From: Cyanobacterium aponinum PCC 10605
GTDB taxonomy: Bacteria > Cyanobacteriota > Cyanobacteriia > Cyanobacteriales > Cyanobacteriaceae
Length of the DNA: 64,000 nucleotides
Direction of reading: 5' to 3'
Assembly (NCBI RefSeq): GCF_000317675.1
Contig: NC_019776.1
Span: 2,790,001-2,854,000 of the forward strand
Shown: piece by piece, positions 1-64,000 of the stretch
Numbering within the stretch: position 1 is the first letter of the stretch
How the letters are laid out: every line of letters begins with the position of its first letter
The notes under the pieces: model-generated
Databases searched by the model: none
What the model saw: only the letters and a program-made list of their open reading frames with translations
What the model was told of the DNA's origin: nothing
Program-made: the position numbers and the translations under genes

Positions 1-1004
1 CGTTTAGCAGATTGATTATTCTTTAAGTATTTGCCGTTTTCATCTTGCTTTGGTTTACATCTTTTACTCATTCCCTGAATGTTTAAATCTTCCAGTACAA
101 TGACATCTGCTAACCTTGTTAAATGATGGGCAATATTCCATTGATAGTTAGTTCTTTGATTTACTATTTTTTGGTCAATCCTTGCTAATTTTTGATAGGC
201 TTTTTTCTGATTTTTAGAACCTCTTTTTTTGCGACTAGCTCTGCGTTGTCTAATAGTTTTGGTTCGTTCTAATTGCTTTTCAAACTGAGGGTTGTTGATT
301 TGTTCTCCATTGCTTAATGCTAATAGTTTTTTTATCCCCAAATCACAACCTATTAGTGATTTAACTTGGGCTAAATCTTTAGGTTGAGACTGTGGAATAG
401 ATTTATCCTCAATGGAAATAGAGACATACCAACCATCTGCTTTTTGTCTAACTGTGACAGAGCGTAAACTAAAACCTTCAGGAATTTGACGAGACTGAAA
501 AAATCTCATCCAACCAATAGAAGGAAGATAGATTTTATTGCCTTTTAACTTTACTTGATTAGGCGGATAGTTAAAACTTTTAAACCGTTGTCTAGTTTTA
601 AATTTTGGATACCCTCTCCCATCAAAAAAGTTCTTAAATGCTGTGTCTAATTTACGCAAATTTTGTTGTAAAACTGTTGAATGGATTTGTTTATACCAAC
701 TCCTAGTTTTCTTTAAATTAGGCAATTCTGACGACTGCATTTCGTAGGCACTCCGTTTTTTATCTCCCTTAAAAGGTTCTCCTAATTGAGAGTTTTTAGA
801 CACTGAACAAGTTAGAGGGCAACATTCAGCTTTTGTCCTTAAATCACAGTAATTCCCTAGCTTAGGTTGCTTTACTTGCTCGTAGCTTTCAATTCTATCT
901 CGGAGGCAATAGTTGTAATAAGAACGAAGCATATCAAGCCAATTCGCCATCATTCTTTGTTGATAGTGACTTGGTTTCAATTTGTACTTGTACGCTTTAT
1001 TCAT
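1..1004 (-). CDS. tnpB: TnpB-type RNA-guided nuclease of an IS200/IS605 element, 3' end outside the window
   Basis: Reading the minus strand from the ATG at 1004 gives an open frame of about 334 codons that runs off the left edge. It starts MNKAYKYKLKPSHYQQRMM, the usual TnpB opening, and carries the RuvC-I motif GCDLGIKKLLAL and the RuvC-II motif VIVLEDLNIQGMSK. The RuvC-III aspartate, zinc ribbon and element right end would lie beyond position 1. TnpB proteins are RNA-guided DNA nucleases that help IS200/IS605 elements persist. No TnpA is visible upstream, so the copy is probably non-autonomous. A divergent ribbon-helix-helix gene starts 43 bp away. No HIP1 octamer occurs in the gene, which fits recent mobility. 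Confidence 0.93.
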   Translation of the reverse strand, partial: MNKAYKYKLKPSHYQQRMMANWLDMLRSYYNYCLRDRIESYEQVKQPKLGNYCDLRTKAECCPLTCSVSKNSQLGEPFKGDKKRSAYEMQSSELPNLKKTRSWYKQIHSTVLQQNLRKLDTAFKNFFDGRGYPKFKTRQRFKSFNYPPNQVKLKGNKIYLPSIGWMRFFQSRQIPEGFSLRSVTVRQKADGWYVSISIEDKSIPQSQPKDLAQVKSLIGCDLGIKKLLALSNGEQINNPQFEKQLERTKTIRQRRASRKKRGSKNQKKAYQKLARIDQKIVNQRTNYQWNIAHHLTRLADVIVLEDLNIQGMSKRCKPKQDENGKYLKNNQSAK

Positions 1005-1025
1005 TTTTTTGTTAAACTAAATACA

Positions 1026-1046
1026 GTGTATCATATTATTATACAC
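1026..1046. promoter_or_regulatory. Palindromic candidate operator between tnpB and the RHH gene
   Basis: The 43-bp divergent spacer holds the inverted repeat GTGTAT-N9-ATACAC, ending two bases before the RHH start codon. Ribbon-helix-helix proteins bind short palindromes and often repress their own promoter, so this is the natural candidate operator for joint control of both divergent genes. Binding is inferred. Confidence 0.45.
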
Positions 1047-1047
1047 A

Positions 1048-1185
1048 ATGGCGAAAGTTCAATTAAGTGTAAGAGTTGAAGAATCTGAAATGAAGTTGCT
1101 TATTAAGTATTCCAAAAAGTTAGGAAGAACAAAAACGGATGTAGTGAGAGAATTTATCCGTTCCCTAAAAAGTATTGAAAATTAA
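1048..1185 (+). CDS. Small ribbon-helix-helix (CopG/Arc-like) protein beside tnpB
   Basis: This 45-residue reading frame starts ATG at 1048. It begins MAKVQLSVRVEESE, a beta strand with alternating hydrophobic residues, followed by two helices (roughly residues 14-25 and 29-43) with the pattern LGRTKTDVVREFIRSL. That is the minimal ribbon-helix-helix DNA-binding fold, which acts as a dimer. It is transcribed away from tnpB and is probably a regulator carried by the same mobile element. It could instead be an orphan antitoxin, but no toxin frame follows. Confidence 0.75.
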   Translation: MAKVQLSVRVEESEMKLLIKYSKKLGRTKTDVVREFIRSLKSIEN

Positions 1186-1236
1186 GGACTCACTGACGTT
1201 CGGTTTGTTTGTTGGTGCAAATTCATGAGGGGCTGT

Positions 1237-1257
1237 GTGCGGAATTTATTTCCGCAC
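1237..1257 (+). terminator. Hairpin after the RHH gene
   Basis: A perfect 8-bp stem, GTGCGGAA and TTCCGCAC around a five-base loop, lies 51 bp after the RHH stop codon. There is no long T run directly after it. It may be a terminator or a subterminal hairpin of the mobile-element end. Confidence 0.45.
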
Positions 1258-1266
1258 CTTGTAAGC

Positions 1267-1438
1267 AGGGTTTTTTCAAAGTCAGGGCGAAATTATCTTG
1301 CCCTCACCCCCAACCCCTCTCCCACAGTAGAGGGGAGCGTTTTTTCTTAATAATTGATTAATTAATACTTAAAAACTTCTGTATCTGTTACTATTTGTTA
1401 GTTTCAAAAATTGACATTTTTGAGAATGAAAAAACCCT
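1267..1438. mobile_element. 172-bp MITE-like element, copy 1
   Basis: The element is bounded by perfect 12-bp terminal inverted repeats, AGGGTTTTTTCA at the left and TGAAAAAACCCT at the right. It has no coding capacity. The 11-bp sequence ACCTTGTAAGC lies immediately outside both ends (1256-1266 and 1439-1449), as expected for a target duplication. A second, longer copy lies at 18264-18513. The interior holds the stretch CACCCCCAACCCCTCTCCCA and its downstream complement-like AGAGGGGAG. Confidence 0.7.
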
Positions 1439-1450
1439 ACCTTGTAAGCC

Positions 1451-1533
1451 CCATCTCACCGCTAAAAGACACGTCCGCCGTTACCTTCGGTAACTCTACT
1501 CGGACTCGCTTTCTAGTGGGAGTCTTCTTTGCA
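1451..1533. other. Highly structured sequence, possible IS200/IS605 end
   Basis: The stretch folds as nested stems. An inner hairpin GTTACC-TTC-GGTAAC lies at 1480-1494, inside an outer GTCCG/CGGAC stem at 1473-1477 and 1501-1505. The GC-rich structured layout, ending in TAGTGGGAGTC, resembles the imperfect-palindrome ends and guide-RNA scaffolds of IS200/IS605 elements. A related layout occurs at 48990-49041. It lies upstream of tnpB, so it would be the left end or a remnant of another copy. Confidence 0.4.
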
Positions 1534-1602
1534 CATTGAGATAATAAACTGCCATAATTTACCGATAAACTTGAATAAATTTCTCTAAATTCTCAATTCC
1601 TC

Positions 1603-2490
1603 ATGTTAACTAATGAAATTGTCACTGAAGCAAAAAAACTTATAGAAAAAGATTCGATCGCACTTTTTGAGCAAATCCAGTTTACAAAAATTAACACTCC
1701 CTTAAGTTCAAAGGAAATCGCCACAAGTTATATAAAAAAGGGAGAAGGAAAAACACCAGTATTATTATTACACGGTTTTGATAGTTCTGTGTTTGAATAT
1801 CGCCGTTTACTGCCATTTTTAAAGAAAGAATACGAGGTTTGGGCTTTAGACTTGCTAGGATTCGGTTTTACCCAAAGACAAGCTAATTTAAACTATTCTC
1901 CTCATAGTATTAGAACTCATCTCTATCATTTTTGGTCAACCATGATTAACAAACCCATGATTTTAGTGGGTGCATCTATGGGAGGGGCAAGTGCCATTGA
2001 CTTTTGCTTAAGTTATCCCCAAGCAGTGGAAAAATTAGTGTTGTTAGATAGCGGTGGTTTGACTAAGCAACCGATAATCGGGAAGTTTTTATTTCCCCCT
2101 TTAGGTTATTTAGCTACGGAATTTTTACGGAATTTGAAAGTAAGACAGAGTATCAGTAAAACGGCTTATTTTAATCCAGAGTTTGCCAGTGAAGACGCCC
2201 TAAGATGTGCGGCGTTACATCTACAATGTGAGAATTGGAGCAAAGCGTTAATTTCTTTTACCAAGAGTGGCGGTTATGGTTCATTTGCAGAAGAATTAGG
2301 ACAAATTAGAGCAGAAACCCTGATTTTATGGGGAAAAAATGACAAAATCTTAGGCATAAAACCCGCTAGTCAATTCCAAGAGTTAATCCCTCAAAGTAAG
2401 TTAGTTTGGATTGATAATTGCGGTCATGTGCCGCATTTAGAAAAATCAGAAATTACAGCTCATCATATTCTCGATTTTGTCAATAGCTGA
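1603..2490 (+). CDS. Alpha/beta-fold hydrolase
   Basis: A 295-residue cytoplasmic hydrolase with the complete family pattern. An oxyanion-region HGFD motif follows the first core strand (LLLHGFDSS, about residue 56). The nucleophile elbow GASMGG carries Ser125. The acid is Asp247 in WGKNDK and the base is His275 in NCGHVPH. The middle region around residues 150-190 is the usual helical lid. No signal peptide is seen. Substrate cannot be told from sequence; relatives include esterases, haloalkane dehalogenase-like and C-C hydrolases. The ATG at 1603 is used because the preceding sequence is AT-rich and gives no conserved extension. It stands 68 bp before rpe on the same strand and may be co-transcribed with it. 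Confidence 0.9.
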
Positions 2491-2558
2491 TACACTATAG
2501 AGAAATTAAACATTTTGTTACAATTAACACAACAAAAGTTAATCTATTAATAATTATT

Positions 2559-3254
2559 ATGAGTGATAAAAAAGTCGTTATTTCTCCTTCCATTTTATCT
2601 GCGGATTTCAGTCGTTTAGGAGAAGAAATCAAAGCCGTTGACGAAGCCGGTGCAGATTGGATTCATGTGGATGTAATGGATGGTCGTTTTGTACCTAATA
2701 TTACCATTGGTCCTTTAATTGTAGAGGCGATTCGCCCTTACACCAAAAAGCCTTTAGATGTGCATTTAATGATTGTTGAACCTGAGAAGTATGTAGAAGA
2801 CTTCGCCAAGGCAGGTGCTGACATTATTTCTGTTCACGCTGAACACAATGCTTCCCCCCATTTACACCGCACTCTCTGTCAAATCCGTGAGTTAGGCAAA
2901 CAATCTGGGGTAGTTTTAAATCCTTCTACTCCTTTAGAGTTAATCGAGTATGTAATTGACGTTTGCGATTTAGTCTTAATCATGAGCGTTAACCCCGGCT
3001 TTGGCGGACAAAGTTTCATTCCCTCTGTTGTGCCTAAAATCAAGGCTTTACGCCAAATGTGCGATGAGAAAGGTTTAGATCCTTGGATTGAGGTTGATGG
3101 TGGTTTAAAACCTAACAATACTTGGCAAGTTTTAGAAGCTGGTGCTAATGCTATTGTAGCTGGTTCTGCTGTCTTTAAAGCTCCTAGTTATGCAGATGCG
3201 ATCGAAGGTATCCGTAACAGCAAACGCCCTGAACCTGAATTGGCTACTGCTTAA
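2559..3254 (+). CDS. rpe: Ribulose-phosphate 3-epimerase
   Basis: The 231-residue product converts ribulose 5-phosphate to xylulose 5-phosphate in the Calvin and pentose phosphate cycles. All family landmarks are present: SILSADF near the N-terminus, the metal and catalytic segment [30 protein letters not shown] with the phosphate-binding loop, and EVDGG near residue 183. Length matches the family. A strong hairpin with T run follows at 3351, so this probably ends a transcription unit. Confidence 0.98.
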
Positions 3255-3350
3255 TAAGTATCTATCGCAATTCTATGTTTTTTCTAATAATTGATTTTTC
3301 ATCAACGATTTAGGAACATTATAGATAAATACAAAATAGTAATTTAATAT

Positions 3351-3373
3351 GGGGGTTAAAGCCCCCTTTTTTT
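3351..3373 (+). terminator. Rho-independent terminator after rpe
   Basis: GGGGG, a six-base loop TTAAAG, then CCCCC is followed directly by seven T residues. It lies about 100 bp after the rpe stop codon and before the channel gene. Confidence 0.85.
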
Positions 3374-3456
3374 GTAATTAACGAAGGTTTGCTCAACAAT
3401 TCTAAGCCCTTTGAAAATCAGACTTTTTAACACATTAGAAGACTAAAAAAACCTTT

Positions 3457-4110
3457 ATGAGTCAATTTTATTCTACTAAAACCACATATAATCGCCTATT
3501 TTATAATTTGTTAATTTTTATGGTTGTTACACCTTTTTTACAATATTTTGATAGGTTTAATATTTGGTTTCCTATTATCTTTTTTTCTACCATTATTTTA
3601 GCAATTAATACCCTTGGTTTTTCGAAAAAGTTTATTTATATTTTTCGTGGAATAGCTATTTTTGCCTATCTAAGTTCTATCATTAGTCACCTTCAAATGC
3701 TTAATCATATAGATACTATTGAAATTTTCTCAGATGTATTAAGTGCTTTATTTATGATTTTATCTATCGTTGCAATTGCTCTTCGGATTCTTTCGGAAAC
3801 AGAAATCAATGGAGATGTAATTAAAGGGGCAATTTGCATATATTTAATGATTGGCATTCTTTGGGGTATTTTTTATAAAATTCTGGTTAATATAAATGCT
3901 AACTCTTTTGAATTAAGTATATTTATAGATGCAAGTCCACAATATCAATTATTTTATTTTAGTTTTACCACCCTCACAACCTTGGGATATGGAGATATAA
4001 GTCCTCTTAATAGCGTGGGAATGATGTTATCTAACATAGAGGCTTTACTAGGACAACTTTTTCCTGCTATTTTCATTTCTAAATTAGTTAGTTTAAGTTT
4101 AAATAAATAG
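3457..4110 (+). CDS. Potassium channel protein with one pore loop
   Basis: This is a 217-residue inner membrane protein. Six hydrophobic segments are visible, roughly at residues 15-30, 36-52, 63-80, 92-112, 125-145 and 188-210. Between the last two lies the selectivity filter TTLTTLGYGD, with TLGYGD at residues 175-180, the signature of K+ channels. It therefore resembles a voltage-gated-type channel without an obvious arginine-rich S4, and it lacks a C-terminal RCK nucleotide-binding domain. Four subunits would form a pore. Codon use is AT-rich. The next 25 bp lead straight into an IS remnant. Confidence 0.88.
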   Translation: MSQFYSTKTTYNRLFYNLLIFMVVTPFLQYFDRFNIWFPIIFFSTIILAINTLGFSKKFIYIFRGIAIFAYLSSIISHLQMLNHIDTIEIFSDVLSALFMILSIVAIALRILSETEINGDVIKGAICIYLMIGILWGIFYKILVNINANSFELSIFIDASPQYQLFYFSFTTLTTLGYGDISPLNSVGMMLSNIEALLGQLFPAIFISKLVSLSLNK

Positions 4111-4134
4111 AGAAAAGGAAGGATTAAAAATTAA

Positions 4135-4320
4135 CTCTATCACTTTGAGTATGTAAATTATTGGTTAGGGTAGGCAAGAGGCAATAGGCGGTTATTAAAT
4201 AATAATTTATAAACTTTTAGTTTTTATTTTACTACTAAACACTATTTAATCAAGCTTATAGAAGTCCTGTTTCTCTTAATTTATCATAATCACACTCTGA
4301 AAAACCTAAAAATTTAAACT
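4135..4320 (-). repeat. Remnant of the insertion sequence also found at 63654-63846
   Basis: The sequence from CTCTATCACTTTGAG onward matches 63654-63846 almost base for base over the first half and more loosely over the second. On the minus strand the distal part still reads SECDYDKLRE, a decayed version of FYSDYDKLTE in the frame at 63778-63996. It fills most of the 445-bp spacer between the channel gene and phoX. The rest of the spacer (4321-4555) is AT-rich and holds only the candidate Pho box. Confidence 0.75.
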
Positions 4321-4441
4321 TAAGAATTAAGAACTAACAATCAGTGGGAAATATTTTTCATCATTCCATTGCTTGGTTTATTCCTATTCATTTCTACATA
4401 TTTACCATTATCTTTTATTTCTTTACTAATTATAATTAAAA

Positions 4442-4460
4442 TTTAACCAATTCTTAATAT
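4442..4460 (+). promoter_or_regulatory. Candidate Pho box upstream of the PhoX-type phosphatase
   Basis: Two 8-mers, TTTAACCA and CTTAATAT, are separated by exactly 3 bp, about 95 bp before the phosphatase start. The cyanobacterial Pho box is described as tandem PyTTAAPyPy(T/A) octamers spaced by 3 bp. The first copy fits perfectly and the second in seven of eight positions; a third copy is only weakly visible. PhoB/SphR control is inferred from this match and the target gene. Confidence 0.45.
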
Positions 4461-4555
4461 TAATTATTTAGATATAAGCAGTAGATTCGCATTTATTGAT
4501 AGTAATATAAAATAAAAATAATTTAAAGAAATTCAGTTAAGGGTTAAGATAATAT

Positions 4556-6709
4556 ATGAAATTTAAACGTAGGGATTTTTTAACATTTTTGGGAGTTAGT
4601 GTTGCTTCTACCGCCTGTAGTTCTGTTTTTAAAAATTATTCTCATGCCCAAGGAAATACTGAGCAGGAAATTTTTAAATTTGCTAATTTTAAACCTGTTC
4701 AATATCCTATTCCTTTGGAAATAAATAACCTTAATTCACAAGAACAAAAACAGTTATTTAATTCTTATCAAGTACAAGACGATTTAATTCTACCCGAAGG
4801 ATTTAGCTATGATGTGATTGCTTCTTGGGGAGATAAAGTGGGTGACTCCCGTTTTGGTTATAACAATGACTATGTTGCTTTTGTGGAAACTAATCCCAAT
4901 GAGGGTTATTTAGTGGTCAATTTTGAATATGTCAGTCCCACTCCTTGGCTACAAGGTTATGAGCAGGTGCTTCAAAAATCATTGCCTCAAGAGGTTTTAT
5001 CAGCTTTACACTCAGCAAGGGAAAATCGACAAGGATTAAATATTTTTGCTTTGCCTGATGATAATTCTGCTAAGATTCTCTTTCAAGAGTTTTTTGGGGA
5101 GTTGTTAACAGATCAAGGTTTGGGGGTTATTTCCATTCGTCGCAATGGTGATGGTAAGTGGGAGCGGACTTACTCTGAGCAAGATCGTCGTATTACAGGT
5201 ATATCAGGATGGAGAGATAATCGATATTTACAGGTAACTGGACCTGCTAAAAGTGTTTTTCTGAAAAAGAAGGGTTTGGGTTATACTGACGATAAAGGAG
5301 AGCTAATCATTGGAACTTTTGCTAATTGTGCGGGGGGTGTTTCGCCTTGGGGTACAGTATTTAGTGCTGAAGAAAATTTCCAAACACAAGTACCAGAAGT
5401 TGTAATGGCAGATGGCACATCTTTTTCTCCAGAGTCTTTACCCATCAATGGTTTTAGTGGACAGGGTAATCCCTTTGGTTTGGCGGGTAATAAGTATGGT
5501 TGGATGGTAGAAGTTGATCCTGCTAATAAAAATGACTATGGTACAAAACATACATGGTTAGGGCGTTTTCGTCATGAAGCTGTTGCCATTCGAGCTGAAG
5601 CGAATCAACCTTTAGCGGTTTACTCAGGATGCGATCGCACTGGTGGACATTTGTATAAGTTTATCTCCACAGGCACAGTTGTTGACCCCCAAGATAAGGG
5701 CAACTCGAAATTATTACAAGAGGGAATGTTATACGTAGCCAAAATGAATCCCGATGGTAGTGGCGAATGGATACCCTTAAAAGCCGACACTGCCATTAAT
5801 CCCACTGCCTTAAGCAATTTGCGAGGGGAATTACTAACCATTCCCAATCCAGATAGAGAAAAAGGAGGTATTGTCACCGTTACTAAACAAGAAGAATTAG
5901 ACCAATTTCAAGAAAAATATTCAACCCTCGGAGACTTATACATAGGAGACACCGCCGAAGAAATTCAAGGAGCGATTTTAATTGATGCTCATTTTGCTGG
6001 TAATGTCATTGGAGGTACTTGTACTGCTCGTCCTGAAGATGTGGCTTTACATCCTGTGGATCAATCTTTAGTGATTGCCTTTACCTCTGGAGCGGCAGGA
6101 AATGATGGTAGTCCAGATAAACGAGTTTTTAGCGATAAACAAGGAAATATATATGAGTATGGCTGTTTAATCCGCCTTAGAGAAAATGAAAATGACCCCT
6201 CAGCCCTTAATTTTACATGGGATGCGATCGCAGTTGGTGGTGAACCAGCATCAGGAGGTTTAGGCTTTGCGAATCCAGATAACCTTGAGTTTGACAAACA
6301 GGGAAATCTTTGGATGGTGACAGATATGCCGACAGGATTACACAATCAACCAGTGCGTCAGGGGGATAATCCTTATATTACGGGAGCATTAGGAAATAAT
6401 AGTATTTGGTATATACCCTTATCAGGAGAAAATGCAGGAAAAGCCTATCCATTTGGTATTGCACCGATGGAAACGGAAACTTGTGGTTTATGCTTCAACC
6501 AAGAACAAAATACTCTCTTTTTGGCGATTCAACATCCGGGAGAGAAAAATGGAACTAGAAGTAATATGGCAGAAGAAACCAGAGAAATAAGTATCCTTAC
6601 CACTGATGGCGAAGAATTTATCCAAACTAGAACTATTCCCAAAGGTTCAAACTGGCCTAGTTTAGATAAAAATGCTTTTCCTAAGCCTTCTTTAGTAGCG
6701 GTTTATTAA
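4556..6709 (+). CDS. phoX: PhoX-family alkaline phosphatase (DUF839), Tat-exported
   Basis: The 717-residue protein has a twin-arginine signal, KRRDFLTFLG, at residues 4-13, followed by a hydrophobic stretch ending near STACSS. It is therefore folded in the cytoplasm and exported by Tat. The body carries DUF839/PhoX landmarks: NCAGGVSPWGTVFSAEENFQ with the conserved Cys and Glu ligands, GRFRHEAVA, a TARPEDVALHP metal-binding segment and FANPDNLEFDKQGNLWMVTD. PhoX enzymes are Ca2+/Fe3+ phosphomonoesterases that release phosphate from organic esters. The segment usually read VNHEY is VNFEY here, a variation worth noting. It is monocistronic, with IS debris upstream and a dispersed palindrome 27 bp downstream. 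Confidence 0.9.
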   Translation: MKFKRRDFLTFLGVSVASTACSSVFKNYSHAQGNTEQEIFKFANFKPVQYPIPLEINNLNSQEQKQLFNSYQVQDDLILPEGFSYDVIASWGDKVGDSRFGYNNDYVAFVETNPNEGYLVVNFEYVSPTPWLQGYEQVLQKSLPQEVLSALHSARENRQGLNIFALPDDNSAKILFQEFFGELLTDQGLGVISIRRNGDGKWERTYSEQDRRITGISGWRDNRYLQVTGPAKSVFLKKKGLGYTDDKGELIIGTFANCAGGVSPWGTVFSAEENFQTQVPEVVMADGTSFSPESLPINGFSGQGNPFGLAGNKYGWMVEVDPANKNDYGTKHTWLGRFRHEAVAIRAEANQPLAVYSGCDRTGGHLYKFISTGTVVDPQDKGNSKLLQEGMLYVAKMNPDGSGEWIPLKADTAINPTALSNLRGELLTIPNPDREKGGIVTVTKQEELDQFQEKYSTLGDLYIGDTAEEIQGAILIDAHFAGNVIGGTCTARPEDVALHPVDQSLVIAFTSGAAGNDGSPDKRVFSDKQGNIYEYGCLIRLRENENDPSALNFTWDAIAVGGEPASGGLGFANPDNLEFDKQGNLWMVTDMPTGLHNQPVRQGDNPYITGALGNNSIWYIPLSGENAGKAYPFGIAPMETETCGLCFNQEQNTLFLAIQHPGEKNGTRSNMAEETREISILTTDGEEFIQTRTIPKGSNWPSLDKNAFPKPSLVAVY

Positions 6710-6735
6710 AACAGTTTCGGGAGATGAGAAGGTAG

Positions 6736-6755
6736 GGGCGAATGGCCATTCGCCC
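6736..6755. repeat. Dispersed 20-bp perfect palindrome, copy 1
   Basis: GGGCGAATGG is followed directly by its reverse complement CCATTCGCCC. Flanking bases GTAG and GTGC are also similar to the second copy at 13381-13400. Palindromes of this type are scattered through cyanobacterial genomes. Here it lies between phoX and the first COP23 gene and may act as a terminator. Confidence 0.85.
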
Positions 6756-6816
6756 GTGCAGGAGTTCTCAGGTTGAGTAAAAGTTATAATGGAAGTGTAG
6801 CTTTCCCCCGAAAACA

Positions 6817-7458
6817 ATGAAAAAGTCCTCTTTTTTTTCTAGTATAGTTACTTCAGTTGCTCTCGTATCTTGCCTATCCCCAAATACCCTTGCTCAAAGT
6901 AAAAATACTTATAGTTGCATCAACTACAAAGGCAAACCAACCACCGTTGTGGATACTTCCAGAGGAAAAATTCAATTAATAGTTTGGGAAAGCGATTACT
7001 TCCAAAATTCTGGTTGGACTCCGAACAAAAGATGTCAAGAAGTAACACAAAGATTTCAAGAATTTTCTGACAAAGGTATTCTTAAATATGTAACCACTGG
7101 GCAAATAAATTCATATCCTGTTATTTGTGTGGGCACACAAGTGCCGGGAGGCGGTTATCAATGCCAAAAAGATGGATTGCTCATAACTCTACAAAAAAAC
7201 GACAATCCGAATAAAGTTTTAGAAAACCTCTTTACCAATGCCGCTAAAGTTGGAGGCACTCCCGTTACTAGAGAGCCTACAGGAAAATATATTTTCCCCA
7301 TGTCTAATTTCATTAAGAATGCCCCAATTATGACAGAAACAGACATTGCTGATATTAAAGTGGAGGAAACAGAAGTGACAACAGAAGTTACCTCCGAGTC
7401 TAAAGCAATAAAAAGTGAACCTCCTTTAATTGAATGCTCACCCCTATTATGTGATTAA
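6817..7458 (+). CDS. Secreted COP23-domain protein 1
   Basis: The 213-residue protein starts with an export signal (MKKSSFFSSIVTSVALVSC then LAQ). LVSC at residues 16-19 could be a lipobox, otherwise cleavage follows residue 27. The COP23 domain follows, with YSCINYKGKPTTVVDTSRGK, IQLIVWESDYF, GWTPNKRCQEVTQRF and VICVG. COP23 was named for a circadian-oscillating membrane-associated protein of Cyanothece; its molecular role is unknown. After a loosely conserved linker the protein ends ECSPLLCD, a variant of the tail found on three neighbouring products. The next COP23 gene starts 28 bp downstream, so the two are probably one operon. Confidence 0.9.
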   Translation: MKKSSFFSSIVTSVALVSCLSPNTLAQSKNTYSCINYKGKPTTVVDTSRGKIQLIVWESDYFQNSGWTPNKRCQEVTQRFQEFSDKGILKYVTTGQINSYPVICVGTQVPGGGYQCQKDGLLITLQKNDNPNKVLENLFTNAAKVGGTPVTREPTGKYIFPMSNFIKNAPIMTETDIADIKVEETEVTTEVTSESKAIKSEPPLIECSPLLCD

Positions 7459-7486
7459 AACCTTATTTATCCATGAGGTAAAAACC

Positions 7487-8119
7487 ATGAAACCTCGATT
7501 TGCTCTAGTTTTTAGTTTGATATTAAGTTTGATATTTGGACAAATTATCTCTCTGATATTTGTTAACTTTGCTCAAGCAGATAGTAAAAAAAATGCTTAT
7601 AGTTGTATAGACCATGAAGGTAAACCCATGACGGTGGTTGATACCACAAGGGGAAGAATTCAATTAATTGTCTGGGAAAGTGACTATTTTAGAGCCTCCG
7701 GGTGGACTCCAGAAAAACGCTGTCAAGAAGTAAGTAAAAGATTTCAACAATTTTCTGATAATAGTACACTAAGATTTATTGCCAATGGCATGATTGGAAA
7801 ATATCAAGTAATTTGCGTATCTCCTCAATCTCCCCCTCCATCTACAAATATAGTTTGTCAAGAGCAAAACTTATTGATGACTCTTGAACCAAAGGATAAA
7901 CCTGTAGAAGTTATGAAACAATTATTTGAGGATGCAGTTAAAATCGGAGCAATGCCCATAAGAAGAGGTCAAGCAGTATTAGATTTAGACAAATATTTTG
8001 CTGTTGCCCCGTTAATGGATGCTGTTTCCCCCATTCAAAAACCTCCCTTAATACCAGAAGAAAAAAAACCGCCCCAATCAGGTACAACTATCGAATGTCC
8101 CCCTATTTTATGTGATTAA
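7487..8119 (+). CDS. Secreted COP23-domain protein 2
   Basis: The start is set at the ATG at 7487 because it has GAGGTA seven bases upstream and begins a clean signal peptide (MKPRFALVFSLILSLIFG to AQA). A start at 7430 in the same frame would overlap the previous gene and bury the signal. The 210-residue product repeats the COP23 pattern: YSCIDHEGKPMTVVDTTRG, LIVWESDYFRASGWTPEKRC and VICVSPQ. A hydrophobic LDLDKYFAVAPLM segment follows, which the third paralogue also has in the form LDLDSFLATA. It ends in a proline-rich linker and the tail ECPPILCD. It is closer to COP23-3 than to unrelated exported proteins, so this is a local gene expansion. Confidence 0.9.
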   Translation: MKPRFALVFSLILSLIFGQIISLIFVNFAQADSKKNAYSCIDHEGKPMTVVDTTRGRIQLIVWESDYFRASGWTPEKRCQEVSKRFQQFSDNSTLRFIANGMIGKYQVICVSPQSPPPSTNIVCQEQNLLMTLEPKDKPVEVMKQLFEDAVKIGAMPIRRGQAVLDLDKYFAVAPLMDAVSPIQKPPLIPEEKKPPQSGTTIECPPILCD

Positions 8120-8145
8120 TACCTCAGCTTTTCAGCAAAAATATC

Positions 8146-8214
8146 ACCTGCAACCTGATACCTGATACCTGACACCTAACCTTATTGGATATTCTGAAAC
8201 CGAACTGAGGTTAT
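8146..8214 (+). repeat. Heptamer-repeat element, five units plus constant tail
   Basis: Five tandem 7-mers (ACCTGCA, ACCTGAT twice, ACCTGAC, ACCTAAC) are followed by a constant tail that ends ACCGAACTGAGGTTA. The same layout recurs at 10893, 14612, 18401, 38492 and 45778, and inverted at 13287. It sits between COP23-2 and the kinase gene. Confidence 0.85.
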
Positions 8215-8260
8215 AGTTAATAATTAAAAATTCACTTTTTCATCAACCCCTAAATGACTT

Positions 8261-10057
8261 ATGGATAACCCTGCCGCTCAACTTCCACTAATACCTTTTC
8301 CTTACCAAGTAATCAAAAAGTTGGGTAACGGCAGTTTTGGTAAAGTATATTTAGTTATAAACACCACAAATCAACAACAATGCGTAATTAAGCAGTTACA
8401 CCCCTCTTCAGAGCAACCCAATTTCATCAAACAGGCAAGAAGACTTTTTCGCCAAGAAGCAGAGATATTAAAAAAACTAAATCATCCTCAAATTCCTAAA
8501 TTAATTGATTATTTTGAAGATAAAGGAGAATTTTATTTAGTCGAAGAGTATATCGAAGGAAAAACTCTACGTCATGAGTTACCTTCTGGAAAATGTTGGA
8601 CGGAAGTAGCGACCATTAAATTATTATTAGAGGGATTAGGAATTCTTAAGGATATTCACAATTTAGGCATTATCCACAGAGACATCAAGCCTGATAACTT
8701 TATTCGTCGTCAAGAGGATCAAAAATTAGTCTTGATTGATTTTGGGGCAGTAAAAGAGTTTAATTTAGAACAAAGTCGCCTTTTAGATCCTACCATAGCA
8801 ATGGGAACTCGTGGCTATATGCCCACAGAACAAGCGAGGGGAAAACCTAGAAAAAATAGTGATATTTATGCTTTAGGGGTTATAGCTATTCAGGCTTTGA
8901 CGGGGAAAAATCCCCTTGAATTAGAGGAGGATGAAGAAGGAGAAATTCTTTGGCGTAATTTAGTTACTGTTGATGACAAATTAGGCGAAATTATCACGAA
9001 AATGACTCGCTATCAACATAAATTGCGTTATCAGTCAGCCGATGATGTGATTAAGGATTTACACGCTTATATTTATGCAAAGCAACAGTCTTGCCCCCCT
9101 ACTCAAATTTTGGAGGAGAAAAATAAACCTTCTTCCATAGAAGATAATTATTCTAATACCTCTACCTCTAAGATAAATTCAATTTCTTCCTCAACAAATC
9201 AATCATTGAAAAATCAAGAAGACACCTCGGAAAAATTTTCTTTTAGTGATTGGTTAAAGTCTCCTTTTGGTTCAACTTTGACTACTGCTTTAACGATTGG
9301 TGTTATTGCAACGGGGGGGGTATATGTGATGAATCAACAACAAAAAGCTCAAATTGAGAAAGAAAAAGCTGATTTTTTGACCTCTTTAGATACTGCTTAT
9401 AATAATCAAAATTATTTGGAGTGTTTTGAAAAGGCAGAGGAAAGATTGCAAGATGAGAATAATCATATCTCTGCTCAAGAGTTAGGGGAATATATCGGGA
9501 AATGTCGTTTAGAAGAAGCAAAACAAAAAGCTCAATTTCTCAATTATGCGGAGGCTGTAGCAACGGCGAAACAAATTCCAACCCAGAATCAATATCATAA
9601 TCAGGCTCAAATTATGATGGAGGATTGGAGTAGGGCTATTTTTGATAAGGCAAAGCATTTATATACTGAGGAGGGAAAGCTGGAAGATGCTTTAAAGGAA
9701 ATTGATACAATTCCTGATAATCCTGTACGTCAAGCAGGTTTAATAGTTGTTAGTCAGTGGCAAGAAGAATATCGTACGAATAGTTATTTAATTAATCAGG
9801 CACAAAAAGACTTAGAATATGGTAACTGTCAAAGTGCGATCGAAACTGTGAGTAAAATTGAAGGCTCAAATTATTGGTTATTAGAAGGGAAAAAAATAGT
9901 TGATCAAGCTGAAAAATGTTTTCAGGATCAGGGTATTGAAAGTAACATTAATACTAATAATAGCACCGATAATTCTAGTAATAATCAAAATAATCAAAAT
10001 AATCAAGAACTTCCTGATAATGTAATTATTTGCCCCCCGATTTTATGTCCTGAGTAA
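8261..10057 (+). CDS. Transmembrane serine/threonine protein kinase with extracytoplasmic tail
   Basis: The 598-residue protein has a cytoplasmic kinase domain at about residues 14-275. The glycine loop GNGSFG, VIKQL with Lys44, HRDIKPDN with Asp141, DFGAVK with Asp160, and MGTRGYMPTEQ as activation segment are all present, so it should be active. A 60-residue Ser/Asn-rich linker leads to one membrane segment (about 337-357, TTALTIGVIATGGVYVMN). The remaining 240 residues are charged, helical and TPR-like, and should lie in the periplasm. They end in an Asn-rich stretch and the tail ICPPILCPE, which matches the ends of the adjacent COP23 proteins. It sits between COP23 genes 2 and 3, which suggests the exterior domain senses or joins the same envelope complex. 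Confidence 0.93.
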   Translation: MDNPAAQLPLIPFPYQVIKKLGNGSFGKVYLVINTTNQQQCVIKQLHPSSEQPNFIKQARRLFRQEAEILKKLNHPQIPKLIDYFEDKGEFYLVEEYIEGKTLRHELPSGKCWTEVATIKLLLEGLGILKDIHNLGIIHRDIKPDNFIRRQEDQKLVLIDFGAVKEFNLEQSRLLDPTIAMGTRGYMPTEQARGKPRKNSDIYALGVIAIQALTGKNPLELEEDEEGEILWRNLVTVDDKLGEIITKMTRYQHKLRYQSADDVIKDLHAYIYAKQQSCPPTQILEEKNKPSSIEDNYSNTSTSKINSISSSTNQSLKNQEDTSEKFSFSDWLKSPFGSTLTTALTIGVIATGGVYVMNQQQKAQIEKEKADFLTSLDTAYNNQNYLECFEKAEERLQDENNHISAQELGEYIGKCRLEEAKQKAQFLNYAEAVATAKQIPTQNQYHNQAQIMMEDWSRAIFDKAKHLYTEEGKLEDALKEIDTIPDNPVRQAGLIVVSQWQEEYRTNSYLINQAQKDLEYGNCQSAIETVSKIEGSNYWLLEGKKIVDQAEKCFQDQGIESNINTNNSTDNSSNNQNNQNNQELPDNVIICPPILCPE

Positions 10058-10114
10058 TTAATTAGGCTTAGGTTTAGGCTAAAAATTTCGTGAAGATAAA
10101 CACTTCTAAATATT

Positions 10115-10750
10115 ATGAAAAATCAATTTTTTATTCAATTTTTTATTTTTGGTTTATTGACTATTGCTAATGGCTTTTTTTCTCAAGATTCCTTGGCACA
10201 AACTAAAAATAGTTATAAGTGTATTCAACTCAATGGTAAACCCACAACAATCGTAGATACTGCAAGGGGAAGAATCCAACTAATAGTTTGGCAAAACGAC
10301 TTTTTCCGTGATTCTGGGTGGACTCCCCAAAAAAGATGTAATGAGGTAACAAAAAGATTTCAACAATTTTCTGACAGTGGTAGTTTAAGATATATTGCCA
10401 CTGGTACAATGAATCAACAGCCCGTTATTTGTGTGGCGGAAAAAAAATCATCAGGTTTTAAGTGTAGGGGAGACGGTTTACTTTTAACTCTTCAACCGAA
10501 AGATAATCCTAGCAAAGTGTTAACTGATTTATTCAATATGTCTGCCCGTACTTCCACTGGTGGTTTATCTCGTGGGGGAGTCTTAGATTTAGATTCTTTT
10601 TTGGCTACTGCTTCCACTATTTCCAGTGATAATAACGATAATTTACCCACATATAATAATAACTCTCCCCCTCCTACCATTATTTCTAATCCTGAAACTA
10701 ATCAAAAACCCAAAGATAATCCCTCTTGTCCACCCATTTTATGTCCCTAA
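10115..10750 (+). CDS. Secreted COP23-domain protein 3
   Basis: A 211-residue exported protein with a signal peptide ending near SLAQ at residue 29. Its COP23 domain includes YKCIQLNGKPTTIVDTARGR, LIVWQNDFF, GWTPQKRCNEV and VICVAEK. Compared with the other two paralogues it has the same spacing of four cysteines in the domain. A low-complexity Asn/Pro linker then ends in SCPPILCP. It follows the kinase gene by 57 bp on the same strand and is likely co-transcribed with it. Confidence 0.9.
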   Translation: MKNQFFIQFFIFGLLTIANGFFSQDSLAQTKNSYKCIQLNGKPTTIVDTARGRIQLIVWQNDFFRDSGWTPQKRCNEVTKRFQQFSDSGSLRYIATGTMNQQPVICVAEKKSSGFKCRGDGLLLTLQPKDNPSKVLTDLFNMSARTSTGGLSRGGVLDLDSFLATASTISSDNNDNLPTYNNNSPPPTIISNPETNQKPKDNPSCPPILCP

Positions 10751-10796
10751 TGGGTTGTAAAGGTCAAAGGTAAGAGGCAAAGGCAAACCCCTCTGT

Positions 10797-10856
10797 GTCC
10801 CCCCTTAAAAAAAACCCCCCTTTATCCCCCCTCTCGAGGGGGGAAGGCAAAAGTGT
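10797..10856. repeat. Poly-C/poly-G dispersed repeat
   Basis: The spacer holds C-runs followed by CCCCCCTC-TC-GAGGGGGG (10826-10843), a strong potential hairpin around CTCGAG. Related G-rich pieces with GGGGATAAAG or GGGGATAAGG occur at 18511-18535 and 29512-29530. Confidence 0.6.
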
Positions 10857-10892
10857 CTAATTAACTCTAACTCTAATACCCCAATACCCCAA

Positions 10893-10962
10893 CACCTGCA
10901 ACCTGACACCTGACACCTGACACCTAACCTTCTCCGATATTCTTAAACCGAACTGAGGTTAA
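10893..10962 (+). repeat. Heptamer-repeat element, five units plus constant tail
   Basis: The units are ACCTGCA, ACCTGAC three times and ACCTAAC, followed by the constant tail ending ACCGAACTGAGGTTA. It separates COP23-3 from the metacaspase-like gene. Confidence 0.88.
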
Positions 10963-11013
10963 GTTAGTGCAAAATATCAGTCAAATATTTCGTAGATTAA
11001 GGATTTATTGATC

Positions 11014-12258
11014 ATGAAAAAATTTAATTTTATTGGTAATTTCGCCATGATGATACCGACTGCACTCAGTATGGCCACACCTTATGCGATCGCATCTTGC
11101 GGATTAATATTCGGTATGAGTAATTCTGCCTTTTCTCAAGATTATCAGATTTCAATAAATGAAAAAATAAGAGAATCTTTCTCCCTTAGTCAACAAGCAT
11201 ATTTAATCAGCCAGAGACAAACATCAGAAAAGAGAGTTGCTCTAGTGATTGGTAACTCTAACTATCAACACGGTAGTAAACTGCGTAATGCGGTTAATGA
11301 TGCTAACGATGTAGCGAAAAGTCTTAGAGACTTAAATTTTGAGGTTATTCTGCTCACCAATGGTAACTTAAAATCAATGGATCAAAGTTTAGAAAGATTT
11401 TACCGAGAATTAGAGAAAGGAGCAGTCGGTTTATTTTATTATGCAGGTCATGGTATTCAAGTCAATGGGGAAAATTACTTAATTCCAGTGGATGCTCGTT
11501 TAGACAGGGAAAGCGAAGTTAACTATGAAACCTTACCTTTAGGAAAACTTTTAGCGGCAATGGAAGAAACGGATAATAATGTCAATATCGTCATTCTTGA
11601 TGCTTGTCGTGATAATCCTTTCGGTCGTAGCTGGACTCGTTCTTCTAATAATAAAGGATTAGCCGCTATTCAAAATAGTGCGACAGGTACTTTTATTGCT
11701 TATGCCACGGGGCCGGGGAATGTCGCTCAAGATGGTACAGGTAGAAATGGAACTTTTACAGAAGCCTTGCTCAAAAACCTGAAAAATCCTAATCAAAATG
11801 TGGAAGAAATATTTAAACAGGTGAGAATTGATGTGGCGAATAAAACCGATAATGCTCAAGTGCCTTGGACTACTTCTTCTTTAATTGGAGACTTCTTTTT
11901 CTCTGGTAGTCAAGAAAAACCTTCATCTAATAATAATCAAAATATCACGAGGAAAGAAGAAAATATTACCCCTCCTGTGGTGGAAGAGAAAAAACCTCAG
12001 CCCCTCAATAATGATAGTGTGGCAATTAATAATCGCTCGAACAGTCCTTTTCAGGATTTAACTGGTGCAAACCTAACCCCTCGTAAAATTTCTTTACTAC
12101 GTTCTTTTATTGCAGGATACAATTTTAAAGAAGCCCCTTGTGGAAGCGATCGCCATCAAGTTACTATCACATTGAGTAATCGGTATGTAATGTGTGCAGA
12201 AGGAAACAGTAAACATCCTTCCGGGAACTTTTCTTTAGAAATACCTTCTCTTGATTAA
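11014..12258 (+). CDS. Secreted caspase-fold (metacaspase-like, peptidase C14) protein
   Basis: An ATG at 11014 gives 414 residues; the frame could open two codons earlier at a TTG, but AAGGA upstream favours the ATG. The N-terminus is an export signal with two hydrophobic stretches (to about residue 42). The p20-like domain begins KRVALVIGNSNYQ and has both catalytic residues: His146 in FYYAGHG and Cys198 in ILDACRDNPF. The p10-like half contains GTFIAYATGPGNVA and TGRNGTFTEALLK. Bacterial orthocaspases of this type cleave after Arg or Lys. A charged linker follows, then a C-terminal module (about 345-414) with two cysteines that resembles the start of the next gene product. The position of the protease outside the membrane beside a sensor kinase is unusual. 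Confidence 0.9.
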   Translation: MKKFNFIGNFAMMIPTALSMATPYAIASCGLIFGMSNSAFSQDYQISINEKIRESFSLSQQAYLISQRQTSEKRVALVIGNSNYQHGSKLRNAVNDANDVAKSLRDLNFEVILLTNGNLKSMDQSLERFYRELEKGAVGLFYYAGHGIQVNGENYLIPVDARLDRESEVNYETLPLGKLLAAMEETDNNVNIVILDACRDNPFGRSWTRSSNNKGLAAIQNSATGTFIAYATGPGNVAQDGTGRNGTFTEALLKNLKNPNQNVEEIFKQVRIDVANKTDNAQVPWTTSSLIGDFFFSGSQEKPSSNNNQNITRKEENITPPVVEEKKPQPLNNDSVAINNRSNSPFQDLTGANLTPRKISLLRSFIAGYNFKEAPCGSDRHQVTITLSNRYVMCAEGNSKHPSGNFSLEIPSLD

Positions 12259-12554
12259 GATGGGGTTGTTGAATTAAAGTATGATGTGTCTGGGAAATGG
12301 GTTTTTGGCGGATTGGAGGTTTAGGGAGAAACTAATTCTTTTTTCATTTGTCATTTAATTTGCACCTAAAACTTGCTAAAGTTCAGATTTCCTATTCTCT
12401 AATACCAATTAGTTTTGTACCTCACCATAACGAGAATTGCTATATATATTTCAAATTCGCAATTCCATTAACTTATTTAAAGTAATAAAAATCTAGTAAT
12501 TAGTGATTAGTAATTAATATTAGTTTTTCTGCCAGTAAAAAATAAACAAGATTC

Positions 12555-13289
12555 ATGAAAATTAAACATTTACTAATAACAAATATATCTCTATTTACTC
12601 TCTTTTCTGGTCCTTTACAAGCTCAAAACTCATCCTTTCCCACTATCATTAATAATAATAATTCACCCTTTCAACAAAAACTTATAGACTGGGGTTTCTC
12701 TATTAGCAATTGCGATGGTAATGTGGTTAGTATCAGAGATTTAAACACTCAAGAAATAGCTTGTGTTGAGCCAAATCAACAAATAAGTTCAGGTAATTAT
12801 GTATATGACAGAGTAACCAATCAAATTCGCCCTGACACTAATGTTGATAGCGATACAGCTAATGTTAGTCAAACCAATACTCGTGGTGCAAGTCAAAATA
12901 TAGAAGAAGTCGTTACCGAGGGTTACGTTAATCCTAATCCTAGTAATGCAGACCCTCGTATCGCTGATGTCGTCATTGATTTTGTCGATATTTATGGCTA
13001 TAACAATTGCTTAGATGCGCTGTTATTACTATATGAAGGAAGAAATCCTGTGGGTGATAACTCTTGTTTACAAAACGTAAAAGAGGTTTTTGGTAATCAA
13101 ATTAGTCGTGATGTAATGTTAGAGTTGGTAGATATTGCCAATGTTAGGGCTACTAGCTTACTCCCCATGGAATTATATCCTGCCTATGGCATTCGTCGCC
13201 GTGTGGCCCAAAGTGTGGGTTATGTATATGAAATTGATGTGGATAATCCAGAAATGATTAGACTTGCTCAGTCTAGCGGACGTAATTAA
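12555..13289 (+). CDS. Secreted protein of unknown function, linked to the metacaspase-like gene
   Basis: The 244-residue product has a signal peptide ending at LQAQ (residue 24). Residues 35-85 (SPFQQKL, GFSIS, then C and AC.EPN...SGNY) mirror the C-terminal module of the preceding caspase-fold protein. The C-terminal half, about residues 125-244, is an unrecognised folded domain rich in Asp and hydrophobics, with a conserved-looking pair of cysteines (NNCLDAL and DNSCLQ). It lies 296 bp after the caspase gene on the same strand; the spacer between holds no further feature. No enzymatic motif is seen. Confidence 0.75.
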   Translation: MKIKHLLITNISLFTLFSGPLQAQNSSFPTIINNNNSPFQQKLIDWGFSISNCDGNVVSIRDLNTQEIACVEPNQQISSGNYVYDRVTNQIRPDTNVDSDTANVSQTNTRGASQNIEEVVTEGYVNPNPSNADPRIADVVIDFVDIYGYNNCLDALLLLYEGRNPVGDNSCLQNVKEVFGNQISRDVMLELVDIANVRATSLLPMELYPAYGIRRRVAQSVGYVYEIDVDNPEMIRLAQSSGRN

Positions 13290-13346
13290 CCTCATTTCGG
13301 CTTAAGAATATCAGATAAGGGTAGGTTGCAGGTGTCAGGGTGTTTA
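13287..13346 (-). repeat. Heptamer-repeat element, inverted and shortened copy
   Basis: Read on the minus strand it gives ACACCCTGACACCTGCAACC, then a tail with GATATTCTTAAGCCGA and AATGAGGTTAA. It overlaps the stop codon of the preceding gene by three bases. Confidence 0.8.
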
Positions 13347-13380
13347 GGGGATGGAAGGATGAGGGGAGAGGGAGAAGTAG

Positions 13381-13400
13381 GGGCGAATGGCCATTCGCCC
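13381..13400. repeat. Dispersed 20-bp perfect palindrome, copy 2
   Basis: The 20 bases are identical to 6736-6755, and the flanks GTAG on the left and GTAC on the right also match closely. The two copies bracket the COP23/kinase/metacaspase block. Confidence 0.88.
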
Positions 13401-13472
13401 GTACAGGGTTTGACGGTTTCAGGTTTTAGAAGAAAGTAATGAGTAATGAGTAACGAATAATTATCAACTACT

Positions 13473-13500
13473 CACTATTCACTATTCACTATTCACTATT
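13473..13500. repeat. CACTATT heptamer repeated four times
   Basis: Four perfect tandem CACTATT units follow GAGTAAT-type heptamers (13437-13452). Comparable runs occur at 45955-46033. Short tandem heptamer repeats are known in cyanobacteria (STRR sequences). Confidence 0.8.
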
Positions 13501-13560
13501 TACCTTTGCCCCTTGCCCATTGCCCTTTTTGCCATCACTCATAATTGAGGATTACTATAT

Positions 13561-14517
13561 ATGATTTATTTGGGCAAAAGAATATTGATTTCTTTACCTA
13601 CTCTATTAGCCATTAGTATTATTGTTTTTATTATTCTCGCATTAGCACCGGGAGATCCTTTAAGTGAGTTTGCTTCAAATCCAAATATAACGGCAGAGGT
13701 TAGGGAAAATATCCGTAAATCCTTTGGCTTGGATCAACCTATTTATATACGTTATATTAAATGGCTAACAGCATTTTTACAAGGAAATTTGGGCTATTCT
13801 TTTACCAGTAGAAGTCCCGTATCTGATTTAATTTGGCAACGTTTACCTAATACTTTATCTATTGTCGGTTTAGCTTATTTATTAAGTGTTATAACTGCTA
13901 TTCCTTTGGGTGTAATTTCGGCTTTGAAACGTCATTCTTTGTTTGATAAATTCAGTAATGCGATCGCACTTTTCGGTTATTCAATTCCGCCTTTTTTCAC
14001 GGGATTATTATTAATAATTATTTTTAGTGTTAAATTGCAATGGCTACCCTTTATTTATGACAGTAACTTGATAGTTAACAGTTGGGCTAGTTTCATTGCT
14101 CAAATTAAACAGTCAATTATGCCTATTATCGTCCTAACATTATATCAAACCGCCGTATTAATGCGATTCATGCGATCGAGCGTTAGAGAAGAATTAAATC
14201 ATGACTATGTACGCACCGCCTATAGTAAAGGCTTAAATCCTTATCAAGTAGTTATCAATCATGTATTGCGTAACGCCTTAATTCCCGTCATTACTTTAAT
14301 AGCTTTAGACATACCAAGTATTTTTACAGGGGCATTGGTAACAGAACAAATCTTTCGTATCCCCGGTATTGGTGCTTTGTTAATCGAATCTATTTACCGC
14401 AGTGATACTCCTGTAATTATGGCAATTACGATGATTTATGGAATTTTGATCGTCATTTTCAACTTAATTGCTGATTTAACTTATTCTTGGCTTGATCCTA
14501 GAGTGCGTTTTGATTAG
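13561..14517 (+). CDS. ABC transporter permease, dipeptide/oligopeptide/nickel type
   Basis: The 318-residue inner membrane protein has six predicted helices beginning with LGKRILISLPTLLAISIIVF. It has the DppB/OppB/NikB opening GDPL and LDQPIYIRY, the pattern EELNHDYVRTAYSKGLN and the EAA loop equivalent leading to LIPVITLIAL and FRIPGIGALLIESIYRSD. Such subunits pair with a DppC-like permease, ATPases and a binding protein; none is adjacent, which is common for scattered cyanobacterial peptide transporters. Substrate cannot be assigned. Heptamer and palindrome repeats fill the upstream spacer. Confidence 0.92.
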   Translation: MIYLGKRILISLPTLLAISIIVFIILALAPGDPLSEFASNPNITAEVRENIRKSFGLDQPIYIRYIKWLTAFLQGNLGYSFTSRSPVSDLIWQRLPNTLSIVGLAYLLSVITAIPLGVISALKRHSLFDKFSNAIALFGYSIPPFFTGLLLIIIFSVKLQWLPFIYDSNLIVNSWASFIAQIKQSIMPIIVLTLYQTAVLMRFMRSSVREELNHDYVRTAYSKGLNPYQVVINHVLRNALIPVITLIALDIPSIFTGALVTEQIFRIPGIGALLIESIYRSDTPVIMAITMIYGILIVIFNLIADLTYSWLDPRVRFD

Positions 14518-14611
14518 AATTGCTTAGGCCAGATTGAAGATTAAGGAAAATAGAGAAAATTATCTGAGCTTGGAGTTAAGATAAAAAAGAAATTTCTCCT
14601 TAACACCCCAA

Positions 14612-14680
14612 CACCTGCAACCTGACACCTGACACCTGACACCTACCCTTATTCGATATTCTCAAACCGAACTAAGGTTA
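14612..14680 (+). repeat. Heptamer-repeat element, five units plus constant tail
   Basis: ACCTGCA, ACCTGAC three times, then ACCTACC and the tail ending ACCGAACTAAGGTTA. It lies tail-to-tail between the permease and RNase genes and ends one base before the RNase stop codon. Confidence 0.88.
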
Positions 14681-14681
14681 C

Positions 14682-16931
14682 TTAGTCTTCAAAATCCTCA
14701 TCAACGGCGGCACTACCCCCACGCACCGTGACTAAATCAATTTGCTGACGATAGTAGTCAACGCTTTTAACTTCCACTTCCACTTTATCACCGAGACGAT
14801 AAGCAGTGCGGTTTTTTCTGCCTACTAAACAAGTGTGTTTGGGTCGATATTCATACCAATCATCTTTGAGTGAGCTAACATGAACTAAGCCTTCAACTAA
14901 AGTATCTTCTATTTGTACAAAGAAACCATAGGATTGTACTCCAGTTATCAAACCATTAAAGATTTGCCCTGTACAGTCTTTCATTTTTTCCGCTTTTTTC
15001 AATCCTGCTAAGTCTGTTTCCGCATCTTGGGCAATTTTTTCTCTTTCATTTAAATGGGTAATCAGAGAATGTAAATCAGCCTCTAAGTTGGATTGTACCG
15101 CCGGAGGTAAAACATTCCAGTTAATTTGTCCATGACAGCTATTACTAAATAAATCTACTCCCTTTGTAACACGGCTAGAACGTCTATCCCGTCCTTGCTC
15201 AAATACGGCTTTAATGATTCTTTGGATTTGCAAATCAATATATCTCTGTCCGGGGGAAGTACAGTGAGTATAGATAGGATAGGCTAAACCAAAATGAGGG
15301 GCTGGATGTTGGGTATATTTGTTGGGTTTTAGAGAATTAAGTAAGAGGTAATGTAATACTTTTTCATCATCTGATTTACTAAACTCTTGAATTAAATGAT
15401 AGTAGTCTAAGGGTTGAATTTCGTCTTCTGATTGCAGTTTAAAGTCTAGTTTGAGATTGGCAACTAATTTAAGTAAATCTTCCAATTCATCCCAATCGGG
15501 TTTACCCTGAGTGCAATAAATAGCAGGGACTTGCAATTCGTTAAGGTGTTCTGCAACTACTTTTCCCACAAGAGTCATTAACTCAGTCATCAGAGATAGC
15601 ACAGGCAAAGTGGAATAAGATGCGATCGCACCTATTCTTCCTTCATCTTTAAAATAAGAGGTAATATCATCTAAATTAATCTCAAAACCGCCTAACTGTA
15701 AACGTCTAGCTTTGATCAGAGGAGTAATACTAAAAACAAGATTGTTTAACATCTCCAGAGTTGACTCTAACTCAGGTTTTGTCGCTCCTGCACCAATCAT
15801 CATTTGAACTTCTTTATAGGTAAGTTGATGATCAACCTTGATGATACTTTGTTTAAATTCGTAGCCTAATAATTGCCCCTTATCATCAAGAGTCAGAAAA
15901 ATAGAAATTGCTAAACGTTCCTTATTAGGAATTAGAGAACAACATTCATAGATACTAGGGGGGAGTAAATCAATAATTTTGTCTCCTAAATGAACCGTAG
16001 TGCCTCTTTTTCTCGCTTCACGGTCTAAATGGGTTTCTTCTGGCACAAAATGGGCAACATCGGCAATATGAACTCCCAACAACCAATTTTCAGCTTCTGT
16101 TTTTTCCAGACTTAATGCCGTTTCTTTTAAAAGATTATTTTCCTGAACAATATCTTGCTCAATAGTAACCGTGAGAAGGTCTGTTAAATCAACTCTTTTT
16201 TCTCTTTCTTCGGGGCTGATTTCTGGACTAATTTGGTTAGCTTGATTTAGGACTCTTTCAGGAAATTCTTGGGGTAAATCATGTTTTGAAGAAACAATAT
16301 CAGTATCGGCGGCGGCTTCTGCATCACTACCCAACACTCTGACAACTTTTCCCACTGGGGGGTTTTGTCCGATGGGATACCTTAAAACATTAACATGGAC
16401 AAGATGATTAATCGCATCATCAAGAGTTTGCCCATTCTGCTTCAACTGTAACTCAAACAAGAGGCGATCATCTAGGGGAACAGCTAAATAATCCCCCGAT
16501 TCATCCTCCACCACTCTGGCTAAAACTGAAGGGTTTGCCCGTTCTAAAATTAATTTTACCTCTCCTTCAGGAGATCTTCTTCTCGTACCTTCTTTAATAA
16601 TTTTAACCAAGACGCGATCGCTATTCCAAGCATTGCTCAGATGACTTTCCCGAATGTAAATATCGTCAGCATCTTCCTCATCTTGAATAGCAAAACAGAA
16701 ACCCTTACTAGAGCAACGTAACTTGGCTTCCACCACATCTTCTTCAATGACACGGCGATACTTGCCAAATTCCTTCGTTACAACCCCTATTTTTTCAAGA
16801 ATATCTAGGGCAATTTGTAACTTTTCGATTTCATGTTCGTCTTCACAGCCTAATTTTTTTTCGATTACTTTCCCCGCCACTAATTTATCGGGACTCAAAA
16901 GGGAAAGAATTGTAGCGATTGAAAAATCCAT
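14682..16931 (-). CDS. RNase II/R-family (RNB) protein with altered active site
   Basis: The 749-residue protein has the RNB architecture: an N-terminal winged-helix or cold-shock region, the RNB core (about 240-590) and a C-terminal S1 RNA-binding domain (about 650-735, IFNGLITGVQSYGFFVQIED). Core landmarks LLGVHIADVAHFV, CCSLIPNKERLAISI and AYPIYTHCTSPGQRYIDLQI are clear. The usual catalytic block TID-x5-D-x-DD is replaced by TIEQDIVQENN (Glu258, Glu264), and the arginine equivalent to E. coli RNase II Arg500 is Gln562 (SPGQRY). It may be inactive, use glutamates, or act as an RNA-binding protein. Cyanobacteria encode a divergent RNB protein called Zam; this may be its orthologue, which I cannot confirm. 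The ATG at 16931 is the only start that preserves the N-terminal domain. Confidence 0.85.
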   Translation of the reverse strand: MDFSIATILSLLSPDKLVAGKVIEKKLGCEDEHEIEKLQIALDILEKIGVVTKEFGKYRRVIEEDVVEAKLRCSSKGFCFAIQDEEDADDIYIRESHLSNAWNSDRVLVKIIKEGTRRRSPEGEVKLILERANPSVLARVVEDESGDYLAVPLDDRLLFELQLKQNGQTLDDAINHLVHVNVLRYPIGQNPPVGKVVRVLGSDAEAAADTDIVSSKHDLPQEFPERVLNQANQISPEISPEEREKRVDLTDLLTVTIEQDIVQENNLLKETALSLEKTEAENWLLGVHIADVAHFVPEETHLDREARKRGTTVHLGDKIIDLLPPSIYECCSLIPNKERLAISIFLTLDDKGQLLGYEFKQSIIKVDHQLTYKEVQMMIGAGATKPELESTLEMLNNLVFSITPLIKARRLQLGGFEINLDDITSYFKDEGRIGAIASYSTLPVLSLMTELMTLVGKVVAEHLNELQVPAIYCTQGKPDWDELEDLLKLVANLKLDFKLQSEDEIQPLDYYHLIQEFSKSDDEKVLHYLLLNSLKPNKYTQHPAPHFGLAYPIYTHCTSPGQRYIDLQIQRIIKAVFEQGRDRRSSRVTKGVDLFSNSCHGQINWNVLPPAVQSNLEADLHSLITHLNEREKIAQDAETDLAGLKKAEKMKDCTGQIFNGLITGVQSYGFFVQIEDTLVEGLVHVSSLKDDWYEYRPKHTCLVGRKNRTAYRLGDKVEVEVKSVDYYRQQIDLVTVRGGSAAVDEDFED

Positions 16932-17394
16932 TTACTATAATATCCTTTTCTATATCTAAAATGGTAATGTCAATGAACATTGAGTCAAGTACAAAGAGAG
17001 AGATAGCATGAACCTATATCTAAAAATTGAGGTCAGTGAGAAGATGCCTCCCCCTGTATTAGTTTTGACCAATTTTCAGGAGTTGATAGAGATAAAACAT
17101 TATTCACCCTTAGAAAACTGTGCTTCGATTACACCAATTTAACTTGCAAAGGTTATTATTTCTTTGTATCCATTGAACAAAAAACTAAGTGTAATAAAGA
17201 TTATTAGTTGTGAACAGAAATGATCTATCAAAGGATTCATTCTTATCTCTAAAAGTATTTAAAATTGGTTTAACTAATCTTGACTCAACAGATTTTAGTC
17301 TTAATCTATAAATATAACCTATTCTGTCTTTTCTTCCAATTATTCCTTAGTATATAGTAAAATTGTATTAGTTTATTGATAAATAATATTTTAT
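16932..17394. other. 463-bp spacer with no convincing gene
   Basis: The spacer separates two divergently transcribed genes and is AT-rich. The only frame of note is ATG at 17008 to TAA at 17142, 44 codons (MNLYLKIEVSEKMPPPVL...), preceded by a purine-rich AGAGAGAG. It has no recognisable family and is listed only as a possibility. No hairpin terminators or dispersed repeats are seen. Confidence 0.5.
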
Positions 17395-18147
17395 ATGGCT
17401 AACTATCCCTTTATTTTGACCAGTGAATTAGTAAACATTAAGCATGGTAAGTACATTGTGAAAGTGTGTGTCCATCAAAATCAGCAAATTATTAGCACTG
17501 CCCACTCAGAAGGTTATACCGTAGAAGAAGCGGAAGACAATGCCAGAAAAAGAGCGATTCTCTTTGCCAATGAATCTGTTAATGTGCATAATGTGCAGAA
17601 TATTCCCGTTTCCACTACCAATAAAGTAACCTCTCCTCCTCCTGTGGAACAAAAATCGAAACCTCCGACAAATTCCCCCTCCACAAAGACGAATCTTTCT
17701 GAAAATATTACCCATCCTCCTGCCCCTCCTCAAAAACCACCGATTAAACCCCCGATGTCTCCACAAAAGGAAACAAAACCATCGGAAATAACTCCTCCTC
17801 CCCTTCAAAATGAAAGTTCACCAGAGGAAATAACCCCTCCTCCCATAAATCATCGTGATGAAAGTTTACCATTAGAAATCCCAGAAAATCACAATGGCAA
17901 AGAGGAAATACTTTCTGCCCCAACAAATGATATTGAAGAAAGCCCCACTCTACCTTTATCTTTAGAGACGAATGAAACTATGGATTTCAGTCAAATTATA
18001 GATCAAACTACTTTTGAAATGAAGCGTTTAGGATGGACTCAAGATCAAGGTAAAAAATATCTATTAGAAACCTACGGTAAAAAATCTCGCCATCTATTAT
18101 CAGATCAAGAATTAATTGAGTTTTTGCAATATCTACAAAGTCAATGA
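17395..18147 (+). CDS. Proline-rich conserved cyanobacterial protein of unknown function
   Basis: The 250-residue protein has two compact ends joined by a disordered middle. Residues 1-60 form a beta-alpha unit (ILTSELVNIKHGKYIVKVCV, then TVEEAEDNARKRAI). Residues 65-190 are rich in Pro, Glu and Ser with repeated short phrases such as EITPPP. The final 55 residues form a helical domain with the pattern MKRLGWTQDQGKKYLLETYG and KKSRHLLSDQELIEFLQYL. I recall this C-terminal pattern from other cyanobacterial proteins but cannot name a function. No signal peptide or membrane segment, so it is cytoplasmic. It stands alone between the RNase gene and a MITE-like element. Confidence 0.75.
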   Translation: MANYPFILTSELVNIKHGKYIVKVCVHQNQQIISTAHSEGYTVEEAEDNARKRAILFANESVNVHNVQNIPVSTTNKVTSPPPVEQKSKPPTNSPSTKTNLSENITHPPAPPQKPPIKPPMSPQKETKPSEITPPPLQNESSPEEITPPPINHRDESLPLEIPENHNGKEEILSAPTNDIEESPTLPLSLETNETMDFSQIIDQTTFEMKRLGWTQDQGKKYLLETYGKKSRHLLSDQELIEFLQYLQSQ

Positions 18148-18263
18148 TTAAGACGTTAGGAGTTCAGAAAGAGGTTTCAGGTTTCAGATTGCAGATGTTT
18201 TTTATTATTTATTATCAATAATCAACTATAAACCATTTACCTTTGCCCTCCCCCTCGAGAGGC

Positions 18264-18513
18264 AGGGTTTTTTCAAAGTCAGGGCAAAATTATCTTGCCC
18301 TCACCCCCAACCCCTCTCCCACAGTAGAGGGGAGCGTTTTTTCTTAATAATTGATTAATTAATACTTAAAAACTCCGAACACTTATTACTTTCTTCTAAA
18401 ACCTGCAACCTGCAACCTGACACCTAACACCTAACCTTATCAGATATTCTTAAACCGAACTGAGGTTATTTGTTAGTTTCAAAAATTGACATTTTTGAGA
18501 ATGAAAAAACCCC
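18264..18513. mobile_element. MITE-like element, copy 2, with a nested repeat
   Basis: It starts AGGGTTTTTTCA, follows copy 1 (1267-1438) nearly base for base for about 110 bp, and ends GAATGAAAAAACCC. In place of a 17-bp stretch of copy 1 it carries about 95 bp that contain a heptamer-repeat element. The terminal base of the right inverted repeat has changed from T to C. No clear target duplication is visible. Confidence 0.7.
18401..18468 (+). repeat. Heptamer-repeat element nested in the MITE-like copy
   Basis: ACCTGCA twice, ACCTGAC, ACCTAAC twice, then the constant tail ending ACCGAACTGAGGTTA. It interrupts the element that runs uninterrupted at 1267-1438. Confidence 0.85.
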
Positions 18514-18573
18514 GGGGATAAAGAGGGGGTTTACCTCTTGCCCTTTTCTTAATTCCTAATAAAAATCTGTTAA

Positions 18574-19701
18574 CTATTTTACTTTTAACTGGAAAACACT
18601 AAGGAAAAAACTGGCAAAAATAATTTGTAACCCGAGTGCGATCGCAGTTACAGAGGGGATAACTAAACGCATAGTTTGGACAGGGTTTAATGCCCCAAAA
18701 CCCACAGCTTCCCATTGAAAAAGAGCAAAAATAGAAGTAATTAAACCAGCAATAAATAAAATTGAACCAATAATTAAACCAATTTCTAAACTAAATAAAT
18801 CCTTAAATTTAAGTACTCTTTTATCATTAGGTAATAAACCTTCTTGAATAGCATAAATTTTAGTGAAAACTGCAAAATTAACTAGCTGAAAACCAATAAT
18901 GATAGCTGTAGCTGAATATAATAAACTATGAACTCTTGGACTAGCCAAAAGAATAATAGTGCTAATTAATCCCATAATCATCAAGAAAAAACCGGGATAA
19001 AGAAATAACCAACGGGGGCTATATAACAACAAAAAACGAAGATGGCGCCAACCATCGCGCCAAGTGCGTAAATGGGGTTTACGAGAACGTCCATCAGGTG
19101 ATAAGGTAGTTGGTACTTCAGTTATTTTTAAGCCGTTAAGAGTCGCTTTAACAACCATTTCTGAAGCAAATTCCATACCTGTGGTGCGTAAATTCAAGCT
19201 CATAATTGCCCGTTTACGAAATCCTCTCAGGCCACAATGAAAATCATTACAAGGACTTTTAAAAAATAGCTTACCTAGCCAAGTTAAGACAGGATTACCT
19301 AAATATTTATGAAGAAAAGGCATCGCATTCGGTTTGATTCCCCCCTTGAAACGATTACCCATAACTAAATCATAGCCTTCTCTCAACTTTTCTACAAAAG
19401 GATTTAAACTCCTAAAATCATAACTATCATCAGCATCCGCCATAATAATAAACTCACCTTTAGCCGCAATTATTCCCCCCATCAAAGCACTTCCATAACC
19501 TTTTTCGGTGACATTAACTAATCTCGCTCCCATCCTTTTTGCAATATCTTGAGAGCCGTCCGTGCTTCCATTGTCCGCAATTAACACCTCCCCCTGAATT
19601 TGATACTCTTGAAGATACCATTGGGCTTTTTCAATACAAGTAGCAAGGGTTTCCGCCTCATTCAAACAAGGCATAATGATAGATAATTCAAGGGTTTCCA
19701 T
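18574..19701 (-). CDS. Family 2 glycosyltransferase with C-terminal membrane helices
   Basis: The 375-residue enzyme has an N-terminal GT-A domain (METLELSIIMPCLNEAETL; ADNGSTDGS; MADADDSYDF as the metal-binding DxD; MGNRFKGG). Two hydrophobic pairs at about residues 225-265 and 300-370 anchor it in the membrane. This is the layout of polyprenyl-phosphate sugar transferases (DPM1/DPG synthase-like), which load glucose or mannose onto a lipid carrier for envelope glycans. The sugar is unknown. The ATG at 19701 starts the conserved strand immediately. It is separated from the decayed region that begins 110 bp upstream. Confidence 0.9.
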   Translation of the reverse strand: METLELSIIMPCLNEAETLATCIEKAQWYLQEYQIQGEVLIADNGSTDGSQDIAKRMGARLVNVTEKGYGSALMGGIIAAKGEFIIMADADDSYDFRSLNPFVEKLREGYDLVMGNRFKGGIKPNAMPFLHKYLGNPVLTWLGKLFFKSPCNDFHCGLRGFRKRAIMSLNLRTTGMEFASEMVVKATLNGLKITEVPTTLSPDGRSRKPHLRTWRDGWRHLRFLLLYSPRWLFLYPGFFLMIMGLISTIILLASPRVHSLLYSATAIIIGFQLVNFAVFTKIYAIQEGLLPNDKRVLKFKDLFSLEIGLIIGSILFIAGLITSIFALFQWEAVGFGALNPVQTMRLVIPSVTAIALGLQIIFASFFLSVFQLKVK

Positions 19702-19810
19702 AAATATTTAGGAGTCAAGATGAGTAGGAATTAACAACCTTCAAATATCAACTATTACCCGTCACCTGTCAAGTTTTGATTTTGATTATTTGGGGAAAGT
19801 AAGGTTTTGA

Positions 19811-20229
19811 TTATGGTTTCCAAAATTCAATTGCACCCTTGGGTAGTTGTTTTAGTAATTTATCGAATGCCTCTTCGTCCACGTGTCTTCGTAATGCCCT
19901 AGCTACATCTTGAATTGCGGTGTCTGTGGAAAAATTGTGGTCTTTACGTAATGATTTCACTTCTTCTGTCATAACGTCACGGTTTTCAAATGGTTTTTTT
20001 CCTCGTTAATATCCCAATCCGTGACAAACAAGGCTCGAAGACAAATAGGTAGAACATTTGCAAATGCTATCGAATCTTTTGTGGAAAGCCGACGACGAAA
20101 CACCTGAAAAACGGCTTGGGTCATGGTATATGTAACATGAGTACTCCAGAGTCCTGCGGTATCCCTTGCATCTATAAGATAATCATAAAACTTGTCAGAA
20201 GCTCTTGCGTATTCAGCTGGTACTGGCAT
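19811..20229 (-). pseudogene. DUF2267 protein split by a frameshift in an A run
   Basis: The first part (20229 to 19969) reads MPVPAEYARASDKFYDYLID up to DINEEKNHLKTVTL and stops. The second (19972 to 19811) reads MTEEVKSLRKDHNFSTDTAI to LLKQLPKGAIEFWKP. The junction is a run of seven A on the coding strand (19994-20000). Adding one A gives NEEKKPFENRDVMTEEV and a single 139-residue DUF2267 protein of normal length, a helical family of unknown function. It may be a true loss, translational slippage, or a homopolymer sequencing error. Confidence 0.8.
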
Positions 20230-20303
20230 ATTAATCTTACCTTAAGTAATCTTTTAATGTATTGGTTATTTCTAATATAATCTCTTAATAAAGAATGATA
20301 ACT

Positions 20304-20573
20304 TCATAATATATAGTTTCCTTCATCTTCCCGTCTATCTTGAAAGTTAGGCGAATTTTTTGCCGATATTATAAGGAGGATCGACAAATATGAGATCGAT
20401 TCATCTTCAATATATTCATTTAATAATGTGATAGCATCTCCTAAAATAATTCTTGTTTTTTCATTTTGAAATAGAGATTTTAAATTCATATGTTTTTTTG
20501 ATCTTGTTTTCAAACAATCGAAGTAAGGATTTTTAACACCTTGAGAAAAATCATAATTATCTCTCATAATCAA
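20304..20573 (-). pseudogene. N-terminal remnant of a DNA methyltransferase fused to an antitoxin-like segment
   Basis: The frame opens with DNYDFSQGVKNPYFDC, a pattern typical of small antitoxin-like proteins. It runs into MNLKSLFQNEKTRIILGDAI and LLNEYIEDESI, the usual start of an N4/N6 amino-methyltransferase. The next motif is out of frame: shifting by one at about 20395 gives DLIFVDPPYNIGKKFA with the DPPY catalytic motif. A second shift near 20349 returns to NFQDRREDEGNY. The change fits loss of a GATC unit and gain of one base. The rest of the enzyme is absent, so it is non-functional. Confidence 0.75.
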
Positions 20574-20710
20574 TACTCCTTCCTAAAAATATAGTATTTT
20601 AAAACAAATATAAATTCGAGTAAAAAATAAATCAAAAGTTATTTAATTAAGTCTTTAGGGTGGGCATTATCTACCAAAATCTTACGAATTTATTGATTTT
20701 TTCATCTTCA

Positions 20711-21094
20711 TTATTTAATTTGTTCCCTTAAAAGATTTAATTTTTGTTTGACTCTATTTAATTTATTTTGTTGTTTTTCTTGTTCCAATATCATTATAAT
20801 TTTATCCAATTCTAATCCAAATTCTTCTAACTCTAAATTAGTTCAACGTACATTATTTAATAAACGATTTCTAGTTGCTTGGTTAGGAATAGGAGGTAAG
20901 TTATTGATCATAATTGCGACTCCAATTTTACTTCTTGAATACTGCGTTGCCAAGCACCGAATACGGAGTTAATTTTGTTGTATAGCCTTTGTTAATAAAT
21001 CAATCATAGCATTACTTGCGGTGGGTTGGGCTTGGGCGATCGAAACTTCTAATTGAGAAAGTTGAAAATAAAGAATAAAAGTTTGTCGTTGCCA
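20711..21094 (-). pseudogene. Two decayed overlapping frames of unknown identity
   Basis: The upstream frame reads WQRQTFILYFQLSQLEVSIA to IDLLTKAIQQ. After a one-base slip in a short A run it continues NSVFGAWQRSIQEVKLESQL and stops, overlapping by ATGA a second frame. That frame (20911 to 20711) starts MINNLPPIPNQATRNRLLNN, has an in-frame TGA after NNVR, and ends as a coiled coil (LEQEKQQNKLNRVKQKLNLL). Its upstream portion is cut off at the RAYT/REP block. The adjacent methyltransferase remnant hints at a former restriction system, but no nuclease motif is visible. A piece of GGGTGGGCATT repeat lies at 20658. Confidence 0.45.
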
Positions 21095-21120
21095 CTTTAG
21101 TGGCATTATCATCGGTAGAA

Positions 21121-21147
21121 TGAAGGCTAAAGCCATTACTACGAACA
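21121..21147 (+). repeat. REP-like sequence upstream of the RAYT gene
   Basis: GAAGGCTAAAGCCATTACTACGAAC has the same core and tail as the repeats downstream of the gene (21748-21880) and the isolated copy at 48791. It lies directly before the RAYT start. Confidence 0.7.
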
Positions 21148-21153
21148 AGAATT

Positions 21154-21747
21154 ATGTATGAGTATCATAAATTAACTCCTCAACAAAGATTAGAATTAGT
21201 ACAAGAGAGACTTAAAAGGGGATTTCCCCCCCATTCCCCTCCTCACCCCATACAAATTGAGGGTTTTTATTTGCTTACAATTGCCTGTTATCAACATCAA
21301 AAGATTTTAAATAATTCTTCTCGCCGTCAACAATTATTAAACCTCTTGTTTGAAAAATGTATCCATGAAGCAATAGATATTAGGGGGTGGGTAATTTTGG
21401 TGAATCATTATCATTTATTGGTATATTTGCCTAATTTATCAATTCTCACTTCAATTTTTAAAGCTATTCACGGTGTTACTTCCTATCAATGGAATTTAGA
21501 AGATAATCAACGAGGGCGTAAAGTATGGTATCGTTTTAGCGATCGAGCTATTCGTTCCGAAAGACATTACTATACAACATTAAATTATATACATTATAAT
21601 CCAGTGAAACATAACTACGTCAATTCTCCCTATGATTGGTTAGAAAGTAGTGTACATTGGTATTTAGAGGAGAAAGGTAGAGAGTGGTTAAGGGATAGTT
21701 GGGTGAAATACCCTGTAAGAGACTGTGGTAAAGGATGGGATGATTAA
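21154..21747 (+). CDS. rayT: REP-associated tyrosine transposase (RAYT, Y1 HUH family)
   Basis: The 197-residue single-domain protein has the HUH-type motif as VNHYHLLVYL (His-x-His) and a downstream catalytic tyrosine region YTTLNYIHYNPVKHN typical of RAYT and IS200-like Y1 enzymes. These nick single-stranded DNA at hairpins and are associated with spread of REP sequences. The gene is intact and flanked on both sides by REP-like repeats, the classic REPtron layout. The N-terminus MYEYHKLTPQQRLELVQERL matches the cyanobacterial RAYT style. It interrupts the older coding remnant at 20711-21094, so it arrived later. Confidence 0.9.
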   Translation: MYEYHKLTPQQRLELVQERLKRGFPPHSPPHPIQIEGFYLLTIACYQHQKILNNSSRRQQLLNLLFEKCIHEAIDIRGWVILVNHYHLLVYLPNLSILTSIFKAIHGVTSYQWNLEDNQRGRKVWYRFSDRAIRSERHYYTTLNYIHYNPVKHNYVNSPYDWLESSVHWYLEEKGREWLRDSWVKYPVRDCGKGWDD

Positions 21748-21880
21748 AACTCTAAAGAGGTTACTACAAACAGGTTCGTAGTGAGGGCTTTAGCCCTTTA
21801 AAACCTCTAAAGAGATTACTACAAACGGGTTCATAATGAAGGCTTTAGCTCTTAAAAAGCCCTAAAGGGCTTACTACGAA
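21748..21880. repeat. Cluster of REP-like palindromes (BIME-like) after the RAYT gene
   Basis: Two and a half units are present. Each combines a direct half (CTCTAAAGAGGTTACTACAA) with an inverted half (GTTCGTAGTGAGGGCTTTAG). Units alternate orientation, forming hairpins of AGGGCTAAAGCCCT type followed by TTACTACRAAC. Confidence 0.8.
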
Positions 21881-21882
21881 CT

Positions 21883-21920
21883 TAAGCACTAAAATACTTC
21901 GTCACAGGATGATAACAGAC
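21883..21920 (-). repeat. Duplicated 3' end of metH, 38 bp
   Basis: On the minus strand it still encodes CYHPVTKYFSA followed by TAA. It matches the true metH end at 22485-22522 in 34 of 38 positions. The brnTA module lies exactly between the two copies. Confidence 0.85.
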
Positions 21921-21924
21921 CCAT

Positions 21925-22194
21925 TTAATGAGGTTTAATATAATCTCTCAATAAATCATTAATTTCTGTTTGATGCTTAATCTCATTTTCTTTGTACCAA
22001 TTCACAATTTCAGCATCAAGAAAAAGCGTTAAAGATTGTTTTTCTGGAGATTTTAAACCACGTCTAATGACAGCATTTTTAGCCATTTCTGGAGTAATTT
22101 CAGGGCAATCGGAAAAATCAATATTTTCATCACTCATTGATTCTAGTTTTTCCCAATCAGTCATAGATTTCATTGAAGTAAATTTGTTGCTCAT
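21925..22194 (-). CDS. brnA: BrnA-type antitoxin
   Basis: The 89-residue protein has an acidic N-terminal toxin-binding part (about 1-45) and a C-terminal ribbon-helix-helix domain (LTLFLDAEIVNWYKENEI to INDLLRDYI). This is the BrnA layout: it neutralises BrnT and represses the operon. The frame overlaps the end of brnT by 38 bases, so translation is coupled. The ATG at 22194 is used because it keeps the conserved N-terminus. It starts only a few bases from the duplicated metH end on its downstream side. Confidence 0.85.
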   Translation of the reverse strand: MSNKFTSMKSMTDWEKLESMSDENIDFSDCPEITPEMAKNAVIRRGLKSPEKQSLTLFLDAEIVNWYKENEIKHQTEINDLLRDYIKPH

Positions 22195-22432
22195 TTTTCG
22201 TTGCCTTTCGTGCTGATATAATTCTAATTTTATTACTTATCTCTGTATAAACAACAACAATGATTTTACCATTTAACAAGCCAATGGCAATAAATCTTTG
22301 TTCACCATAATTAAATCGATTATCTTCTATTGTAACCGTGTCATAATCAAATATTTTTCGAGCATCGATAAAATCTATACCGTGCTTAGTAATATTTGTT
22401 TGACGTTTATTCTCATCCCATTCAAATTTCAT
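22157..22432 (-). CDS. brnT: BrnT-type ribonuclease toxin
   Basis: The 91-residue protein starts MKFEWDENKRQTNITKHGID, the diagnostic opening of BrnT (RelE-like fold). It continues FIDARKIFDYDTVTI, then RFIAIGLLNGKIIVVVYTEI and IRIISARKAT, the conserved RISARKA-type end bearing the catalytic Arg. BrnT cleaves RNA and is held by BrnA. Toxin-first order is normal for this family. The module sits just after metH on the same strand, within a metH-derived direct repeat. Confidence 0.9.
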   Translation of the reverse strand: MKFEWDENKRQTNITKHGIDFIDARKIFDYDTVTIEDNRFNYGEQRFIAIGLLNGKIIVVVYTEISNKIRIISARKATKNEQQIYFNEIYD

Positions 22433-22460
22433 CTTTAATTATATTTATTTTTCATGTAGG

Positions 22461-22475
22461 GTGGGCATTGCCCAC
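22461..22475. repeat. GTGGGCATTGCCCAC dispersed palindrome
   Basis: GTGGGCA and TGCCCAC flank a central T. Variants occur at 20660 (degraded) and 54139-54153. It is preceded by TAGG and followed by CAAAA in a pattern common in cyanobacterial spacers. Confidence 0.75.
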
Positions 22476-22483
22476 CAAAACTT

Positions 22484-25400
22484 CTAAGCACTAAAATACT
22501 TAGCTACAGGATGATAACAAACGATCGCACTTGTGGACTGTTCGGGGTATATTTGTTCTGACTCATCCATATACATACCAATGCGTTTAGCGTCTAGTAA
22601 ATCTAATTGTACATACTGATCTTGCATATTCGGACAGGCAGGATAACCAAAACTATACCGTGAACCTTGATAATGTTGCTTAAAGATTTCTTTGATATTG
22701 TCAGGCTCTAAATGTCCAAAACCTAACTCACGGCGAATCCTTGCATGACACCATTCCGCCATCGCTTCCGCCGTTTGTACTGCCATACCATGATAATAGA
22801 GGTAATTGGTATATTCATCATTGGCAAACAGTTTTTGAGCGTATTCTGTGGCAATTTCTCCCACTGTCACCGCTTGGAGAGGGAAAACATCGATTATGCC
22901 TGAGTCTTTAGAGGCGAAAAAGTCCGCAATACATAGTCTTTTACCAGACTTTTGACGGGGAAATTCAAACTTGGCAATTTCTTCCTTCGCTTCTGGATTT
23001 TCCGGGTTATAAATATATAAAGTATTCCCCTCCGATTGACAAGGAAAATAACCATAAACTAGAGTAGGATGTAATAAATTTTCCGCTTTAATTTTGGCTT
23101 TCCATTCCTCTAAAATAGGATAAACTTTTTCTTGCAAAAACTGATCATATTCCTCTCTAGGTTGCCCTTGAGGTTTACGGAATTGCCATTGCCCTGCAAA
23201 CAGTGCTTGTAAGTCTAAATACCAGAGAATTTCGTCTAAATTAAGCTCATCAGGAGACATGATTTTTGTTCCCCAAAAAGGAGGAGTTGGACGTTCAATA
23301 TTTGGGTCAACTGCTTCACTTCTTCGGGTATCAATTTCTATTTTTTCTGACAGGCTAGAATCCTTTTTAAATTTTTCTTTTTCTTCCCCTGATTCATCAA
23401 AATTTCTCCCTTTAAAGAGATGATTTTCTTCGGCAAAATCTCCTAAAAATCCCTCAAAATCATCCCACTGATTGCTATGTTTAGAGGGCATTAATTTATC
23501 CATAAAATGCAAATCAGCAAAGGCATCTTTACCGTAAACTACTTTTCCTTTATAGGTTTTTTGACAGTCTTCATAGACAAATTTTGGAGTTAATGCCGCT
23601 CCCCCTAAGATAACAGGCACAGTAATTCCCTCTTGGTTAAATGTCTCTAAATTGTCTTTCATAAAAGCAGTGGATTTTACTAATAAACCACTCATAGCGA
23701 TACAATCTGCGTTCGATTCACGGTAGGCTTGAATAATGTTTTCTACGGGTTGTTTAATACCTAAATTAATCACTTTATAGCCATTATTAGACAGAATAAT
23801 ATCCACTAAATTTTTACCAATATCGTGAACATCTCCTTTCACCGTAGCGATTAAAAATGTACCTTTTCCACTACCATCACTATCCGCTTTATCCATAAAT
23901 GGTTCAAGAAAAGCAACGGCGGCTTTCATTGTTTGAGCAGATTGTAAAACGAAGGGTAATTGCATTTGTCCACTACCAAACAATTCTCCCACAACTTTCA
24001 TCCCATCTAATAAAAAGACGTTGATAATATCTAAGGGAGGATACTTTTCTAAGGCTATTTTTAACGCATCTTCTAAGCCGATTCTTTCTCCTTCAATAAT
24101 ATGTTGTTTTAGTCTTTCTTCGATGGGTAAATCTGCCACATTTTTCTTATTACTTTTAGTGGTTTTACCCTCAAATAAGGTGGTTAATTTTCCTAATGGA
24201 TCATAAGTACAAATATCGCCGTCAAATTCTCTTAAATCATAGATTAAATCACGGCATACTTTTAACGCTTCTTCGTCTATTTTTGCCAATGGTAATATTT
24301 TACTAGCAGATACGATCGCACCGTCCATCCCTACCTGCATGGCTTCATGGAGAAACACCGAGTTTAACACCTGTCTCGCCGCAGGATTCAACCCGAAGGA
24401 GATATTCGACACCCCTAACATAAAATGACATTCGGGGAACATTGCATGGATGCGTTGGATAGATTCGATCGTTGCTTTACCGTTTTCTCTGTCTTCCTCA
24501 ATCCCCGTAGAAATGGGCAAAGCAAGGGTATCAAAAAAGATTTCATGGGCAGGAATACCAAATTTAACTGCATCGTTATAAGCACGTTGGGCTATTTCCA
24601 CCTTTTTATCCGCCGTGCGTGCCATACCATCCTCATCGATTGTACCAATAACCACCCCTGCACCATATTCCTTGGCTAATTCCAACACCTTGAAAAATCG
24701 TTCTTCTCCGTCTTCGTAGTTGGTAGAGTTGAGGATACATTTACCCCCTGCAACCTTTAAACCTGCCTCCATTTTTTGCCACTCGGTGGAGTCTAACATC
24801 AAGGGGAGGGTAACATTATTCACCAGACGGGAAGCCAATTCGTGCATATCTTTTACCCCGTCGCGCCCCACATAATCTACGTTAACATCGAGGATGTGCG
24901 CCCCTTCTTTTACTTGGGCTTTGGCGAGGGAAATTAAACCATCCCAATCTTCGGCATTGAGTAAATCACGGCATTTTTTCGAGCCACTGGCATTGAGTCT
25001 TTCCCCTACAATTAAGAAAGAGTTATCCTGTTGATAGGGTTGAGTGGTGTAAATGGATGCCGCCGAAGGCTCATAATGATATTGTCTTTGTTTGGGTTTT
25101 AATGTACTGGCGATTTCTGCTAAGGCTCTAATATGCTCGTAACGGGTTCCACAACACCCGCCGATAATTTGAACCCCTAAGTCTTCGATGAAGTGCATTA
25201 ACGCCATGCGTAGTTCGATAGGTGTCAAGCGGTAATGAGCTTGTCCGCCCACGTTTTCGGGTAATCCTGCGTTGGGAATACAGGAGACAACAAAAGGAGA
25301 GTTTTCGCTCAAATATTTGATGTGGGGCTTCATCAAATCAGGACCGGTGGCACAGTTTAGCCCCATAATATCGATAGGATAGCGCTCTAAAATGGTGAGG

Positions 25401-26035
25401 GCGGCGTTAATTTCTGTACCCACTAACATTGTACCCATTGTCTCCATGGTAACGGATACCATGAGGGGAAGTCTTTCTCCTTTTTCGGCAAATACTTCTT
25501 CAATGGCGTTAAGGGCGGCTTTGATTTGTAAGACATCCTGACAGGTTTCGACTAATAATAAGTCAACCCCACCATCGTATAACCCTTGTACTTGGGTTAC
25601 ATAGGCGTTTTTGAGGGTGTCGTAGTCGATATGTCCTAGTGTTGGTAATTTTGTCCCAGGTCCCATGCTTCCTGCCACGAAACGGGGTTTTTCTGGGGTT
25701 GAATATTCATCGGCTAATCTTTTGGCAAGTTGGGCGGCGGTTTTGTTGAGATAATAGGAGCGATCGGCTAAGTCATATTCTGCTAAAACTAAGGGAGTAC
25801 CCCCAAAGGTGTCGGTTTCGATAACGTCTGCCCCTGCTTCCAAAAAGCCTCGATGCACGGTTTCTACGGCTTCAGGTTTAGTATGAACTAAATACTCGTT
25901 ACATCCTTCGTATTCTGCACCGCCAAAGTCTTCGGCTGTGAGGTTTTGCACTTGCAGATTCGTACCCATCGCACCATCAAATACTAGCACGGGGCGATCG
26001 CTGCTGTGTAGTCTTTCTAAAAATCGGCTTTTCAT
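22484..26035 (-). CDS. metH: Cobalamin-dependent methionine synthase
   Basis: The 1183-residue enzyme transfers a methyl group from methyltetrahydrofolate to homocysteine. It has all four modules. The homocysteine domain (1-320) has a zinc-ligand GGCCGT motif. The pterin domain (about 340-620) has [12 protein letters not shown] and [11 protein letters not shown]. The B12 domain (650-870) has [18 protein letters not shown] with the lower-ligand His737. The C-terminal reactivation domain binds S-adenosylmethionine ([15 protein letters not shown]). Length is slightly under the E. coli enzyme. No riboswitch is evident in the 130-bp leader. Fragments of both of its ends occur nearby, each bracketing a toxin-antitoxin module, but this copy is intact. 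Confidence 0.97.
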
Positions 26036-26165
26036 GTTCAGCTAATTGATTATGAGAAGTTTTATAACATTATGTTAACTACTTTACCTCTCAATTTATT
26101 TAAAAAGCTATCATCGACAAAAATTCAAAATAATCTGGGCAATCAATTAATTTTTCAATAATATT

Positions 26166-27179
26166 ATGACTCAATCCATTTGTCCGATTTGTGAGGGAGA
26201 AATGAATTTTCATTTTTCTGTTCCTTGTGATTATCGAAAACCTTCAGAGAAAAAAGAGTATAAAGTATTTTGGTGTTCTGCGTGCGATTATGGTCACATT
26301 TGGGATAGACCCTTATGGAATGAAATAAAAGAATCTTATCAAATAGATAATTACTATACTCATCAAACACAAAATGAACAAAAGAATAAGAAGCTCAGAC
26401 AAAATTCCCTAGAAGAAAAACTAAGGATATATATAGCTTGGCGTTTTGATTTTGGAGAACATCTAAAGCTCAAGGAAATTTCCTCTTATTTAAGACAAAA
26501 GAAAGTAGAAAATACACCAAAAGAAGGAAGCGTTGAAAAATTATCTATTTGTGAGATTGGGTGCGGAAGTGGGAAAAACTTAAAAAAATTCGCTTCTCTG
26601 GATTTTGATATTTTTGGAGTAGAACCTGATGAAGAAGCGAGAAAAGTGGCTTTATCCATAACTGATTCTATTTTTTCAGGTACTGCAGAAGAATTGCCAA
26701 CTATAATTACTCAGAGAAAATATGACTGTGTATTAATGTCTCATTCCTTAGAACACACTCTTGATATTAATAAAACTATAAGAAATATTAAAAGTGTATT
26801 ATGCGATTATGGTTTATTAATTATTGAAATTCCAAACTCTAAATGTTTAGGTTTTCAGAAACTTAAGGGTGAGTGGCCTTGGTCTGATATACCAAGACAT
26901 TTAAACTTTTTTACTCCTCAAAGTTTAAAATTACTTCTGGAGAGATATAATTTTTATGTTGAGTCAACTAATTATGTGGGATTTTGCCGGCATTTTTTCC
27001 CCACATGGTTAGACATTGAAAAGGAAATTCATAGTGCGTTTGCTTCTAACAATATTGATGAGTGGAAAACTCCTAACTATAAGCTAAGATCTTGGATTCT
27101 ATTACTACAAACTTTGTTATCTTCAAATGAGACTAAATATGACTCAGTGAGGATGATTGCTATTAATAATCAAAGTTAA
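26166..27179 (+). CDS. SAM-dependent methyltransferase with N-terminal zinc-binding segment
   Basis: The 337-residue protein begins with CPIC and, about 30 residues later, CSAC, a four-cysteine knuckle. The class I methyltransferase domain starts at about residue 128 with CEIGCGSGKN, followed by FGVEPDEEAR and MSHSLEHTLD. This architecture is typical of enzymes in surface glycan or secondary-metabolite clusters, and of sugar C-methyltransferase relatives. Target unknown. It is AT-rich, lacks HIP1 sites and lies between metH and a metH fragment, suggesting it arrived with the surrounding rearrangements. Confidence 0.8.
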   Translation: MTQSICPICEGEMNFHFSVPCDYRKPSEKKEYKVFWCSACDYGHIWDRPLWNEIKESYQIDNYYTHQTQNEQKNKKLRQNSLEEKLRIYIAWRFDFGEHLKLKEISSYLRQKKVENTPKEGSVEKLSICEIGCGSGKNLKKFASLDFDIFGVEPDEEARKVALSITDSIFSGTAEELPTIITQRKYDCVLMSHSLEHTLDINKTIRNIKSVLCDYGLLIIEIPNSKCLGFQKLKGEWPWSDIPRHLNFFTPQSLKLLLERYNFYVESTNYVGFCRHFFPTWLDIEKEIHSAFASNNIDEWKTPNYKLRSWILLLQTLLSSNETKYDSVRMIAINNQS

Positions 27180-27290
27180 TAGGTGCGATCGGCTAGATTA
27201 TATTCTGCTAAAACTATGGGAATAGCCCCAAAGGAGTCGGGCTTTGCACTTACAAATTCGTATCCATCGCACCATCAAATATTAGTAGAT
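27180..27290 (-). pseudogene. Decayed metH fragment, left of hicBA
   Basis: Two pieces of the metH 5' region are joined. 27180-27241 corresponds to 25757-25812 (GCGATCGGCTA, ATATTCTGCTAAAACTA, CCCCAAAGG). 27242-27290 corresponds to 25942-25990 (TTGCACTT, ATTCGTA, CCATCGCACCATCAAATA). About 130 bp between them have been lost. It begins directly at the stop codon of the methyltransferase gene. Confidence 0.8.
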
Positions 27291-27327
27291 GCTAGGTACT
27301 TAAATGAGGTTACAATAAAGGCTATAG

Positions 27328-27555
27328 TTATGACTCAAACTCTTTTCTCGGTATTTGAGATTGACGAATAATAGATTGAAGTGTACCCATTCTAATTGTA
27401 TCATGATTGGGTATTGGAACGGTAATAGTACCATTTTCTATAATTTTCTGCATAATGATATGACTACCTTTTTGCCGTATTTGCTTGAATCCGTATGTTG
27501 CTAAAATTTGACAAACTTCTTTTCCTGAAAGTATGCGTAATTTACCCAACAGCAA
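27328..27555 (-). CDS. hicA: HicA-type mRNA interferase toxin
   Basis: A 75-codon frame encodes KLRILSGKEVCQILATYGFK and QIRQKGSHIIMQK with the catalytic His of the HicA dsRBD-like fold, then VPIPNHDTIRMGTLQSIIRQ. HicA cleaves mRNA and is blocked by HicB. No ATG is available: candidate starts are TTG at 27555 or, more in line with the family, TTG at 27549 (GKLRIL). It overlaps the end of hicB by a few bases, indicating translational coupling. Confidence 0.88.
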   Translation of the reverse strand: MLLGKLRILSGKEVCQILATYGFKQIRQKGSHIIMQKIIENGTITVPIPNHDTIRMGTLQSIIRQSQIPRKEFES

Positions 27556-27766
27556 CCTCCAAACGAGTTATATAAACCTCATTATGTAATCTAGTATCTA
27601 TTTCCTGAGAAGATGCAGTTTCAAAAAATAATTCTAAGGCTTCTTTAAGGTTATTTCTAGCTTCTTCAATAGTATCACCTTGACTAACAATATCTAATTC
27701 AGGGCAAAGAGAGACATAACCATCTCCCTCTTTTTCAATAATTGCCGTTAGTTGTTTATATTTCAT
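27542..27766 (-). CDS. hicB: HicB-type antitoxin
   Basis: The 74-residue protein has the partial RNase H-like HicB fold: AIIEKEGDGYVSLCPELDIV, SQGDTIEEARNNLKEALELF, then an unstructured end. A DNA-binding C-terminal helix pair is missing, as in the short HicB subclass. Antitoxin-first order is common in cyanobacteria. The module is bracketed by 29-bp direct repeats derived from metH. Confidence 0.88.
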   Translation of the reverse strand: MKYKQLTAIIEKEGDGYVSLCPELDIVSQGDTIEEARNNLKEALELFFETASSQEIDTRLHNEVYITRLEVAVG

Positions 27767-27850
27767 TCTAAGAGTGTTGAATTGATTAATTTACAATAAT
27801 AATAACCTCATCTTAACTATAAATTGACAAGGAATTGATTTAAAAACTAT

Positions 27851-27951
27851 AAATTCGTACCCATCGCACCATCAAATATGCTTCACGGGTCGATCTCTCC
27901 GATTTGCGGCGCGCATCTATATAGTCTTTCTAAAAATCGTCTTTTACATAA
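27851..27951 (-). pseudogene. Decayed metH 5' end, right of hicBA
   Basis: AAATTCGTACCCATCGCACC opens a stretch that matches the first 80 bases of metH (25956-26035), through TAGTCTTTCTAAAAATCG to the former start codon. The middle is scrambled. Its first 29 bp repeat 27254-27282 with one mismatch. The following 170 bp to futA hold nothing recognisable. Confidence 0.8.
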
Positions 27952-28125
27952 AATTGTGACAACGATTGAAGATTTAATTAATGTGAAAATAGATTTAAAG
28001 AAAGCCAGTCACTGAGTTTTTGTCAATAATTTTATAATGATGAATGCAGAAGATTGCTAATTGCTAATTGCTGATTACTAATATCTTTTATTCTCTCACC
28101 GAGTATAAATAAATCAATTTTTTGA

Positions 28126-29178
28126 CTATTTCCATCCTGCACGATCCATAATTTTCACAGCATTAGCTAAATTAGGACCATATTTCGCAACACTGGTAAC
28201 ATCGGACTTGAAACTACCAAAACTAGCCAATACAGGATCTAACGCAATACCTTCAACCACAGGATATTCATTATTTCCTTGAGCGAAAAATCTTTGGGCG
28301 CTAGGACTAACTAAATATTCTAAGAATTTAACAGCACCGGCTCTATTTGGAGCGTTTTTAAGTACCCCACCACCGCTAATATTGGCATGAGCTCCTCTAC
28401 CTTTTTGATTTGGGAAGAAAACACCTACTTTATTGAAAATAGCTTTTTTCTGAGGATCATTAGACGCTCCATAACCAGCTAAATAATAAGTATTGGCTAC
28501 CGCTAAATCCGCAATTCCTGCCGCTACTGCTTCAATTTGATCGCGATCGCCTCCTTGGGGTGGACGAGCCATATTAGCTACAATCCCCCGACACCATTCC
28601 TCTGTTTTTTGTTGCCCATTAATAGCAATTAACCAAGCAACTAAAGATTGATTATAAATATTACTAGAGGAGCGAATAGCAATTTTTTTACGCCATTTAG
28701 AATTAGCTAAATCCTCATAAGTAGATAATTGACTAGGGTTAACTTTACTCTTGTTATACATAATTACCCTAATACGCTTACTAAAACCAAACCAATTATT
28801 ATTAGGATCTCGAAAATAAGAAGGGATTTTTTGAGTTAAAACCGAAGAAGATACTGGGCTAAAAATCCCTGCTTGTTGTGCCTGCCATAAATTACCCGCA
28901 TCAGCAGTCAAGAATACATCAGCCTTGGAGTTTCTGCCCTCACTTCTAATTCTTTCTAATAGTTGTTCTGCTTTACCTTCTACTAAATTAACCTTAATAC
29001 CTGTTTGCTTTTCAAAATCAGTGTAGAGTCTTTGATCTGTGTTGTAGTGACGAGAAGAATAAAGATTAATTTGTTTTGCTTGGGCGGAAGAACTTTTAAT
29101 TCCAGTTAATTCCCCTAGCGCTACCGCACCAATAGCGGCACTTGTGCCTAAAAAAACTCTTCTAGTAATTTTACTCAT
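28126..29178 (-). CDS. futA: Iron(III) ABC transporter substrate-binding protein, FutA type
   Basis: The 350-residue protein starts with a twin-arginine signal (TRRVFLGTSAAIGAVALG) and continues INLYSSRHYNTDQRLYTDFE. The family iron-binding tyrosines lie in SSRHY and NTYYLAGYG. The VFLTADAGNLWQAQQAG segment, SGGGVLKNAPN and NNEYPVVEG are also characteristic. FutA delivers Fe3+ to FutB/FutC in the periplasm, or in some forms protects photosystem II from the inside. The permease and ATPase genes are not adjacent. No clear Fur box was recognised upstream. Confidence 0.93.
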   Translation of the reverse strand: MSKITRRVFLGTSAAIGAVALGELTGIKSSSAQAKQINLYSSRHYNTDQRLYTDFEKQTGIKVNLVEGKAEQLLERIRSEGRNSKADVFLTADAGNLWQAQQAGIFSPVSSSVLTQKIPSYFRDPNNNWFGFSKRIRVIMYNKSKVNPSQLSTYEDLANSKWRKKIAIRSSSNIYNQSLVAWLIAINGQQKTEEWCRGIVANMARPPQGGDRDQIEAVAAGIADLAVANTYYLAGYGASNDPQKKAIFNKVGVFFPNQKGRGAHANISGGGVLKNAPNRAGAVKFLEYLVSPSAQRFFAQGNNEYPVVEGIALDPVLASFGSFKSDVTSVAKYGPNLANAVKIMDRAGWK

Positions 29179-29570
29179 TTTCTACTTTTGTATATGTTTA
29201 TACTTTAGATTTTTTACTAACTGAAAATCTATTTTAACAGTATTGCAAATTAATAGCACTAAGTTTTTGATCCGAAATTTTTAGTGATGTAAAAGGGGGG
29301 CGAAGTTTGGAATGAGGTTTCAGGTGTTCGGAGGTTAATAGGGATTGGTGAGGGTTGGGAAAAAGCTCACTCAAAGAACTAGAAACTCATTTGATGATTG
29401 TAGGACGATTAGGCTATCTTAAAAAGCAAGAATTATATGAACAAAAATCCCCCCATCTCCCTCTCCCCCTATCTCCCGCTCTTTTTTCTTTCTCGAAAAT
29501 GAAATAGCCCTGGGGATAAGGGGGGTTTGCCCTTTGCTCTAAATCTGCTGAAAATTTATCCAGACTCAGG
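29179..29570. other. 392-bp spacer with repeat fragments
   Basis: The futA-proximal part is AT-rich promoter-like sequence. The rest contains degraded repeat pieces: CAGGTGTTCGGAGGTTAATA near 29320, C/T-rich heptamer-like CCCATCTCCCTCTCCCCC at 29453, and GGGGATAAGGGGGGTTTGCC at 29512-29531, a relative of the G-rich repeats at 10797 and 18511. No gene is visible. Confidence 0.6.
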
Positions 29571-31499
29571 TTATTTATAGGCTCTATAGTTTGTAATCCA
29601 AAGACATTGATAAGGTTGTAAAGTATATTTATCATGGATATTTTCGATCGCACTATGACTAATTAAGTCGAACCATTTTTCTGTATCAATCAGGTTAAGT
29701 TGAGATAGGATTAGATTTTGTCTTTGTTTGCTAAGATTGTGAATGCAGAAAATACTCTGGGCGCGATCGCTACTTTGTCTCCAGAATGTAAATAATGCCC
29801 GATTTAAGGGATGTAAAGTATATTGGGTTGCATTAGGATGAAAAGCTGGTTGTTGACGACGAATCTTGATTAAACGAGATAATTTGTTTAAAACAATACT
29901 TTGGTCAGATTGAGGGTTTTCTAATAGTGCTTTTAACTCTTGATAATCCCATTTATGACGATTGATAGCACGATTTTGCCCCGTTTTGACCACATTCTCT
30001 TCATTATTGCTTGTTGCTAACAAACTATGAATATAAAACGCTGGAATTCCTTCCAAAGCTAACATGATAGTTTGAGAACATAAAAACCTTTCTATCTGCC
30101 ATTGGTCTTCCCCTTCCATTGTACCTTTCATGGCAGAAAACCAAGAAATATTTATTTCATAGGGGGATTCACTACCATCAGGCTGTTGACGATAGCTGAT
30201 TTTCCCGCCAAATTCCTGCATTTTTGTCAATAAGGTTTGATATTCTTCCTCTCTTAATAACCCTTCTGCCGGGCGTAAACCAATACCGTCATGGGAAGCC
30301 GTAAAGTTAAAATACGCACATCCTTTAGGGGCAGGGGGCATTCTCATCATCCATGTTTTTAGATGGTCTGATCTTCCTTGTATTAAAGCATTTAATAATA
30401 GGGGAGGCAAACTAAAGTTATAAATCATGTGGGCTTCATTGCCGTTCCCAAAATAGCTCAAATTTTCCCAGTTAGGAACATTTGTCTCTGTAATAATAGC
30501 AATGGTGGGATCTAGCATTTGACAAATTTCCCTAATCAGGCGAATTATAGTATGAGTTTCAGGAAGATGAATGCAAGTTGTGCCAATTTTTTTCCAAAGA
30601 AATCCCACTGCATCAAGACGAATGTATTTAATTCCTAGTTCAATATAAAAAATAATAATCTTGATATACTCCAGTAATACGTCAGGATTGGCAAAATTAA
30701 CATCTATTTGATCAGCACTAAAGGTACTCCAAACATATTTTTCTCCTGTTTTGGTTTCTACTTTCGTTAGCAATGGCGTACTACGAGGACGAACAACGGA
30801 GGATAAGTCAGTATCAGGATCAACGGTTATAAAATAGTTACATTCAGGTTCTTTTCCTTCTTGAAAATTTTTAAACCATTGATGTTGCCTCGAAACGTGA
30901 TTAATCACTAAATCGATCATTAAATTAAACTGAAGTGCGATCGCACTTATATCATCCCAATCGCCTAATTTTTCGTCCACTTGTAAATAATCAATCACAG
31001 CAAAACCATCATCAGAACTGTAGGGATTAAATGGTAGAATATGAACTCCTGTAATAGTATCCTGAAGATAATCCTCCAAAAAATTAGCAAGAGTAACTAG
31101 AGGTTTTTCTGAAGATTTACTGTCTTTTATAGTATCCCCATAGGTGATTAACTGTACATTATTTTCGCTCCATTTATGCCAATTAATCGTCAAAGATTCA
31201 GCAAATTTATCCTCTATTAAATTGTAAATTATCCCTAATAAATTTTCGCTTATTTCTGGTGTATATAAAACATCTAATAAAGGCTTAATTTTTAAATTAA
31301 AATATTTTTGATTATCAAATTTTTTCTGATCAAATTTCTCTGAATACCCACCTTCTTTATCTTGGAGATTATCTTGATTTTTAAGTATTTTGAGTATATT
31401 TTGTAATTTTTTTCTATTTTCTGACTTTTTATCCAATTTTTCTAAAAGAATTTTAATTTGTGTTAGTAATTGCTGATCAAAATCCTTAAATTCAGTCAT
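29571..31499 (-). CDS. GH13 sugar phosphorylase (sucrose/glucosylglycerate phosphorylase-like)
   Basis: The ATG at 31499 is chosen over a TTG at 31577; it gives 642 residues. After a charged 100-residue N-terminal region the (beta/alpha)8 barrel begins TITGVHILPFNPYSSDDGFA. Catalytic residues are in place: Asp296 (RLDAVGF), Glu338 (ITETNVP) and Asp404 (ASHDGIG). The FSADQIDVNFANPDVL segment and the PPAPKGCAYFNF stretch are typical of subfamily 18, which phosphorolyses sucrose or related glucosides. Substrate is uncertain. In a cyanobacterium it may recycle sucrose, glucosylglycerol or glucosylglycerate used as osmolytes. Confidence 0.87.
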   Translation of the reverse strand: MTEFKDFDQQLLTQIKILLEKLDKKSENRKKLQNILKILKNQDNLQDKEGGYSEKFDQKKFDNQKYFNLKIKPLLDVLYTPEISENLLGIIYNLIEDKFAESLTINWHKWSENNVQLITYGDTIKDSKSSEKPLVTLANFLEDYLQDTITGVHILPFNPYSSDDGFAVIDYLQVDEKLGDWDDISAIALQFNLMIDLVINHVSRQHQWFKNFQEGKEPECNYFITVDPDTDLSSVVRPRSTPLLTKVETKTGEKYVWSTFSADQIDVNFANPDVLLEYIKIIIFYIELGIKYIRLDAVGFLWKKIGTTCIHLPETHTIIRLIREICQMLDPTIAIITETNVPNWENLSYFGNGNEAHMIYNFSLPPLLLNALIQGRSDHLKTWMMRMPPAPKGCAYFNFTASHDGIGLRPAEGLLREEEYQTLLTKMQEFGGKISYRQQPDGSESPYEINISWFSAMKGTMEGEDQWQIERFLCSQTIMLALEGIPAFYIHSLLATSNNEENVVKTGQNRAINRHKWDYQELKALLENPQSDQSIVLNKLSRLIKIRRQQPAFHPNATQYTLHPLNRALFTFWRQSSDRAQSIFCIHNLSKQRQNLILSQLNLIDTEKWFDLISHSAIENIHDKYTLQPYQCLWITNYRAYK

Positions 31500-31600
31500 A
31501 ATTATCTTTGCTATTAGTCTTACTTTTATTTCATCTAGGCTATCATGAGGTTTCGGATTATAGTGTTGTATTGGCAACGAAAATTTAATTTTTTTCTCCC

Positions 31601-31629
31601 TTGATTTGAGTACCTCTACTTAGTATAAT
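31601..31629 (+). promoter_or_regulatory. Sigma70-type promoter of the carbonic anhydrase gene
   Basis: TTGATT at 31601-31606 and TATAAT at 31624-31629 are separated by exactly 17 bp, and the ATG follows 32 bp downstream. It is the best consensus match noticed in the window. Confidence 0.65.
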
Positions 31630-31661
31630 TATTTCCTTAGACGAGACATCAAGCTATAGTT

Positions 31662-32516
31662 ATGAAAAAACTTATTGAAGGATTACACCGATTCCAAGCA
31701 GGTTATTTTAAAAGTCATCAGGATTTATTTGAAAGTTTATCCCACGGGCAAAACCCCCGTATTCTATTTATAACTTGCTCTGATTCTCGTATTGACCCAA
31801 ACTTAATCACTCAGGCAAATGTCGGGGAATTATTCGTTATTCGTAATGCAGGTAATATTATTCCCCCCTTCGGAGCTACAAATGGTGGAGAAGGAGCGGC
31901 CGTAGAATATGCGATCGCAGCTTTAGGGATAGAACAAGTGATCGTCTGTGGTCATTCCCACTGTGGTGCAATGAAAGGATTATTAAAAATGTCTAAGTTA
32001 GCAGAAGATATGCCCTTAGTTTACGAGTGGTTAAAACAGGCAGAAGCTACCCGCCGTCTCATCAAAGAAAATTATAGTCATGTTCCCGAAGAAAACTTAT
32101 TGAGAATTACCGTTGCGGAAAACGTCCTAACTCAACTAGAAAATCTTAGCACTTATCCCATTATTCGCAGTAGATTACATCAAGGCAAATTATCTCTTCA
32201 CGGATGGGTTTATAACATTGAAAGGGGAGAAGTATTAACCTATGATCCAGTAATTCATGATTTCGTCACCCTAGAACAGAGAAACAATTCACCAGAACCA
32301 GAGTATATCTATAATTTATACCCTAGTTGTTCTGTCTCTCAAGCAGAAGGTTGTCGAACCTATGGTATCGAAGAAGATAACAATAATCACAACATTACCC
32401 ACCACCAAATAGCCCACACCGCCACCCATACCCAAAACAATAGAAATCCTAATCTACCTCGCTCTAACCGTCTTAGCCAAGAACAAGCAGAAAGAATTTA
32501 TCGGGGCTCAAGATAA
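31662..32516 (+). CDS. ccaA: Beta-class carbonic anhydrase, carboxysomal CcaA type
   Basis: The 284-residue enzyme interconverts CO2 and bicarbonate. Zinc ligands Cys39, His98 and Cys101 are present, with the CSDSR dyad Asp41/Arg43, in the same positions as Synechocystis CcaA. NAGNIIPPFG and CGHSHCGAMKG confirm the class. Beyond about residue 205 the C-terminal extension typical of CcaA is present, proposed to bind CcmM inside the beta-carboxysome. The tail is rich in His and Asn. It is monocistronic with a strong predicted promoter. Confidence 0.95.
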   Translation: MKKLIEGLHRFQAGYFKSHQDLFESLSHGQNPRILFITCSDSRIDPNLITQANVGELFVIRNAGNIIPPFGATNGGEGAAVEYAIAALGIEQVIVCGHSHCGAMKGLLKMSKLAEDMPLVYEWLKQAEATRRLIKENYSHVPEENLLRITVAENVLTQLENLSTYPIIRSRLHQGKLSLHGWVYNIERGEVLTYDPVIHDFVTLEQRNNSPEPEYIYNLYPSCSVSQAEGCRTYGIEEDNNNHNITHHQIAHTATHTQNNRNPNLPRSNRLSQEQAERIYRGSR

Positions 32517-32568
32517 AATCTCATAAATTATTGGGAGAAATAAGAGAATATTTCCTTTTTGATATAAT

Positions 32569-32817
32569 CTAAGTAGGAATAGCCTCTCCGGGGCGTAATC
32601 TTGCCCATCTACCCATATCCTCAGTGAAACTCGCACATCCTACTACATCCCACTCCATCTCAATATAATCCTCTTGAGGGCGAATATTAACGTTTATAGA
32701 AGGTTCAACGGGTTCAAAATCTGGACTTTCCGTCAAATGGGGTTGTTGATGTTGAGCTTCTACCGCATAATAAGTATTGCAGCGATCGACATACAAACAA
32801 TTAACACAAATACACAT
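32569..32817 (-). CDS. ycf34: Ycf34 family protein
   Basis: An 82-residue protein starting MCICVNCLYVDRCNTYYAVE. The CxC/CxxC cysteines and a later Cys at about residue 62 fit the reported iron-sulfur binding of Ycf34, a small protein conserved in cyanobacteria and red-lineage plastids and linked to photosynthetic electron transport under stress. The central EDYIEMEWDVVGC and final GRWARLRPGEAIP are family signatures. It is transcribed toward ccaA and ends 52 bp after its stop. Confidence 0.92.
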   Translation of the reverse strand: MCICVNCLYVDRCNTYYAVEAQHQQPHLTESPDFEPVEPSINVNIRPQEDYIEMEWDVVGCASFTEDMGRWARLRPGEAIPT

Positions 32818-32912
32818 AACTTTTTCAGGGGCTAATGTATCCTAACTATCACCTTAGCTCAAGTTCTTCATTTTCAACTATATTTCAACAATTATTGTCT
32901 ATAAAAAAAATA

Positions 32913-33134
32913 TTATAAAGAACTGCCAAACACTTCATCCTCTCTGCCTATCCACCATTCCCCTAACTTCATTAAATCTTGATGAATGTCCATTAATTGA
33001 TTGATATATTCCGTTTCAGAAAGAGAATCTTTACTTTCTTCCAATTTTTTGAGTCTTAACTGTATTAACAACCAAGGTTTTGATATTCCTTGGCTTTGCT
33101 CAATATATTTAGCTAAATCTTCACTATTCATCAT
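32913..33134 (-). CDS. Small conserved cyanobacterial protein of unknown function
   Basis: The 73-residue product is cytoplasmic and helical, with EDLAKYIEQSQGISKPWLLI, a charged coil (LKKLEESKDSLSETEYINQL) and an ending GEWWIGREDEVF. Initiation may be at the first or second ATG of CATCAT. It is the only good frame in this interval and its codon use resembles its neighbours. It is divergent from the DUF3370 gene. No domain name can be given. Confidence 0.65.
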   Translation of the reverse strand: MMNSEDLAKYIEQSQGISKPWLLIQLRLKKLEESKDSLSETEYINQLMDIHQDLMKLGEWWIGREDEVFGSSL

Positions 33135-33253
33135 AATAATTGATAATAATTATTTAAAATTTTATGGTAACCTCAACACATTATTTAATTTGTTGAGAAA
33201 CCTATCTTAGTGGATTGAGTCTATTCACACAATTATTTATTAAGAATTAATTT

Positions 33254-34594
33254 ATGTTAGAGCTAATATCATTCTTCTTCAATCAACCATCACCTTCTAT
33301 TCTTCTGGCTCAAAATAATACCCCTGCCATAGTCACCGAAGAAAATAATACCATTCGCCCCCTCACAGGGGAATTAAACCAAATACCCGTATTTAACAGT
33401 AATAGCCCTGAATTAATCGTAGGAGAGGGAATTTTACTTTCTACTTTTCCTCCCGACAATAAAAATACCCCTACAGCCCATTTAAACTACCCTTTACAAG
33501 GAAGATTCGATATTTTTGCCCATCATGTTGCCAAGGCAGTTGATGAAAATGATACTAGAACTCTTTATTTAGGTATAATCCTTCAAAATCCCACTAATGA
33601 AACCGTTACTATCAATATTTTGCAGGGAGCGAGTTATTTAAGCCAACCTGATGCTCCTTTCATTAAATTACCTTCTCTGGTAGAAAGCAGTAACACTTAC
33701 GCAGGACCGGGTAGTAGAGTGATGGGAGAAATATTACAAGAAAAACGCCAAGATATTTTTCCTGCTCAAATTACCTTGAAAGCAGGGGAAAGTAAAATGT
33801 TGTTAAATGCCCCTATTCCAGTACAAACCCTTGAACCAAAAATTAACGGGCGCTCAACTTATATGAGGTTATTAAGCGACGGAGAAGTCTATGTAGCCAG
33901 TTTAGCTATGTATCGAGACGAAGAAAATAACCCCCCTAGCTTGTCTCAATGGCAAGATTTATTAAATAACGGGGAATTGTCTGCCCCCAGAGATTTAGCA
34001 CCAACTCCTCCCGATGCCACTGGAAAAAGGATTTATGGCAGGGTAGCCGGAGTGTCTATTGGTAATCAATGGAAAACAGATTTAGTTGACTCTGTTAATA
34101 GCACAATTTTGACTATTCCCGAATCAGGAAAGGCTTTCTCCTATGGCTTAAGCACTTTAGTAGGGGGAACTTTTGGACTTAATCAAGTACAAACTGCACC
34201 TTTAACCGTGAGATACCCAGATACCGCCTATAGCGCCCATGGAAATTATGGTGTTGAGTATAGTTTGACTTTGCCTTTATTTAATCCTAGCAATGAAAGT
34301 AAGACTGTTAATATTGCCCTTTCTACTCCCCTTAAGCAAGAGACTCCAAAAATTAATTTTTTTGAAAACCCACCAAATCAAGTCTTTTTCCGAGGATTAG
34401 TACAAGTCAAATATAATGATAATCAAAATGTACCCCGTTGGCGTTATTTTCATTTAGTACAGAATCGTGGACAAAAAGGAGAAAATTTAGTAACAGTGAC
34501 GATACCTCCTCAAGGACAAAAGTTAGTATCCATAGACTTTCTTTATCCTCCTGATGCTACTCCTCCGCAAATCCTGACGGTAGAAACCAATTAA
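33254..34594 (+). CDS. DUF3370 family protein, probably exported
   Basis: The 446-residue protein is a cyanobacteria-restricted family of unknown function. Evidence is the opening IRPLTGELNQIPVFNSNSPE, the middle HHVAKAVDENDTRTLYLGII, SNTYAGPGSRVMGEIL, and the ending with WRYFHLVQNRGQKGENLV. It is largely beta-strand and has many surface-type Asn/Thr. The N-terminus has a short hydrophobic stretch ending ILLAQ, suggesting secretion to the periplasm or outer surface. It stands alone; the next decayed frame is on the opposite strand. Confidence 0.85.
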   Translation: MLELISFFFNQPSPSILLAQNNTPAIVTEENNTIRPLTGELNQIPVFNSNSPELIVGEGILLSTFPPDNKNTPTAHLNYPLQGRFDIFAHHVAKAVDENDTRTLYLGIILQNPTNETVTINILQGASYLSQPDAPFIKLPSLVESSNTYAGPGSRVMGEILQEKRQDIFPAQITLKAGESKMLLNAPIPVQTLEPKINGRSTYMRLLSDGEVYVASLAMYRDEENNPPSLSQWQDLLNNGELSAPRDLAPTPPDATGKRIYGRVAGVSIGNQWKTDLVDSVNSTILTIPESGKAFSYGLSTLVGGTFGLNQVQTAPLTVRYPDTAYSAHGNYGVEYSLTLPLFNPSNESKTVNIALSTPLKQETPKINFFENPPNQVFFRGLVQVKYNDNQNVPRWRYFHLVQNRGQKGENLVTVTIPPQGQKLVSIDFLYPPDATPPQILTVETN

Positions 34595-34630
34595 TATTGG
34601 CTTAATAGACAGGTTTCAGGTTGTATTTTT

Positions 34631-35020
34631 TTATCCCAAATTCGGGTTACTTAATAAATCGAAAGAGAGAGGATAACCATTAGCGAAACCATTATTTAAT
34701 TTTAAATTAAAGTCAACTTGATTTGTACCTGCTATGGATAATATAAGACTCTTATTCATGCCTAAACTTTCTCTCATATCCTCAGATAAACCATCAGGAA
34801 ACATGGCTAACAATCTAACTATTTGCTTTCCTTGAGGATGATTATAAACAGCTGGTAATTTTTCTAATGTTTGTATTGCTAAATTGATGCGATGTTGTTG
34901 TGTGCCATAAAATTGTACTTGTCCATTGAAATAATCTTCACTTAAATCAAGGGGTGTATAAGCTCTTTTTGCTTTACTGCAACAATAACTAATCTTTTTA
35001 AAACTTCTACAGTGGTGCGA
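34631..35020 (-). pseudogene. Frameshifted remnant of an unidentified gene
   Basis: Joining frames gives SNEPRTTVEVLKRLVIVAV, then after a shift in an A run RAYTPLDLSEDYFNGQVQFY, then an uninterrupted stretch through RLLAMFPDGLSEDMRESLGM to a final LSFDLLSNPNLG. The upstream part, near a HIP1 site at 35040, has another frame break, so the N-terminus is lost. No domain was recognised. The remainder of the spacer to 35360 holds a degraded inverted heptamer element and TTGCCCN repeats. Confidence 0.6.
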
Positions 35021-35148
35021 GGTTCATTGCTTCAATCTTTGCGATCGCATACTTGATTCACGACTGTAAGACATAGTTTAACGTTGTTAGAGAAATCAAT
35101 ATTTATTTAATTATATTATTGTTACAGTCTTAATTAAAACTACTATAA

Positions 35149-35310
35149 CCTCAGTCAGGTTACAGGTTACAGATGTCAGGGTGTTTAGGGGATAGGGGGA
35201 AACAAGTAATGAGTTCGGAGTTTTTAATTCTTAATTCTTAATTCTTAATTGTTCCTTTGCCCCTTGCCCATTGCCCTTTGCCCTTTTACTTTGCCCATTG
35301 CCCTTTTCAC
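35149..35310. repeat. Degraded heptamer-element copy followed by TTGCCCN repeats
   Basis: TATAACCTCAGTCAGGTTAC followed by AGATGTCAGGGTGTTTAGGG is an inverted, worn copy of the heptamer element. After TTCTTAATTCTTAATT-type repeats, TTGCCCC, TTGCCCA, TTGCCCT and TTTGCCC units occupy 35259-35308. Confidence 0.65.
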
Positions 35311-35360
35311 CATCACTCATAGATAAAAATTTATCCTGAAGTCGGGTTAAATAACTTCCC

Positions 35361-35966
35361 TTAAAAAGAATTTTCTACTATTAAATCCTCCAAGGGAATT
35401 TGTCCGGGTTTGGGCCAGGGTTCTTTAATTTTTTTACCAATTGCTACCATAGGGCCAATAACATAATCTTTTGGTAAATTGACTAACTCTGCCACTTTCT
35501 CAATGTCAAAGCCAATCATCGGACAAGAATCGTAACCCATTTCTTTTGCCGCTAACATTAAATTTTGCATTGCCATGCCGATGGAGCGTTGGGCTTCGTC
35601 TCTTTGTAGCCATTCTCTACCTTCGTGAAAAGGTGCAATCCAGTTAACCAATAAATCCGCTACCTCTTTGGGGGCATTTTGCCAATAGCGAGAAGGATTT
35701 TTTTCCCATGCTTTTACGTCAGCAGTAAATAGAATTAAAAGAGAAGCATCGGTCATTTGAGCTTGATTGTTACCATATTCTTGACGAATTTTTTGTCTTA
35801 ATTGAGGATCTCGGAGAATTACAAAACGCCAATGTTGAATATTAAAACTGGTTGGGGCTTGGATTGTTGCCTCTAGCAGTTGTTTTTCTTCTTCTGGGGT
35901 AATTTTGTGATTAGGATCAAAGGCTTTAACGGAGCGACGTTGATAGATTGCTTCTAATGTATTCAT
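35361..35966 (-). CDS. Nitroreductase-family flavoprotein
   Basis: The 201-residue FMN enzyme starts MNTLEAIYQRRSVKAFD, with the RRSVKAF phosphate-binding motif. It continues EATIQAPTSFNIQHWRFVIL and ends with DSCPMIGFD and KDYVIGPMVAIGKK, all typical of NfsB/NAD(P)H-dependent nitroreductases that act as dimers on quinones and nitroaromatics. The physiological substrate is unknown. It lies 45 bp downstream of the pirin gene on the same strand, likely one operon divergent from a LysR regulator. Confidence 0.93.
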   Translation of the reverse strand: MNTLEAIYQRRSVKAFDPNHKITPEEEKQLLEATIQAPTSFNIQHWRFVILRDPQLRQKIRQEYGNNQAQMTDASLLILFTADVKAWEKNPSRYWQNAPKEVADLLVNWIAPFHEGREWLQRDEAQRSIGMAMQNLMLAAKEMGYDSCPMIGFDIEKVAELVNLPKDYVIGPMVAIGKKIKEPWPKPGQIPLEDLIVENSF

Positions 35967-36011
35967 TGGATTCTTAATTCTCCTTTTTGAAAGTCATTGG
36001 ATGGAAATATT

Positions 36012-36713
36012 CTAGGCTAGATCAAATAATAAAATTTCTGTATTATCTTCAGTAGCTATAAAGTCTAATTTCTTTTCTTGAGTGATAGCAACACCATCAC
36101 CAACATTAACGATATGACCGTTAATTTTTCCTGAACCTCTAACTATTTGTAACCATAAAGAGCGATTTTCTGGAATATTATGCTTAATTTCTTCATTTTT
36201 ACCCAAAAGCATTACATAAAGATCCGCATCTTGGTGAATTTTGACAGATCCTTCTCTACCATCTTCAGAAGCAATTAGTCTTAATTTTCCTTGTTTTTCA
36301 TCATCGGCAAAGTATTTTTGTTCATAACTGGGGTCAACTCCTATTTGATTTGGTTGAATCCAAATTTGTAGTAGATGGACTGTTTCTTGAGATGAGGGAT
36401 TAAATTCACTATGGGCGATTCCTCTACCGGCAGACATTCTTTGTACATCACCAGGACGAATAATTGAACCATTACCGATACTGTCTTTATGTTCTAGTTC
36501 TCCTTCTAAAACATAGGTAATTATTTCCATGTTTTGATGACTATGGGTGTTAAAGCCTTGAGTGGGTGCAATTTTGTCTTCATTGATTACTCGTAAACTG
36601 GCAAAACCCATGTAATTAGGATCATAGTAACTACCAAAAGAAAAAGTATGTTTACTGTCAAGCCATCCTAAATTGGCTTTTCCTCTTTCTTCACTTGGGC
36701 GAATAGTAATCAT
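36012..36713 (-). CDS. Pirin-family protein
   Basis: The 233-residue bicupin begins [20 protein letters not shown]. Its N-terminal cupin contains the metal ligands in [20 protein letters not shown] (two His and a Glu; the fourth ligand His follows in GELEHKD). Pirins of this type have quercetin 2,3-dioxygenase activity or act as redox-linked regulators. The downstream nitroreductase and divergent LysR gene suggest a response to reactive electrophiles or quinones. Start at 36713 is the only good ATG. Confidence 0.92.
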
Positions 36714-36822
36714 GGTTTTAATCGTTTTTTCCCATTTGTTTTCTTATCTTCCATGATACTTCTCTATTTTTTGGTTGACAATGTATATTATATTTAACTG
36801 ATTGTTGAATAAAAGTTGACAA

Positions 36823-37713
36823 ATGGATAAATTTAATCAGATTAGAGGTTTTGTGTTAGTGGTGGAGTCGGGTAGTTTTGCTCAGGCTTCTCGCATTTTG
36901 GGTATATCTCGTTCGGCAGTGAATAAGTTGGTTTTTAATTTGGAAACTTATTTAGGGGTGCAGTTATTACACCGCAATACTCGTAATGTCACTCCTACTC
37001 AAACGGGTTTAGCTTTTTATGAACGTTGCACGGGAATTTTAGCGGATTTAGAGGAAGCGGAAATAGCGGTTACTAATTTACAGCAACGTCCTCAAGGTAA
37101 ATTGAGGATTAATGCTCCCATGACTTTTGGCACAATTAATTTAGGAGATACGATCGCATCTTTTATGGCAGAATATCCTCTCTTAAAAGTGGAACTTAGT
37201 TTAGATGATCGTTTTGTTGATCCCATTGCCGAAGGTTATGATATGGTAATTAGAATTACCGATAAAATAGAGTCCTCTAGCTTAGTAGTTCATCAATTAG
37301 CTGAGATTGAGTTAATTTTATGTGCTTCGGAAGGATATATCCAAAATTATGGTGAACCAAATTCCCCTGAAGAATTAGAGAATCATTTTTGTTTACAATA
37401 TGGTTATTTTAATTCCCCTCACCTATGGAGATTAACAAAAGGAGATGAAAAAAAAATCGTCAAAATTAAAAGTCGATTATGTTCTAATAATGGGGAAATT
37501 CTCGCAAAAGGTGCGATCGCAGATTTAGGTATAACAATATTACCAAGATTTATTATCGAATCTTATCTTCAAGAAGGGAAATTAAGAAGAATCCTACCCG
37601 ATTACTCTCCTAAAACCCTAAGTTTATTCGCACTTTATCCTATCAATCGACATCTATCGAACAAAATTAGATTACTAACAGATTTTCTCAAAAATTCTTT
37701 AAAAACTCCTTGA
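36823..37713 (+). CDS. LysR-family transcriptional regulator
   Basis: The 296-residue protein has the standard N-terminal winged helix-turn-helix (residues 2-60: [47 protein letters not shown]). The C-terminal effector domain (about 90-290) opens with [20 protein letters not shown]. It belongs to the group that controls an oppositely transcribed neighbour, here pirin-nitroreductase, from the 109-bp spacer. The ligand is unknown. Its last 26 bases overlap the cobK gene tail-to-tail. Confidence 0.93.
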
Positions 37714-38455
37714 CATCCTCAACAGATTTAGCCATTAAAGGATAATTAAGGGAGGGGCGCTTAATCACTACCAGAGGAATCTTTAATTCTTCCGCTAACT
37801 GATATTTTATGTCTTCTCCTCCTGCTTTTCCTCCTGCTTTGGTAACTACTATCTCAATATCCCATAATTGCCACAAGGCTTTTTCTAATTCTAAACTCAG
37901 AGGAGGACGAATAGCTATGATGCGATCGCACCCAAAACCAGCTTTTTCAGCCAATTCCAAAGAAGATTGATAGGGAAGGATACGAGCATAAAATTGAGCC
38001 TGATGGTGATAAGGTTTAAATAAGTGTAAATATTTTGCTCCTATAGTTAATAAAACCTTTTTTTGCTTTAAAATCCAATTATCTGACAATAAAGACTGTA
38101 AATCTGGATAATAAAAAACATTTTTGTGGTTGTTAGTAGTTACCGTTTCTCTTTCATAACGAAGATAAGATAAACATAAGCCCTGAGAAGAAGTGACTAA
38201 GTGGATTGCATTTTGGGAAACCTCAAGAGCAAAGGGGTGAGAGGCATCGATAATAGCAAAAACTTGCCAAACAGAAATAAAATACCTCATCTGTGCCAAA
38301 GATAACTTAGTGACAACAACTTGAATATCATTAATATTCTCATATAACTTACAAGCAGAATCAGTGGTAACAGTCACCACAAAATCTTGCTTTAAATCAG
38401 ACAATAAACGAGCAATAATTACACTTTCAGATGTGCCACCAATTAACCAAATCAT
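37688..38455 (-). CDS. cobK: Precorrin-6A/cobalt-precorrin-6A reductase
   Basis: The frame can be extended to 38536, but that extension (SGVRCQVSGCRLQVVG) is just a heptamer repeat read backwards. The real start is the ATG at 38455, giving [20 protein letters not shown] with the NADPH-binding GGT motif. The family signature [18 protein letters not shown] follows, then [10 protein letters not shown], and [15 protein letters not shown] near the end. The 255-residue enzyme reduces the corrin ring during cobalamin synthesis, of interest because metH here depends on cobalamin. Confidence 0.93.
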
Positions 38456-38491
38456 TAATCCGAACTGACGTTCAATATATTCAACCCCTAC

Positions 38492-38574
38492 CACCTGCAA
38501 CCTGCAACCTGACACCTGACACCTGACACCTGACACCTAACCTTATCGGATATTCTTAAACCGAACTGAGGTTA
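38492..38574 (+). repeat. Heptamer-repeat element, seven units plus constant tail
   Basis: ACCTGCA twice, ACCTGAC four times, ACCTAAC, then the tail ending ACCGAACTGAGGTTA. It is the longest copy in the window and lies between cobK and the first chemoreceptor gene. Confidence 0.9.
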
Positions 38575-38599
38575 ATTACTAATTCTTAACTGCCCTTTT

Positions 38600-41500
38600 C
38601 TAACTGACCTTAAATTTAGCCACATCAGACTCTAATTTTCTAGCAAGAGACCTTAACTGAATAAAGGATTGAGAAAGTTGAGTTACCGAAGAATTAGTTT
38701 TTTCAGCTACCTTTGCCACATCTCCCATTGTGATACTAACTTCCTCCGAGTTTTCTGACTGTTCAAATGCTGCAGCCGCGATCGCTTCTACTAACTCGTT
38801 AATCTGTACGGTAGCGGCGGTAATTTGGTTAAGACTCTGGCGGGTTTCCTCTACCAGTTTACTACCCTCAACAACTAATTCATTGCCCTCTTCCATGGAA
38901 GTTACCACCACCTTTGTTTCTGAAAGAATGTCCGTCACTAACTTGTCAATGTCAGCCGTTGCCTGAGCAGACTGAGTCGCTAAAGCCCGAACCTCATCAG
39001 CAATCACCGCAAAGCCCTGTCCTTGCTCTCCAGCTCGTGCCGCTTCAATGGAGGCTTTCAAAGCCAAAAGGTGTGTTTGAGCGGCAAATCTGCCAATCAG
39101 AGACACGAAATTGGAAATATTTTCTGTGGTATCCCCTAGTTTTTTAACCTGATCTGCGGCTTGTTGTACAGTGGCACGAATATCCATAATTGAGCGCACG
39201 GTTTTATTCATTGCTGAATCTCCCACAGCAACGCTTTCTTGAGCTTTGATTAGGGCTTCTTCCGCTTGTTCCGCACTTTCTGCCACAATTTTACTAGAAC
39301 GACTCATAGCATTTACCGTTTGTAAGGCTTGAGCAATATTTTCTACCTGTTCAGCAATTTCTAAGCGCAGAATTTCCATGTCACTTTCATTATTACTGGT
39401 AGTTTGAGCTACTTCTAACGCCGCATTTTGTACTTGGGATACAATTTGTCTTAAACTTTCAATGGTGGCGTTATAAGAGTCAGCAATCGTACCGATTTCA
39501 TCTTCCGTAACAGTGGCACGAATGGTTAGATCCCCTTTAGAAACAGGGTCAACTTGCATTAATAGTTCTAACGCTCTTTGTTGTAATAACTCTTTTGCCT
39601 GTCTTTGTTCTTGCTCTGCCTGTAACTGTAAGTCAATCAATTTGACTCTTTCTAAAGCTAGTCCTACTTGAGTGGCAACTTGAGTCATAAAGTCAATTTC
39701 TGAGGGTTCCCATTCTCTTATGTTTGAACATTGGTGACAAATCAATAAGCCGATTAATTTACGGTTAACGATAATGGGGGCAACTAAGTTGGCTTTTACC
39801 TCAAAAGGATCTAATTGTTTTAGGTGACATAAAGTTAATCCTGCATTGTGAATATCTGGAGTTGCTTGAACTCTGCCCTGCAAATATTTTTCTACATATT
39901 CTTCTTCAAAACAAGGATCATGGATTTTCGCACCGAGGGCTTGAGGATAGCCTTCTGCTACAGATTCAGCAATGATTGTACCTTGCCATTTTTCATCAAA
40001 TTCATAAACAATAGAGCGATCGCATCTCAATACTTTACGAGTCTCTAAAACTGCGGTATCCATAACCTCCTGCGGACTTAAACCTTCAGCTAAATTAAGG
40101 GTTATTTCTTTGAGTTGTTCTGCACGAGTTGCCGAAGTCATTTGGGCTTTTAAGATATTAACCCGGTCTAAAATTACTCCGTATCGTAAAGCAATTTGAC
40201 TTAAGAAAGAGATTTCTTTTTCTTGCCATTGATGATGTTGACGACAATGATGGGCAATCAATAAAGCAAATAGTTGTCCTTGACTGATGATGGGAATAAC
40301 TAAATTGGATTTGATTTGTAAGCGGTGCATCAAGGCTTCATGTTCAGGAGCAAACCCTGCGGTATAAACATTTTCTGTTGCCACAACCCTACCGTTTATA
40401 TAAGAATCCCTTAAGGATAAAGGAATACAAGGATCATTTAACTGCTCACTCAAAGCACTGGGTAAATCTGGATCTCCTGCTTCATTGCTAATATAACCAC
40501 TCCAATTAGGCTTAAAGCGATAGATAACAAGACGATCAACTTCTAAAATTTCTTTTGCTTTTGGTAAACTGCGATCGAACACTTGATTAATATCATCTTC
40601 ATCAACTACCCTTGCCCCCGTAATTTCTTGGAATAAACTGGCTTTTTCTGCATCTAATAAAAGTAAAGTTTCATTACTTTCAATATTTTCTGCGAGTAAA
40701 TTAAATGTATCCGCTAAATCACCAATTTCATCCTGTCCAACAATATTTGCCCTTACTCGATAGTTACCTTCAGCAAATTGAGTGGTCGTTTTTTGTAACT
40801 GTTCTAAACGATTTGCAATAACTCTTCCTAAAACAATTATCAGAATAAAATTAAGAATTAATACGATTAGTGCCGTTTGTCCTTGAGTTTTAAGGCTATT
40901 GGCAATAATTTGATTAAGTGCTTTTTCAGGAGTCCCCCGTACTAAAATGGCCACAGGTTCACCGGCTTTATTTTGAATGGTCTGGGCAGTAAAAGTAAAA
41001 GTTTCGTCCCCTACTTTATCTCTGAAAGAAACAATTTGATTGGGATTTTCTAATGCTAACTCCAATAATTTTTGACTAGCAATTAGCTGATTCGTTGTAT
41101 CTTCATTATTGGTAGCAGAACTAGCTAAAGAGATATTATCTTCGGAGTTAACCTGATAAACCGCACTATACCCCCCCTTAAACTCATTAATCGTATCAAA
41201 TACAATGGAATATTTCCCGTTAACCACGTCTCCAGAAACTAACACCCCTATCACTTGATCCCGATTGTTGGGGTTAAAAACAGGAGTAAAAGTATAACGA
41301 ATAACCACATCTTGATTAGGAATTAGACGAGGCAACAAAGGAGGATTTTCTGCTTGTAAATCTTGCCAAGAAACAATTTCAGTAGTTTTGATTTGTTGGG
41401 GATTATTAATTACTTGAGAAACTAAGCCATTGGGATCAAAAACCTCCCCTGCCCGATTATTATTAGCACTAACAATTATTCTCTGATCTCTTCCCACTAA

Positions 41501-41971
41501 AGTAGCATACTCAATATTACGAGCAGTAATTTCATTTTGAAGAATTTGTTTCACTAAACTTTGTTGAGTGGGAGTCAAACTATTACCATTAGCACGAGTT
41601 AAAGCGGCGTTGATAATTGCAACGTTATCCGATTGTCCCCGAAAACCGAAGCCCATCTGATTAATTTTAATGTCGTAGTTAATCTTGGTGGCTTCTAGCT
41701 CAGAAATTGATTGGTTAATAAGTTGCTCTCTACCACCTGTAACAATTTCTAAAACACCTACTCCTAAAAGTACGGCAAAAGAAATGGCTTGAGCTCCTAC
41801 TACTACTAACAATTGTTTTTTACGAATGGATAAATCATAAAACCATTTCACCACGGGGGGGGTTGTATTCACAGGAGGGGTTTTTTGATTTCTTGTGGCA
41901 TAAACAGGAGAAGTATTTCCTTTTTCCTGAGTGGTTGATTGTAAACTTGGTTTTTCTGGTGCTTGAGTCAT
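38600..41971 (-). CDS. Chemoreceptor with GAF domains, PixJ-like phototaxis sensor 1
   Basis: The 1123-residue protein has a short cytoplasmic start, TM1 (about 52-73), an extracytoplasmic sensor, TM2 (about 365-385) and a HAMP domain. A GAF domain without chromophore cysteine (about 470-600, [16 protein letters not shown]) is followed by a second GAF (about 640-790). A HAMP-like linker and methyl-accepting signalling domain come last. GAF2 has DPCF with Cys687 and LCHLKQL with Cys715, the two-cysteine signature of DXCF-type cyanobacteriochromes that bind phycoviolobilin or phycocyanobilin. The signalling hairpin reads [20 protein letters not shown]. It resembles Synechocystis PixJ1/TaxD1. 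No CheA or CheW gene is adjacent. Confidence 0.92.
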
Positions 41972-42097
41972 GGAAAGTAATGAGTAATGAGTAATGTAGA
42001 AAATAGGTGTCAGGTTTCAGGTTTCGGGTGTTAGAAAATTTCTGAATTTTTAATTCTCCGTACTCCCCTACTTTAAAAAACTCCGAAATTCGAACCT

Positions 42098-45000
42098 CTA
42101 GCTAACCTTAAACTTACTAATGGTGTCTTGTAAACTATCAGCAACTTTTTGTAACTTTTTAAAACTACGAGCCACTTGAGTCACTGCATTAGAAGTATCA
42201 TTGGAAATTCCTGCTACCTCTGCCATAGTTTCGGTAATGGATTCAGAGGTTTGAGATTGTTCTGCCGCCGAAGCTGCGATCGCAGTTACCAGTTGACTAA
42301 TTAAAGCAGATGCGGCTGTAATATCGTTCAGACTTTGACGGGTTTCTTCCACCAGTTTTGTCCCTTCGACTACCTGCTCAGTACCAGTTTCCATCGCTTT
42401 GACAACTTCGTTGGTTTCTTCTTGAATTTCCGCAACCACTTTTTCAATTTCCGCCGTCGCTTCAGCAGACTGACGAGCGAGGGAACGAACTTCTTCGGCT
42501 ACCACCGCAAAACCTCGTCCTTCTTCCCCTGCGTGCGCCGCCTCGATGGAAGCATTCAACGCCAAGAGGTTAGTTTGGTCCGCAAAACTACCAATCAGGT
42601 TAACTACCTTAGAAATTTTTTGAGTTGACTCTCCTAATCTTTTTACTTTTTTCGCTGTTTCGGCTACTGTTTCTCGAATTGCCAAAATACCGTCCACTGT
42701 GCGGTTCATAGCAACTTCTCCTTCTTCTACACTGCGGTTTGCTTGTTTTACCGCCTCTTCTGCTTGTTCTGCATTATCTAATACTGTACGAGCCGAAAAA
42801 GCCAAAATCTGAATTTTTTCCAAGGCAACGTTAATATCATCCGCCTGACGAATTACTTCTTGTGCTAGATTTTCTACATAGTTGTTTTGCTCCGTAACAA
42901 CCTGATTAACTGCCTTTGTACCTCCTTGTACCTGAGTTACAATTTTTCTTAAACTTTCAATGGTGGCGTTATAAGAGTCAGCAATCGTACCGATTTCATC
43001 TTCTGTTACTGTTGCCCGAATGGTTAAATCTCCTTGAGAAACAGGATCAACCTGCATTAATAATTCTAATGCTCTTTGTTGCATGGTTTCCCGTGCTTTT
43101 CTTTGTTCTAACTCAGATTCTTGTTGCTTATTTAAAAGTCTGATTCTTTCTAAAGCGGGGCCAATTTGAGTTGCTAATTGAGACAAGAAATTGCATTCAG
43201 AAGGAGTCCATTGACGAGGTTTATCACATTGATGAGCAATTAATAAGCCTAGTAGTTCACCATCCACAATAATCGGGGTAACTAAATTAGCTTTTACTTC
43301 AAAAGGTTCTAGCTGTTGAATATGACAACTGGTTAAACCGGCTGTATAAATGTTGTTGGTGGCTTGAACTCTACCTTGTTTATACTTATCAACGTATTTA
43401 TCAGCAAAACAAGGATCTTTTATTTTTGATCCTAGTGCCTTGGGGTATTTTGGATCAACAGATTCAACAATAACTGTACCTTTCCAATCCTCATCAAAAG
43501 TGTAAATAATTACTCGGCTGGCATTTAGGGCTTCTCTACCCATATTTGTTGCCACTTCAAACACTTTATCTTGATTTAACGCTTCGGCTACTTTGAAAGT
43601 AATGTCTTTTAATTGTTGAGATAACAAAGTATCTAGTTGCTGAGATTCTAATAAAATAACCCTTTGTAAAGCAGGTCCCATTTGAGTTGCGGTTTGTCCG
43701 AAAAAGTCAATTTCTTGAGATGTCCAATTTCTAGGGCTTGAACATTGATGGGCAATTAATAAGCCAAGAAGTCTATTCTCTACAATGATAGGAGCAACTA
43801 AATTAGCTTTTACGGCAAAGGGTTCTAATTGTTGAAGATGACATTCTGTTAGTCCAGCTTTATAAATATCTGGGGTTGCTTGAACTCTGCCTTGTAGATA
43901 CTTATCAACGTATTTATCCTCAAAACAAGGATCATGAATTTTTGCCCCCAATGATTGAGGGTAGTTAGAGTTGACTGACTCTGCAATAATTGTTCCTTGC
44001 CAATTATCATCAAAACTATAGACAATGACGCGATCGCTCTGTAGTGCTTGACGAATCTCTCTAACAGCAATTTCAAAAACTTCATTGACATTAAAAGCCT
44101 TTGTCATCTCTAGGGTAATATTCTTGAGTAAATTAGACTGACTGGCTAAGATTTGTTGCTCTACAAGTAAGTTTTTCAACTGATAGGTCATGTTATTGAC
44201 ACTATTACCTAACTGGGCAATCTCATCATCTCCTTTAATATCTAAAGATGCGTCTAAATCTCCTTCCGCAATCTGTTTAATTGTTTTTGAAGTTTTTTCG
44301 ATGGGATTAACAATTAATCCTGCACTGGTATAGGCAATATAACCAACTACCCCCCCAGAAATTAAAATCCCCAGAAAGATGAAAGTTGTAATGCGATTAA
44401 CAGGAGCGAGGATAACACTTGTATCTCCCGCTAAAACCAATCCCCAATTTAAAGGATTAGTTCCTAAATCAACCTCAATAGGAGCATAGGTAACTACCTG
44501 GTTGGTTTTTGTAATTTGATTTCTATCTTCGACAGTGATTCCTTGATCAGATGAATCTTGCCATCTCAATTGCGGAAATACTTGTTCGAGAGATTTTACA
44601 GATTCTTTTGTACTTTCTGTGGTGGTTTTTCCTGTGGTGGAAACGTTAGTCGAGTAGATAGTATCAGAGGATAAAAATATTTGACTATTCCCGTCAACAA
44701 GGTAAATATTTTCTCCGCTACCTTCGACAGTTTCATTTCTCGCAATAAACTTTTGCAGTTCCTCCACAGGGACTCTTGCCCTCAAATAGCCTGTAATTTG
44801 ATTAGTATTAGGATCTATAAGAGCGGAAGCAAAATAAACTCCGTAAGTACCATCCCATTCAGAAATAATTGGTTCACTGACAATAGTTCCTTTTGCCTGT
44901 CTCGCTTGTTGAATATAGGTTCTTTCACTATGGTTGGGCATGGAGCGTCCATTGCTTTCTGCTAGTGCATTAACTTGTGCATCAAATACTGCAATACTGT

Positions 45001-45451
45001 CAAAGTATTTATATAAAGTTTGAAAGTCACTCAACCGTTTTTGTAATCTTGCTTTATCTTGTTGTTGATAAGAAGACAATTCGGGTATTACTTGCGCCAT
45101 ACCCTGAACTTGGGCAAAACGGTCTCCAATGATTAAATCAAAATCTTGGCTAATGATTTGGGCTTCTTCTTCTTGTGTTCTTTTGATTTCTGCTCGAAAT
45201 ACTTGGTTTAATGTGACACCAATTACACTCCCAACAATAATAATGGGTAATAAACCCAATGCGATCGCGATCGAGGAAGTTTTAAACCTAAGATTTTTAC
45301 TTTGCCACCATTGAATTAAACTTTGAGATGATTGATTATTTGTCGGGCGTTTTGGTGGTTGTTTTTGTGTCGATGGAGAGGGGGATAATTCTTGATTTTG
45401 ATTAGCCTTTTTTTGCTCTTGACGGTCAGCTTGGGGGGAAGTTTGAGTCAT
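42098..45451 (-). CDS. Chemoreceptor with two bilin-type GAF domains, PixJ-like phototaxis sensor 2
   Basis: The 1117-residue protein has TM1 (about 60-85), a dCACHE-type periplasmic sensor (about 90-350, with [17 protein letters not shown] and [20 protein letters not shown] at its end), TM2, HAMP, two GAF domains and a signalling domain with [20 protein letters not shown]. Both GAFs carry the DPCF and CH cysteines (Cys509/Cys537 and Cys681/Cys709), so both could bind a bilin. Upstream of the signalling region the 49 residues [16 protein letters not shown] to [10 protein letters not shown] are almost identical to receptor 1. The genes are probably a local duplication and may be co-transcribed; the 126-bp gap contains repeat fragments. 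Confidence 0.92.
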
Positions 45452-45777
45452 GGAACTTTCCTCAGATAGTTTACTAATAGTGGTTATTTCTAAGTGTTAT
45501 TACTTATGGATATAAAGACAATAAAGCACCTATTCGTATAGGTTTTAGATGTTTGCATATTTCCTTCTCATTTTAACTCAATAGTTGTGGATCTCAATAT
45601 ATACTTTCATAAAGGATTAATATTGACTCATTTCAATATAACCTGAGTTCGGGATAAGCTGAAAGCATTATTTTCTCCTAGTCAGAAAACCTTATAGCTT
45701 CTTAGAAACAACGATAAAATTGCCTTAATCCGAACTGACTTAAACAAGGGGCTTAAGCCCCTTGCTAAAAACCCCTA

Positions 45778-45845
45778 CCACCTGCAACCTGCAACCTGCA
45801 ACCTGACACCTAACCTTGTTGGATATTCTTAAACCGAACTGAGGT
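45778..45845 (+). repeat. Heptamer-repeat element, five units plus constant tail
   Basis: ACCTGCA three times, ACCTGAC, ACCTAAC, then the tail through ACCGAACTGAGGTA. Confidence 0.88.
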
Positions 45846-45887
45846 ATATAAAAATATTAGATAAACACAGGTATAGGGTTTAGAGGC

Positions 45888-45935
45888 GATGAGGTGATGA
45901 GGTGATGAGGTGATGAGGTGATGAGGTGATGAGGG
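45888..45935. repeat. GATGAGGT octamer array
   Basis: Five perfect tandem GATGAGGT units and one GATGAGGG. A shorter run of related sequence with GAGGTGATCAGGAGAAG occurs near 46990. Confidence 0.9.
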
Positions 45936-46045
45936 GAAGGGGTGAGAGGGGTAAATAAGTAATGAGTAACGAGTGACGAGTAATTATCAACTATTCATTA
46001 TTCATTATTCACTATTCACTAATTCACTATTCATCTTTGCCCCTG

Positions 46046-46786
46046 TTAACCAATACCCAGATAAGCGGCAACCAAAAACAAAGCATCAGTAAAAATAGTA
46101 CTCAAAACGGCACTAGCAAAAACTATATGATGAGTCTTTTTCTTTACTAATCCCCACAAACTAATTCCTAAAAGAGTGTTCGCTAATAGAATTGCCCAAC
46201 TTATACCCCAAATTGTTTGAACCTGTGCGATCGCACCTTGTAAAAGAGGTTTAACGAGAGTAGGATCAGTTACCATTAACTCTTTCCAGTAGGGAATTAA
46301 CCCATCAATATAAAAATATAAATCAGTAATAGCAGTACCAATTAAAGAACCAAGATAAAAATAATTACCTATTAATCCCCATCCCTTACGAATTCCCCAT
46401 ATAGCGAAAGGTAAACCGATAGCCTCGATCGGAATATGAATAGAAGGATAATATCTTAACCATCCCCAATAAATTGAACCACACAACCAACTCCAACTAA
46501 AACCCCAGAGTAAATCTCCCCAGATGTAAGTTTCAGGTTGTTTACGCCAGTGAAAACTTAAAGCAACCCACACAAAAGTTAATAATAAACTCAACCAAGG
46601 AAAAATCCTCACCAAAGGAGCTTGGAAAAACACAGGAATAGAAACTAGAAAAGCCGATGAAGAAAAAAGAAGAATCCTTTTACGCTTTTCTTTGTCCCAC
46701 CACCAACCCACGAGAAAATCAAAGATAATTTCCCCTACAGATGGCAACAAGGTGGTTAATTGAGATAACAAGGTATGATTTAACAA
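46046..46786 (-). CDS. Conserved cyanobacterial membrane protein (DUF3120-like)
   Basis: The 246-residue protein has about seven hydrophobic segments, including FLVSIPVFFQAPLVRIFPW and IYWGWLRYYP. Tryptophans are abundant (WGDLLWGFSWSWLCGSIYWG). An N-terminal DFLVGWWWDKEKRKR loop is cytoplasmic by the positive-inside rule. I associate it with DUF3120, a cyanobacterial family of unknown function; assignment is from memory of its pattern. The start is within AT-rich sequence and the gene is isolated by repeat-rich spacers on both sides. Confidence 0.7.
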   Translation of the reverse strand: MLNHTLLSQLTTLLPSVGEIIFDFLVGWWWDKEKRKRILLFSSSAFLVSIPVFFQAPLVRIFPWLSLLLTFVWVALSFHWRKQPETYIWGDLLWGFSWSWLCGSIYWGWLRYYPSIHIPIEAIGLPFAIWGIRKGWGLIGNYFYLGSLIGTAITDLYFYIDGLIPYWKELMVTDPTLVKPLLQGAIAQVQTIWGISWAILLANTLLGISLWGLVKKKTHHIVFASAVLSTIFTDALFLVAAYLGIG

Positions 46787-47114
46787 AATTGCTTATAATT
46801 TCTTTACTTATCTTTACTTAATCTTAAAATATTTTCAGAAAAAAAATCCAAATTTGATTTTTAACTAATATCGCTCATATTTTTATATACCCATAGGGGG
46901 GATATTGTTATCATAGTAATATTTCATCTGAAAGTCAATAACAGACTTTTGATTTGAGTGTCACACCATGGGGAAATGAGTTCCGAGTATTGAGGAGAAG
47001 AGGTGATCAGGAGAAGGGGTGAGAGGAGGAAATAAGTAATGAGTAATGAGAGTTAGAAGTTCTTAATTCTTAATTTTTAATTATTTACCCTTGTCCTTTT
47101 AACTTTACCTTTTC
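46787..47114. other. 328-bp spacer without a gene
   Basis: It is AT-rich near the membrane protein gene. An AAAGTC...GACTTT inverted repeat lies at about 46933-46953. The distal half consists of GAGTAAT- and TTCTTAAT-type heptamer repeats. Confidence 0.55.
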
Positions 47115-48455
47115 CTAGTTAAATAGCCAAAATGATCCAATATAAATTGAAGAAATAAATAATTGTACTGTCATTATTGGTAATCCATATTTTAAAAAAG
47201 TGTGAAAAGAAATTATCTTTCCATGTTGTTCTGCAATTCCCGCCGCCACAATATTAGAAGAAGCACCAACTAAAGTACCATTTCCCCCCAAAGTTGCTCC
47301 AAACATCATGGCATAAAATAAAGGTAAAACTTCCGGGGGCAGTTGTCCTGTATAGTTAGGATCAAGAATTGATGAGTCAACTAAATTAACATTAACCAAA
47401 TATTCTTTTAATAAAGGTACCATCGCAACCACTAAAGGAATATTGGGGACAACGCTTGATAGTATGCCTACCACGAAAACTAATAATATAGAACCAACAA
47501 AAATATTTTTTCCCAAAACTAATGCTAATATTCCAGATAAATGGCTCACTACCCCTGTTTTTTCTAAACTGCCAATCAAAACAAAAATGGACATAAAGAA
47601 AATAAGGGTACTCCAATCTACATCTCTGAGAATATTATGTACTGTGTCAATTTTACTGTGATGGGCTAATAGTAACGCCAAAGTTGCCCCCAGTAGTGCC
47701 ACTGAAGCAGGGGAAATCGGTACGGCAAGAGAATCCCCAATAACAAAGAATGTAAGTACAAAAACCATGATCAAAGCCCCAAGGATTAACATTCTAGGAT
47801 GATTAACTTGAGGGTGAGGTAAATCTTCTAGGTGGGTGAATTTTGTATTCCAAATTTTGCGGAATAAGAGAGGTGCAACGATAGCTACACTGACGACGGC
47901 AATAATACCTCCGAGGGTTAACTTTTGTAGATATTCGAGAAATGTCATATTTATGGCATCTCCCACAATAAAAGTAGCTGGATCTCCTACTAATGTAATT
48001 AAACCTGCACTATTAGCTACAAATACCATAAGAATTAATAGAGGAACAAAATTAACACCTATTTCTTCTGCTAGGGGAGGGATTAAAGGAGCTAAAAGCA
48101 TAACCGTTGTGGCGTTTGGAAGCACTGCACAAATGGGGGTAGTTATTCCAATGATTCCTAATATGAGGACTTTTCCTCTACCTTTAGCAATAATTACCAT
48201 TTTAGTGGCAATATATTCAAAAATTTTGGTCGGTTCAAATGCCCTAATTAATACCATTACACCAAAAAATAAAACTAAAGTTGCATGGCTTTTACTGATA
48301 AATTCAACGGCTTCTGTAAGAGTAATTGTATGGGTAAAAATCAGAATTAATGCTCCTAATAAAGCTGCGATCGTCAAATGCAATTTTTCTGACATAATCA
48401 GAATAATAACAATAACAAAAACTGAGGCGGAAATAATACTAGAAAGTTCGCTCAT
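47115..48455 (-). CDS. SLC13/ArsB/NhaD-type ion transporter
   Basis: The 446-residue carrier has 11-12 membrane segments with the two-fold repeat of the ion transporter superfamily. The conserved VLPNATTVMLLAPLI loop and its counterpart VPNIPLVVAMVPLLKE each sit at a re-entrant hairpin. FVANSAGLITLVGDPATFIV and GGNGTLVGASSNIVAAGIAE confirm the fold. Members carry arsenite, Na+/H+, silicate, citrate or sulfate; the GDPATFIV and GASSNIV phrases fit the ArsB/NhaD side, but substrate is not decidable. No regulator of ArsR type is adjacent. Confidence 0.88.
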   Translation of the reverse strand: MSELSSIISASVFVIVIILIMSEKLHLTIAALLGALILIFTHTITLTEAVEFISKSHATLVLFFGVMVLIRAFEPTKIFEYIATKMVIIAKGRGKVLILGIIGITTPICAVLPNATTVMLLAPLIPPLAEEIGVNFVPLLILMVFVANSAGLITLVGDPATFIVGDAINMTFLEYLQKLTLGGIIAVVSVAIVAPLLFRKIWNTKFTHLEDLPHPQVNHPRMLILGALIMVFVLTFFVIGDSLAVPISPASVALLGATLALLLAHHSKIDTVHNILRDVDWSTLIFFMSIFVLIGSLEKTGVVSHLSGILALVLGKNIFVGSILLVFVVGILSSVVPNIPLVVAMVPLLKEYLVNVNLVDSSILDPNYTGQLPPEVLPLFYAMMFGATLGGNGTLVGASSNIVAAGIAEQHGKIISFHTFLKYGLPIMTVQLFISSIYIGSFWLFN

Positions 48456-48790
48456 GTTTGATATTTTTGTTTGTTCTGAGAATTAGGTTTTGATGAAGAA
48501 ATAAAATACAGTTTGAGAGTAAATAAGTGGATAATTAACAGTTAAAAAAGGCCACTTTTTCTTGATCGAAACTTTATTTTTTTATCTGAAAATCAATTAT
48601 TCAGCTTAACTAGAATTTGATAAGCTCAAAATAATACTTGATATTTCTCTTCTGAAAAGGGTTTTTTTTACAAATTAACACTTAATAAAAATGGACAAAA
48701 AGAGTCAAAAATATATACTATTAAGTAGCTCAAATTAAATAAGCAAAAGTTTGTATTTGCCCTTTTGGGGACTTCAAATCTTTTAAAGAT

Positions 48791-48816
48791 AAGGGCTAAA
48801 GCCCTCACTACAAACC
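48791..48816 (+). repeat. Isolated REP-like sequence
   Basis: AAGGGCTAAAGCCCTCACTA followed by CAAACC has the same hairpin core and CACTACRAAC tail as the repeats around the RAYT gene at 21 kb. Confidence 0.7.
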
Positions 48817-48989
48817 CTTTACTATTTCACATTTAATTAATCAGAATCAATCACAAATTCTATTTAATATATTTCACACTCATAATCTGAATTGCTCCAA
48901 ATTCAAAAAGGATTATTTTATAGATGAAGAGTTTTGTCAATTAGGAATACCTAATGAATTGGAGGTTTTTACAAATACCTATTCTTTAG

Positions 48990-49041
48990 TCTCCTCTCAA
49001 TGCCTACGAGGTTAGCTGACGGACGAGAACTGAGAGATGTT
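48990..49041 (-). other. Structured sequence resembling an IS200/IS605 end
   Basis: An outer CTCTCA/TGAGAG stem (48994-48999 with 49031-49036) encloses CCTACGAGG and a GTCCGTC element. Read on the minus strand it runs TCTCGTCCGTCAGCTAACCT then GGCATTGAGAGGAGAC. The GTCCG core and GGAGAC end resemble the 1451-1533 structure. No TnpB frame is attached, so it would be a solo end. Confidence 0.4.
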
Positions 49042-49686
49042 CTTTTCTGGAAACACTCCAAAAATAAGCCCCTAAATTGGTTCCCCCGCTTCCTATTTAA
49101 TAATCGAAAAATGATTAGTATTAAGGAACTAGGCTGACTAACTCTTAATAATTAGTTATACGCTTGATTATAGCTTAAGATTTTTTGTTTGGCTTAAGGA
49201 AAATTCTTGTAAAATTTTGCTCTAATTGCACTATTTTTTAATTAACTTAAATCTTACAACCCGTTTAAATTTGACTTCTTTTCGTTGAGCAATAGGGAAT
49301 GGGTAATAGCATTAGCTAGAAATCAAATAAATGAGCAAAAAGTCAATACCTTGCCAATAAAACTTAATAAATAGCTCAAAATTTTATGAATACTACTATT
49401 TGAGATTATTTACTTTTTCTTACTTTTCATGATCAAAAAAAATTAACCGAGACTATGCCCAGAAAAAACATCATCCCTTGATCGAAAATGATGCTATTAT
49501 TTCTCACTTGTCTGAACTTTTCTCAATATTTTTACTGCTTTTATGAGCCTTGTGTATTTTCTTGAAATATGAAAAGGTGGGTTTAAAGTATTTTTTTATT
49601 TGCCTATACTGAAATGAAAAATCCATTGTTATAGTTAAAATAAGAGGAAAAAAGTTAGGATTCTTTTCACCTAGCCGTTAATTGAT

Positions 49687-50799
49687 GTGACAGACTTAAA
49701 AACAGAAAAAGAACAAGAAAGAATTTGTTCTGTTGCTAATTTATTAAAACAGGCGAATAAACCAATTCGGATTCTAGGAGCGATCGCATGGAATCCCCAA
49801 ATAAAAGCTGATTTTTTTGCCCATCAAGCTCAAAAACTACCTGAAGTAGAATACAGTAGCTTTGATGATTCTCCTATCATTGAAATAATTCGAGAAGCCA
49901 GAAAACATATCTTTCCCATAAGTTCTCGTGTGGATATGTGGTTAGAAACTCAAGCCAATGCGATCGAAGTAGGGGCGAGGATGTTGGCAAATGTTGGTAA
50001 ACCTAGCTTCTTTACTTTCTGTCGTCAAGCATACGGAGAACCAACCACAAGACTACGCTACGATGACCAAACTCCTTTACAATTAGCGGAAAGTGTTAGG
50101 GATCGTGTGGCAAGATTAAATTACTTGAAAATCGACATTGATTCGCCTAAAATTTATTCCTCAGAAGATATTAGTCATAAAATTGAAACCGCCATCAATC
50201 CCCATTTTGGAGAAGATGCTCCTCAAATTACTATTGTTGATGAATTATCGGCTAATGCCCTAGCTACTTCTAAACAAATTCGTATTCGTCGAGATGCCAG
50301 ATTTACTGAACAAGATGGGATTCAGTTGATTAATCATGAAGCGTTTATCCACGTTTTAACCTCCATTAATGGTAAAAAACAAACAAAATTACCAATTCTT
50401 GGGGAAGGACACGTTGGTACTACGGCAACTCAGGAAGGATTAGCAGTTTTTGCCGAAGTGATTAGTCATAGCATGGAACTGAATCGCTTTCAGAGATTAG
50501 CAGATCGTGTGTTTGCCATTCAAATGGCGATCGAGGGTGCTGATTTTCTTCAAGTTTATCATTACTTTTTAGAACGTACTCAGGGTAATGAAGATCAATC
50601 CTTCGAAAGTGCAAGGAGGGTTTTTCGTGGTGATATAATCACTGGTGGAGCACCTTTTACTAAAGATGTTGTGTATTTATTTGGTTTATTAAGAGTAGGA
50701 GGAGCAATTAATGCTATTGGCAGATACTCCCATTATTACTCATCTTCCCAAGTAATGTTATTTTCTCGTCGGAAAGTGTCGATCGCACCTTTTAATTGA
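49687..50799 (+). CDS. DUF1704 (QEGLA/MATCAP-type) zinc metalloprotease-like protein, C-terminally truncated
   Basis: The 370-residue frame starts GTG at 49687. It contains the zinc motif HEAFIH (His217, Glu218, His222) and TQEGLAVFAEV with Glu250. These define DUF1704, annotated in bacteria as 'flavohemoglobin expression-modulating QEGLA motif protein', and related to the animal tubulin carboxypeptidases MATCAP. After KDVVYLFGLLRVGG the normal family end (roughly 70 residues with a final SFLNR-like motif) is replaced by an unrelated tail ending RRKVSIAPFN. The last 64 bases overlap the convergent hydrolase gene, which points to a rearrangement at about 50700. Activity may be lost. Confidence 0.85.
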   Translation: MTDLKTEKEQERICSVANLLKQANKPIRILGAIAWNPQIKADFFAHQAQKLPEVEYSSFDDSPIIEIIREARKHIFPISSRVDMWLETQANAIEVGARMLANVGKPSFFTFCRQAYGEPTTRLRYDDQTPLQLAESVRDRVARLNYLKIDIDSPKIYSSEDISHKIETAINPHFGEDAPQITIVDELSANALATSKQIRIRRDARFTEQDGIQLINHEAFIHVLTSINGKKQTKLPILGEGHVGTTATQEGLAVFAEVISHSMELNRFQRLADRVFAIQMAIEGADFLQVYHYFLERTQGNEDQSFESARRVFRGDIITGGAPFTKDVVYLFGLLRVGGAINAIGRYSHYYSSSQVMLFSRRKVSIAPFN

Positions 50800-52418
50800 T
50801 CACTAGATTCTTTTGTAATAAAACTTAATTTAAACTGTTGATCTGTACTGAGATATTCTGCATAGTTCGACTGTAAATAGGGACGAAAATCTTGATTATT
50901 ATTGAGATGAACTTCAAAAAAAGCAAGGGTAATCCCCTTCACATAAGCACTAATTAAATCTTGAGGGGGAAAAGTAAAATGCAGGGTAGAATCCAAAGCC
51001 TCTTTAATTCCACCATCAAGTTTACTAAAATTAACATGGGCTTGTCCCTCAATTAATGCCCAATATTTATTTTCGCCTTGTAACCAAGTAAAAGGTACAG
51101 CTTGTTCAAAAGCTGGAGGTGTTGCAGGATCATCACTTCCTGATCCCATTAGTACGGGAATACCAATTTGACGAATACCTTTTTTGCCAAAAATAAAGCG
51201 ATTTACTGGGTTAGCAGCAAATACGGCTTTGACACGGGGATCTTGAAATTGATAGTCTTGTCTTGGTAAATTTAAAGCCTGACACTGTAATAAAATCGCC
51301 ACGTTTAAACCACTGTAGAGGCGATCGCACGACTGTTGTAAATAGTCAAAATCAATAGCCGCACCAGACACAGCTAAAGCCGTATAACCACCGAAAGAAT
51401 GTCCAGAAACGCCTACCTTTGTGAGATTTAATTTGCCCTGAAATTCACTTTGATTGCGTCTTTCTAACTCATCAATAACAAAACTAATATCTTTGGGGCG
51501 ATTAATAAACTCATTTTCGTCAAATACGTTTTTATTTAATCCCTCAAACATTTCTTTAAAGTATATCACATCACTACCGACGTGTTGAGGTGCAGCCACG
51601 AGAAAACCGTGAGAAGCTAAATGGTTTAAACCTTCAGCATAATCCTCTGGGCGAGAAGATAACCCATGAGAAAAGATGATCACAGGAATATTTCCCGATA
51701 CCCCTTGAGGTGCGAAAACATCTATATAAAAGCTGCGATCGCGACTAGAATCAGTAACTTGCCATTTTTCCTGTTTTACTTGGTATTTTCCTTGTTGACG
51801 AATATCCGACAGGGTATTATAGTCAACAGGGGTATTTGTTCGGGCTTCCTCTTCTGTCCAAGTGCGCATACTTGTAACAAGCAGATCCGTTGCTTTTATT
51901 ACTTTTTCTGTGTATTCAACACCCCCCATAATCAACTCCCCTTGTATTTGTAAATTAGTAGGATAGTTTTTCAACACATTTAATAAGGTTAAACCCGATG
52001 GCTCTAAAGCTGATTGAATAATTCCTCCTCGTAAAGCAATCCCCCCATTTTCTCCTCCTTCAAGGGTGATACCTTTTCCCAGACGAAGCAGAATATCTTG
52101 TCCCATGTTACTATTTAAAAAGCGAGATATTTTCACCCCATCAATATCAACTTTTTTGTTCAAAGCCGCTCTAAACTTTTCTTGATCTTCGGGGCTAATT
52201 CTTTTTAAATATTGTTCTAAATCTTCATTAATTGTGCCATCTTGAGCAAATACTTCTAAAGATTCTACGTCCACAGATAATTTAATTGGTCCATAGGTAA
52301 ATAATAGCTTTTCTGCGGCTTTTACGGGTAAAGAAGTTAAAGTTAAACAAGCTGAAGCTAATCCCAATAGAAATAAAGATAACTTTGATTTGATTTGATT
52401 CGAGTTAAATGGTAACAT
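50736..52418 (-). CDS. Exported alpha/beta hydrolase with DUF1400 N-terminal domain
   Basis: The 560-residue protein has a signal peptide (LGLASACLTLTSLPVKAAE). A DUF1400 domain (about 35-190, VDVESLEVFAQDG, LLNVLKNYPT) is followed by a hydrolase domain of platelet-activating-factor acetylhydrolase type: PVIIFSHGLSSRPEDYAEGL, nucleophile Ser341 in GVSGHSFGGY, acid in GSGSDDPATPP and base in EGQAHVNF. The fusion is common in cyanobacteria; substrates are probably lipids or esters in the periplasm. The C-terminus overlaps the truncated DUF1704 gene. Confidence 0.92.
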   Translation of the reverse strand: MLPFNSNQIKSKLSLFLLGLASACLTLTSLPVKAAEKLLFTYGPIKLSVDVESLEVFAQDGTINEDLEQYLKRISPEDQEKFRAALNKKVDIDGVKISRFLNSNMGQDILLRLGKGITLEGGENGGIALRGGIIQSALEPSGLTLLNVLKNYPTNLQIQGELIMGGVEYTEKVIKATDLLVTSMRTWTEEEARTNTPVDYNTLSDIRQQGKYQVKQEKWQVTDSSRDRSFYIDVFAPQGVSGNIPVIIFSHGLSSRPEDYAEGLNHLASHGFLVAAPQHVGSDVIYFKEMFEGLNKNVFDENEFINRPKDISFVIDELERRNQSEFQGKLNLTKVGVSGHSFGGYTALAVSGAAIDFDYLQQSCDRLYSGLNVAILLQCQALNLPRQDYQFQDPRVKAVFAANPVNRFIFGKKGIRQIGIPVLMGSGSDDPATPPAFEQAVPFTWLQGENKYWALIEGQAHVNFSKLDGGIKEALDSTLHFTFPPQDLISAYVKGITLAFFEVHLNNNQDFRPYLQSNYAEYLSTDQQFKLSFITKESSDQLKGAIDTFRRENNITWEDE

Positions 52419-52443
52419 TTTAAAAATTATTTGAAGGTTTATT

Positions 52444-53103
52444 TTATTGTAATTTTTGAATAAAAAAGGAGTGTTTTTCTGAGTTTAGTTGTTTTTGTAA
52501 AATGGATAAAACTTTAGCTAAATTGTACTCTAAAAGAGAATTAACAGCTAAAACTAATCCGGGAAAAACTTTACTTTCAATTAATCCCTCCCCATCAGGC
52601 TCAAAGGTGAGATATTTTCCTTCATGGAGATAAAACCAATCTATTTTTCGGCTATATACCTGCCAAACAATATATTCTTTAACACCGTGACGACGATAAA
52701 CCTGTAATTTATCATGTAAATCGTAGGAAGCGGTTGAACCTGCTATTTCTACAATTAATTCTGGAGCACCTTCGATATAATCATCTTTACTGACTCTCGA
52801 TTGCCCACCTTTTTTGATCCTTAAAAGTGCATCTGGTTGAGGTTGATTATCTAAGTCTAATCTGACGGTGGCTTTATCCGCTAACTCCACTCCTGGAGTA
52901 TTTGCCATATAAAAACCTAACCAAGTAATAATTAAACTGTGGGGCAAACCATGTCCTTCATATCTTAACGTCGCAGCCATATAGACAACTCCATTGATTA
53001 ATTCTGTTTTGACGTTTTCAGGGATTGTATGGGACAGTTTTTCAAACTCAATACTGTTGAGGCGATCGCCATTTTCCATTGGAGGTATAATTTTAGTATT
53101 CAT
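52444..53103 (-). CDS. Uma2-family (DUF820) PD-(D/E)XK nuclease-like protein
   Basis: The 219-residue protein carries the Uma2 pattern: MENGDRLNSIEFEKL, ELINGVVYMAA, VRLDLDNQPQPDALLRI with the catalytic Asp, DDYIEGAPELIVEIAGSTAS with the ExE/K motif, and YRRHGVKEYIVWQVYSRKID. The family is hugely expanded in cyanobacteria; members are predicted restriction-like endonucleases but their role is unknown. It ends 26 bp before the hydrolase gene start, so the two may share a transcript. Confidence 0.92.
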   Translation of the reverse strand: MNTKIIPPMENGDRLNSIEFEKLSHTIPENVKTELINGVVYMAATLRYEGHGLPHSLIITWLGFYMANTPGVELADKATVRLDLDNQPQPDALLRIKKGGQSRVSKDDYIEGAPELIVEIAGSTASYDLHDKLQVYRRHGVKEYIVWQVYSRKIDWFYLHEGKYLTFEPDGEGLIESKVFPGLVLAVNSLLEYNLAKVLSILQKQLNSEKHSFFIQKLQ

Positions 53104-53216
53104 GGCTCAAATATTCTTCAAATAGATTTTTAATAACTATTCTTCCTTAATTTTAACTCCGAACTCCTGACTCAAATTGTATTGGGTGTCGTTTACTCAA
53201 CCTCAATTACAAACTT

Positions 53217-54107
53217 CTAATATTCAATGACTCGATAAACTGTTGCACCGTCTTGATAAACGGCTTCATAATAAATACCTGCACAGTCATAATATTGAAA
53301 ATCACCATCTTGAATAAGAGTACATCCGTCAGGAAGATAGTTAACGACAACACCAGTAGGAGGGGCAACCACAATATAATTATCGTTAACGGGTTGCATA
53401 TAAACTCCATCGGAGTAAATATAACTGCTAGAGCCAATGTAAACAGTATCATAGTAGGGTGGAGTTTCGTTAACAGTAGCACCAATAATCAATCCCGTTG
53501 TTAATCCTGCTAATCCAGCCCAAGCACCCCATCCAGGTGGAGTATAGTAGCCTCCACCATACCAGCCCCCACCGTACCAATTATCATTAACGAAATCTTG
53601 GCGGTTATTTTGACGGTTTGTCATGCCGTCTTGACGATTGCCTTGACGATCAGTTCTGTTTTCTTGACGGTTTCCTTGATTTTGACTGCGGTCATCTTGA
53701 CGATTTGCCGCATTATCCTGACGATTACTCTGAGCATCACTACGGTTAGATTGTCGATCACCCTGATTCGTTTGACGGGTGCTTTGTCGATCGCTCCTCA
53801 CATCATTTCGATTACTCTGAGCATTACTACGGCTACTTTGACGGGAGCTTTGACGACTAGAAGAATTGCTTAAATTCCCTCTGTTTTGTAAGCTAGTACC
53901 ACTACTGACTCTGGGAGAAGCCCCTCCTCCTCTGGAACTTCTTGAACTGCTTGAACGTTGAACACTGCTAGTTCTAGCACCACCACCACTTCGTCCTCCT
54001 CCACCTCTTCCGCCACCACGTCCTGCATAAGCGACATCGGATAAAATAGTGAGAATGGTTAATAAAACGGTAATGATAAAAATAAAGGGTTTATTGGTAA
54101 GTTTCAT
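53217..54107 (-). CDS. Exported low-complexity protein with Arg/Asn/Gln repeats and a conserved C-terminal domain
   Basis: The ATG at 54107 (AGGAG seven bases upstream) starts a 296-residue protein; the extension to 54170 has no signal character. A signal peptide ends at VAYAGRGG. It is followed by Gly/Ser/Arg blocks, then about 80 residues of a degenerate NRQ/DRQ-type repeat, strongly basic and disordered. After an aromatic stretch (NWYGGGWYGGGYYTP) comes a hydrophobic AGLTTGLIIGATV hairpin. The conserved domain with YYDTVYIGSSSYIYSDGVY, DGCTLIQDGDFQYYDCAGIY and YEAVYQDGATVYRVIE resembles the DUF6515-type surface domain. It lies next to a DUF2092 gene, suggesting an envelope pair. Confidence 0.8.
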   Translation of the reverse strand: MKLTNKPFIFIITVLLTILTILSDVAYAGRGGGRGGGGRSGGGARTSSVQRSSSSRSSRGGGASPRVSSGTSLQNRGNLSNSSSRQSSRQSSRSNAQSNRNDVRSDRQSTRQTNQGDRQSNRSDAQSNRQDNAANRQDDRSQNQGNRQENRTDRQGNRQDGMTNRQNNRQDFVNDNWYGGGWYGGGYYTPPGWGAWAGLAGLTTGLIIGATVNETPPYYDTVYIGSSSYIYSDGVYMQPVNDNYIVVAPPTGVVVNYLPDGCTLIQDGDFQYYDCAGIYYEAVYQDGATVYRVIEY

Positions 54108-54138
54108 AATGAACTCCTGTAAATATAAAGTTTGCAGG

Positions 54139-54153
54139 GTGGGTATTGCCCAC
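54139..54153. repeat. GTGGGTATTGCCCAC dispersed palindrome
   Basis: A near-perfect inverted repeat differing in one base from the copy at 22461-22475, in the 108-bp gap between the two exported-protein genes. Confidence 0.7.
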
Positions 54154-54215
54154 CAATTCTTAACAAGCAAGATGCCTGTTTCACAGTTATATAGATTCCC
54201 CCTTAATAAGGAAGA

Positions 54216-54983
54216 CTAATCAGATGGTAATATTTGCACCTTGAAGTTATCCTGACCGGGGGTAAAGGTAAAAGTGTCTGGAGCAAAGGAGGGTTTAAAA
54301 TTCCAATTAGAAAATAACACCGTATATTGAGGAGCATTGGGTAAATTTTTATAGGTGACGATCGCCTTTTTTACCAAAGGGGTTTCATCTTGACTAATCC
54401 ACAGTTGTCCATCCCAATCTGCCGTTACAATTAGAATTTGATCCGTTTCCTCTCGATTAACTAAGTTACTGCCTATATATAAAGGTTCTTCAACCGTATT
54501 GTCCAAAACAGCACAAGGATTACTGGTAAATAAATTAAACATGGGAATAGTAAAGCCCAACTTTTCCTCAATGGTGTTAAGCATTTCATCGATATTAGCT
54601 GGGGCTTCTTTAGTGGCAAAAACTTTGAGAGTAGGAGAAAACAAAGTAATAGTCTTACCATCATAGTAAAAATTTCGATTACCCTGATCCGCTACGGTGT
54701 CAACTCTTACCATATTTGGTCTTTGCACAGAAACAGTTTTGTAACCGCCATATTGAACTTTTGAACCTGATGTGAGAACGTTGTCATAGGTAATATCCAT
54801 TTCCACACTGATAAATTGTTGACCTTTGAGAAAATCACAAACTTGGGTTAGTAATTCTTCCGTTGTTATCGGTGTTTCTTCTGTTGGCATAACTGGAACG
54901 GTTTGAGCCTGTATTTTTGCTGCTAACTCAAAGCTAGAAGTTATAAACAAAGAGCAAGTTAATAAGATGCGTAAAGAATTCAT
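54216..54983 (-). CDS. DUF2092 (LolA-like) exported protein
   Basis: The ATG at 54983 begins a signal peptide (MNSLRILLTCSLFITSSFEL to AQ). The mature part has the DUF2092 pattern: EELLTQVCDFLKGQQFISVE, VQRPNMVRVDTVAD, NFYYDGKTITLFSP, LVTADWDGQLWI-like segment, and FKPSFAPDTFTFTPGQD near the end. The family is a single-domain relative of lipoprotein carriers LolA/LolB. Two cysteines (CDFL and NPCAVL) may pair. A longer start at 55046 is rejected because it buries the signal peptide. Probably operonic with the low-complexity protein downstream. Confidence 0.85.
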   Translation of the reverse strand: MNSLRILLTCSLFITSSFELAAKIQAQTVPVMPTEETPITTEELLTQVCDFLKGQQFISVEMDITYDNVLTSGSKVQYGGYKTVSVQRPNMVRVDTVADQGNRNFYYDGKTITLFSPTLKVFATKEAPANIDEMLNTIEEKLGFTIPMFNLFTSNPCAVLDNTVEEPLYIGSNLVNREETDQILIVTADWDGQLWISQDETPLVKKAIVTYKNLPNAPQYTVLFSNWNFKPSFAPDTFTFTPGQDNFKVQILPSD

Positions 54984-55085
54984 AAGTTTGATATTGTAAT
55001 TGTATTTAGTAAGGAAATAATGAATAGAGTAAGCATTTCCCGCCATAAGATGGTTGTAGGGTGTTCAAGGGGTTTTTATCACCTA

Positions 55086-55848
55086 CTATGTAGTGTTTGA
55101 ATCTTCCCTTATCCATGCTCCCACTAATTCATAACCGAGAATCAAGATTACAGGACCTACAAATAAACCGAGAATCCCGTGGGCAATAGTTCCGCCAATT
55201 ACCCCCAGTAAAATAATCACAATGGGTACTGGTAGTTGCCAGTTGGATAAATTCTTCTCCTCTGGTGGGTGCTAATCGTAAAACAAATAAAGTTACTCCT
55301 TGATTGAGGCTTTTCGCATTTAGTGTTAATATCACCGCAACTACGATGGAAATTATAAATTTTAGTAAAATTAAACTGATATTAGTTGCTTGTAATAAAA
55401 GAGTTTTAGAAAATTCGACAATTTGGGTTTTGAATTGACTAATTAATGCTTCTAAGTTGAGGGATGCTAACTGCCAAAGTTCACTCAAGGGTTTACCAAT
55501 GATTGGTATATCGGCAATGTCGGGAGAAGGAGGCGGTATCACTAAAGTACCTGTGTCAATGCCTTCTACTATCGTTTGGGCGTTATGAAACAAAACCGTT
55601 GCAATTATACTGATAGGACCTAAAACAATGGCAATTCCAACTAATGCAAGGCTTATGGCGGATAATTTAGCTCGTCCTCCGAGGCGGTTTTTTAGCCACT
55701 CAAATACAGGAAAGAGTGCGATCGCGATTATCACCGCCCAAAGAATGATAATAATAAACGGGCGAATGAGTATAAAACACCAAGCCAATAAGAAACCGAT
55801 GGTAAAAAATCGAATGATAGTATTTATCAATTTAGAGTTATTTTCCAT
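55086..55848 (-). pseudogene. AI-2E family permease with internal deletion and frameshift
   Basis: The first 220 codons (MENNSKLINTIIRFFTIGF to PTRGEEFIQLAT) are a normal AI-2E-type membrane protein. The frame then changes. In the next frame LPVPIVIILLGVIGGTIAHG and ILGLFVGPVILILGYELVGA complete the C-terminus, ending at TAG 55086. Compared with the family about 75 residues between the two parts are absent. So a deletion of roughly 230 bp removed the central helices and shifted the frame at about 55235. It is not expected to work. Confidence 0.85.
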
Positions 55849-58800
55849 TTAGCTATCCAAGACTTTTTTTTCAAAGGTTTTAATAACAACATATAAAATA
55901 GGAGCAATGACTAAACTTAAAATTGTGGCTACTAAGTAACCGCCAAAACTAACAGTACCGATAGACCAACGACTTAACGCCCCTGCACCGGAAGCCATCA
56001 TTAGAGGGATATAACCCACAATTCCCGATAGAGAAGTCATCATAATCGGACGAAAACGAGATTTAGCAGACTCGATCGCCGCTTTGGTAAAATCAAAACC
56101 AAGATCCACATTCAAGTTAGCTTGTTCCACAATGAGAATGGCGTTTTTCGATGCCATACCGATTAACATGAGTAAACCCACTTGAGCGTAAATATCGTTA
56201 CTGATGACGGGGAAAAAACCCCCTAGTTGCATATTCGATCGCAACCAGATGGCAACCAATGCCCCTAAAGTGGAAAGAGGTACAGTTAACATGATGATAG
56301 TAGGATCGATATAACTTTCATATTGAGCGGCTAAAACGAGGAAAACCAAGACAAAGCCCAAACCGAAAATCAAAATTGTGGCACTACCCGCAGATAATTC
56401 CTCCAACGCACTCCCTGTCCATTCATAACCAATACCATTCGGTAAAACTTCCGTCGCAACTTCTTCCATTACTTTGATAGCTTGGCCTGAACTAAACCCA
56501 CCCGCAGGAGAGGCTTGAATTTTGACAGAAGAATAAACGTTATAGTGGGTGAGAGTGGGAGGATAGTTGATATTCTGCACATTAATTAAATTTTTGAGGG
56601 CGATCTGTTGACCATCCCTGGAGTTAACGTATAAAGTGTTAATATCTTCGGGGTTCGCTCGAAACTCAGATTCAACTTGGGCATAAACACGGTACGATCA
56701 ATTGGCAAACACAAAATCATTAACATAGCGAGAGCCGATATAGGTTTGTAAAGTGTTTAAAACTTCGGATACATCCACATTCAAAGCATTAATTTTATCT
56801 CGATTGAGATCGATTTGTTGTTGATCTGTATAGAAGGTAAACTGAGTGAAAACTCCTTGCAATTCTGGTCTTTCATTGGCAGTAGCTAAGTATTTTTGAG
56901 CCGCTTCGATCATATTTGCCATCGGTAAACCTGTACGGTTTTGCAACTGTAATTCCAAGCCCCCTGTAGCACTCAAACCATCCACCGCAGGAGCGTTAAC
57001 AGCTACCGCTCTTGAGCCTGTCATTGTTGCTTTTAACTCTTGATTCAGTTTGCGTAAAATTCCGAAAGCAGATTGCGGGGCAGACGGGCGCTCTTCCCAA
57101 GGTGTTAAACGCCCGAAAAACAGGTATTTGTTATAGTTATTACCATCAAAACTTGTTCCTGCAATGCCTAAATAACCTTTAACCTCTGGTATTTCTGCTA
57201 AAATTCCATTTACTTTATTTACCTCCTCACGGGTATAGTTAAGGGAAGTATTAGAAGGAGAATTACCAATAATAAAAAAGTATCCCTGATCTTCTTCAGG
57301 AATAAACCCAGACGGTATGACAGTGTACATAAAAGCCGTTGCCGCTAACCCTGCCACGAAAATGATCATAATCAGGGATTTGACGTTAGTGAGGGCATTA
57401 ATGAAGTTACCGTAGGCGGTTTCAATCCATCCGAAAACCGTATTAAAGAGACGAAAAAACCAACCAAAGAGAAAGTTAAATGTTTTGTCAATAACATCGG
57501 GAGGAGCGTTACGAGGGCGTAAAATTAGGGATGATAAAGTAGGAGAAAGGGTAAGGGCGTTAAAAGTAGAAAATATGATCGCCGCCGATAATGTCACCGC
57601 AAATTGTCGATAAACAATGCCTGTTGTACCGGGGAAAAACATAACAGGAACAAATACAGCTAACTGGGTTAAAGAAGAAGCTAAAACCGCTCCTCCTAAC
57701 TCCTCCATTGCATCGAGAGAGGCTTGTAACGGCTGCATTCCCTCAGACATTTTGACTTGCACCGCTTCCACAATTACCACTGCATCATCGGTAACAGTGC
57801 CGATTGCCAAAATAATCCCAAACAGAGTTAGTAAGTTTAACTCTAAACCAAACACTAACACCGCCGCTAGTGAACCAATCATCGCCACAGGCATAGCAAT
57901 GGCAGGAATAATGGCTAAACGCCAATTCTGCAAAAAGATCATAATGGTAATAATGGCGTAAAAAATTGCCTCGAATGTGTTATTCTTTACATCTGCAATG
58001 GCTACATTAACAAAATCGGTGGTATCACAAGCCACATCAACCTTTAAACCGGGGGGAAAATTCTCCTGTAACTCAGCAATTTTAGCCTTAATGGCTTCTC
58101 CCGTAGCTAAAGCATTTGTGCCGGGTAACTGATACACTGCAAAACCGACGGCAGGTTGATTGTTGTATTTTGCATCTAAATCATAGTTTTCTGCCCCTAA
58201 TTCAATCTTTGCCACATCCTTCAGTCTAATTATAGTACCATTGTCTCCTGTTTGAATAACAATTTCTCCAGCTTCTTCTACAGTTTTGAAGCGTCCTGAA
58301 CTACGCAAAGGAATTTCAAATTGTTGCTCAGATAAAGAGGGTTCTTGTCCAATACGTCCTGCACCTACTTGTAAGTTTTGATTTTGAATTGCTGTGACTA
58401 CGTCATTGGCAGATAAATCCCGAGCGGCTAGTTTATAAGGGTCAAGCCAAATCCGCATGGCATATTTACGCTCCCCAAAGATGGTAATTGATCCTACCCC
58501 AAAAATACGCTTAATTTCGTCCGTAACAAATAGATCAACGTAATTGCTGACGAATACCGTATCATAGATGGGTTTTCCTTGCTCATTTTGGTCCGCATAA
58601 AAGGCATAGGCAAGAAGTATATTCGGGGAGGCTTTATCAACTTTTACCCCTGTTTGTTTCACGGAGTCAGGTAAACGAGGCTCGGCTAAGGATACCCTAT
58701 TTTGTACGTTAACTTGTGCCTGATTGCGATCGATATTTGTGGGAAAAGCAACGGTAATATTCGTCACCCCGTCATTACTGGTGTTAGAAGTAATATACTT

Positions 58801-59031
58801 CATATTTTCTACCCCGTTAATTTCCCGTTCAATGATGGTAGTAACGGTGTCTTCTGCGGTTTTAGCATCCGCACCATTATAAGTGGCAGTTACTTTCACC
58901 TGAGTGGGTGCTAATTGTGGTAATTTCGCCACAGGTAACAAAGGAAAAGCGATCGCACCTGCTAAGATAATGACTAAAGAACAAACCGTAGCTAATACTG
59001 GTCGTTTAATAAAAGTGCTAGAAATACTCAT
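55849..59031 (-). pseudogene. RND multidrug efflux pump (AcrB/MexB-like) interrupted by one TGA
   Basis: The first 777 codons (59031 to 56698) read MSISSTFIKRPVLATVCSLV to YVNDFVFAN. A TGA at 56698-56700 follows, then the same frame continues SYRVYAQVESEFRANPEDIN and NVQNINYPP through to 55849. Together they make about 1060 residues, the normal length of an HAE1-type inner-membrane pump. Both helix bundles and the proton-relay motif GTVTDDAVVIVEAV are intact. The family usually has Arg or Gly at the stop position, so CGA to TGA is the simplest history. There is no membrane-fusion protein gene upstream as usual. An AraC gene lies 1.4 kb away. Confidence 0.88.
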
Positions 59032-59060
59032 CTAAAAATATCTTTTCCTAATGATTGCCA

Positions 59061-59528
59061 CTAAAAACATCCCATAACTGTTGCGGTGTAAGTTTTACCA
59101 AAAGAAGCCACGCCATTCACAAATAAATTAACTTGATAAGGTTGAGTGCTTTTTCGAGGATTAGCAGATACTTTTAAAGGTTGATCAGGGTTTACGGTGT
59201 AACCTTCTTCATTAAAAAACTCGTCAGCCGTTTGATCACTATATTTTAGATACATCCTTATATCAAAACTATTATCATCTTTGGAAGTAACCGTCACTAC
59301 ATAACGCTTAAAACTCTCTCCTCCAGGTACAGCCCAATCAGTATTCCAATTACTATTCGTAATATTACCAAAACGGGTGGGAATGGTAGGTTGAGAAACG
59401 GTTTTGGTGACTGTGCTTCCTTCTCCCCCAACTAAGGGAAGGGGTTTACAAGTTTCCGCTCTAATGGGGACTATTAAACTACAAAAAAAGAGACTAAAAA
59501 AAGACAATAAAATTAGTGGAGAAAACAT
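59061..59528 (-). CDS. Small secreted protein of unknown function
   Basis: The 155-residue product has a signal peptide (LILLSFFSLFFCSLIVPIRA, cleaved about residue 24). The mature part is beta-rich with QPTIPTRFGNITNSNWNTDW, a WAVPGGESFKRYVVTVTSKD stretch and KVSANPRKSTQPYQVNLF, ending MGCF. Two cysteines (near residue 27 and 154) would link the two ends. It lies 30 bp upstream of the RND gene in the same direction, in the place where a membrane-fusion protein would be expected, but has no such similarity. Confidence 0.7.
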   Translation of the reverse strand: MFSPLILLSFFSLFFCSLIVPIRAETCKPLPLVGGEGSTVTKTVSQPTIPTRFGNITNSNWNTDWAVPGGESFKRYVVTVTSKDDNSFDIRMYLKYSDQTADEFFNEEGYTVNPDQPLKVSANPRKSTQPYQVNLFVNGVASFGKTYTATVMGCF

Positions 59529-59774
59529 AATAATTATACTAAAGTTTAATAAAAATTTAATAATTCTTTAATGATTAAAAAAATGGTTTTTAAGTTAATC
59601 TTAAAGTTTTTAAATCTAAAATGACTCATCATTTTGTGCCAAATATATTAAAAAATATAAAGACAAAAAATATTAAACTATTTTGTAAAAAAATAAAGAT
59701 AATATGACAAGATTAACTCTAAATAAGTCATAATTGAATTTATTACCAATTTATTATTATCTTTTTAGAAGAAA

Positions 59775-60437
59775 ATGTTTTTTAAAATAACTTATTTATT
59801 AGTTGCAGGAATTGCATCTTTAACTTTAATTTCAGGAGTAAAAGCACAAACTTTTACAGATATAAAAGGCAATCCTTATGAACAAGAAATCAACAGAGCA
59901 ACAGAATTAAATATCGTTGCTGGTTTTCCTAATCAAACTTTTCGCCCTAACCAACCAGTAAAGAGAGAAGAGGCTATTTCTATGATTGTTGAGGCTTTAG
60001 GCACATTAACGGAAATTGATCTCAAAGAAGCTCCTACCACCAGAACTCGTCCTTATTTAGATGTAGATGAAAATCGCTGGAGTTATGATAAGATCACATG
60101 GGCTCAGTGGAATATTCAGCCTGAAGGTTCAGCCACGGGTAATTTTCGCCCTGATGATTACATTACTAGAACTGAATTGGTGGACTTTTTGAGAAGGGCG
60201 GCGGAATTTTTGCAAGTTAAGCTCGGTAAATCCTCTTTTCTGACTCCTACTGTTAAGGAAATTACTTTCTCTGACGTTTCTGGGTACGAATTGCAATTAA
60301 CCCGTCAAATGTCAGCTTATTGTAATGTGGCATCTGCTCTTAATGAAAAGGGCGATAAATTTGCACCAAAAAAATCTGCCAATAGAGATTATACGGCGGC
60401 GGCGATCATAAGAATGTTAGATTGTGTGAACAAATAA
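59775..60437 (+). CDS. SLH-domain surface protein
   Basis: The 220-residue protein has a signal peptide ending VKAQ (residue 25), then S-layer homology repeats. The first is FTDIKGNPYEQEINRATELN with IVAGFPNQTFRPNQPVKREE. The second is YLDVDENRWSYDKITWAQWN with GNFRPDDYITRTELVDFLRR. A third, degraded one is near the end (FSDVSGYELQLTRQMSAYCN). SLH domains anchor proteins to the peptidoglycan-linked polymer of the cyanobacterial envelope. No catalytic domain is attached, so it may be a structural or adaptor protein. Confidence 0.9.
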   Translation: MFFKITYLLVAGIASLTLISGVKAQTFTDIKGNPYEQEINRATELNIVAGFPNQTFRPNQPVKREEAISMIVEALGTLTEIDLKEAPTTRTRPYLDVDENRWSYDKITWAQWNIQPEGSATGNFRPDDYITRTELVDFLRRAAEFLQVKLGKSSFLTPTVKEITFSDVSGYELQLTRQMSAYCNVASALNEKGDKFAPKKSANRDYTAAAIIRMLDCVNK

Positions 60438-60461
60438 AAGCGACCCTGAGTAGGGGAATAA

Positions 60462-61499
60462 ATGGAGACTAAATCTATGAAAAATTTACCTTTAGTTCGA
60501 GCCAATAGTCTTTTTCCTCTGCTTAAATTTCTCCATGAAAACAGTATTCCTTTAGAGAATTTTTTTTACAAAAGCACTATTCCCGAAAATATTTTCTCTC
60601 AACCTGAAAACTTACTTTCTCTTCACCAAGTCTTTAATGCGATCGACTCTTTTGCTCATCGTCAGGGGATTGATTACTTGGGAGTTTTGGCTAGTGAAAA
60701 ACTAGAAATAGAGGATCTGGGTTTATTTGGTAAGATTCTTCGTCAGTCTTTTACGGGTTATGATTTGTTAAGAACCATTATTACTTTATTAAGTAAAACT
60801 TATAGTTCAGGAGTAAGGGTATGGTTAAAGGAAGAGAATGATGTTATTTGGTTTAATCATCAATATCCTAATCTTCAATACGATAAAAACCGACAAGGGG
60901 GTTATTATGCCTTTTTTCTTCACTTTCAGGCAATACGATCAATGATTGGTTTTGACTGGTATCCCACGGATTTGTATTTTCAAGGACAAACAGTGAAAGG
61001 ATTATCTGACATAGATTTATTTTCCCGGTCTCGAATACATTTTAATCAACGGTATAATTCTATTGGCATTTCGAAGAATGTCCTCTATTTACCCCTTAAA
61101 AGGGAGTCTCAGAATATTGATTATAATGAGGAGCAAGACTTATACGAACATTTGATTTCCTCCTCTCCTGATGTTGATTTTAGTAAAGCATTGCAACAAT
61201 TAATTCGCTCTCAATTATTGGGTGGTAATATTCAGATACAAACTATCGCTGATGCGATCGGGATGAGTAAAAGGAGTTTGCAAAGGTGTTTAGGGGATCG
61301 AGGTTTAAGTTACTTTCATTTATTAGATCAAGTTCGATTTCAATTAGCGGTGGAATGGTTGAAAGATACTAATATACCCATTGGGGAAATTGCCTTTGAA
61401 CTTCATTACAGTGAAATCAATAGTTTTACAAGATCATTTAAGCGATGGACAGGCGTAACACCAAGTGATTATCGTTATAGATTGCACTCAACGAGGTAA
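60462..61499 (+). CDS. AraC-family transcriptional regulator
   Basis: The 345-residue protein has an N-terminal ligand-binding region of OruR type (residues 8-210, VRANSLFPLLKFLHENSIPL) and a C-terminal double helix-turn-helix: IQTIADAIGMSKRSLQRCLG and FELHYSEINSFTRSFKRWTG, then VTPSDYR. ATG at 60462 is used; an in-frame ATG at 60477 is a possible alternative. It starts 24 bp after the SLH gene and may be co-transcribed. Regulators of this kind often control nearby efflux or envelope genes; the disabled RND pump on the opposite strand is one candidate. Confidence 0.9.
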   Translation: METKSMKNLPLVRANSLFPLLKFLHENSIPLENFFYKSTIPENIFSQPENLLSLHQVFNAIDSFAHRQGIDYLGVLASEKLEIEDLGLFGKILRQSFTGYDLLRTIITLLSKTYSSGVRVWLKEENDVIWFNHQYPNLQYDKNRQGGYYAFFLHFQAIRSMIGFDWYPTDLYFQGQTVKGLSDIDLFSRSRIHFNQRYNSIGISKNVLYLPLKRESQNIDYNEEQDLYEHLISSSPDVDFSKALQQLIRSQLLGGNIQIQTIADAIGMSKRSLQRCLGDRGLSYFHLLDQVRFQLAVEWLKDTNIPIGEIAFELHYSEINSFTRSFKRWTGVTPSDYRYRLHSTR

Positions 61500-61561
61500 T
61501 AATTTGTATTTTTTTTCCTTTTCCTATCCCCATCTGTATTTTTAATTCTCCCAATATAATT

Positions 61562-61798
61562 ATGAATGGAAAGCGTATTTTATTTTCAGCTATCATTACG
61601 GGGATGATTGGTTTTGTCGCCGGTGTCGGCATTGCTAAGTATGGACAAGCCAATGAAACAAGTTTAAAGTACGATCGAGTCGTTTATCGTAATTGGGTGC
61701 GATCGTATGGTAGGGCTGGATTCGCTATTGGTTTTGTCGTCGGGGCAGGACAAGAGTATTTGAGACAAGCAAAAAAACAAAGAGATAAGGAATTATAA
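61562..61798 (+). CDS. Small membrane protein of unknown function
   Basis: The 78-residue product has one N-terminal membrane segment (ILFSAIITGMIGFVAGVGIA) and a second short Gly-rich hydrophobic stretch (YGRAGFAIGFVVGAGQEYL), followed by a basic C-terminus. Glycine spacing in both helices suggests they pack together. Family not recognised. It carries HIP1-like sites, so it belongs to the host chromosome rather than to the IS block that begins 150 bp later. Confidence 0.6.
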   Translation: MNGKRILFSAIITGMIGFVAGVGIAKYGQANETSLKYDRVVYRNWVRSYGRAGFAIGFVVGAGQEYLRQAKKQRDKEL

Positions 61799-61952
61799 TA
61801 AAAACACGCCGTTTATTGTCTTAGAGACGTTCAAATTTCGACAAATGTGTTCTGTAAATATAGCGTTTGATAAAGAAGTAGCAAAAACTAGAGAAATTTT
61901 GGTTATCCCTCTTTTGTCAAACTCCGAATCAACTATCAAAAAATAGAAACAA

Positions 61953-63073
61953 TTATCCTATAGGAAAATATAATTTAGAACCATGAGTGATCGATAATAA
62001 ATTATTCAATCCTTCTAATAATCCTGATGAATTTACCATTTTTAACCATGGTGTTATTAACCAAAATAAGACTAATGGCTCAATCATCATCATTATTTTC
62101 TTTAAACTTGTTTTCCAACTATTTATTTGCTCTTTTTCTTCTATTTCCTCTTTCTTTTCTTCTTCTGAAAATAGTAATTCTCTCAATGGTTTTGTTTGTA
62201 AACTTACCATGGTATAAACACTATTTATTAGTCCCCACCATTTCTCAATACTTTCTATTTTTGTTAGTCGATAATCTTTCCATCCTAATTCTTGTTTACA
62301 TTGTCTAAATCCATATTCTACCCATGTCCTTTGACCATACAAATCTCCTAATCTTTTCTTCAAATTTCCCTGACAATTTGTCCTCACAAAACTTGTTGAA
62401 TTTTTCGGTAAATTTTCTGTATCTGTGGTCATTTCCCAGTATGTTATTCTCCTTTTTTTTCCATAAATTATTTCTCTTATGTATCTTGTTTCTCTTTTTC
62501 CATCCCTAAATGTCCTAGTAAATTTACACCATTTATTTGCTCTAACTCTTTCATTTGCTCCCATCCACACCCCATGATTCTTTCTAATCGATACCACATA
62601 TTCCAGTTTTAACTCTTCTAATACTTCCAAAAAACTACTACTTTCACCATATAAGCTATCTGCTAACACTATTTCTATTTCTAATCCTAATTCCTTTAAT
62701 TCTCTTACCATTTCTCCTGCTATTGCTGTCTTTGTTTTATATTTATCTCCTACTTTTAATCTTGACTTTGGTTTATATATTTTTGTCATTAATGGAAAGG
62801 TTATATTCTGATAAACACCATAGACATTAACTGAAACTATTCCTTGATCTATTTTCCCCACATTTCCTAAATATTGTCGAGCAGTATAGTCTGTTTTATT
62901 ACCTTTTTTTCTATCTCCTGTTTCATCTACTATGAGAATGATTTTTTTCCCCTGCAATATCTCTACTAATTTATTTAATCTTCTATTGATCCACTATTCT
63001 ATTGATCCACTAAAGGTATAGTGGGTTCTGGAGTTCGAGGCAAATGTTTACTAACTTGCTCTGCTACATCCAT
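61953..63073 (-). pseudogene. IS701-family transposase, N-terminal domain deleted
   Basis: The ATG at 63073 opens MDVAEQVSKHLPRTPEPTIP and LVDQ, then stops. From about 62997 the reading frame resumes WINRRLNKLVEI and continues 334 codons. The catalytic DDE residues are intact: VDETGDRKKG, VLADSLYGESS, and WVEYGFRQCKQELGWKDYR. Full-length relatives have about 70-80 residues between the PLVDQ-type segment and RRLNKL; these are missing. The junction carries two tandem 16-bp copies of TAGTGGATCAATAGAA. The element is probably immobile by itself. Confidence 0.82.
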
Positions 63074-63284
63074 TATCATCTAAGCCTCCCAAGTTCCATT
63101 TCTCTTTTTCTTCTATTATTTTATCTCGGAACATGACAAAAAAGGGATTATTTAGTTTCCAACTTTATTCTCTAGTTTCTAACTTTATTATTCGGTTTCC
63201 AACTTTGTTTAAAATTATATAACTTTATTTTTTAATATACGACTTTATTTTAAACTGATAATTCCAAACAAAAACCCTGAAAAG
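63074..63284. repeat. Spacer with tandem degenerate TTTCCAACTTTAT units
   Basis: Between 63148 and 63250 the phrase TTTCCAACTTTAT recurs five times with changes (AGTTTCCAACTTTATTCTCT, AGTTTCTAACTTTATTATTC, GGTTTCCAACTTTG and weaker copies), in units of about 21 bp. It lies between the two degraded insertion sequences. Confidence 0.6.
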
Positions 63285-63662
63285 CTATGCCATAGCTGAA
63301 ACCCCTAGAAAATCGTGCTGAAAATGCTCTTTAATTACATCAGGTAACTTAGTTGTTGATTCTATTTTTTTCATTATTTGCGTCAATGATAAACGACTTA
63401 AACTAGGCATAAACTGCATTGATAACAGTATTAAATACATTATTACTTTAATTAATAATCCTATATAAATTCCCTGTTTCCTTAATTTCATCTCCGCAAT
63501 TTTTAGTACCGATTTTAACATTTTCCAAAACTGTTCAATAATATTGTGTGCAGACCATATCCGCCATATTTCTACTCCTCTCAACGATATACTACTTAAA
63601 TCCATCAATAAATAACAACTACTATTACTTTTTTGAAAAAATAACAAATTTGGCTCTATCAC
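63285..63662 (-). pseudogene. C-terminal fragment of a transposase
   Basis: A 125-codon frame without a proper start (GTG after an upstream stop) encodes VEIWRIWSAHNIIEQFWKML, SVLKIAEMKLRKQGIYIGLL and IKVIMYLILLSMQF. The pattern of a Glu-containing helix followed by a hydrophobic C-terminal domain fits the end of a DDE transposase. I cannot assign a family. Its upstream edge begins the repeat shared with 4135-4320. Confidence 0.55.
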
Positions 63663-63846
63663 TTTGAGTATGTAAATTATTAGTTAGGGTAGGCAAGAGG
63701 CAAGAGGCAATAGGCAATAGGGGATTATTAAATAATAATTTATAAACTTTTAGTTTTTGTTTTACTATAAACACTATTCAATAAAGGTTATGGAAGTTAT
63801 TTTCTGTTAATTTATCATAATCACTGTAGAAGAACCACAAATTTAA
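63654..63846 (-). repeat. Insertion-sequence segment also present at 4135-4320
   Basis: It starts CTCTATCACTTTGAGTATGT, includes GGCAAGAGGC heptamer-like repeats and TTATTAAATAATAATTTATA, and ends inside the frame at 63778. The copy 59 kb away has lost a few repeat units. Confidence 0.75.
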
Positions 63847-63996
63847 CTCCCCAAAAGTCGGATTTGACAATTGTTTTCTCACACAAGGCACATCTATTCC
63901 CCATTGATTTTCTTGATAATCCACTCTTTTTTTCCATTCACTTCCTTTTCCTTTAAAATCTTCTCCTTCAAATACATAACTACTTTTCCCTGCCAT
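63778..63996 (-). pseudogene. Short transposase-associated frame
   Basis: The 72-codon frame reads MAGKSSYVFEGEDFKGKGSE to NLWFFYSDYDKLTENNFHNL. It lies upstream of, and in the same direction as, the fragment at 63285-63662 with a stop-filled gap between. It may be the start of the same broken transposase. A decayed copy of its end is at about 4262-4320. Confidence 0.45.
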
Positions 63997-64000
63997 AATA

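Follow-up and report, generated by a model that had tools for sequence, protein, structure and literature searches.

In the DegS/sigma-E pathway of envelope stress, C-terminal peptides that become exposed are sensed by a receptor in the periplasm, which thereby governs a proteolytic signal. A different envelope component, COP23, was described as a circadian oscillating membrane protein of 23 kDa in Synechococcus RF-1 (Chen, 1996) and in UCYN-A (PMC6315102), and was reported in the cell membrane with strong changes between day and night (PMC6315102). Trypsin-like and caspase-like peptidases, sometimes together with kinases, are found in the VMAP, NucA-trypsin and EACC1-caspase conflict systems, and COP23 is absent from the paper describing them (Kaur et al., 2020; PMC7159879). 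The first-pass annotation of the DNA considered here stated that discussions of orthocaspases usually treat them as intracellular, which needs a qualifier, since TAT-like signals have already been noted on cyanobacterial pseudo-orthocaspases (PMC6426788).

Here we analyze a gene cluster of Cyanobacterium aponinum PCC 10605 that lies in a stretch of 64,000 nucleotides, hereafter the window (contig NC_019776.1, positions 2,790,001 to 2,854,000). It contains COP23 genes beside genes for an exported-type protease and a Ser/Thr kinase, the arrangement by which we define the module. Such a joint COP23-protease-kinase module is apparently undescribed in the open-access literature; the novelty concerns the gene module, the protein families being already known except for the partner protein UNK.

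Gene organization and protein features of the cluster

Six successive open reading frames (ORFs), all on the plus strand, occupy positions 6817–13289 of the window (Table 1) between PhoX and an oligopeptide permease. ORFs and Pfam matches agree with the initial gene list: three COP23 proteins, a membrane kinase, a C14 protease with its catalytic dyad and an exported-type partner. Export was called by eye from the N-termini, and a crude automatic test passed COP23-1, whose N-terminus is signal-like, and COP23-2 only among the window proteins. An alternative TTG start of COP23-2 at 7430 is less likely, and ATG 11014 is the likelier start of the C14 gene. The intergenic gaps measure 28, 141, 57, 257 and 296 bp, and promoter- or terminator-like sites are no more frequent in the cluster than in shuffled sequence; a single six-gene operon is therefore not supported, and the genes need not form one. 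A dispersed repeat occupies two of the gaps, upstream of the kinase gene and upstream of the C14 gene.

Table 1. Features of the cluster (positions in the window).
Feature	Position	Strand	Description
COP23-1	6817..7458	+	213 aa; small, Cys-rich, exported-type; tail ECSPLLCD; PF14218, 138.8 bits
C-terminal tail of COP23-1	7435..7455	+	CSPLLCD; ORF end
COP23-2	7487..8119	+	210 aa; tail ECPPILCD; PF14218, 114.5 bits; N-terminus signal-like
C-terminal tail of COP23-2	8096..8116	+	CPPILCD; ORF end
Transmembrane Ser/Thr kinase	8261..10057	+	598 aa; tail ICPPILCPE; PF00069, 150.8 bits
Kinase domain	8303..9031	+	PF00069, residues 15-257; cytoplasmic side inferred
Probable transmembrane helix of kinase	9263..9331	+	residues ~335-357; hydrophobic stretch
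Kinase ectodomain	9353..9955	+	TPR-like alpha-solenoid, paired Cys; AlphaFold2 model and structural matches
C-terminal tail of kinase	10031..10054	+	CPPILCPE; ORF end
COP23-3	10115..10750	+	211 aa; tail SCPPILCP; PF14218, 131.2 bits
C-terminal tail of COP23-3	10727..10747	+	CPPILCP; ORF end
Exported-type C14 (caspase/paracaspase-like) protease	11008..12258	+	PF00656, 147.5 bits, residues 75-297
~45-aa module, C14 protease C-terminus	12079..12237	+	iterated profile search
Partner protein UNK, exported-type	12555..13289	+	244 aa; no Pfam family matched
~45-aa module copy in UNK	12672..12800	+	iterated profile search

The three COP23 proteins score 139, 115 and 131 bits with PF14218, far above the gathering score of 27, and a whole-genome search found these three COP23 genes only. 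The PF14218 domain is found in 56 of 60 genomes of the order, with a patchy distribution of 0 to 12 COP23 per genome. The COP23 core, with four invariant cysteines, gives a confident AlphaFold2 model; it has no Foldseek match at E <= 0.001 and no VIA-align match over Z 3, which does not imply a new fold, and COP23 has no sequence relatives in the PDB.

The kinase carries the intact catalytic motifs of Hanks-type Ser/Thr kinases (GNGSFG loop, HRDIKPDN and DFG). The position of its hydrophobic stretch is kept in all aligned kinases; its hydropathy, averaged over 19 residues, stays under 1.6, so the transmembrane helix is uncertain. The C-terminal domain contains paired cysteines, C388 and C415 being invariant among the aligned kinases. 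Its AlphaFold2 model (pLDDT >90 across most of the ectodomain) is a TPR-like solenoid followed by a disordered tail, and the best structural matches are TPR domains at Z about 10, a value that helical repeats reach by their common arrangement and that is too low to be distinctive for them; there is no Pfam TPR match at E up to 0.5. In the branch of the window kinase, this domain most likely sits outside the membrane.

The C14 gene product is a putative caspase-fold peptidase whose p20 domain has an intact His/Cys dyad (YYAGHG, residues 144-149; DACRDN, 198-203); its PDB relatives are the MALT1 paracaspases, with which both catalytic residues align. C14 genes mostly number 1-5 per genome. The reported sharing of a module by the protease and the last protein of the cluster proved real: iterated profiles place a module of about 45 residues in the C14 C-terminus (358-410) and in UNK (40-82), and also in trypsin-TPR proteins. 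UNK homologues occur in 38 of 293 genomes of the order, and their loci were examined as 3-kb stretches. At COP23-type loci, an UNK-homologous domain forms the C-terminal part of exported-type trypsin-TPR proteins (L322, L324, L334).

Linkage of COP23 genes with protease and kinase genes

Linkage of COP23 and kinase genes is conserved beyond the genus, and in one large clade COP23 genes as a rule lie beside a gene for an exported-type, mostly trypsin-like, protease. A sample of 137 COP23 genes chosen on family membership alone contains 72 with a trypsin-like gene no more than 3 kb away, the chance of a protease neighbor having an upper bound of 4.4% within 3.5 kb. At the latter distance, proteases accompany 1 of 43 genes in clade I of the COP23 tree and 82 of 100 in clade II; clade III, to which the window COP23s belong and which accompanies this kinase type, is kinase-linked in 22 of 32 cases, in a sample partly chosen by kinase. 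Of 20 kinases selected by their outer domain alone, outside the family of the window, 13 have COP23 at a distance of at most 3 kb, and pairs within 1 kb share a strand in eight of nine cases.

Besides the window, 27 loci hold COP23, protease and kinase genes within 5 kb. The trypsin-like neighbors of COP23 have a signal-like N-terminus in 90 of 116 cases and the GxSGG motif in 111 of 116. COP23 is also fused to protease domains (COP23-CHAT, trypsin-COP23), and a further fusion joins trypsin, TPR and UNK. Nine cyanobacterial plasmids bear COP23 with neighbors of the same kinds, for example kinase-COP23-protease-protease in Microcystis, and seven of them are predicted to be conjugative or mobilizable.

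The suggested test, co-localization of COP23, kinase and C14 genes in other genomes, gave a positive and broader result: COP23 accompanies the kinase and also a protease, in most cases a trypsin-like one. C14 accompanies COP23 and this kinase type in two lineages only, the genus of the window and L325/L337, from another family; at L337 kinase, COP23 and C14 genes are consecutive, 50-63 bp apart. A COP23-C14 pairing as the general core of the system was rejected, because almost all loci show no linkage of C14 with COP23. The C14 protease and UNK are a local variant of the module.

Shared C-terminal tails

All three COP23s and the kinase of the window end in C[PS]P[IL]LC, followed by one or two further residues, as the first-pass annotation had observed. 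We took tail calls from ORF ends because DNA-only pattern scans, of which part of the matches were followed up, were too permissive, control patterns matching about equally. The tail types of COP23 and kinase vary among loci (CPxxLC, xxW and R[DE]L). In permutation tests, the similarity of COP23 tails reached z 5.9 with the kinase and z 3.7 with the protease (0/2000 in both), compared with z 0.6 for unrelated neighbors at the same loci. With a single pair kept for each family, the COP23-kinase match persisted over 13 families (median p 0.003), and the COP23-protease similarity was not significant (median p 0.26); a tag on every component is therefore not established. The proposal that shared tails suggest physical partnership thus gains statistical support for COP23 and kinase.

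Chance similarity due to composition is ruled out by the permutations and by the unrelated-neighbor and upstream-segment controls. Recent gene conversion was likewise rejected as the source of the tails, since the four differ at synonymous sites; compared with the sister species, their codons show four synonymous changes and one non-synonymous change, which are small numbers.

A model for the module and its alternatives

We consider that there is about an even chance that the cluster represents a local form of an envelope module widespread among cyanobacteria, in which COP23 would regulate or adapt an exported protease and its tail would dock in a TPR-like groove. The module would consist of small exported COP23s, one exported protease or two, which most genomes encode as trypsin-like and the window as caspase-like enzymes, and often a Ser/Thr kinase. 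The groove would most simply be that of the kinase's own ectodomain, for which kinase and COP23 tails may compete. Groove occupancy would then depend on whether COP23 is released or cleaved and on how abundant it is, and a change in occupancy could lead the cytoplasmic kinase domain to phosphorylate its targets, allowing the cell to read the state of envelope proteolysis. The linkage, the fusions of COP23 with protease domains and the locus-dependent COP23-kinase tail match are shown, whereas the mechanism is inferred; the plasmid loci and the TPR-like ectodomain model also speak for this reading. Of the earlier idea of a surface-sensing or cell-fate module, surface sensing is a reasonable inference, but cell fate is without support.

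Several observations count against this reading, among them the loss of significant COP23-protease tail similarity on thinning, the restriction of C14 linkage to two lineages, the Z range of the structural matches and the lack of a convincing match for the COP23 fold. In addition, in one genus (g2; G013, G062, G063), the kinase keeps CPGPLCPN and COP23 is located elsewhere and lacks the tail; at several clade III loci (L318, L319, L321, L325), kinase and COP23 tails differ. Tentatively, and with a likelihood well short of even, the module may represent a new type of envelope signaling, with TPR-like kinase ectodomains reading locus-specific tails and reporting to the cytoplasm the action of exported trypsin-like, caspase-like or CHAT proteases on COP23, and with tail types separating parallel circuits. 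If the tails are specificity tags, they would offer the cell a simple means of keeping several envelope circuits apart.

A rather unlikely alternative is that the tails mark proteins for export, anchoring or maturation and are recognized by a separate machinery, so that COP23, kinase and protease would have a destination in common but no direct contact. Non-homologous partners do end alike at some loci (kinase PLRDL, trypsin NLRDL and COP23 HREL at L323; COP23 GTAW and trypsin QTAW at L052; trypsin DSGW and UNK GGGW at L365), and a third-party reader accounts for tailed kinases without nearby COP23 (L255, L241). However, a general tag would be expected on other exported proteins, whereas CPxxLC is confined to COP23 and this kinase type among the ORFs of 260 loci, in a search that was not exhaustive. 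Moreover, the tail type varies among loci of one genome (in G069, CPxxLC at L061 and PGxxW at L073), and the motif lacks the following hydrophobic or basic segment of LPXTG or PEP-CTERM signals.

A mobile conflict or defense system, with kinase, proteases and an exported trigger directed against phage, rivals or plasmid competitors, appears an improbable reading of the module. The plasmid loci, the patchy copy number and the scores of the kinase domain with PADLOC kinase models such as PD-T4-6 point in this direction, but the PADLOC matches span mainly the kinase domain, caspase and trypsin domains matching weakly and COP23 and UNK not at all. Furthermore, COP23 has no relatives among 50,697 phage records, and the proteases look exported, which sets them apart from conflict systems known to act inside the cell. 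Linkage without joint function, the genes co-moving or sharing envelope-stress regulation, is very improbable: plasmid carriage, the 257 and 296 bp gaps and the repeat ahead of the C14 gene would fit it, but domain fusions exist, the COP23-kinase tail match persists after thinning, protease pairs span 22 family labels and unrelated neighbors at the same loci lack tail matching.

COP23 was named in the 1990s and has lacked a function ever since. Its systematic association with genes for exported-type proteases and for membrane kinases, in numerous cyanobacterial families and also on mobile plasmids, makes it a testable partner of known enzymes; because COP23 and kinase end in the same tail, its role can now be tested.

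Comparison with known systems

The described COP23 proteins of Synechococcus RF-1 and UCYN-A share their family name with those of the window. They were presented without kinase or protease partners and were said to be known solely in nitrogen fixers, whereas here the domain spans 56 of 60 genomes.

With the VMAP, NucA-trypsin and EACC1-caspase systems, the window module has in common trypsin-like or caspase-like peptidases and sometimes kinases; it differs in that its proteases look exported. Among the six genes and their two direct neighbors, there are no vWA, MoxR, nuclease or EACC1 genes, so the ternary VMAP arrangement with vWA and MoxR partners is lacking there. The C14 protein scores 67.4 bits with the EACC1-associated caspase model NF047832 (cut-off 140), and the gene directly upstream of it is COP23-3, not EACC1.

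Like the orthocaspases and paracaspases of the MALT1 fold, the C14 protein has a p20 domain with a His/Cys dyad, from which it is distinguished by an exported-type N-terminus, an additional C-terminal module and a gene located beside COP23 and a kinase. The kinase resembles PknB/PASTA kinases in its Hanks-type domain, single probable membrane helix and outer sensor domain, but a TPR-like ectodomain and a C-terminal tail replace the PASTA repeats; it scores 142 bits with NF033483 (cut-off 450), and the match stops at residue 367.

With DegS/sigma-E, finally, the proposed module would share a periplasmic reading of C-terminal peptides tied to proteolysis. No PDZ match was found in the proteins scanned here; the receptor of DegS is the PDZ domain of the protease itself, whereas the output of the proposed module would be a kinase.

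The six-gene cluster

Six consecutive plus-strand genes, identified in the window from its ORFs and Pfam families, encode COP23-1, COP23-2, a Ser/Thr kinase, COP23-3, a C14 protease and UNK, an exported-type partner protein of 244 aa without a Pfam family, in keeping with the first-pass annotation. The three COP23 proteins (PF14218) score far over the Pfam cut-off and are encoded by the sole COP23 genes of their genome. The catalytic motifs of the kinase are intact, and so, as proposed earlier, is the His/Cys dyad of the C14 protease, both residues being covered in the alignment with MALT1 paracaspases. Judged by eye, the N-termini of the COP23 proteins, the C14 protease and UNK resemble signal peptides; a crude automatic signal test was passed in the window by COP23-1 and -2 only. 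Successive intergenic gaps measure 28, 141, 57, 257 and 296 bp and a dispersed repeat precedes the kinase and the protease gene, so that all six need not be co-transcribed. The core of this 69-nt repeat (ACCTGACACCTAACCTT...ATATTCTTAAACCGAACTGAGGTTA) occurs six times in the window, against an expectation of none, and a 59-nt repeat containing the palindrome GGGCGAATGGCCATTCGCCC lies on both sides of the cluster.

Coordinates of features in and around the cluster and at other loci
Feature	Coordinates	Remark
PhoX phosphatase gene	window 4556-6709	flanks cluster, side of COP23-1
Oligopeptide permease gene	window 13561-14517	flanks cluster, side of UNK
69-nt repeat	window 8145-8213, 10893-10961	gaps of cluster
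69-nt repeat, inverted copy	window 13286-13339	just 3' of cluster
69-nt repeat, further cores	window 14635, 18423, 38529, 45802	
59-nt repeat	window 6719-6777, 13364-13422	
Second kinase, own genome	L255 5931-7667 (C1, about 1655930-1657666)	same outer domain
C14 proteins of other family	L325 11724-13586, L337 10865-12322	DUF2808 end, not the window's module

COP23 neighbours in other genomes

The order was sampled with 60 genomes and the family with 15; COP23 genes were picked in them by the protein-family model alone, and 120 loci were fetched. A trypsin-like protease gene lies within 3 kb of 72 of the 137 COP23 genes of this sample; since genomes hold 1-25 trypsin-like genes, the chance of such a neighbour is below 5% per COP23 gene. 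A kinase is found within 1 kb of 20/137. The commonest order is COP23, trypsin-like protease, and trypsin-like protease with TPR repeats, the kinase adjoining in many loci. Signal-like N-termini occur in 90/116 protease neighbours vs 253/879 unrelated ORFs, and GxSGG is kept in 111 of these 116.

Sampling was also performed from the kinase, by running a profile of its outer domain over 293 genomes and fetching 20 loci outside the window's family; COP23 lies within 3 kb in 13 and within 1 kb in nine of them. At one (L337) kinase, COP23 and C14 stand in a row, 50-63 bp apart, an arrangement of the kind for which the first-pass annotation proposed a search, and another (L325) has a similar set. 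Three loci (L322, L324, L334) carry COP23, a trypsin-like protease and then a trypsin-TPR protein ending in the UNK domain, with a window-type kinase near. UNK homologues occur in 38/293 genomes, many without such neighbours within the 3 kb seen.

Nine plasmids from an independent collection, seven of them predicted to be conjugative or mobilizable, carry COP23 (neighbours according to the annotators' own names, save for Calothrix, where we searched ourselves). Those of Microcystis aeruginosa NIES-2481 (kinase, small ORF, COP23, two serine proteases), Cylindrospermopsis (kinase, COP23, serine protease) and N. sphaeroides (kinase, COP23) include a kinase; Stanieria PCC 7437 has an S1C protease, COP23 and a serine protease, Nostoc ATCC 53789 has COP23 with two serine proteases, and Calothrix has COP23 with a trypsin-like neighbour. 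COP23 neighbours are similar in Acaryochloris, Stanieria NIES-3757 and Aulosira.

The tree of COP23 domains comprises three clades, for which the linkage tests treat genes as independent and so overstate significance. Clade I (43 genes, about 250-300 aa, mostly ending LNPxxFR or RKPxxF[RK]) has a protease neighbour in one case and a kinase neighbour in two, and could be the family's general household form. Protease linkage is seen in 82 of the 100 remaining genes, which form clade II. All three window COP23s belong to clade III (32 genes, support 0.89); 22/32 are kinase-linked, counting loci picked by their kinase, and 9/19 once these and the window's genus are removed. Seven clade III genes, from two families, are C14-linked.

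COP23 is fused to trypsin-like domains at three loci (L043, L044, L045) and to the caspase-clan CHAT domain at two (L041 and, judged from its sequence, L042). The COP23-CHAT proteins have 619-638 aa and adjoin kinase genes. A module of about 45 residues is shared by the window's C14 protein and UNK, in line with the module sharing mentioned at first pass, and is also present in the trypsin-TPR-UNK proteins. Together, the fusions and this module indicate that the caspase-type protease with UNK occupies the place of other genomes' trypsin-like pair.

C-terminal tails

The kinase and every COP23 of the window carry C[PS]P[IL]LC at the C-terminus, followed by one or two further residues, which confirms the tail sharing noticed at first pass. 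Among the ORFs of 260 loci, CPxxLC-type tails form 30 distinct ends, 15 on COP23 and 15 on window-type kinases, and none on any other protein. Other loci have other tails: PGIKW/PGSVW (L073, L074), TTPLW/TKPLW (L051), HREL/PLRDL (L323) and NYRDL/PLRDL (L327). Scored over the last five residues with 2000 shuffles, COP23 tails are much closer to those of the neighbouring kinase than to those of kinases at other loci (z 5.9, 0/2000), and somewhat closer to those of the neighbouring protease (z 3.7, 0/2000); unrelated neighbours (z 0.6) and an upstream segment showed no such resemblance. When each family is represented by a single pair, the match survives for the kinase (13 families, median p 0.003) but is lost for the protease (22 families, median p 0.26). 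Counter-examples exist: kinases of genus g2 retain CPGPLCPN where COP23 is without the tail, and some clade III pairs differ. The own genome also encodes, distant from the COP23 genes, a second window-type kinase ending CPGPLCPE, which is probably a pseudokinase since its motifs are degenerate (without G-loop, HRD and DFG). Similar degenerate kinases are present in the family.

Structure and possible mechanism

The kinase ectodomain is modelled as an alpha-solenoid (pLDDT >90 over most of its length) with a disordered tail. Among solved structures it comes closest to TPR domains (Z about 8 to 10), a level that for helical repeats may reflect a common arrangement only; these matches include several determined in complex with a C-terminal peptide (FKBP38, FKBP51, HOP, Sec72). 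The COP23 model has a confident alpha/beta core, for which the structure look-up gave no convincing match.

The genes are linked, COP23 domains are fused and COP23 and kinase tails match. We suggest that COP23 would regulate or adapt the exported protease, and that the TPR-like groove of the kinase would hold tails, kinase activity being set by competition between its own tail and that of COP23, or by tail cleavage. The linkage we hold with high confidence; linkage, fusion and tail matching taken jointly with a COP23 regulator and groove docking are evenly poised between right and wrong, and docking as such seems rather unlikely.

Comparison with known systems

COP23 has been described as a rhythmic membrane protein (PMC6315102) and is also named elsewhere (PMC10153697; PMC11131595). 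In the open-access literature we found no paper that connects it with a protease or a kinase. COP23 is absent from the published description of conflict systems that combine peptidases with kinases (PMC7159879).

Follow-up and report, generated by a model that had tools for sequence, protein, structure and literature searches.

Tyrosine recombinase elements that enter gene ends (tRNA genes and prfC) leave an intact gene together with a displaced end fragment, and they accrete in tandem. Restriction-modification (RM) genes reportedly insert with long target duplication, a mode for which Nobusato et al. 2000 (Gene 259:99) is said to be the cited source. In the portions of the literature cited here, RM genes are described as inserting with long, variable target duplications (PMC1643837, PMC3031569, PMC3874152), and a review of toxin-antitoxin (TA) systems cites Nobusato et al. 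2000 in its passage on restriction-modification systems (PMC2654758). For Arabidopsis, the cited part of one paper describes transposed genes with genic flanking repeats and proposes the re-insertion of a circle excised between repeats (PMC2869330). The movement of stand-alone TA modules from one chromosome to another in the absence of a transposon is poorly understood; our literature search turned up no description of target-duplicating insertion of a TA module in the portions of the sources it covered, and we do not claim that none is in print.

The metH locus of Cyanobacterium aponinum PCC 10605 resembles RM insertion, as described in those portions of the RM literature, in that a self-contained addiction-type pair lies between direct target copies, a relative has the empty site, no transposase is present, and the duplications are variable in length and on the order of 100 bp. 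It differs in its cargo, which consists mostly of TA modules, in the window hicBA and brnTA and not RM genes (these occur at other loci, e.g., L179 and in G003), in that metH, a housekeeping gene, has repeatedly served as a target at either end, in three genera, and in that the fragments stack as arrays, with metH-locus cassettes closer between genera than metH is. With the Arabidopsis genes, as far as the cited part describes them, it shares direct repeats from the target locus that flank a gene without a transposon; the differences are that Arabidopsis is a eukaryote and that circle re-insertion was proposed there (PMC2869330). Judged from sequence comparison, the mode of mobility described for RM genes may here extend to TA modules.

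The window, which is the whole stretch of 64,000 nucleotides analyzed here, contains the following features at this locus (TA roles are predicted).

21154-21747, plus strand: IS200-type (RAYT-like) transposase gene, ancestral downstream flank (Pfam Y1_Tnp, E 3e-5); adjoins metH in G004 and G005
21883-21920, minus strand: metH 3' fragment, the last 38 bp; abuts the flank found directly behind metH in G004 and G005
21925-22194, minus strand: brnA antitoxin gene, 89 aa (Pfam BrnA_antitoxin, E 4e-9)
22157-22432, minus strand: brnT toxin gene, 91 aa (Pfam BrnT_toxin, E 9e-30)
22460-22476, no strand assigned: GGTGGGC/GCCCACC hairpin just past the metH stop; this short palindrome is dispersed in the family
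22484-26035, minus strand: metH, B12-dependent methionine synthase, intact ORF of 1183 aa (Pfam S-methyl_trans, Pterin_bind, B12-binding, Met_synt_B12)
26166-27179, plus strand: methyltransferase-fold gene, 337 aa, which separates metH from the near fragment and is probably an additional cargo gene (Pfam Methyltransf_23, E 6e-25)
27174-27285, minus strand: near metH 5' fragment, codons 17-31 fused to codons 74-96, minus 126 bp (87% over 67 bp and 89% over 46 bp)
27254-27282, minus strand: 29-bp repeat, copy 1, from the region of metH codons 17-26; one mismatch against copy 2
27328-27555, minus strand: hicA toxin gene, 75 aa (Pfam HicA_toxin, E 5e-18)
27542-27766, minus strand: hicB-like antitoxin gene, 74 aa, named from its position and a subthreshold HicB/UPF0150 match
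27851-27879, minus strand: 29-bp repeat, copy 2, from self-comparison
27853-27949, minus strand: far metH 5' fragment, codons 1-26 plus a 14-bp insertion (71% over 94 columns, E 7e-9)
28126-29178: substrate-binding-protein-like gene beyond the far 5' fragment, named by eye from the sequence

According to the original prediction, which was made from the letters and ORFs of the window, hicA-hicB is framed by fragments of the metH start region, a 29-bp piece recurs on both sides with one mismatch, and both TA modules around the intact metH are framed by metH-derived repeats, one from each end of the gene. Self-comparison of 10 kb around the locus bore out each of these points. On the 5' side, metH positions 25749-25815 match 27174-27240 (67 bp, 87%, E 5e-17), positions 25942-25987 match 27240-27285 (46 bp, 89%, E 5e-11), and positions 25958-26032 match 27853-27945 (94 columns including the 14-bp insertion, 71%, E 7e-9). 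The two 5' fragments overlap by ∼30 bp in metH coordinates, and this overlap is the 29-bp repeat, which lies within a match of 27251-27282 to 27848-27879 (32 bp, 94%, E 9e-8; one mismatch in the 29-bp core). At the other end of the gene, positions 22485-22522 match 21883-21920 (38 bp, 89%, E 3e-8), with brnTA enclosed. Every fragment in the window has the orientation of metH. When the metH 5' end was used as the query against its own genome (2 contigs), only metH and the three window pieces matched, and no gene was found that the fragments resemble more closely; the 3' query returned metH, the 38-bp fragment, and three places that match the hairpin region alone. The stop codon of the methyltransferase gene sits at the edge of the near fragment. 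Between the fragments, the ORFs of the window are those of hicBA, brnTA, and the methyltransferase, with no transposase or integrase inside the units. The HicA, BrnT, and BrnA profiles exceeded the Pfam cut-off, and the HicB match fell below it. The GGTGGGC-N-GCCCACC palindrome stands directly behind metH, behind several metH fragments, and at many places in relatives, with an IS200-type transposase gene nearby. Elsewhere in the window, adjacent ORFs of ∼1,120 aa (38600-41971 and 42098-45451) are 69 to 73% alike at the DNA level over several stretches and form a tandem paralog pair.

The family search covered 15 genomes, 13 of which had a metH match and 12 a metH locus with both flanks. End fragments, defined as matches to the gene's own end, on the matching side, within 5 kb, and with an E value of 1e-5 or better, were present in 8 of the 12 complete loci (G000, G014, G009, G012, G008, G010, G003, and G001) and absent by the same measure, within 5 kb, from G004, G005, G006, and G007. 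In the thirteenth genome with metH, G011, the locus is split over contigs and a second copy of a metH end is present; G013 had no metH match. As a control, ORFs of at least 200 aa in 78 spaced 20-kb stretches were examined with a near-identical criterion, and end fragments were found for 9 of 468 genes (0/124 in G000, 6/124 in G008, 3/115 in G014, and 0/105 in G010). Five of these nine were judged to be reciprocal hits of neighboring tandem paralogs, and the other four rows represent three loci with the same architecture and TA or RM cargo. All fragments in the 12 metH loci stem from the first 287 or the last 181 bp of the 3.55-kb gene, and no interior pieces of metH were found in these loci.

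Comparison across relatives, which had been proposed as a check, revealed a site free of brnTA in G004 and G005: the sequence behind the 38-bp fragment in G000 is the sequence directly behind metH in these two genomes (G000 +566 to +1402 matches G004 −36 to +725). No such empty site was found on the hicBA side, where the flanks upstream of metH are too divergent between genomes. Of the two interpretations first offered, repeated integration at metH is well supported by the 8 of 12 loci, their varied cargo, and the site free of brnTA in relatives, and an old metH array did not hold up, as set out below. Outside the family, 10 of 80 metH loci (two of which also belong to family members) gave any hit, and three of these (L118, L147, and L145) were judged to be copies of metH coding ends; most other hits lie behind the stop codon or resemble dispersed repeats, and that of L133 matches an interior stretch. 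With 3 of 80 loci so judged, we rejected the notion that the phenomenon is common to metH in all cyanobacteria.

Several further observations were made at these loci. L118, from a Xenococcaceae metagenome-assembled genome outside the family, has two 81-bp copies of the metH 3' end (83 to 84%) at ∼4.0 to 4.3 kb from the metH start. G010 has, in an intergenic region far from metH (C1:1319707-1319750; L225 9710-9750), a 41-bp piece of the metH 5' region (95%) with no TA or other cargo gene called beside it, which counts against the reading proposed below. Five genomes share, behind metH, a stretch of about 120 bp that matches the 5' end of an ORF resembling a DNA methyltransferase (G000 +1993 to +2112, G003 +3682, G009 +2289, G012 +2350, and G014 +2428); this ORF is long only in G012 and is a second gene with end fragments behind metH. 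The 5' fragment in G008 is 95 to 96% identical to metH of G010, G012, and G014 and 91% identical to its own metH, and one idea is that the 5' end of the intact gene in G008 might have been replaced by a donor allele.

The cargo is diverse. Modules of the hicAB and brnTA types lie between or beside metH and its fragments in several genomes, and further cargo at the metH locus includes PemK (G014), ParE and a CoiA-like nuclease (G008), an N6-methylase with a specificity-like partner resembling a type I RM system (G003), an AAA ATPase and DndB (G012), a dGTPase-like protein (G009), and a NACHT-TIR protein (G010). Two of ten cargo proteins had no match in a Pfam scan, and two of ten had none in a PADLOC scan, in which the window methyltransferase matched weakly (24 bits); the latter is not a clear defense gene. 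The downstream cargo named for G009, G010, and G012 adjoins metH, in G009 and G012 without a 3' fragment within 5 kb, so that not all cargo is framed.

Some cassettes are more similar between genomes than metH is. The metH gene of G003 is 84.5 to 86% identical to those of G000, G014, and G008 (65 to 69% at third positions), whereas hicAB is 94.4% identical between G003 and G008 (metH, 84.5%), and the whole brnTA unit including both repeats is 90 to 91% identical between G000 and G003 (metH, 86%). Further values were 90% for brnTA of G000 and G003, 90% for a brnTA-like module of G003 and G014, and 88% for hicBA of G000 and G003. In G003, metH 3' fragments ∼600 bp apart form an array separating same-strand TA pairs, and the G000 unit (metH end, hairpin, brnTA, metH end) matches a unit inside this array from end to end. 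These data fit a transfer of ready-made cassettes between genera with the metH-derived repeats serving as homology; transfer may also have taken another route. Within the G000 group, cargo is about as alike as metH or less so (e.g., brnTA of G000 and G008, 88% versus 91.5%), and not every comparison therefore indicates recent transfer. Fragments nearer to the gene are more gene-like (87 to 89% and then 71% in the window; 92.5% and then 84% in L179), which is consistent with an order of accretion.

Genes other than metH show this architecture as well. Three 5' fragments of a radical-SAM gene in G008 lie upstream of that gene and separate a MamI-type restriction system, a DUF6883 gene, and a PemK module from one another; downstream of the gene is a 3' fragment of 350 bp. 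At this locus, a DNA methylase ORF (L179:11396-12427) opens with the duplicated 5' end of the radical-SAM gene (LITPEIFKP.RYL), and the fragment may thus supply the start and leader of the methylase. A class V aminotransferase (NifS-like) gene of G008 has a 52-bp 5' fragment beyond a VapBC pair, and a PIN gene is bracketed by like repeats in G000 (118 bp) and G010 (52 bp), apparently from the same NifS-like target gene. Behind a type IIG gene of G014 come a PemK module and then a 127-bp, 91% copy of the 3' end of that gene. In G005, VapBC lies between two 77-bp, 97% copies of the start of a type I specificity gene (hsdS); G001 has the same neighbors, a single copy of the hsdS start, and no VapBC, and is a clean empty site. 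Relatives of this VapBC in G008, G003, and G000 share with G005 only the stretch that runs from 4 to 6 bases before vapB toward the vapC end, reaching that end in G008, nearly reaching it in G003, and covering 376 bp in G000; no hsdS sequence was found beside VapBC in these three genomes. The G005 joint coincides with the stop codon of vapC, and a short TAAT-like stretch is common to cargo and target at this point, a single case that proves nothing.

We propose, with a probability of about 0.7, that small TA and defense cassettes were inserted repeatedly at metH as a landing site, with copying of the target, and that the cassettes were later exchanged. Each insertion would copy a stretch of the target and leave the cassette between the intact gene and a gene-end fragment. 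Over all loci, the duplicated stretches measure from 29 bp to about 350 bp, those of the window being short (29 and 38 bp) and those elsewhere ranging from 52 to 350 bp. In the window, the methyltransferase gene would have entered the metH 5' end, leaving a fragment of codons 1 to 96, after which hicBA would have entered that dead fragment at codons 17 to 26 and created the repeat of ∼29 bp. The simplest account of hicBA is, in other words, insertion into an older metH 5' fragment and not into metH itself, with the 29-bp repeat as its own target duplication, and no further event would then be needed to explain the ends of the fragments; a 126-bp deletion and a 14-bp insertion would have followed in the fragments. 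At the other end of the gene, brnTA would have entered at the metH stop codon, leaving the 38-bp fragment beside the old flank. Thereafter, the direct repeats and metH would offer homology through which cassettes could be exchanged, accreted, and lost among strains and genera. The footprints, the empty sites (for brnTA and in the vapBC case), the recurrence, and the enrichment of direct repeats around TA genes described below are observed; the order of events, the exchange by homologous recombination, and the joining reaction are what we infer. The joining reaction may have been a staggered break with fill-in or template switching during repair, both of which would fit. The location at gene ends may require no targeting, because insertions with long duplications would spare a gene only near its ends.

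Other explanations can be weighed against these structures. Small circles or linear pieces that already carried a piece of metH could have integrated at metH by Campbell-type homologous recombination, which we consider possible but on balance doubtful. The brnTA unit with both of its repeats, closer between G000 and G003 than metH and arrayed in G003, speaks for such pieces, as does an incoming unit that brought its own hairpin behind metH, and the final structures do not separate target duplication from the integration of a circle carrying a metH piece. The relatives of the G005 VapBC, however, have no adjoining similarity to hsdS, which means that in this case the cargo moved without a piece of its target, and repeats of 29 to 40 bp are short for RecA-dependent exchange. 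A site-specific recombinase acting at att-like sites in the metH ends, with each element bringing a replacement gene end, appears unlikely. Direct repeats of gene ends next to an intact gene are its usual footprint, and like the elements in tRNA genes and prfC, the metH units show an intact gene, a displaced gene end, and tandem accretion; unlike them, they are ∼0.6 kb long, have no common 5' core, and show no recognized integrase in the list of ORFs that lie between fragments. The 5' fragments of G012 (−59 to +32) and G003 (+32 to +60) do not overlap, and we therefore rejected a single att site for the 5' side; the inner ends of the 3' fragments also vary (−35, −37, −45, −121, and −177). One inner boundary is shared, to the same base or nearly so, by five brnTA-type units, which counts against target copying and could mean site-specific joining, but common descent explains it, because the brnA 3' ends of these units are homologous (86% between G000 and G014).

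It is very unlikely that the fragments go back to an earlier array of complete metH genes in tandem that TA cassettes replaced in part, which the original prediction had offered as one of its two readings. Direct fragments on both sides with the right polarity would suit such an array, but only end pieces (the first 287 and last 181 bp) occur in the 12 loci, G004 and G005 have no second copy, and other genes show the same pattern with other cargo; a whole or decayed array of metH was rejected on the ground that only gene ends are found. An integron-like cassette array with its own integrase is more improbable still. The same-strand TA units of ∼600 bp separated by repeats in G003 recall the arrays of TA cassettes in Vibrio super-integrons, as described in the cited part of the TA review (PMC2654758), from which the metH arrays differ in that no integrase exceeded the cut-off (0 of 15 genomes) and in their repeats, which consist of metH coding sequence. 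The longest array, that of G003, lies in a genome with no integron integrase match at an E value of 0.001, and a partial integron integrase below the cut-off was seen in G013, the genome without a metH match. Least credible of all is chance similarity or an assembly artifact, for which we found no supporting point: E values of 1e-7 to 1e-17 within 10 kb speak against chance, as had been anticipated, and structures of this type recur in several genomes that were assembled independently.

Returning to repeated insertion with target copying, the ends of metH might act as an integrase-free platform that cassettes enter by target duplication and on which they are then stacked, swapped, and passed between genera by homologous recombination; more widely, the TA modules of the family would themselves be mobile in this way. 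We hold this broader reading tentatively, at somewhat less than even odds. Were it true, a core gene and its own end fragments would take the place of an integron integrase and its attachment sites. The footprints are kept, in that end fragments would mark arrivals, relatives hold empty sites, and one gene forms a layered record in three genera. A TA gene together with a duplicated end of a neighboring gene is a signature that can be searched for in any genome, and metH offers a natural setting for catching the joining reaction in the act.

TA genes were sampled at 120 loci of the family (30 each for BrnT, HicA, PemK, and PIN), of which 110 were testable for direct repeats spanning the toxin gene within 1.5 kb. 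Such repeats bracketed 31 of the 110 toxin genes and 14 of 480 random places (Fisher's test, 1e-14; 2e-12 without the four metH loci), a ratio that overstates the case because many of the 31 loci have dispersed or intergenic repeats, one of them a CRISPR-like array. By toxin, the counts were 8/25 for BrnT, 15/29 for HicA, 3/28 for PemK, and 5/28 for PIN. Under a strict rule, which requires one of the two copies to form the end of an ORF of at least 150 aa and its partner to lie outside all such ORFs, the gene-end type was found at 8 of 110 TA loci and 1 of 480 random places, and that one place was the VapBC locus of G008. Our verdict is that the architecture widens into a general property of TA modules in the family. 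G008 is rich in TA genes, with 38 HicA and 49 PIN matches in 4.3 Mb. In L274 (G011:C136; 1396-1425 and 2116-2231), a 30-bp repeat with 43-bp spacing lies beside a HicA gene, and an identical copy lies on the other side.
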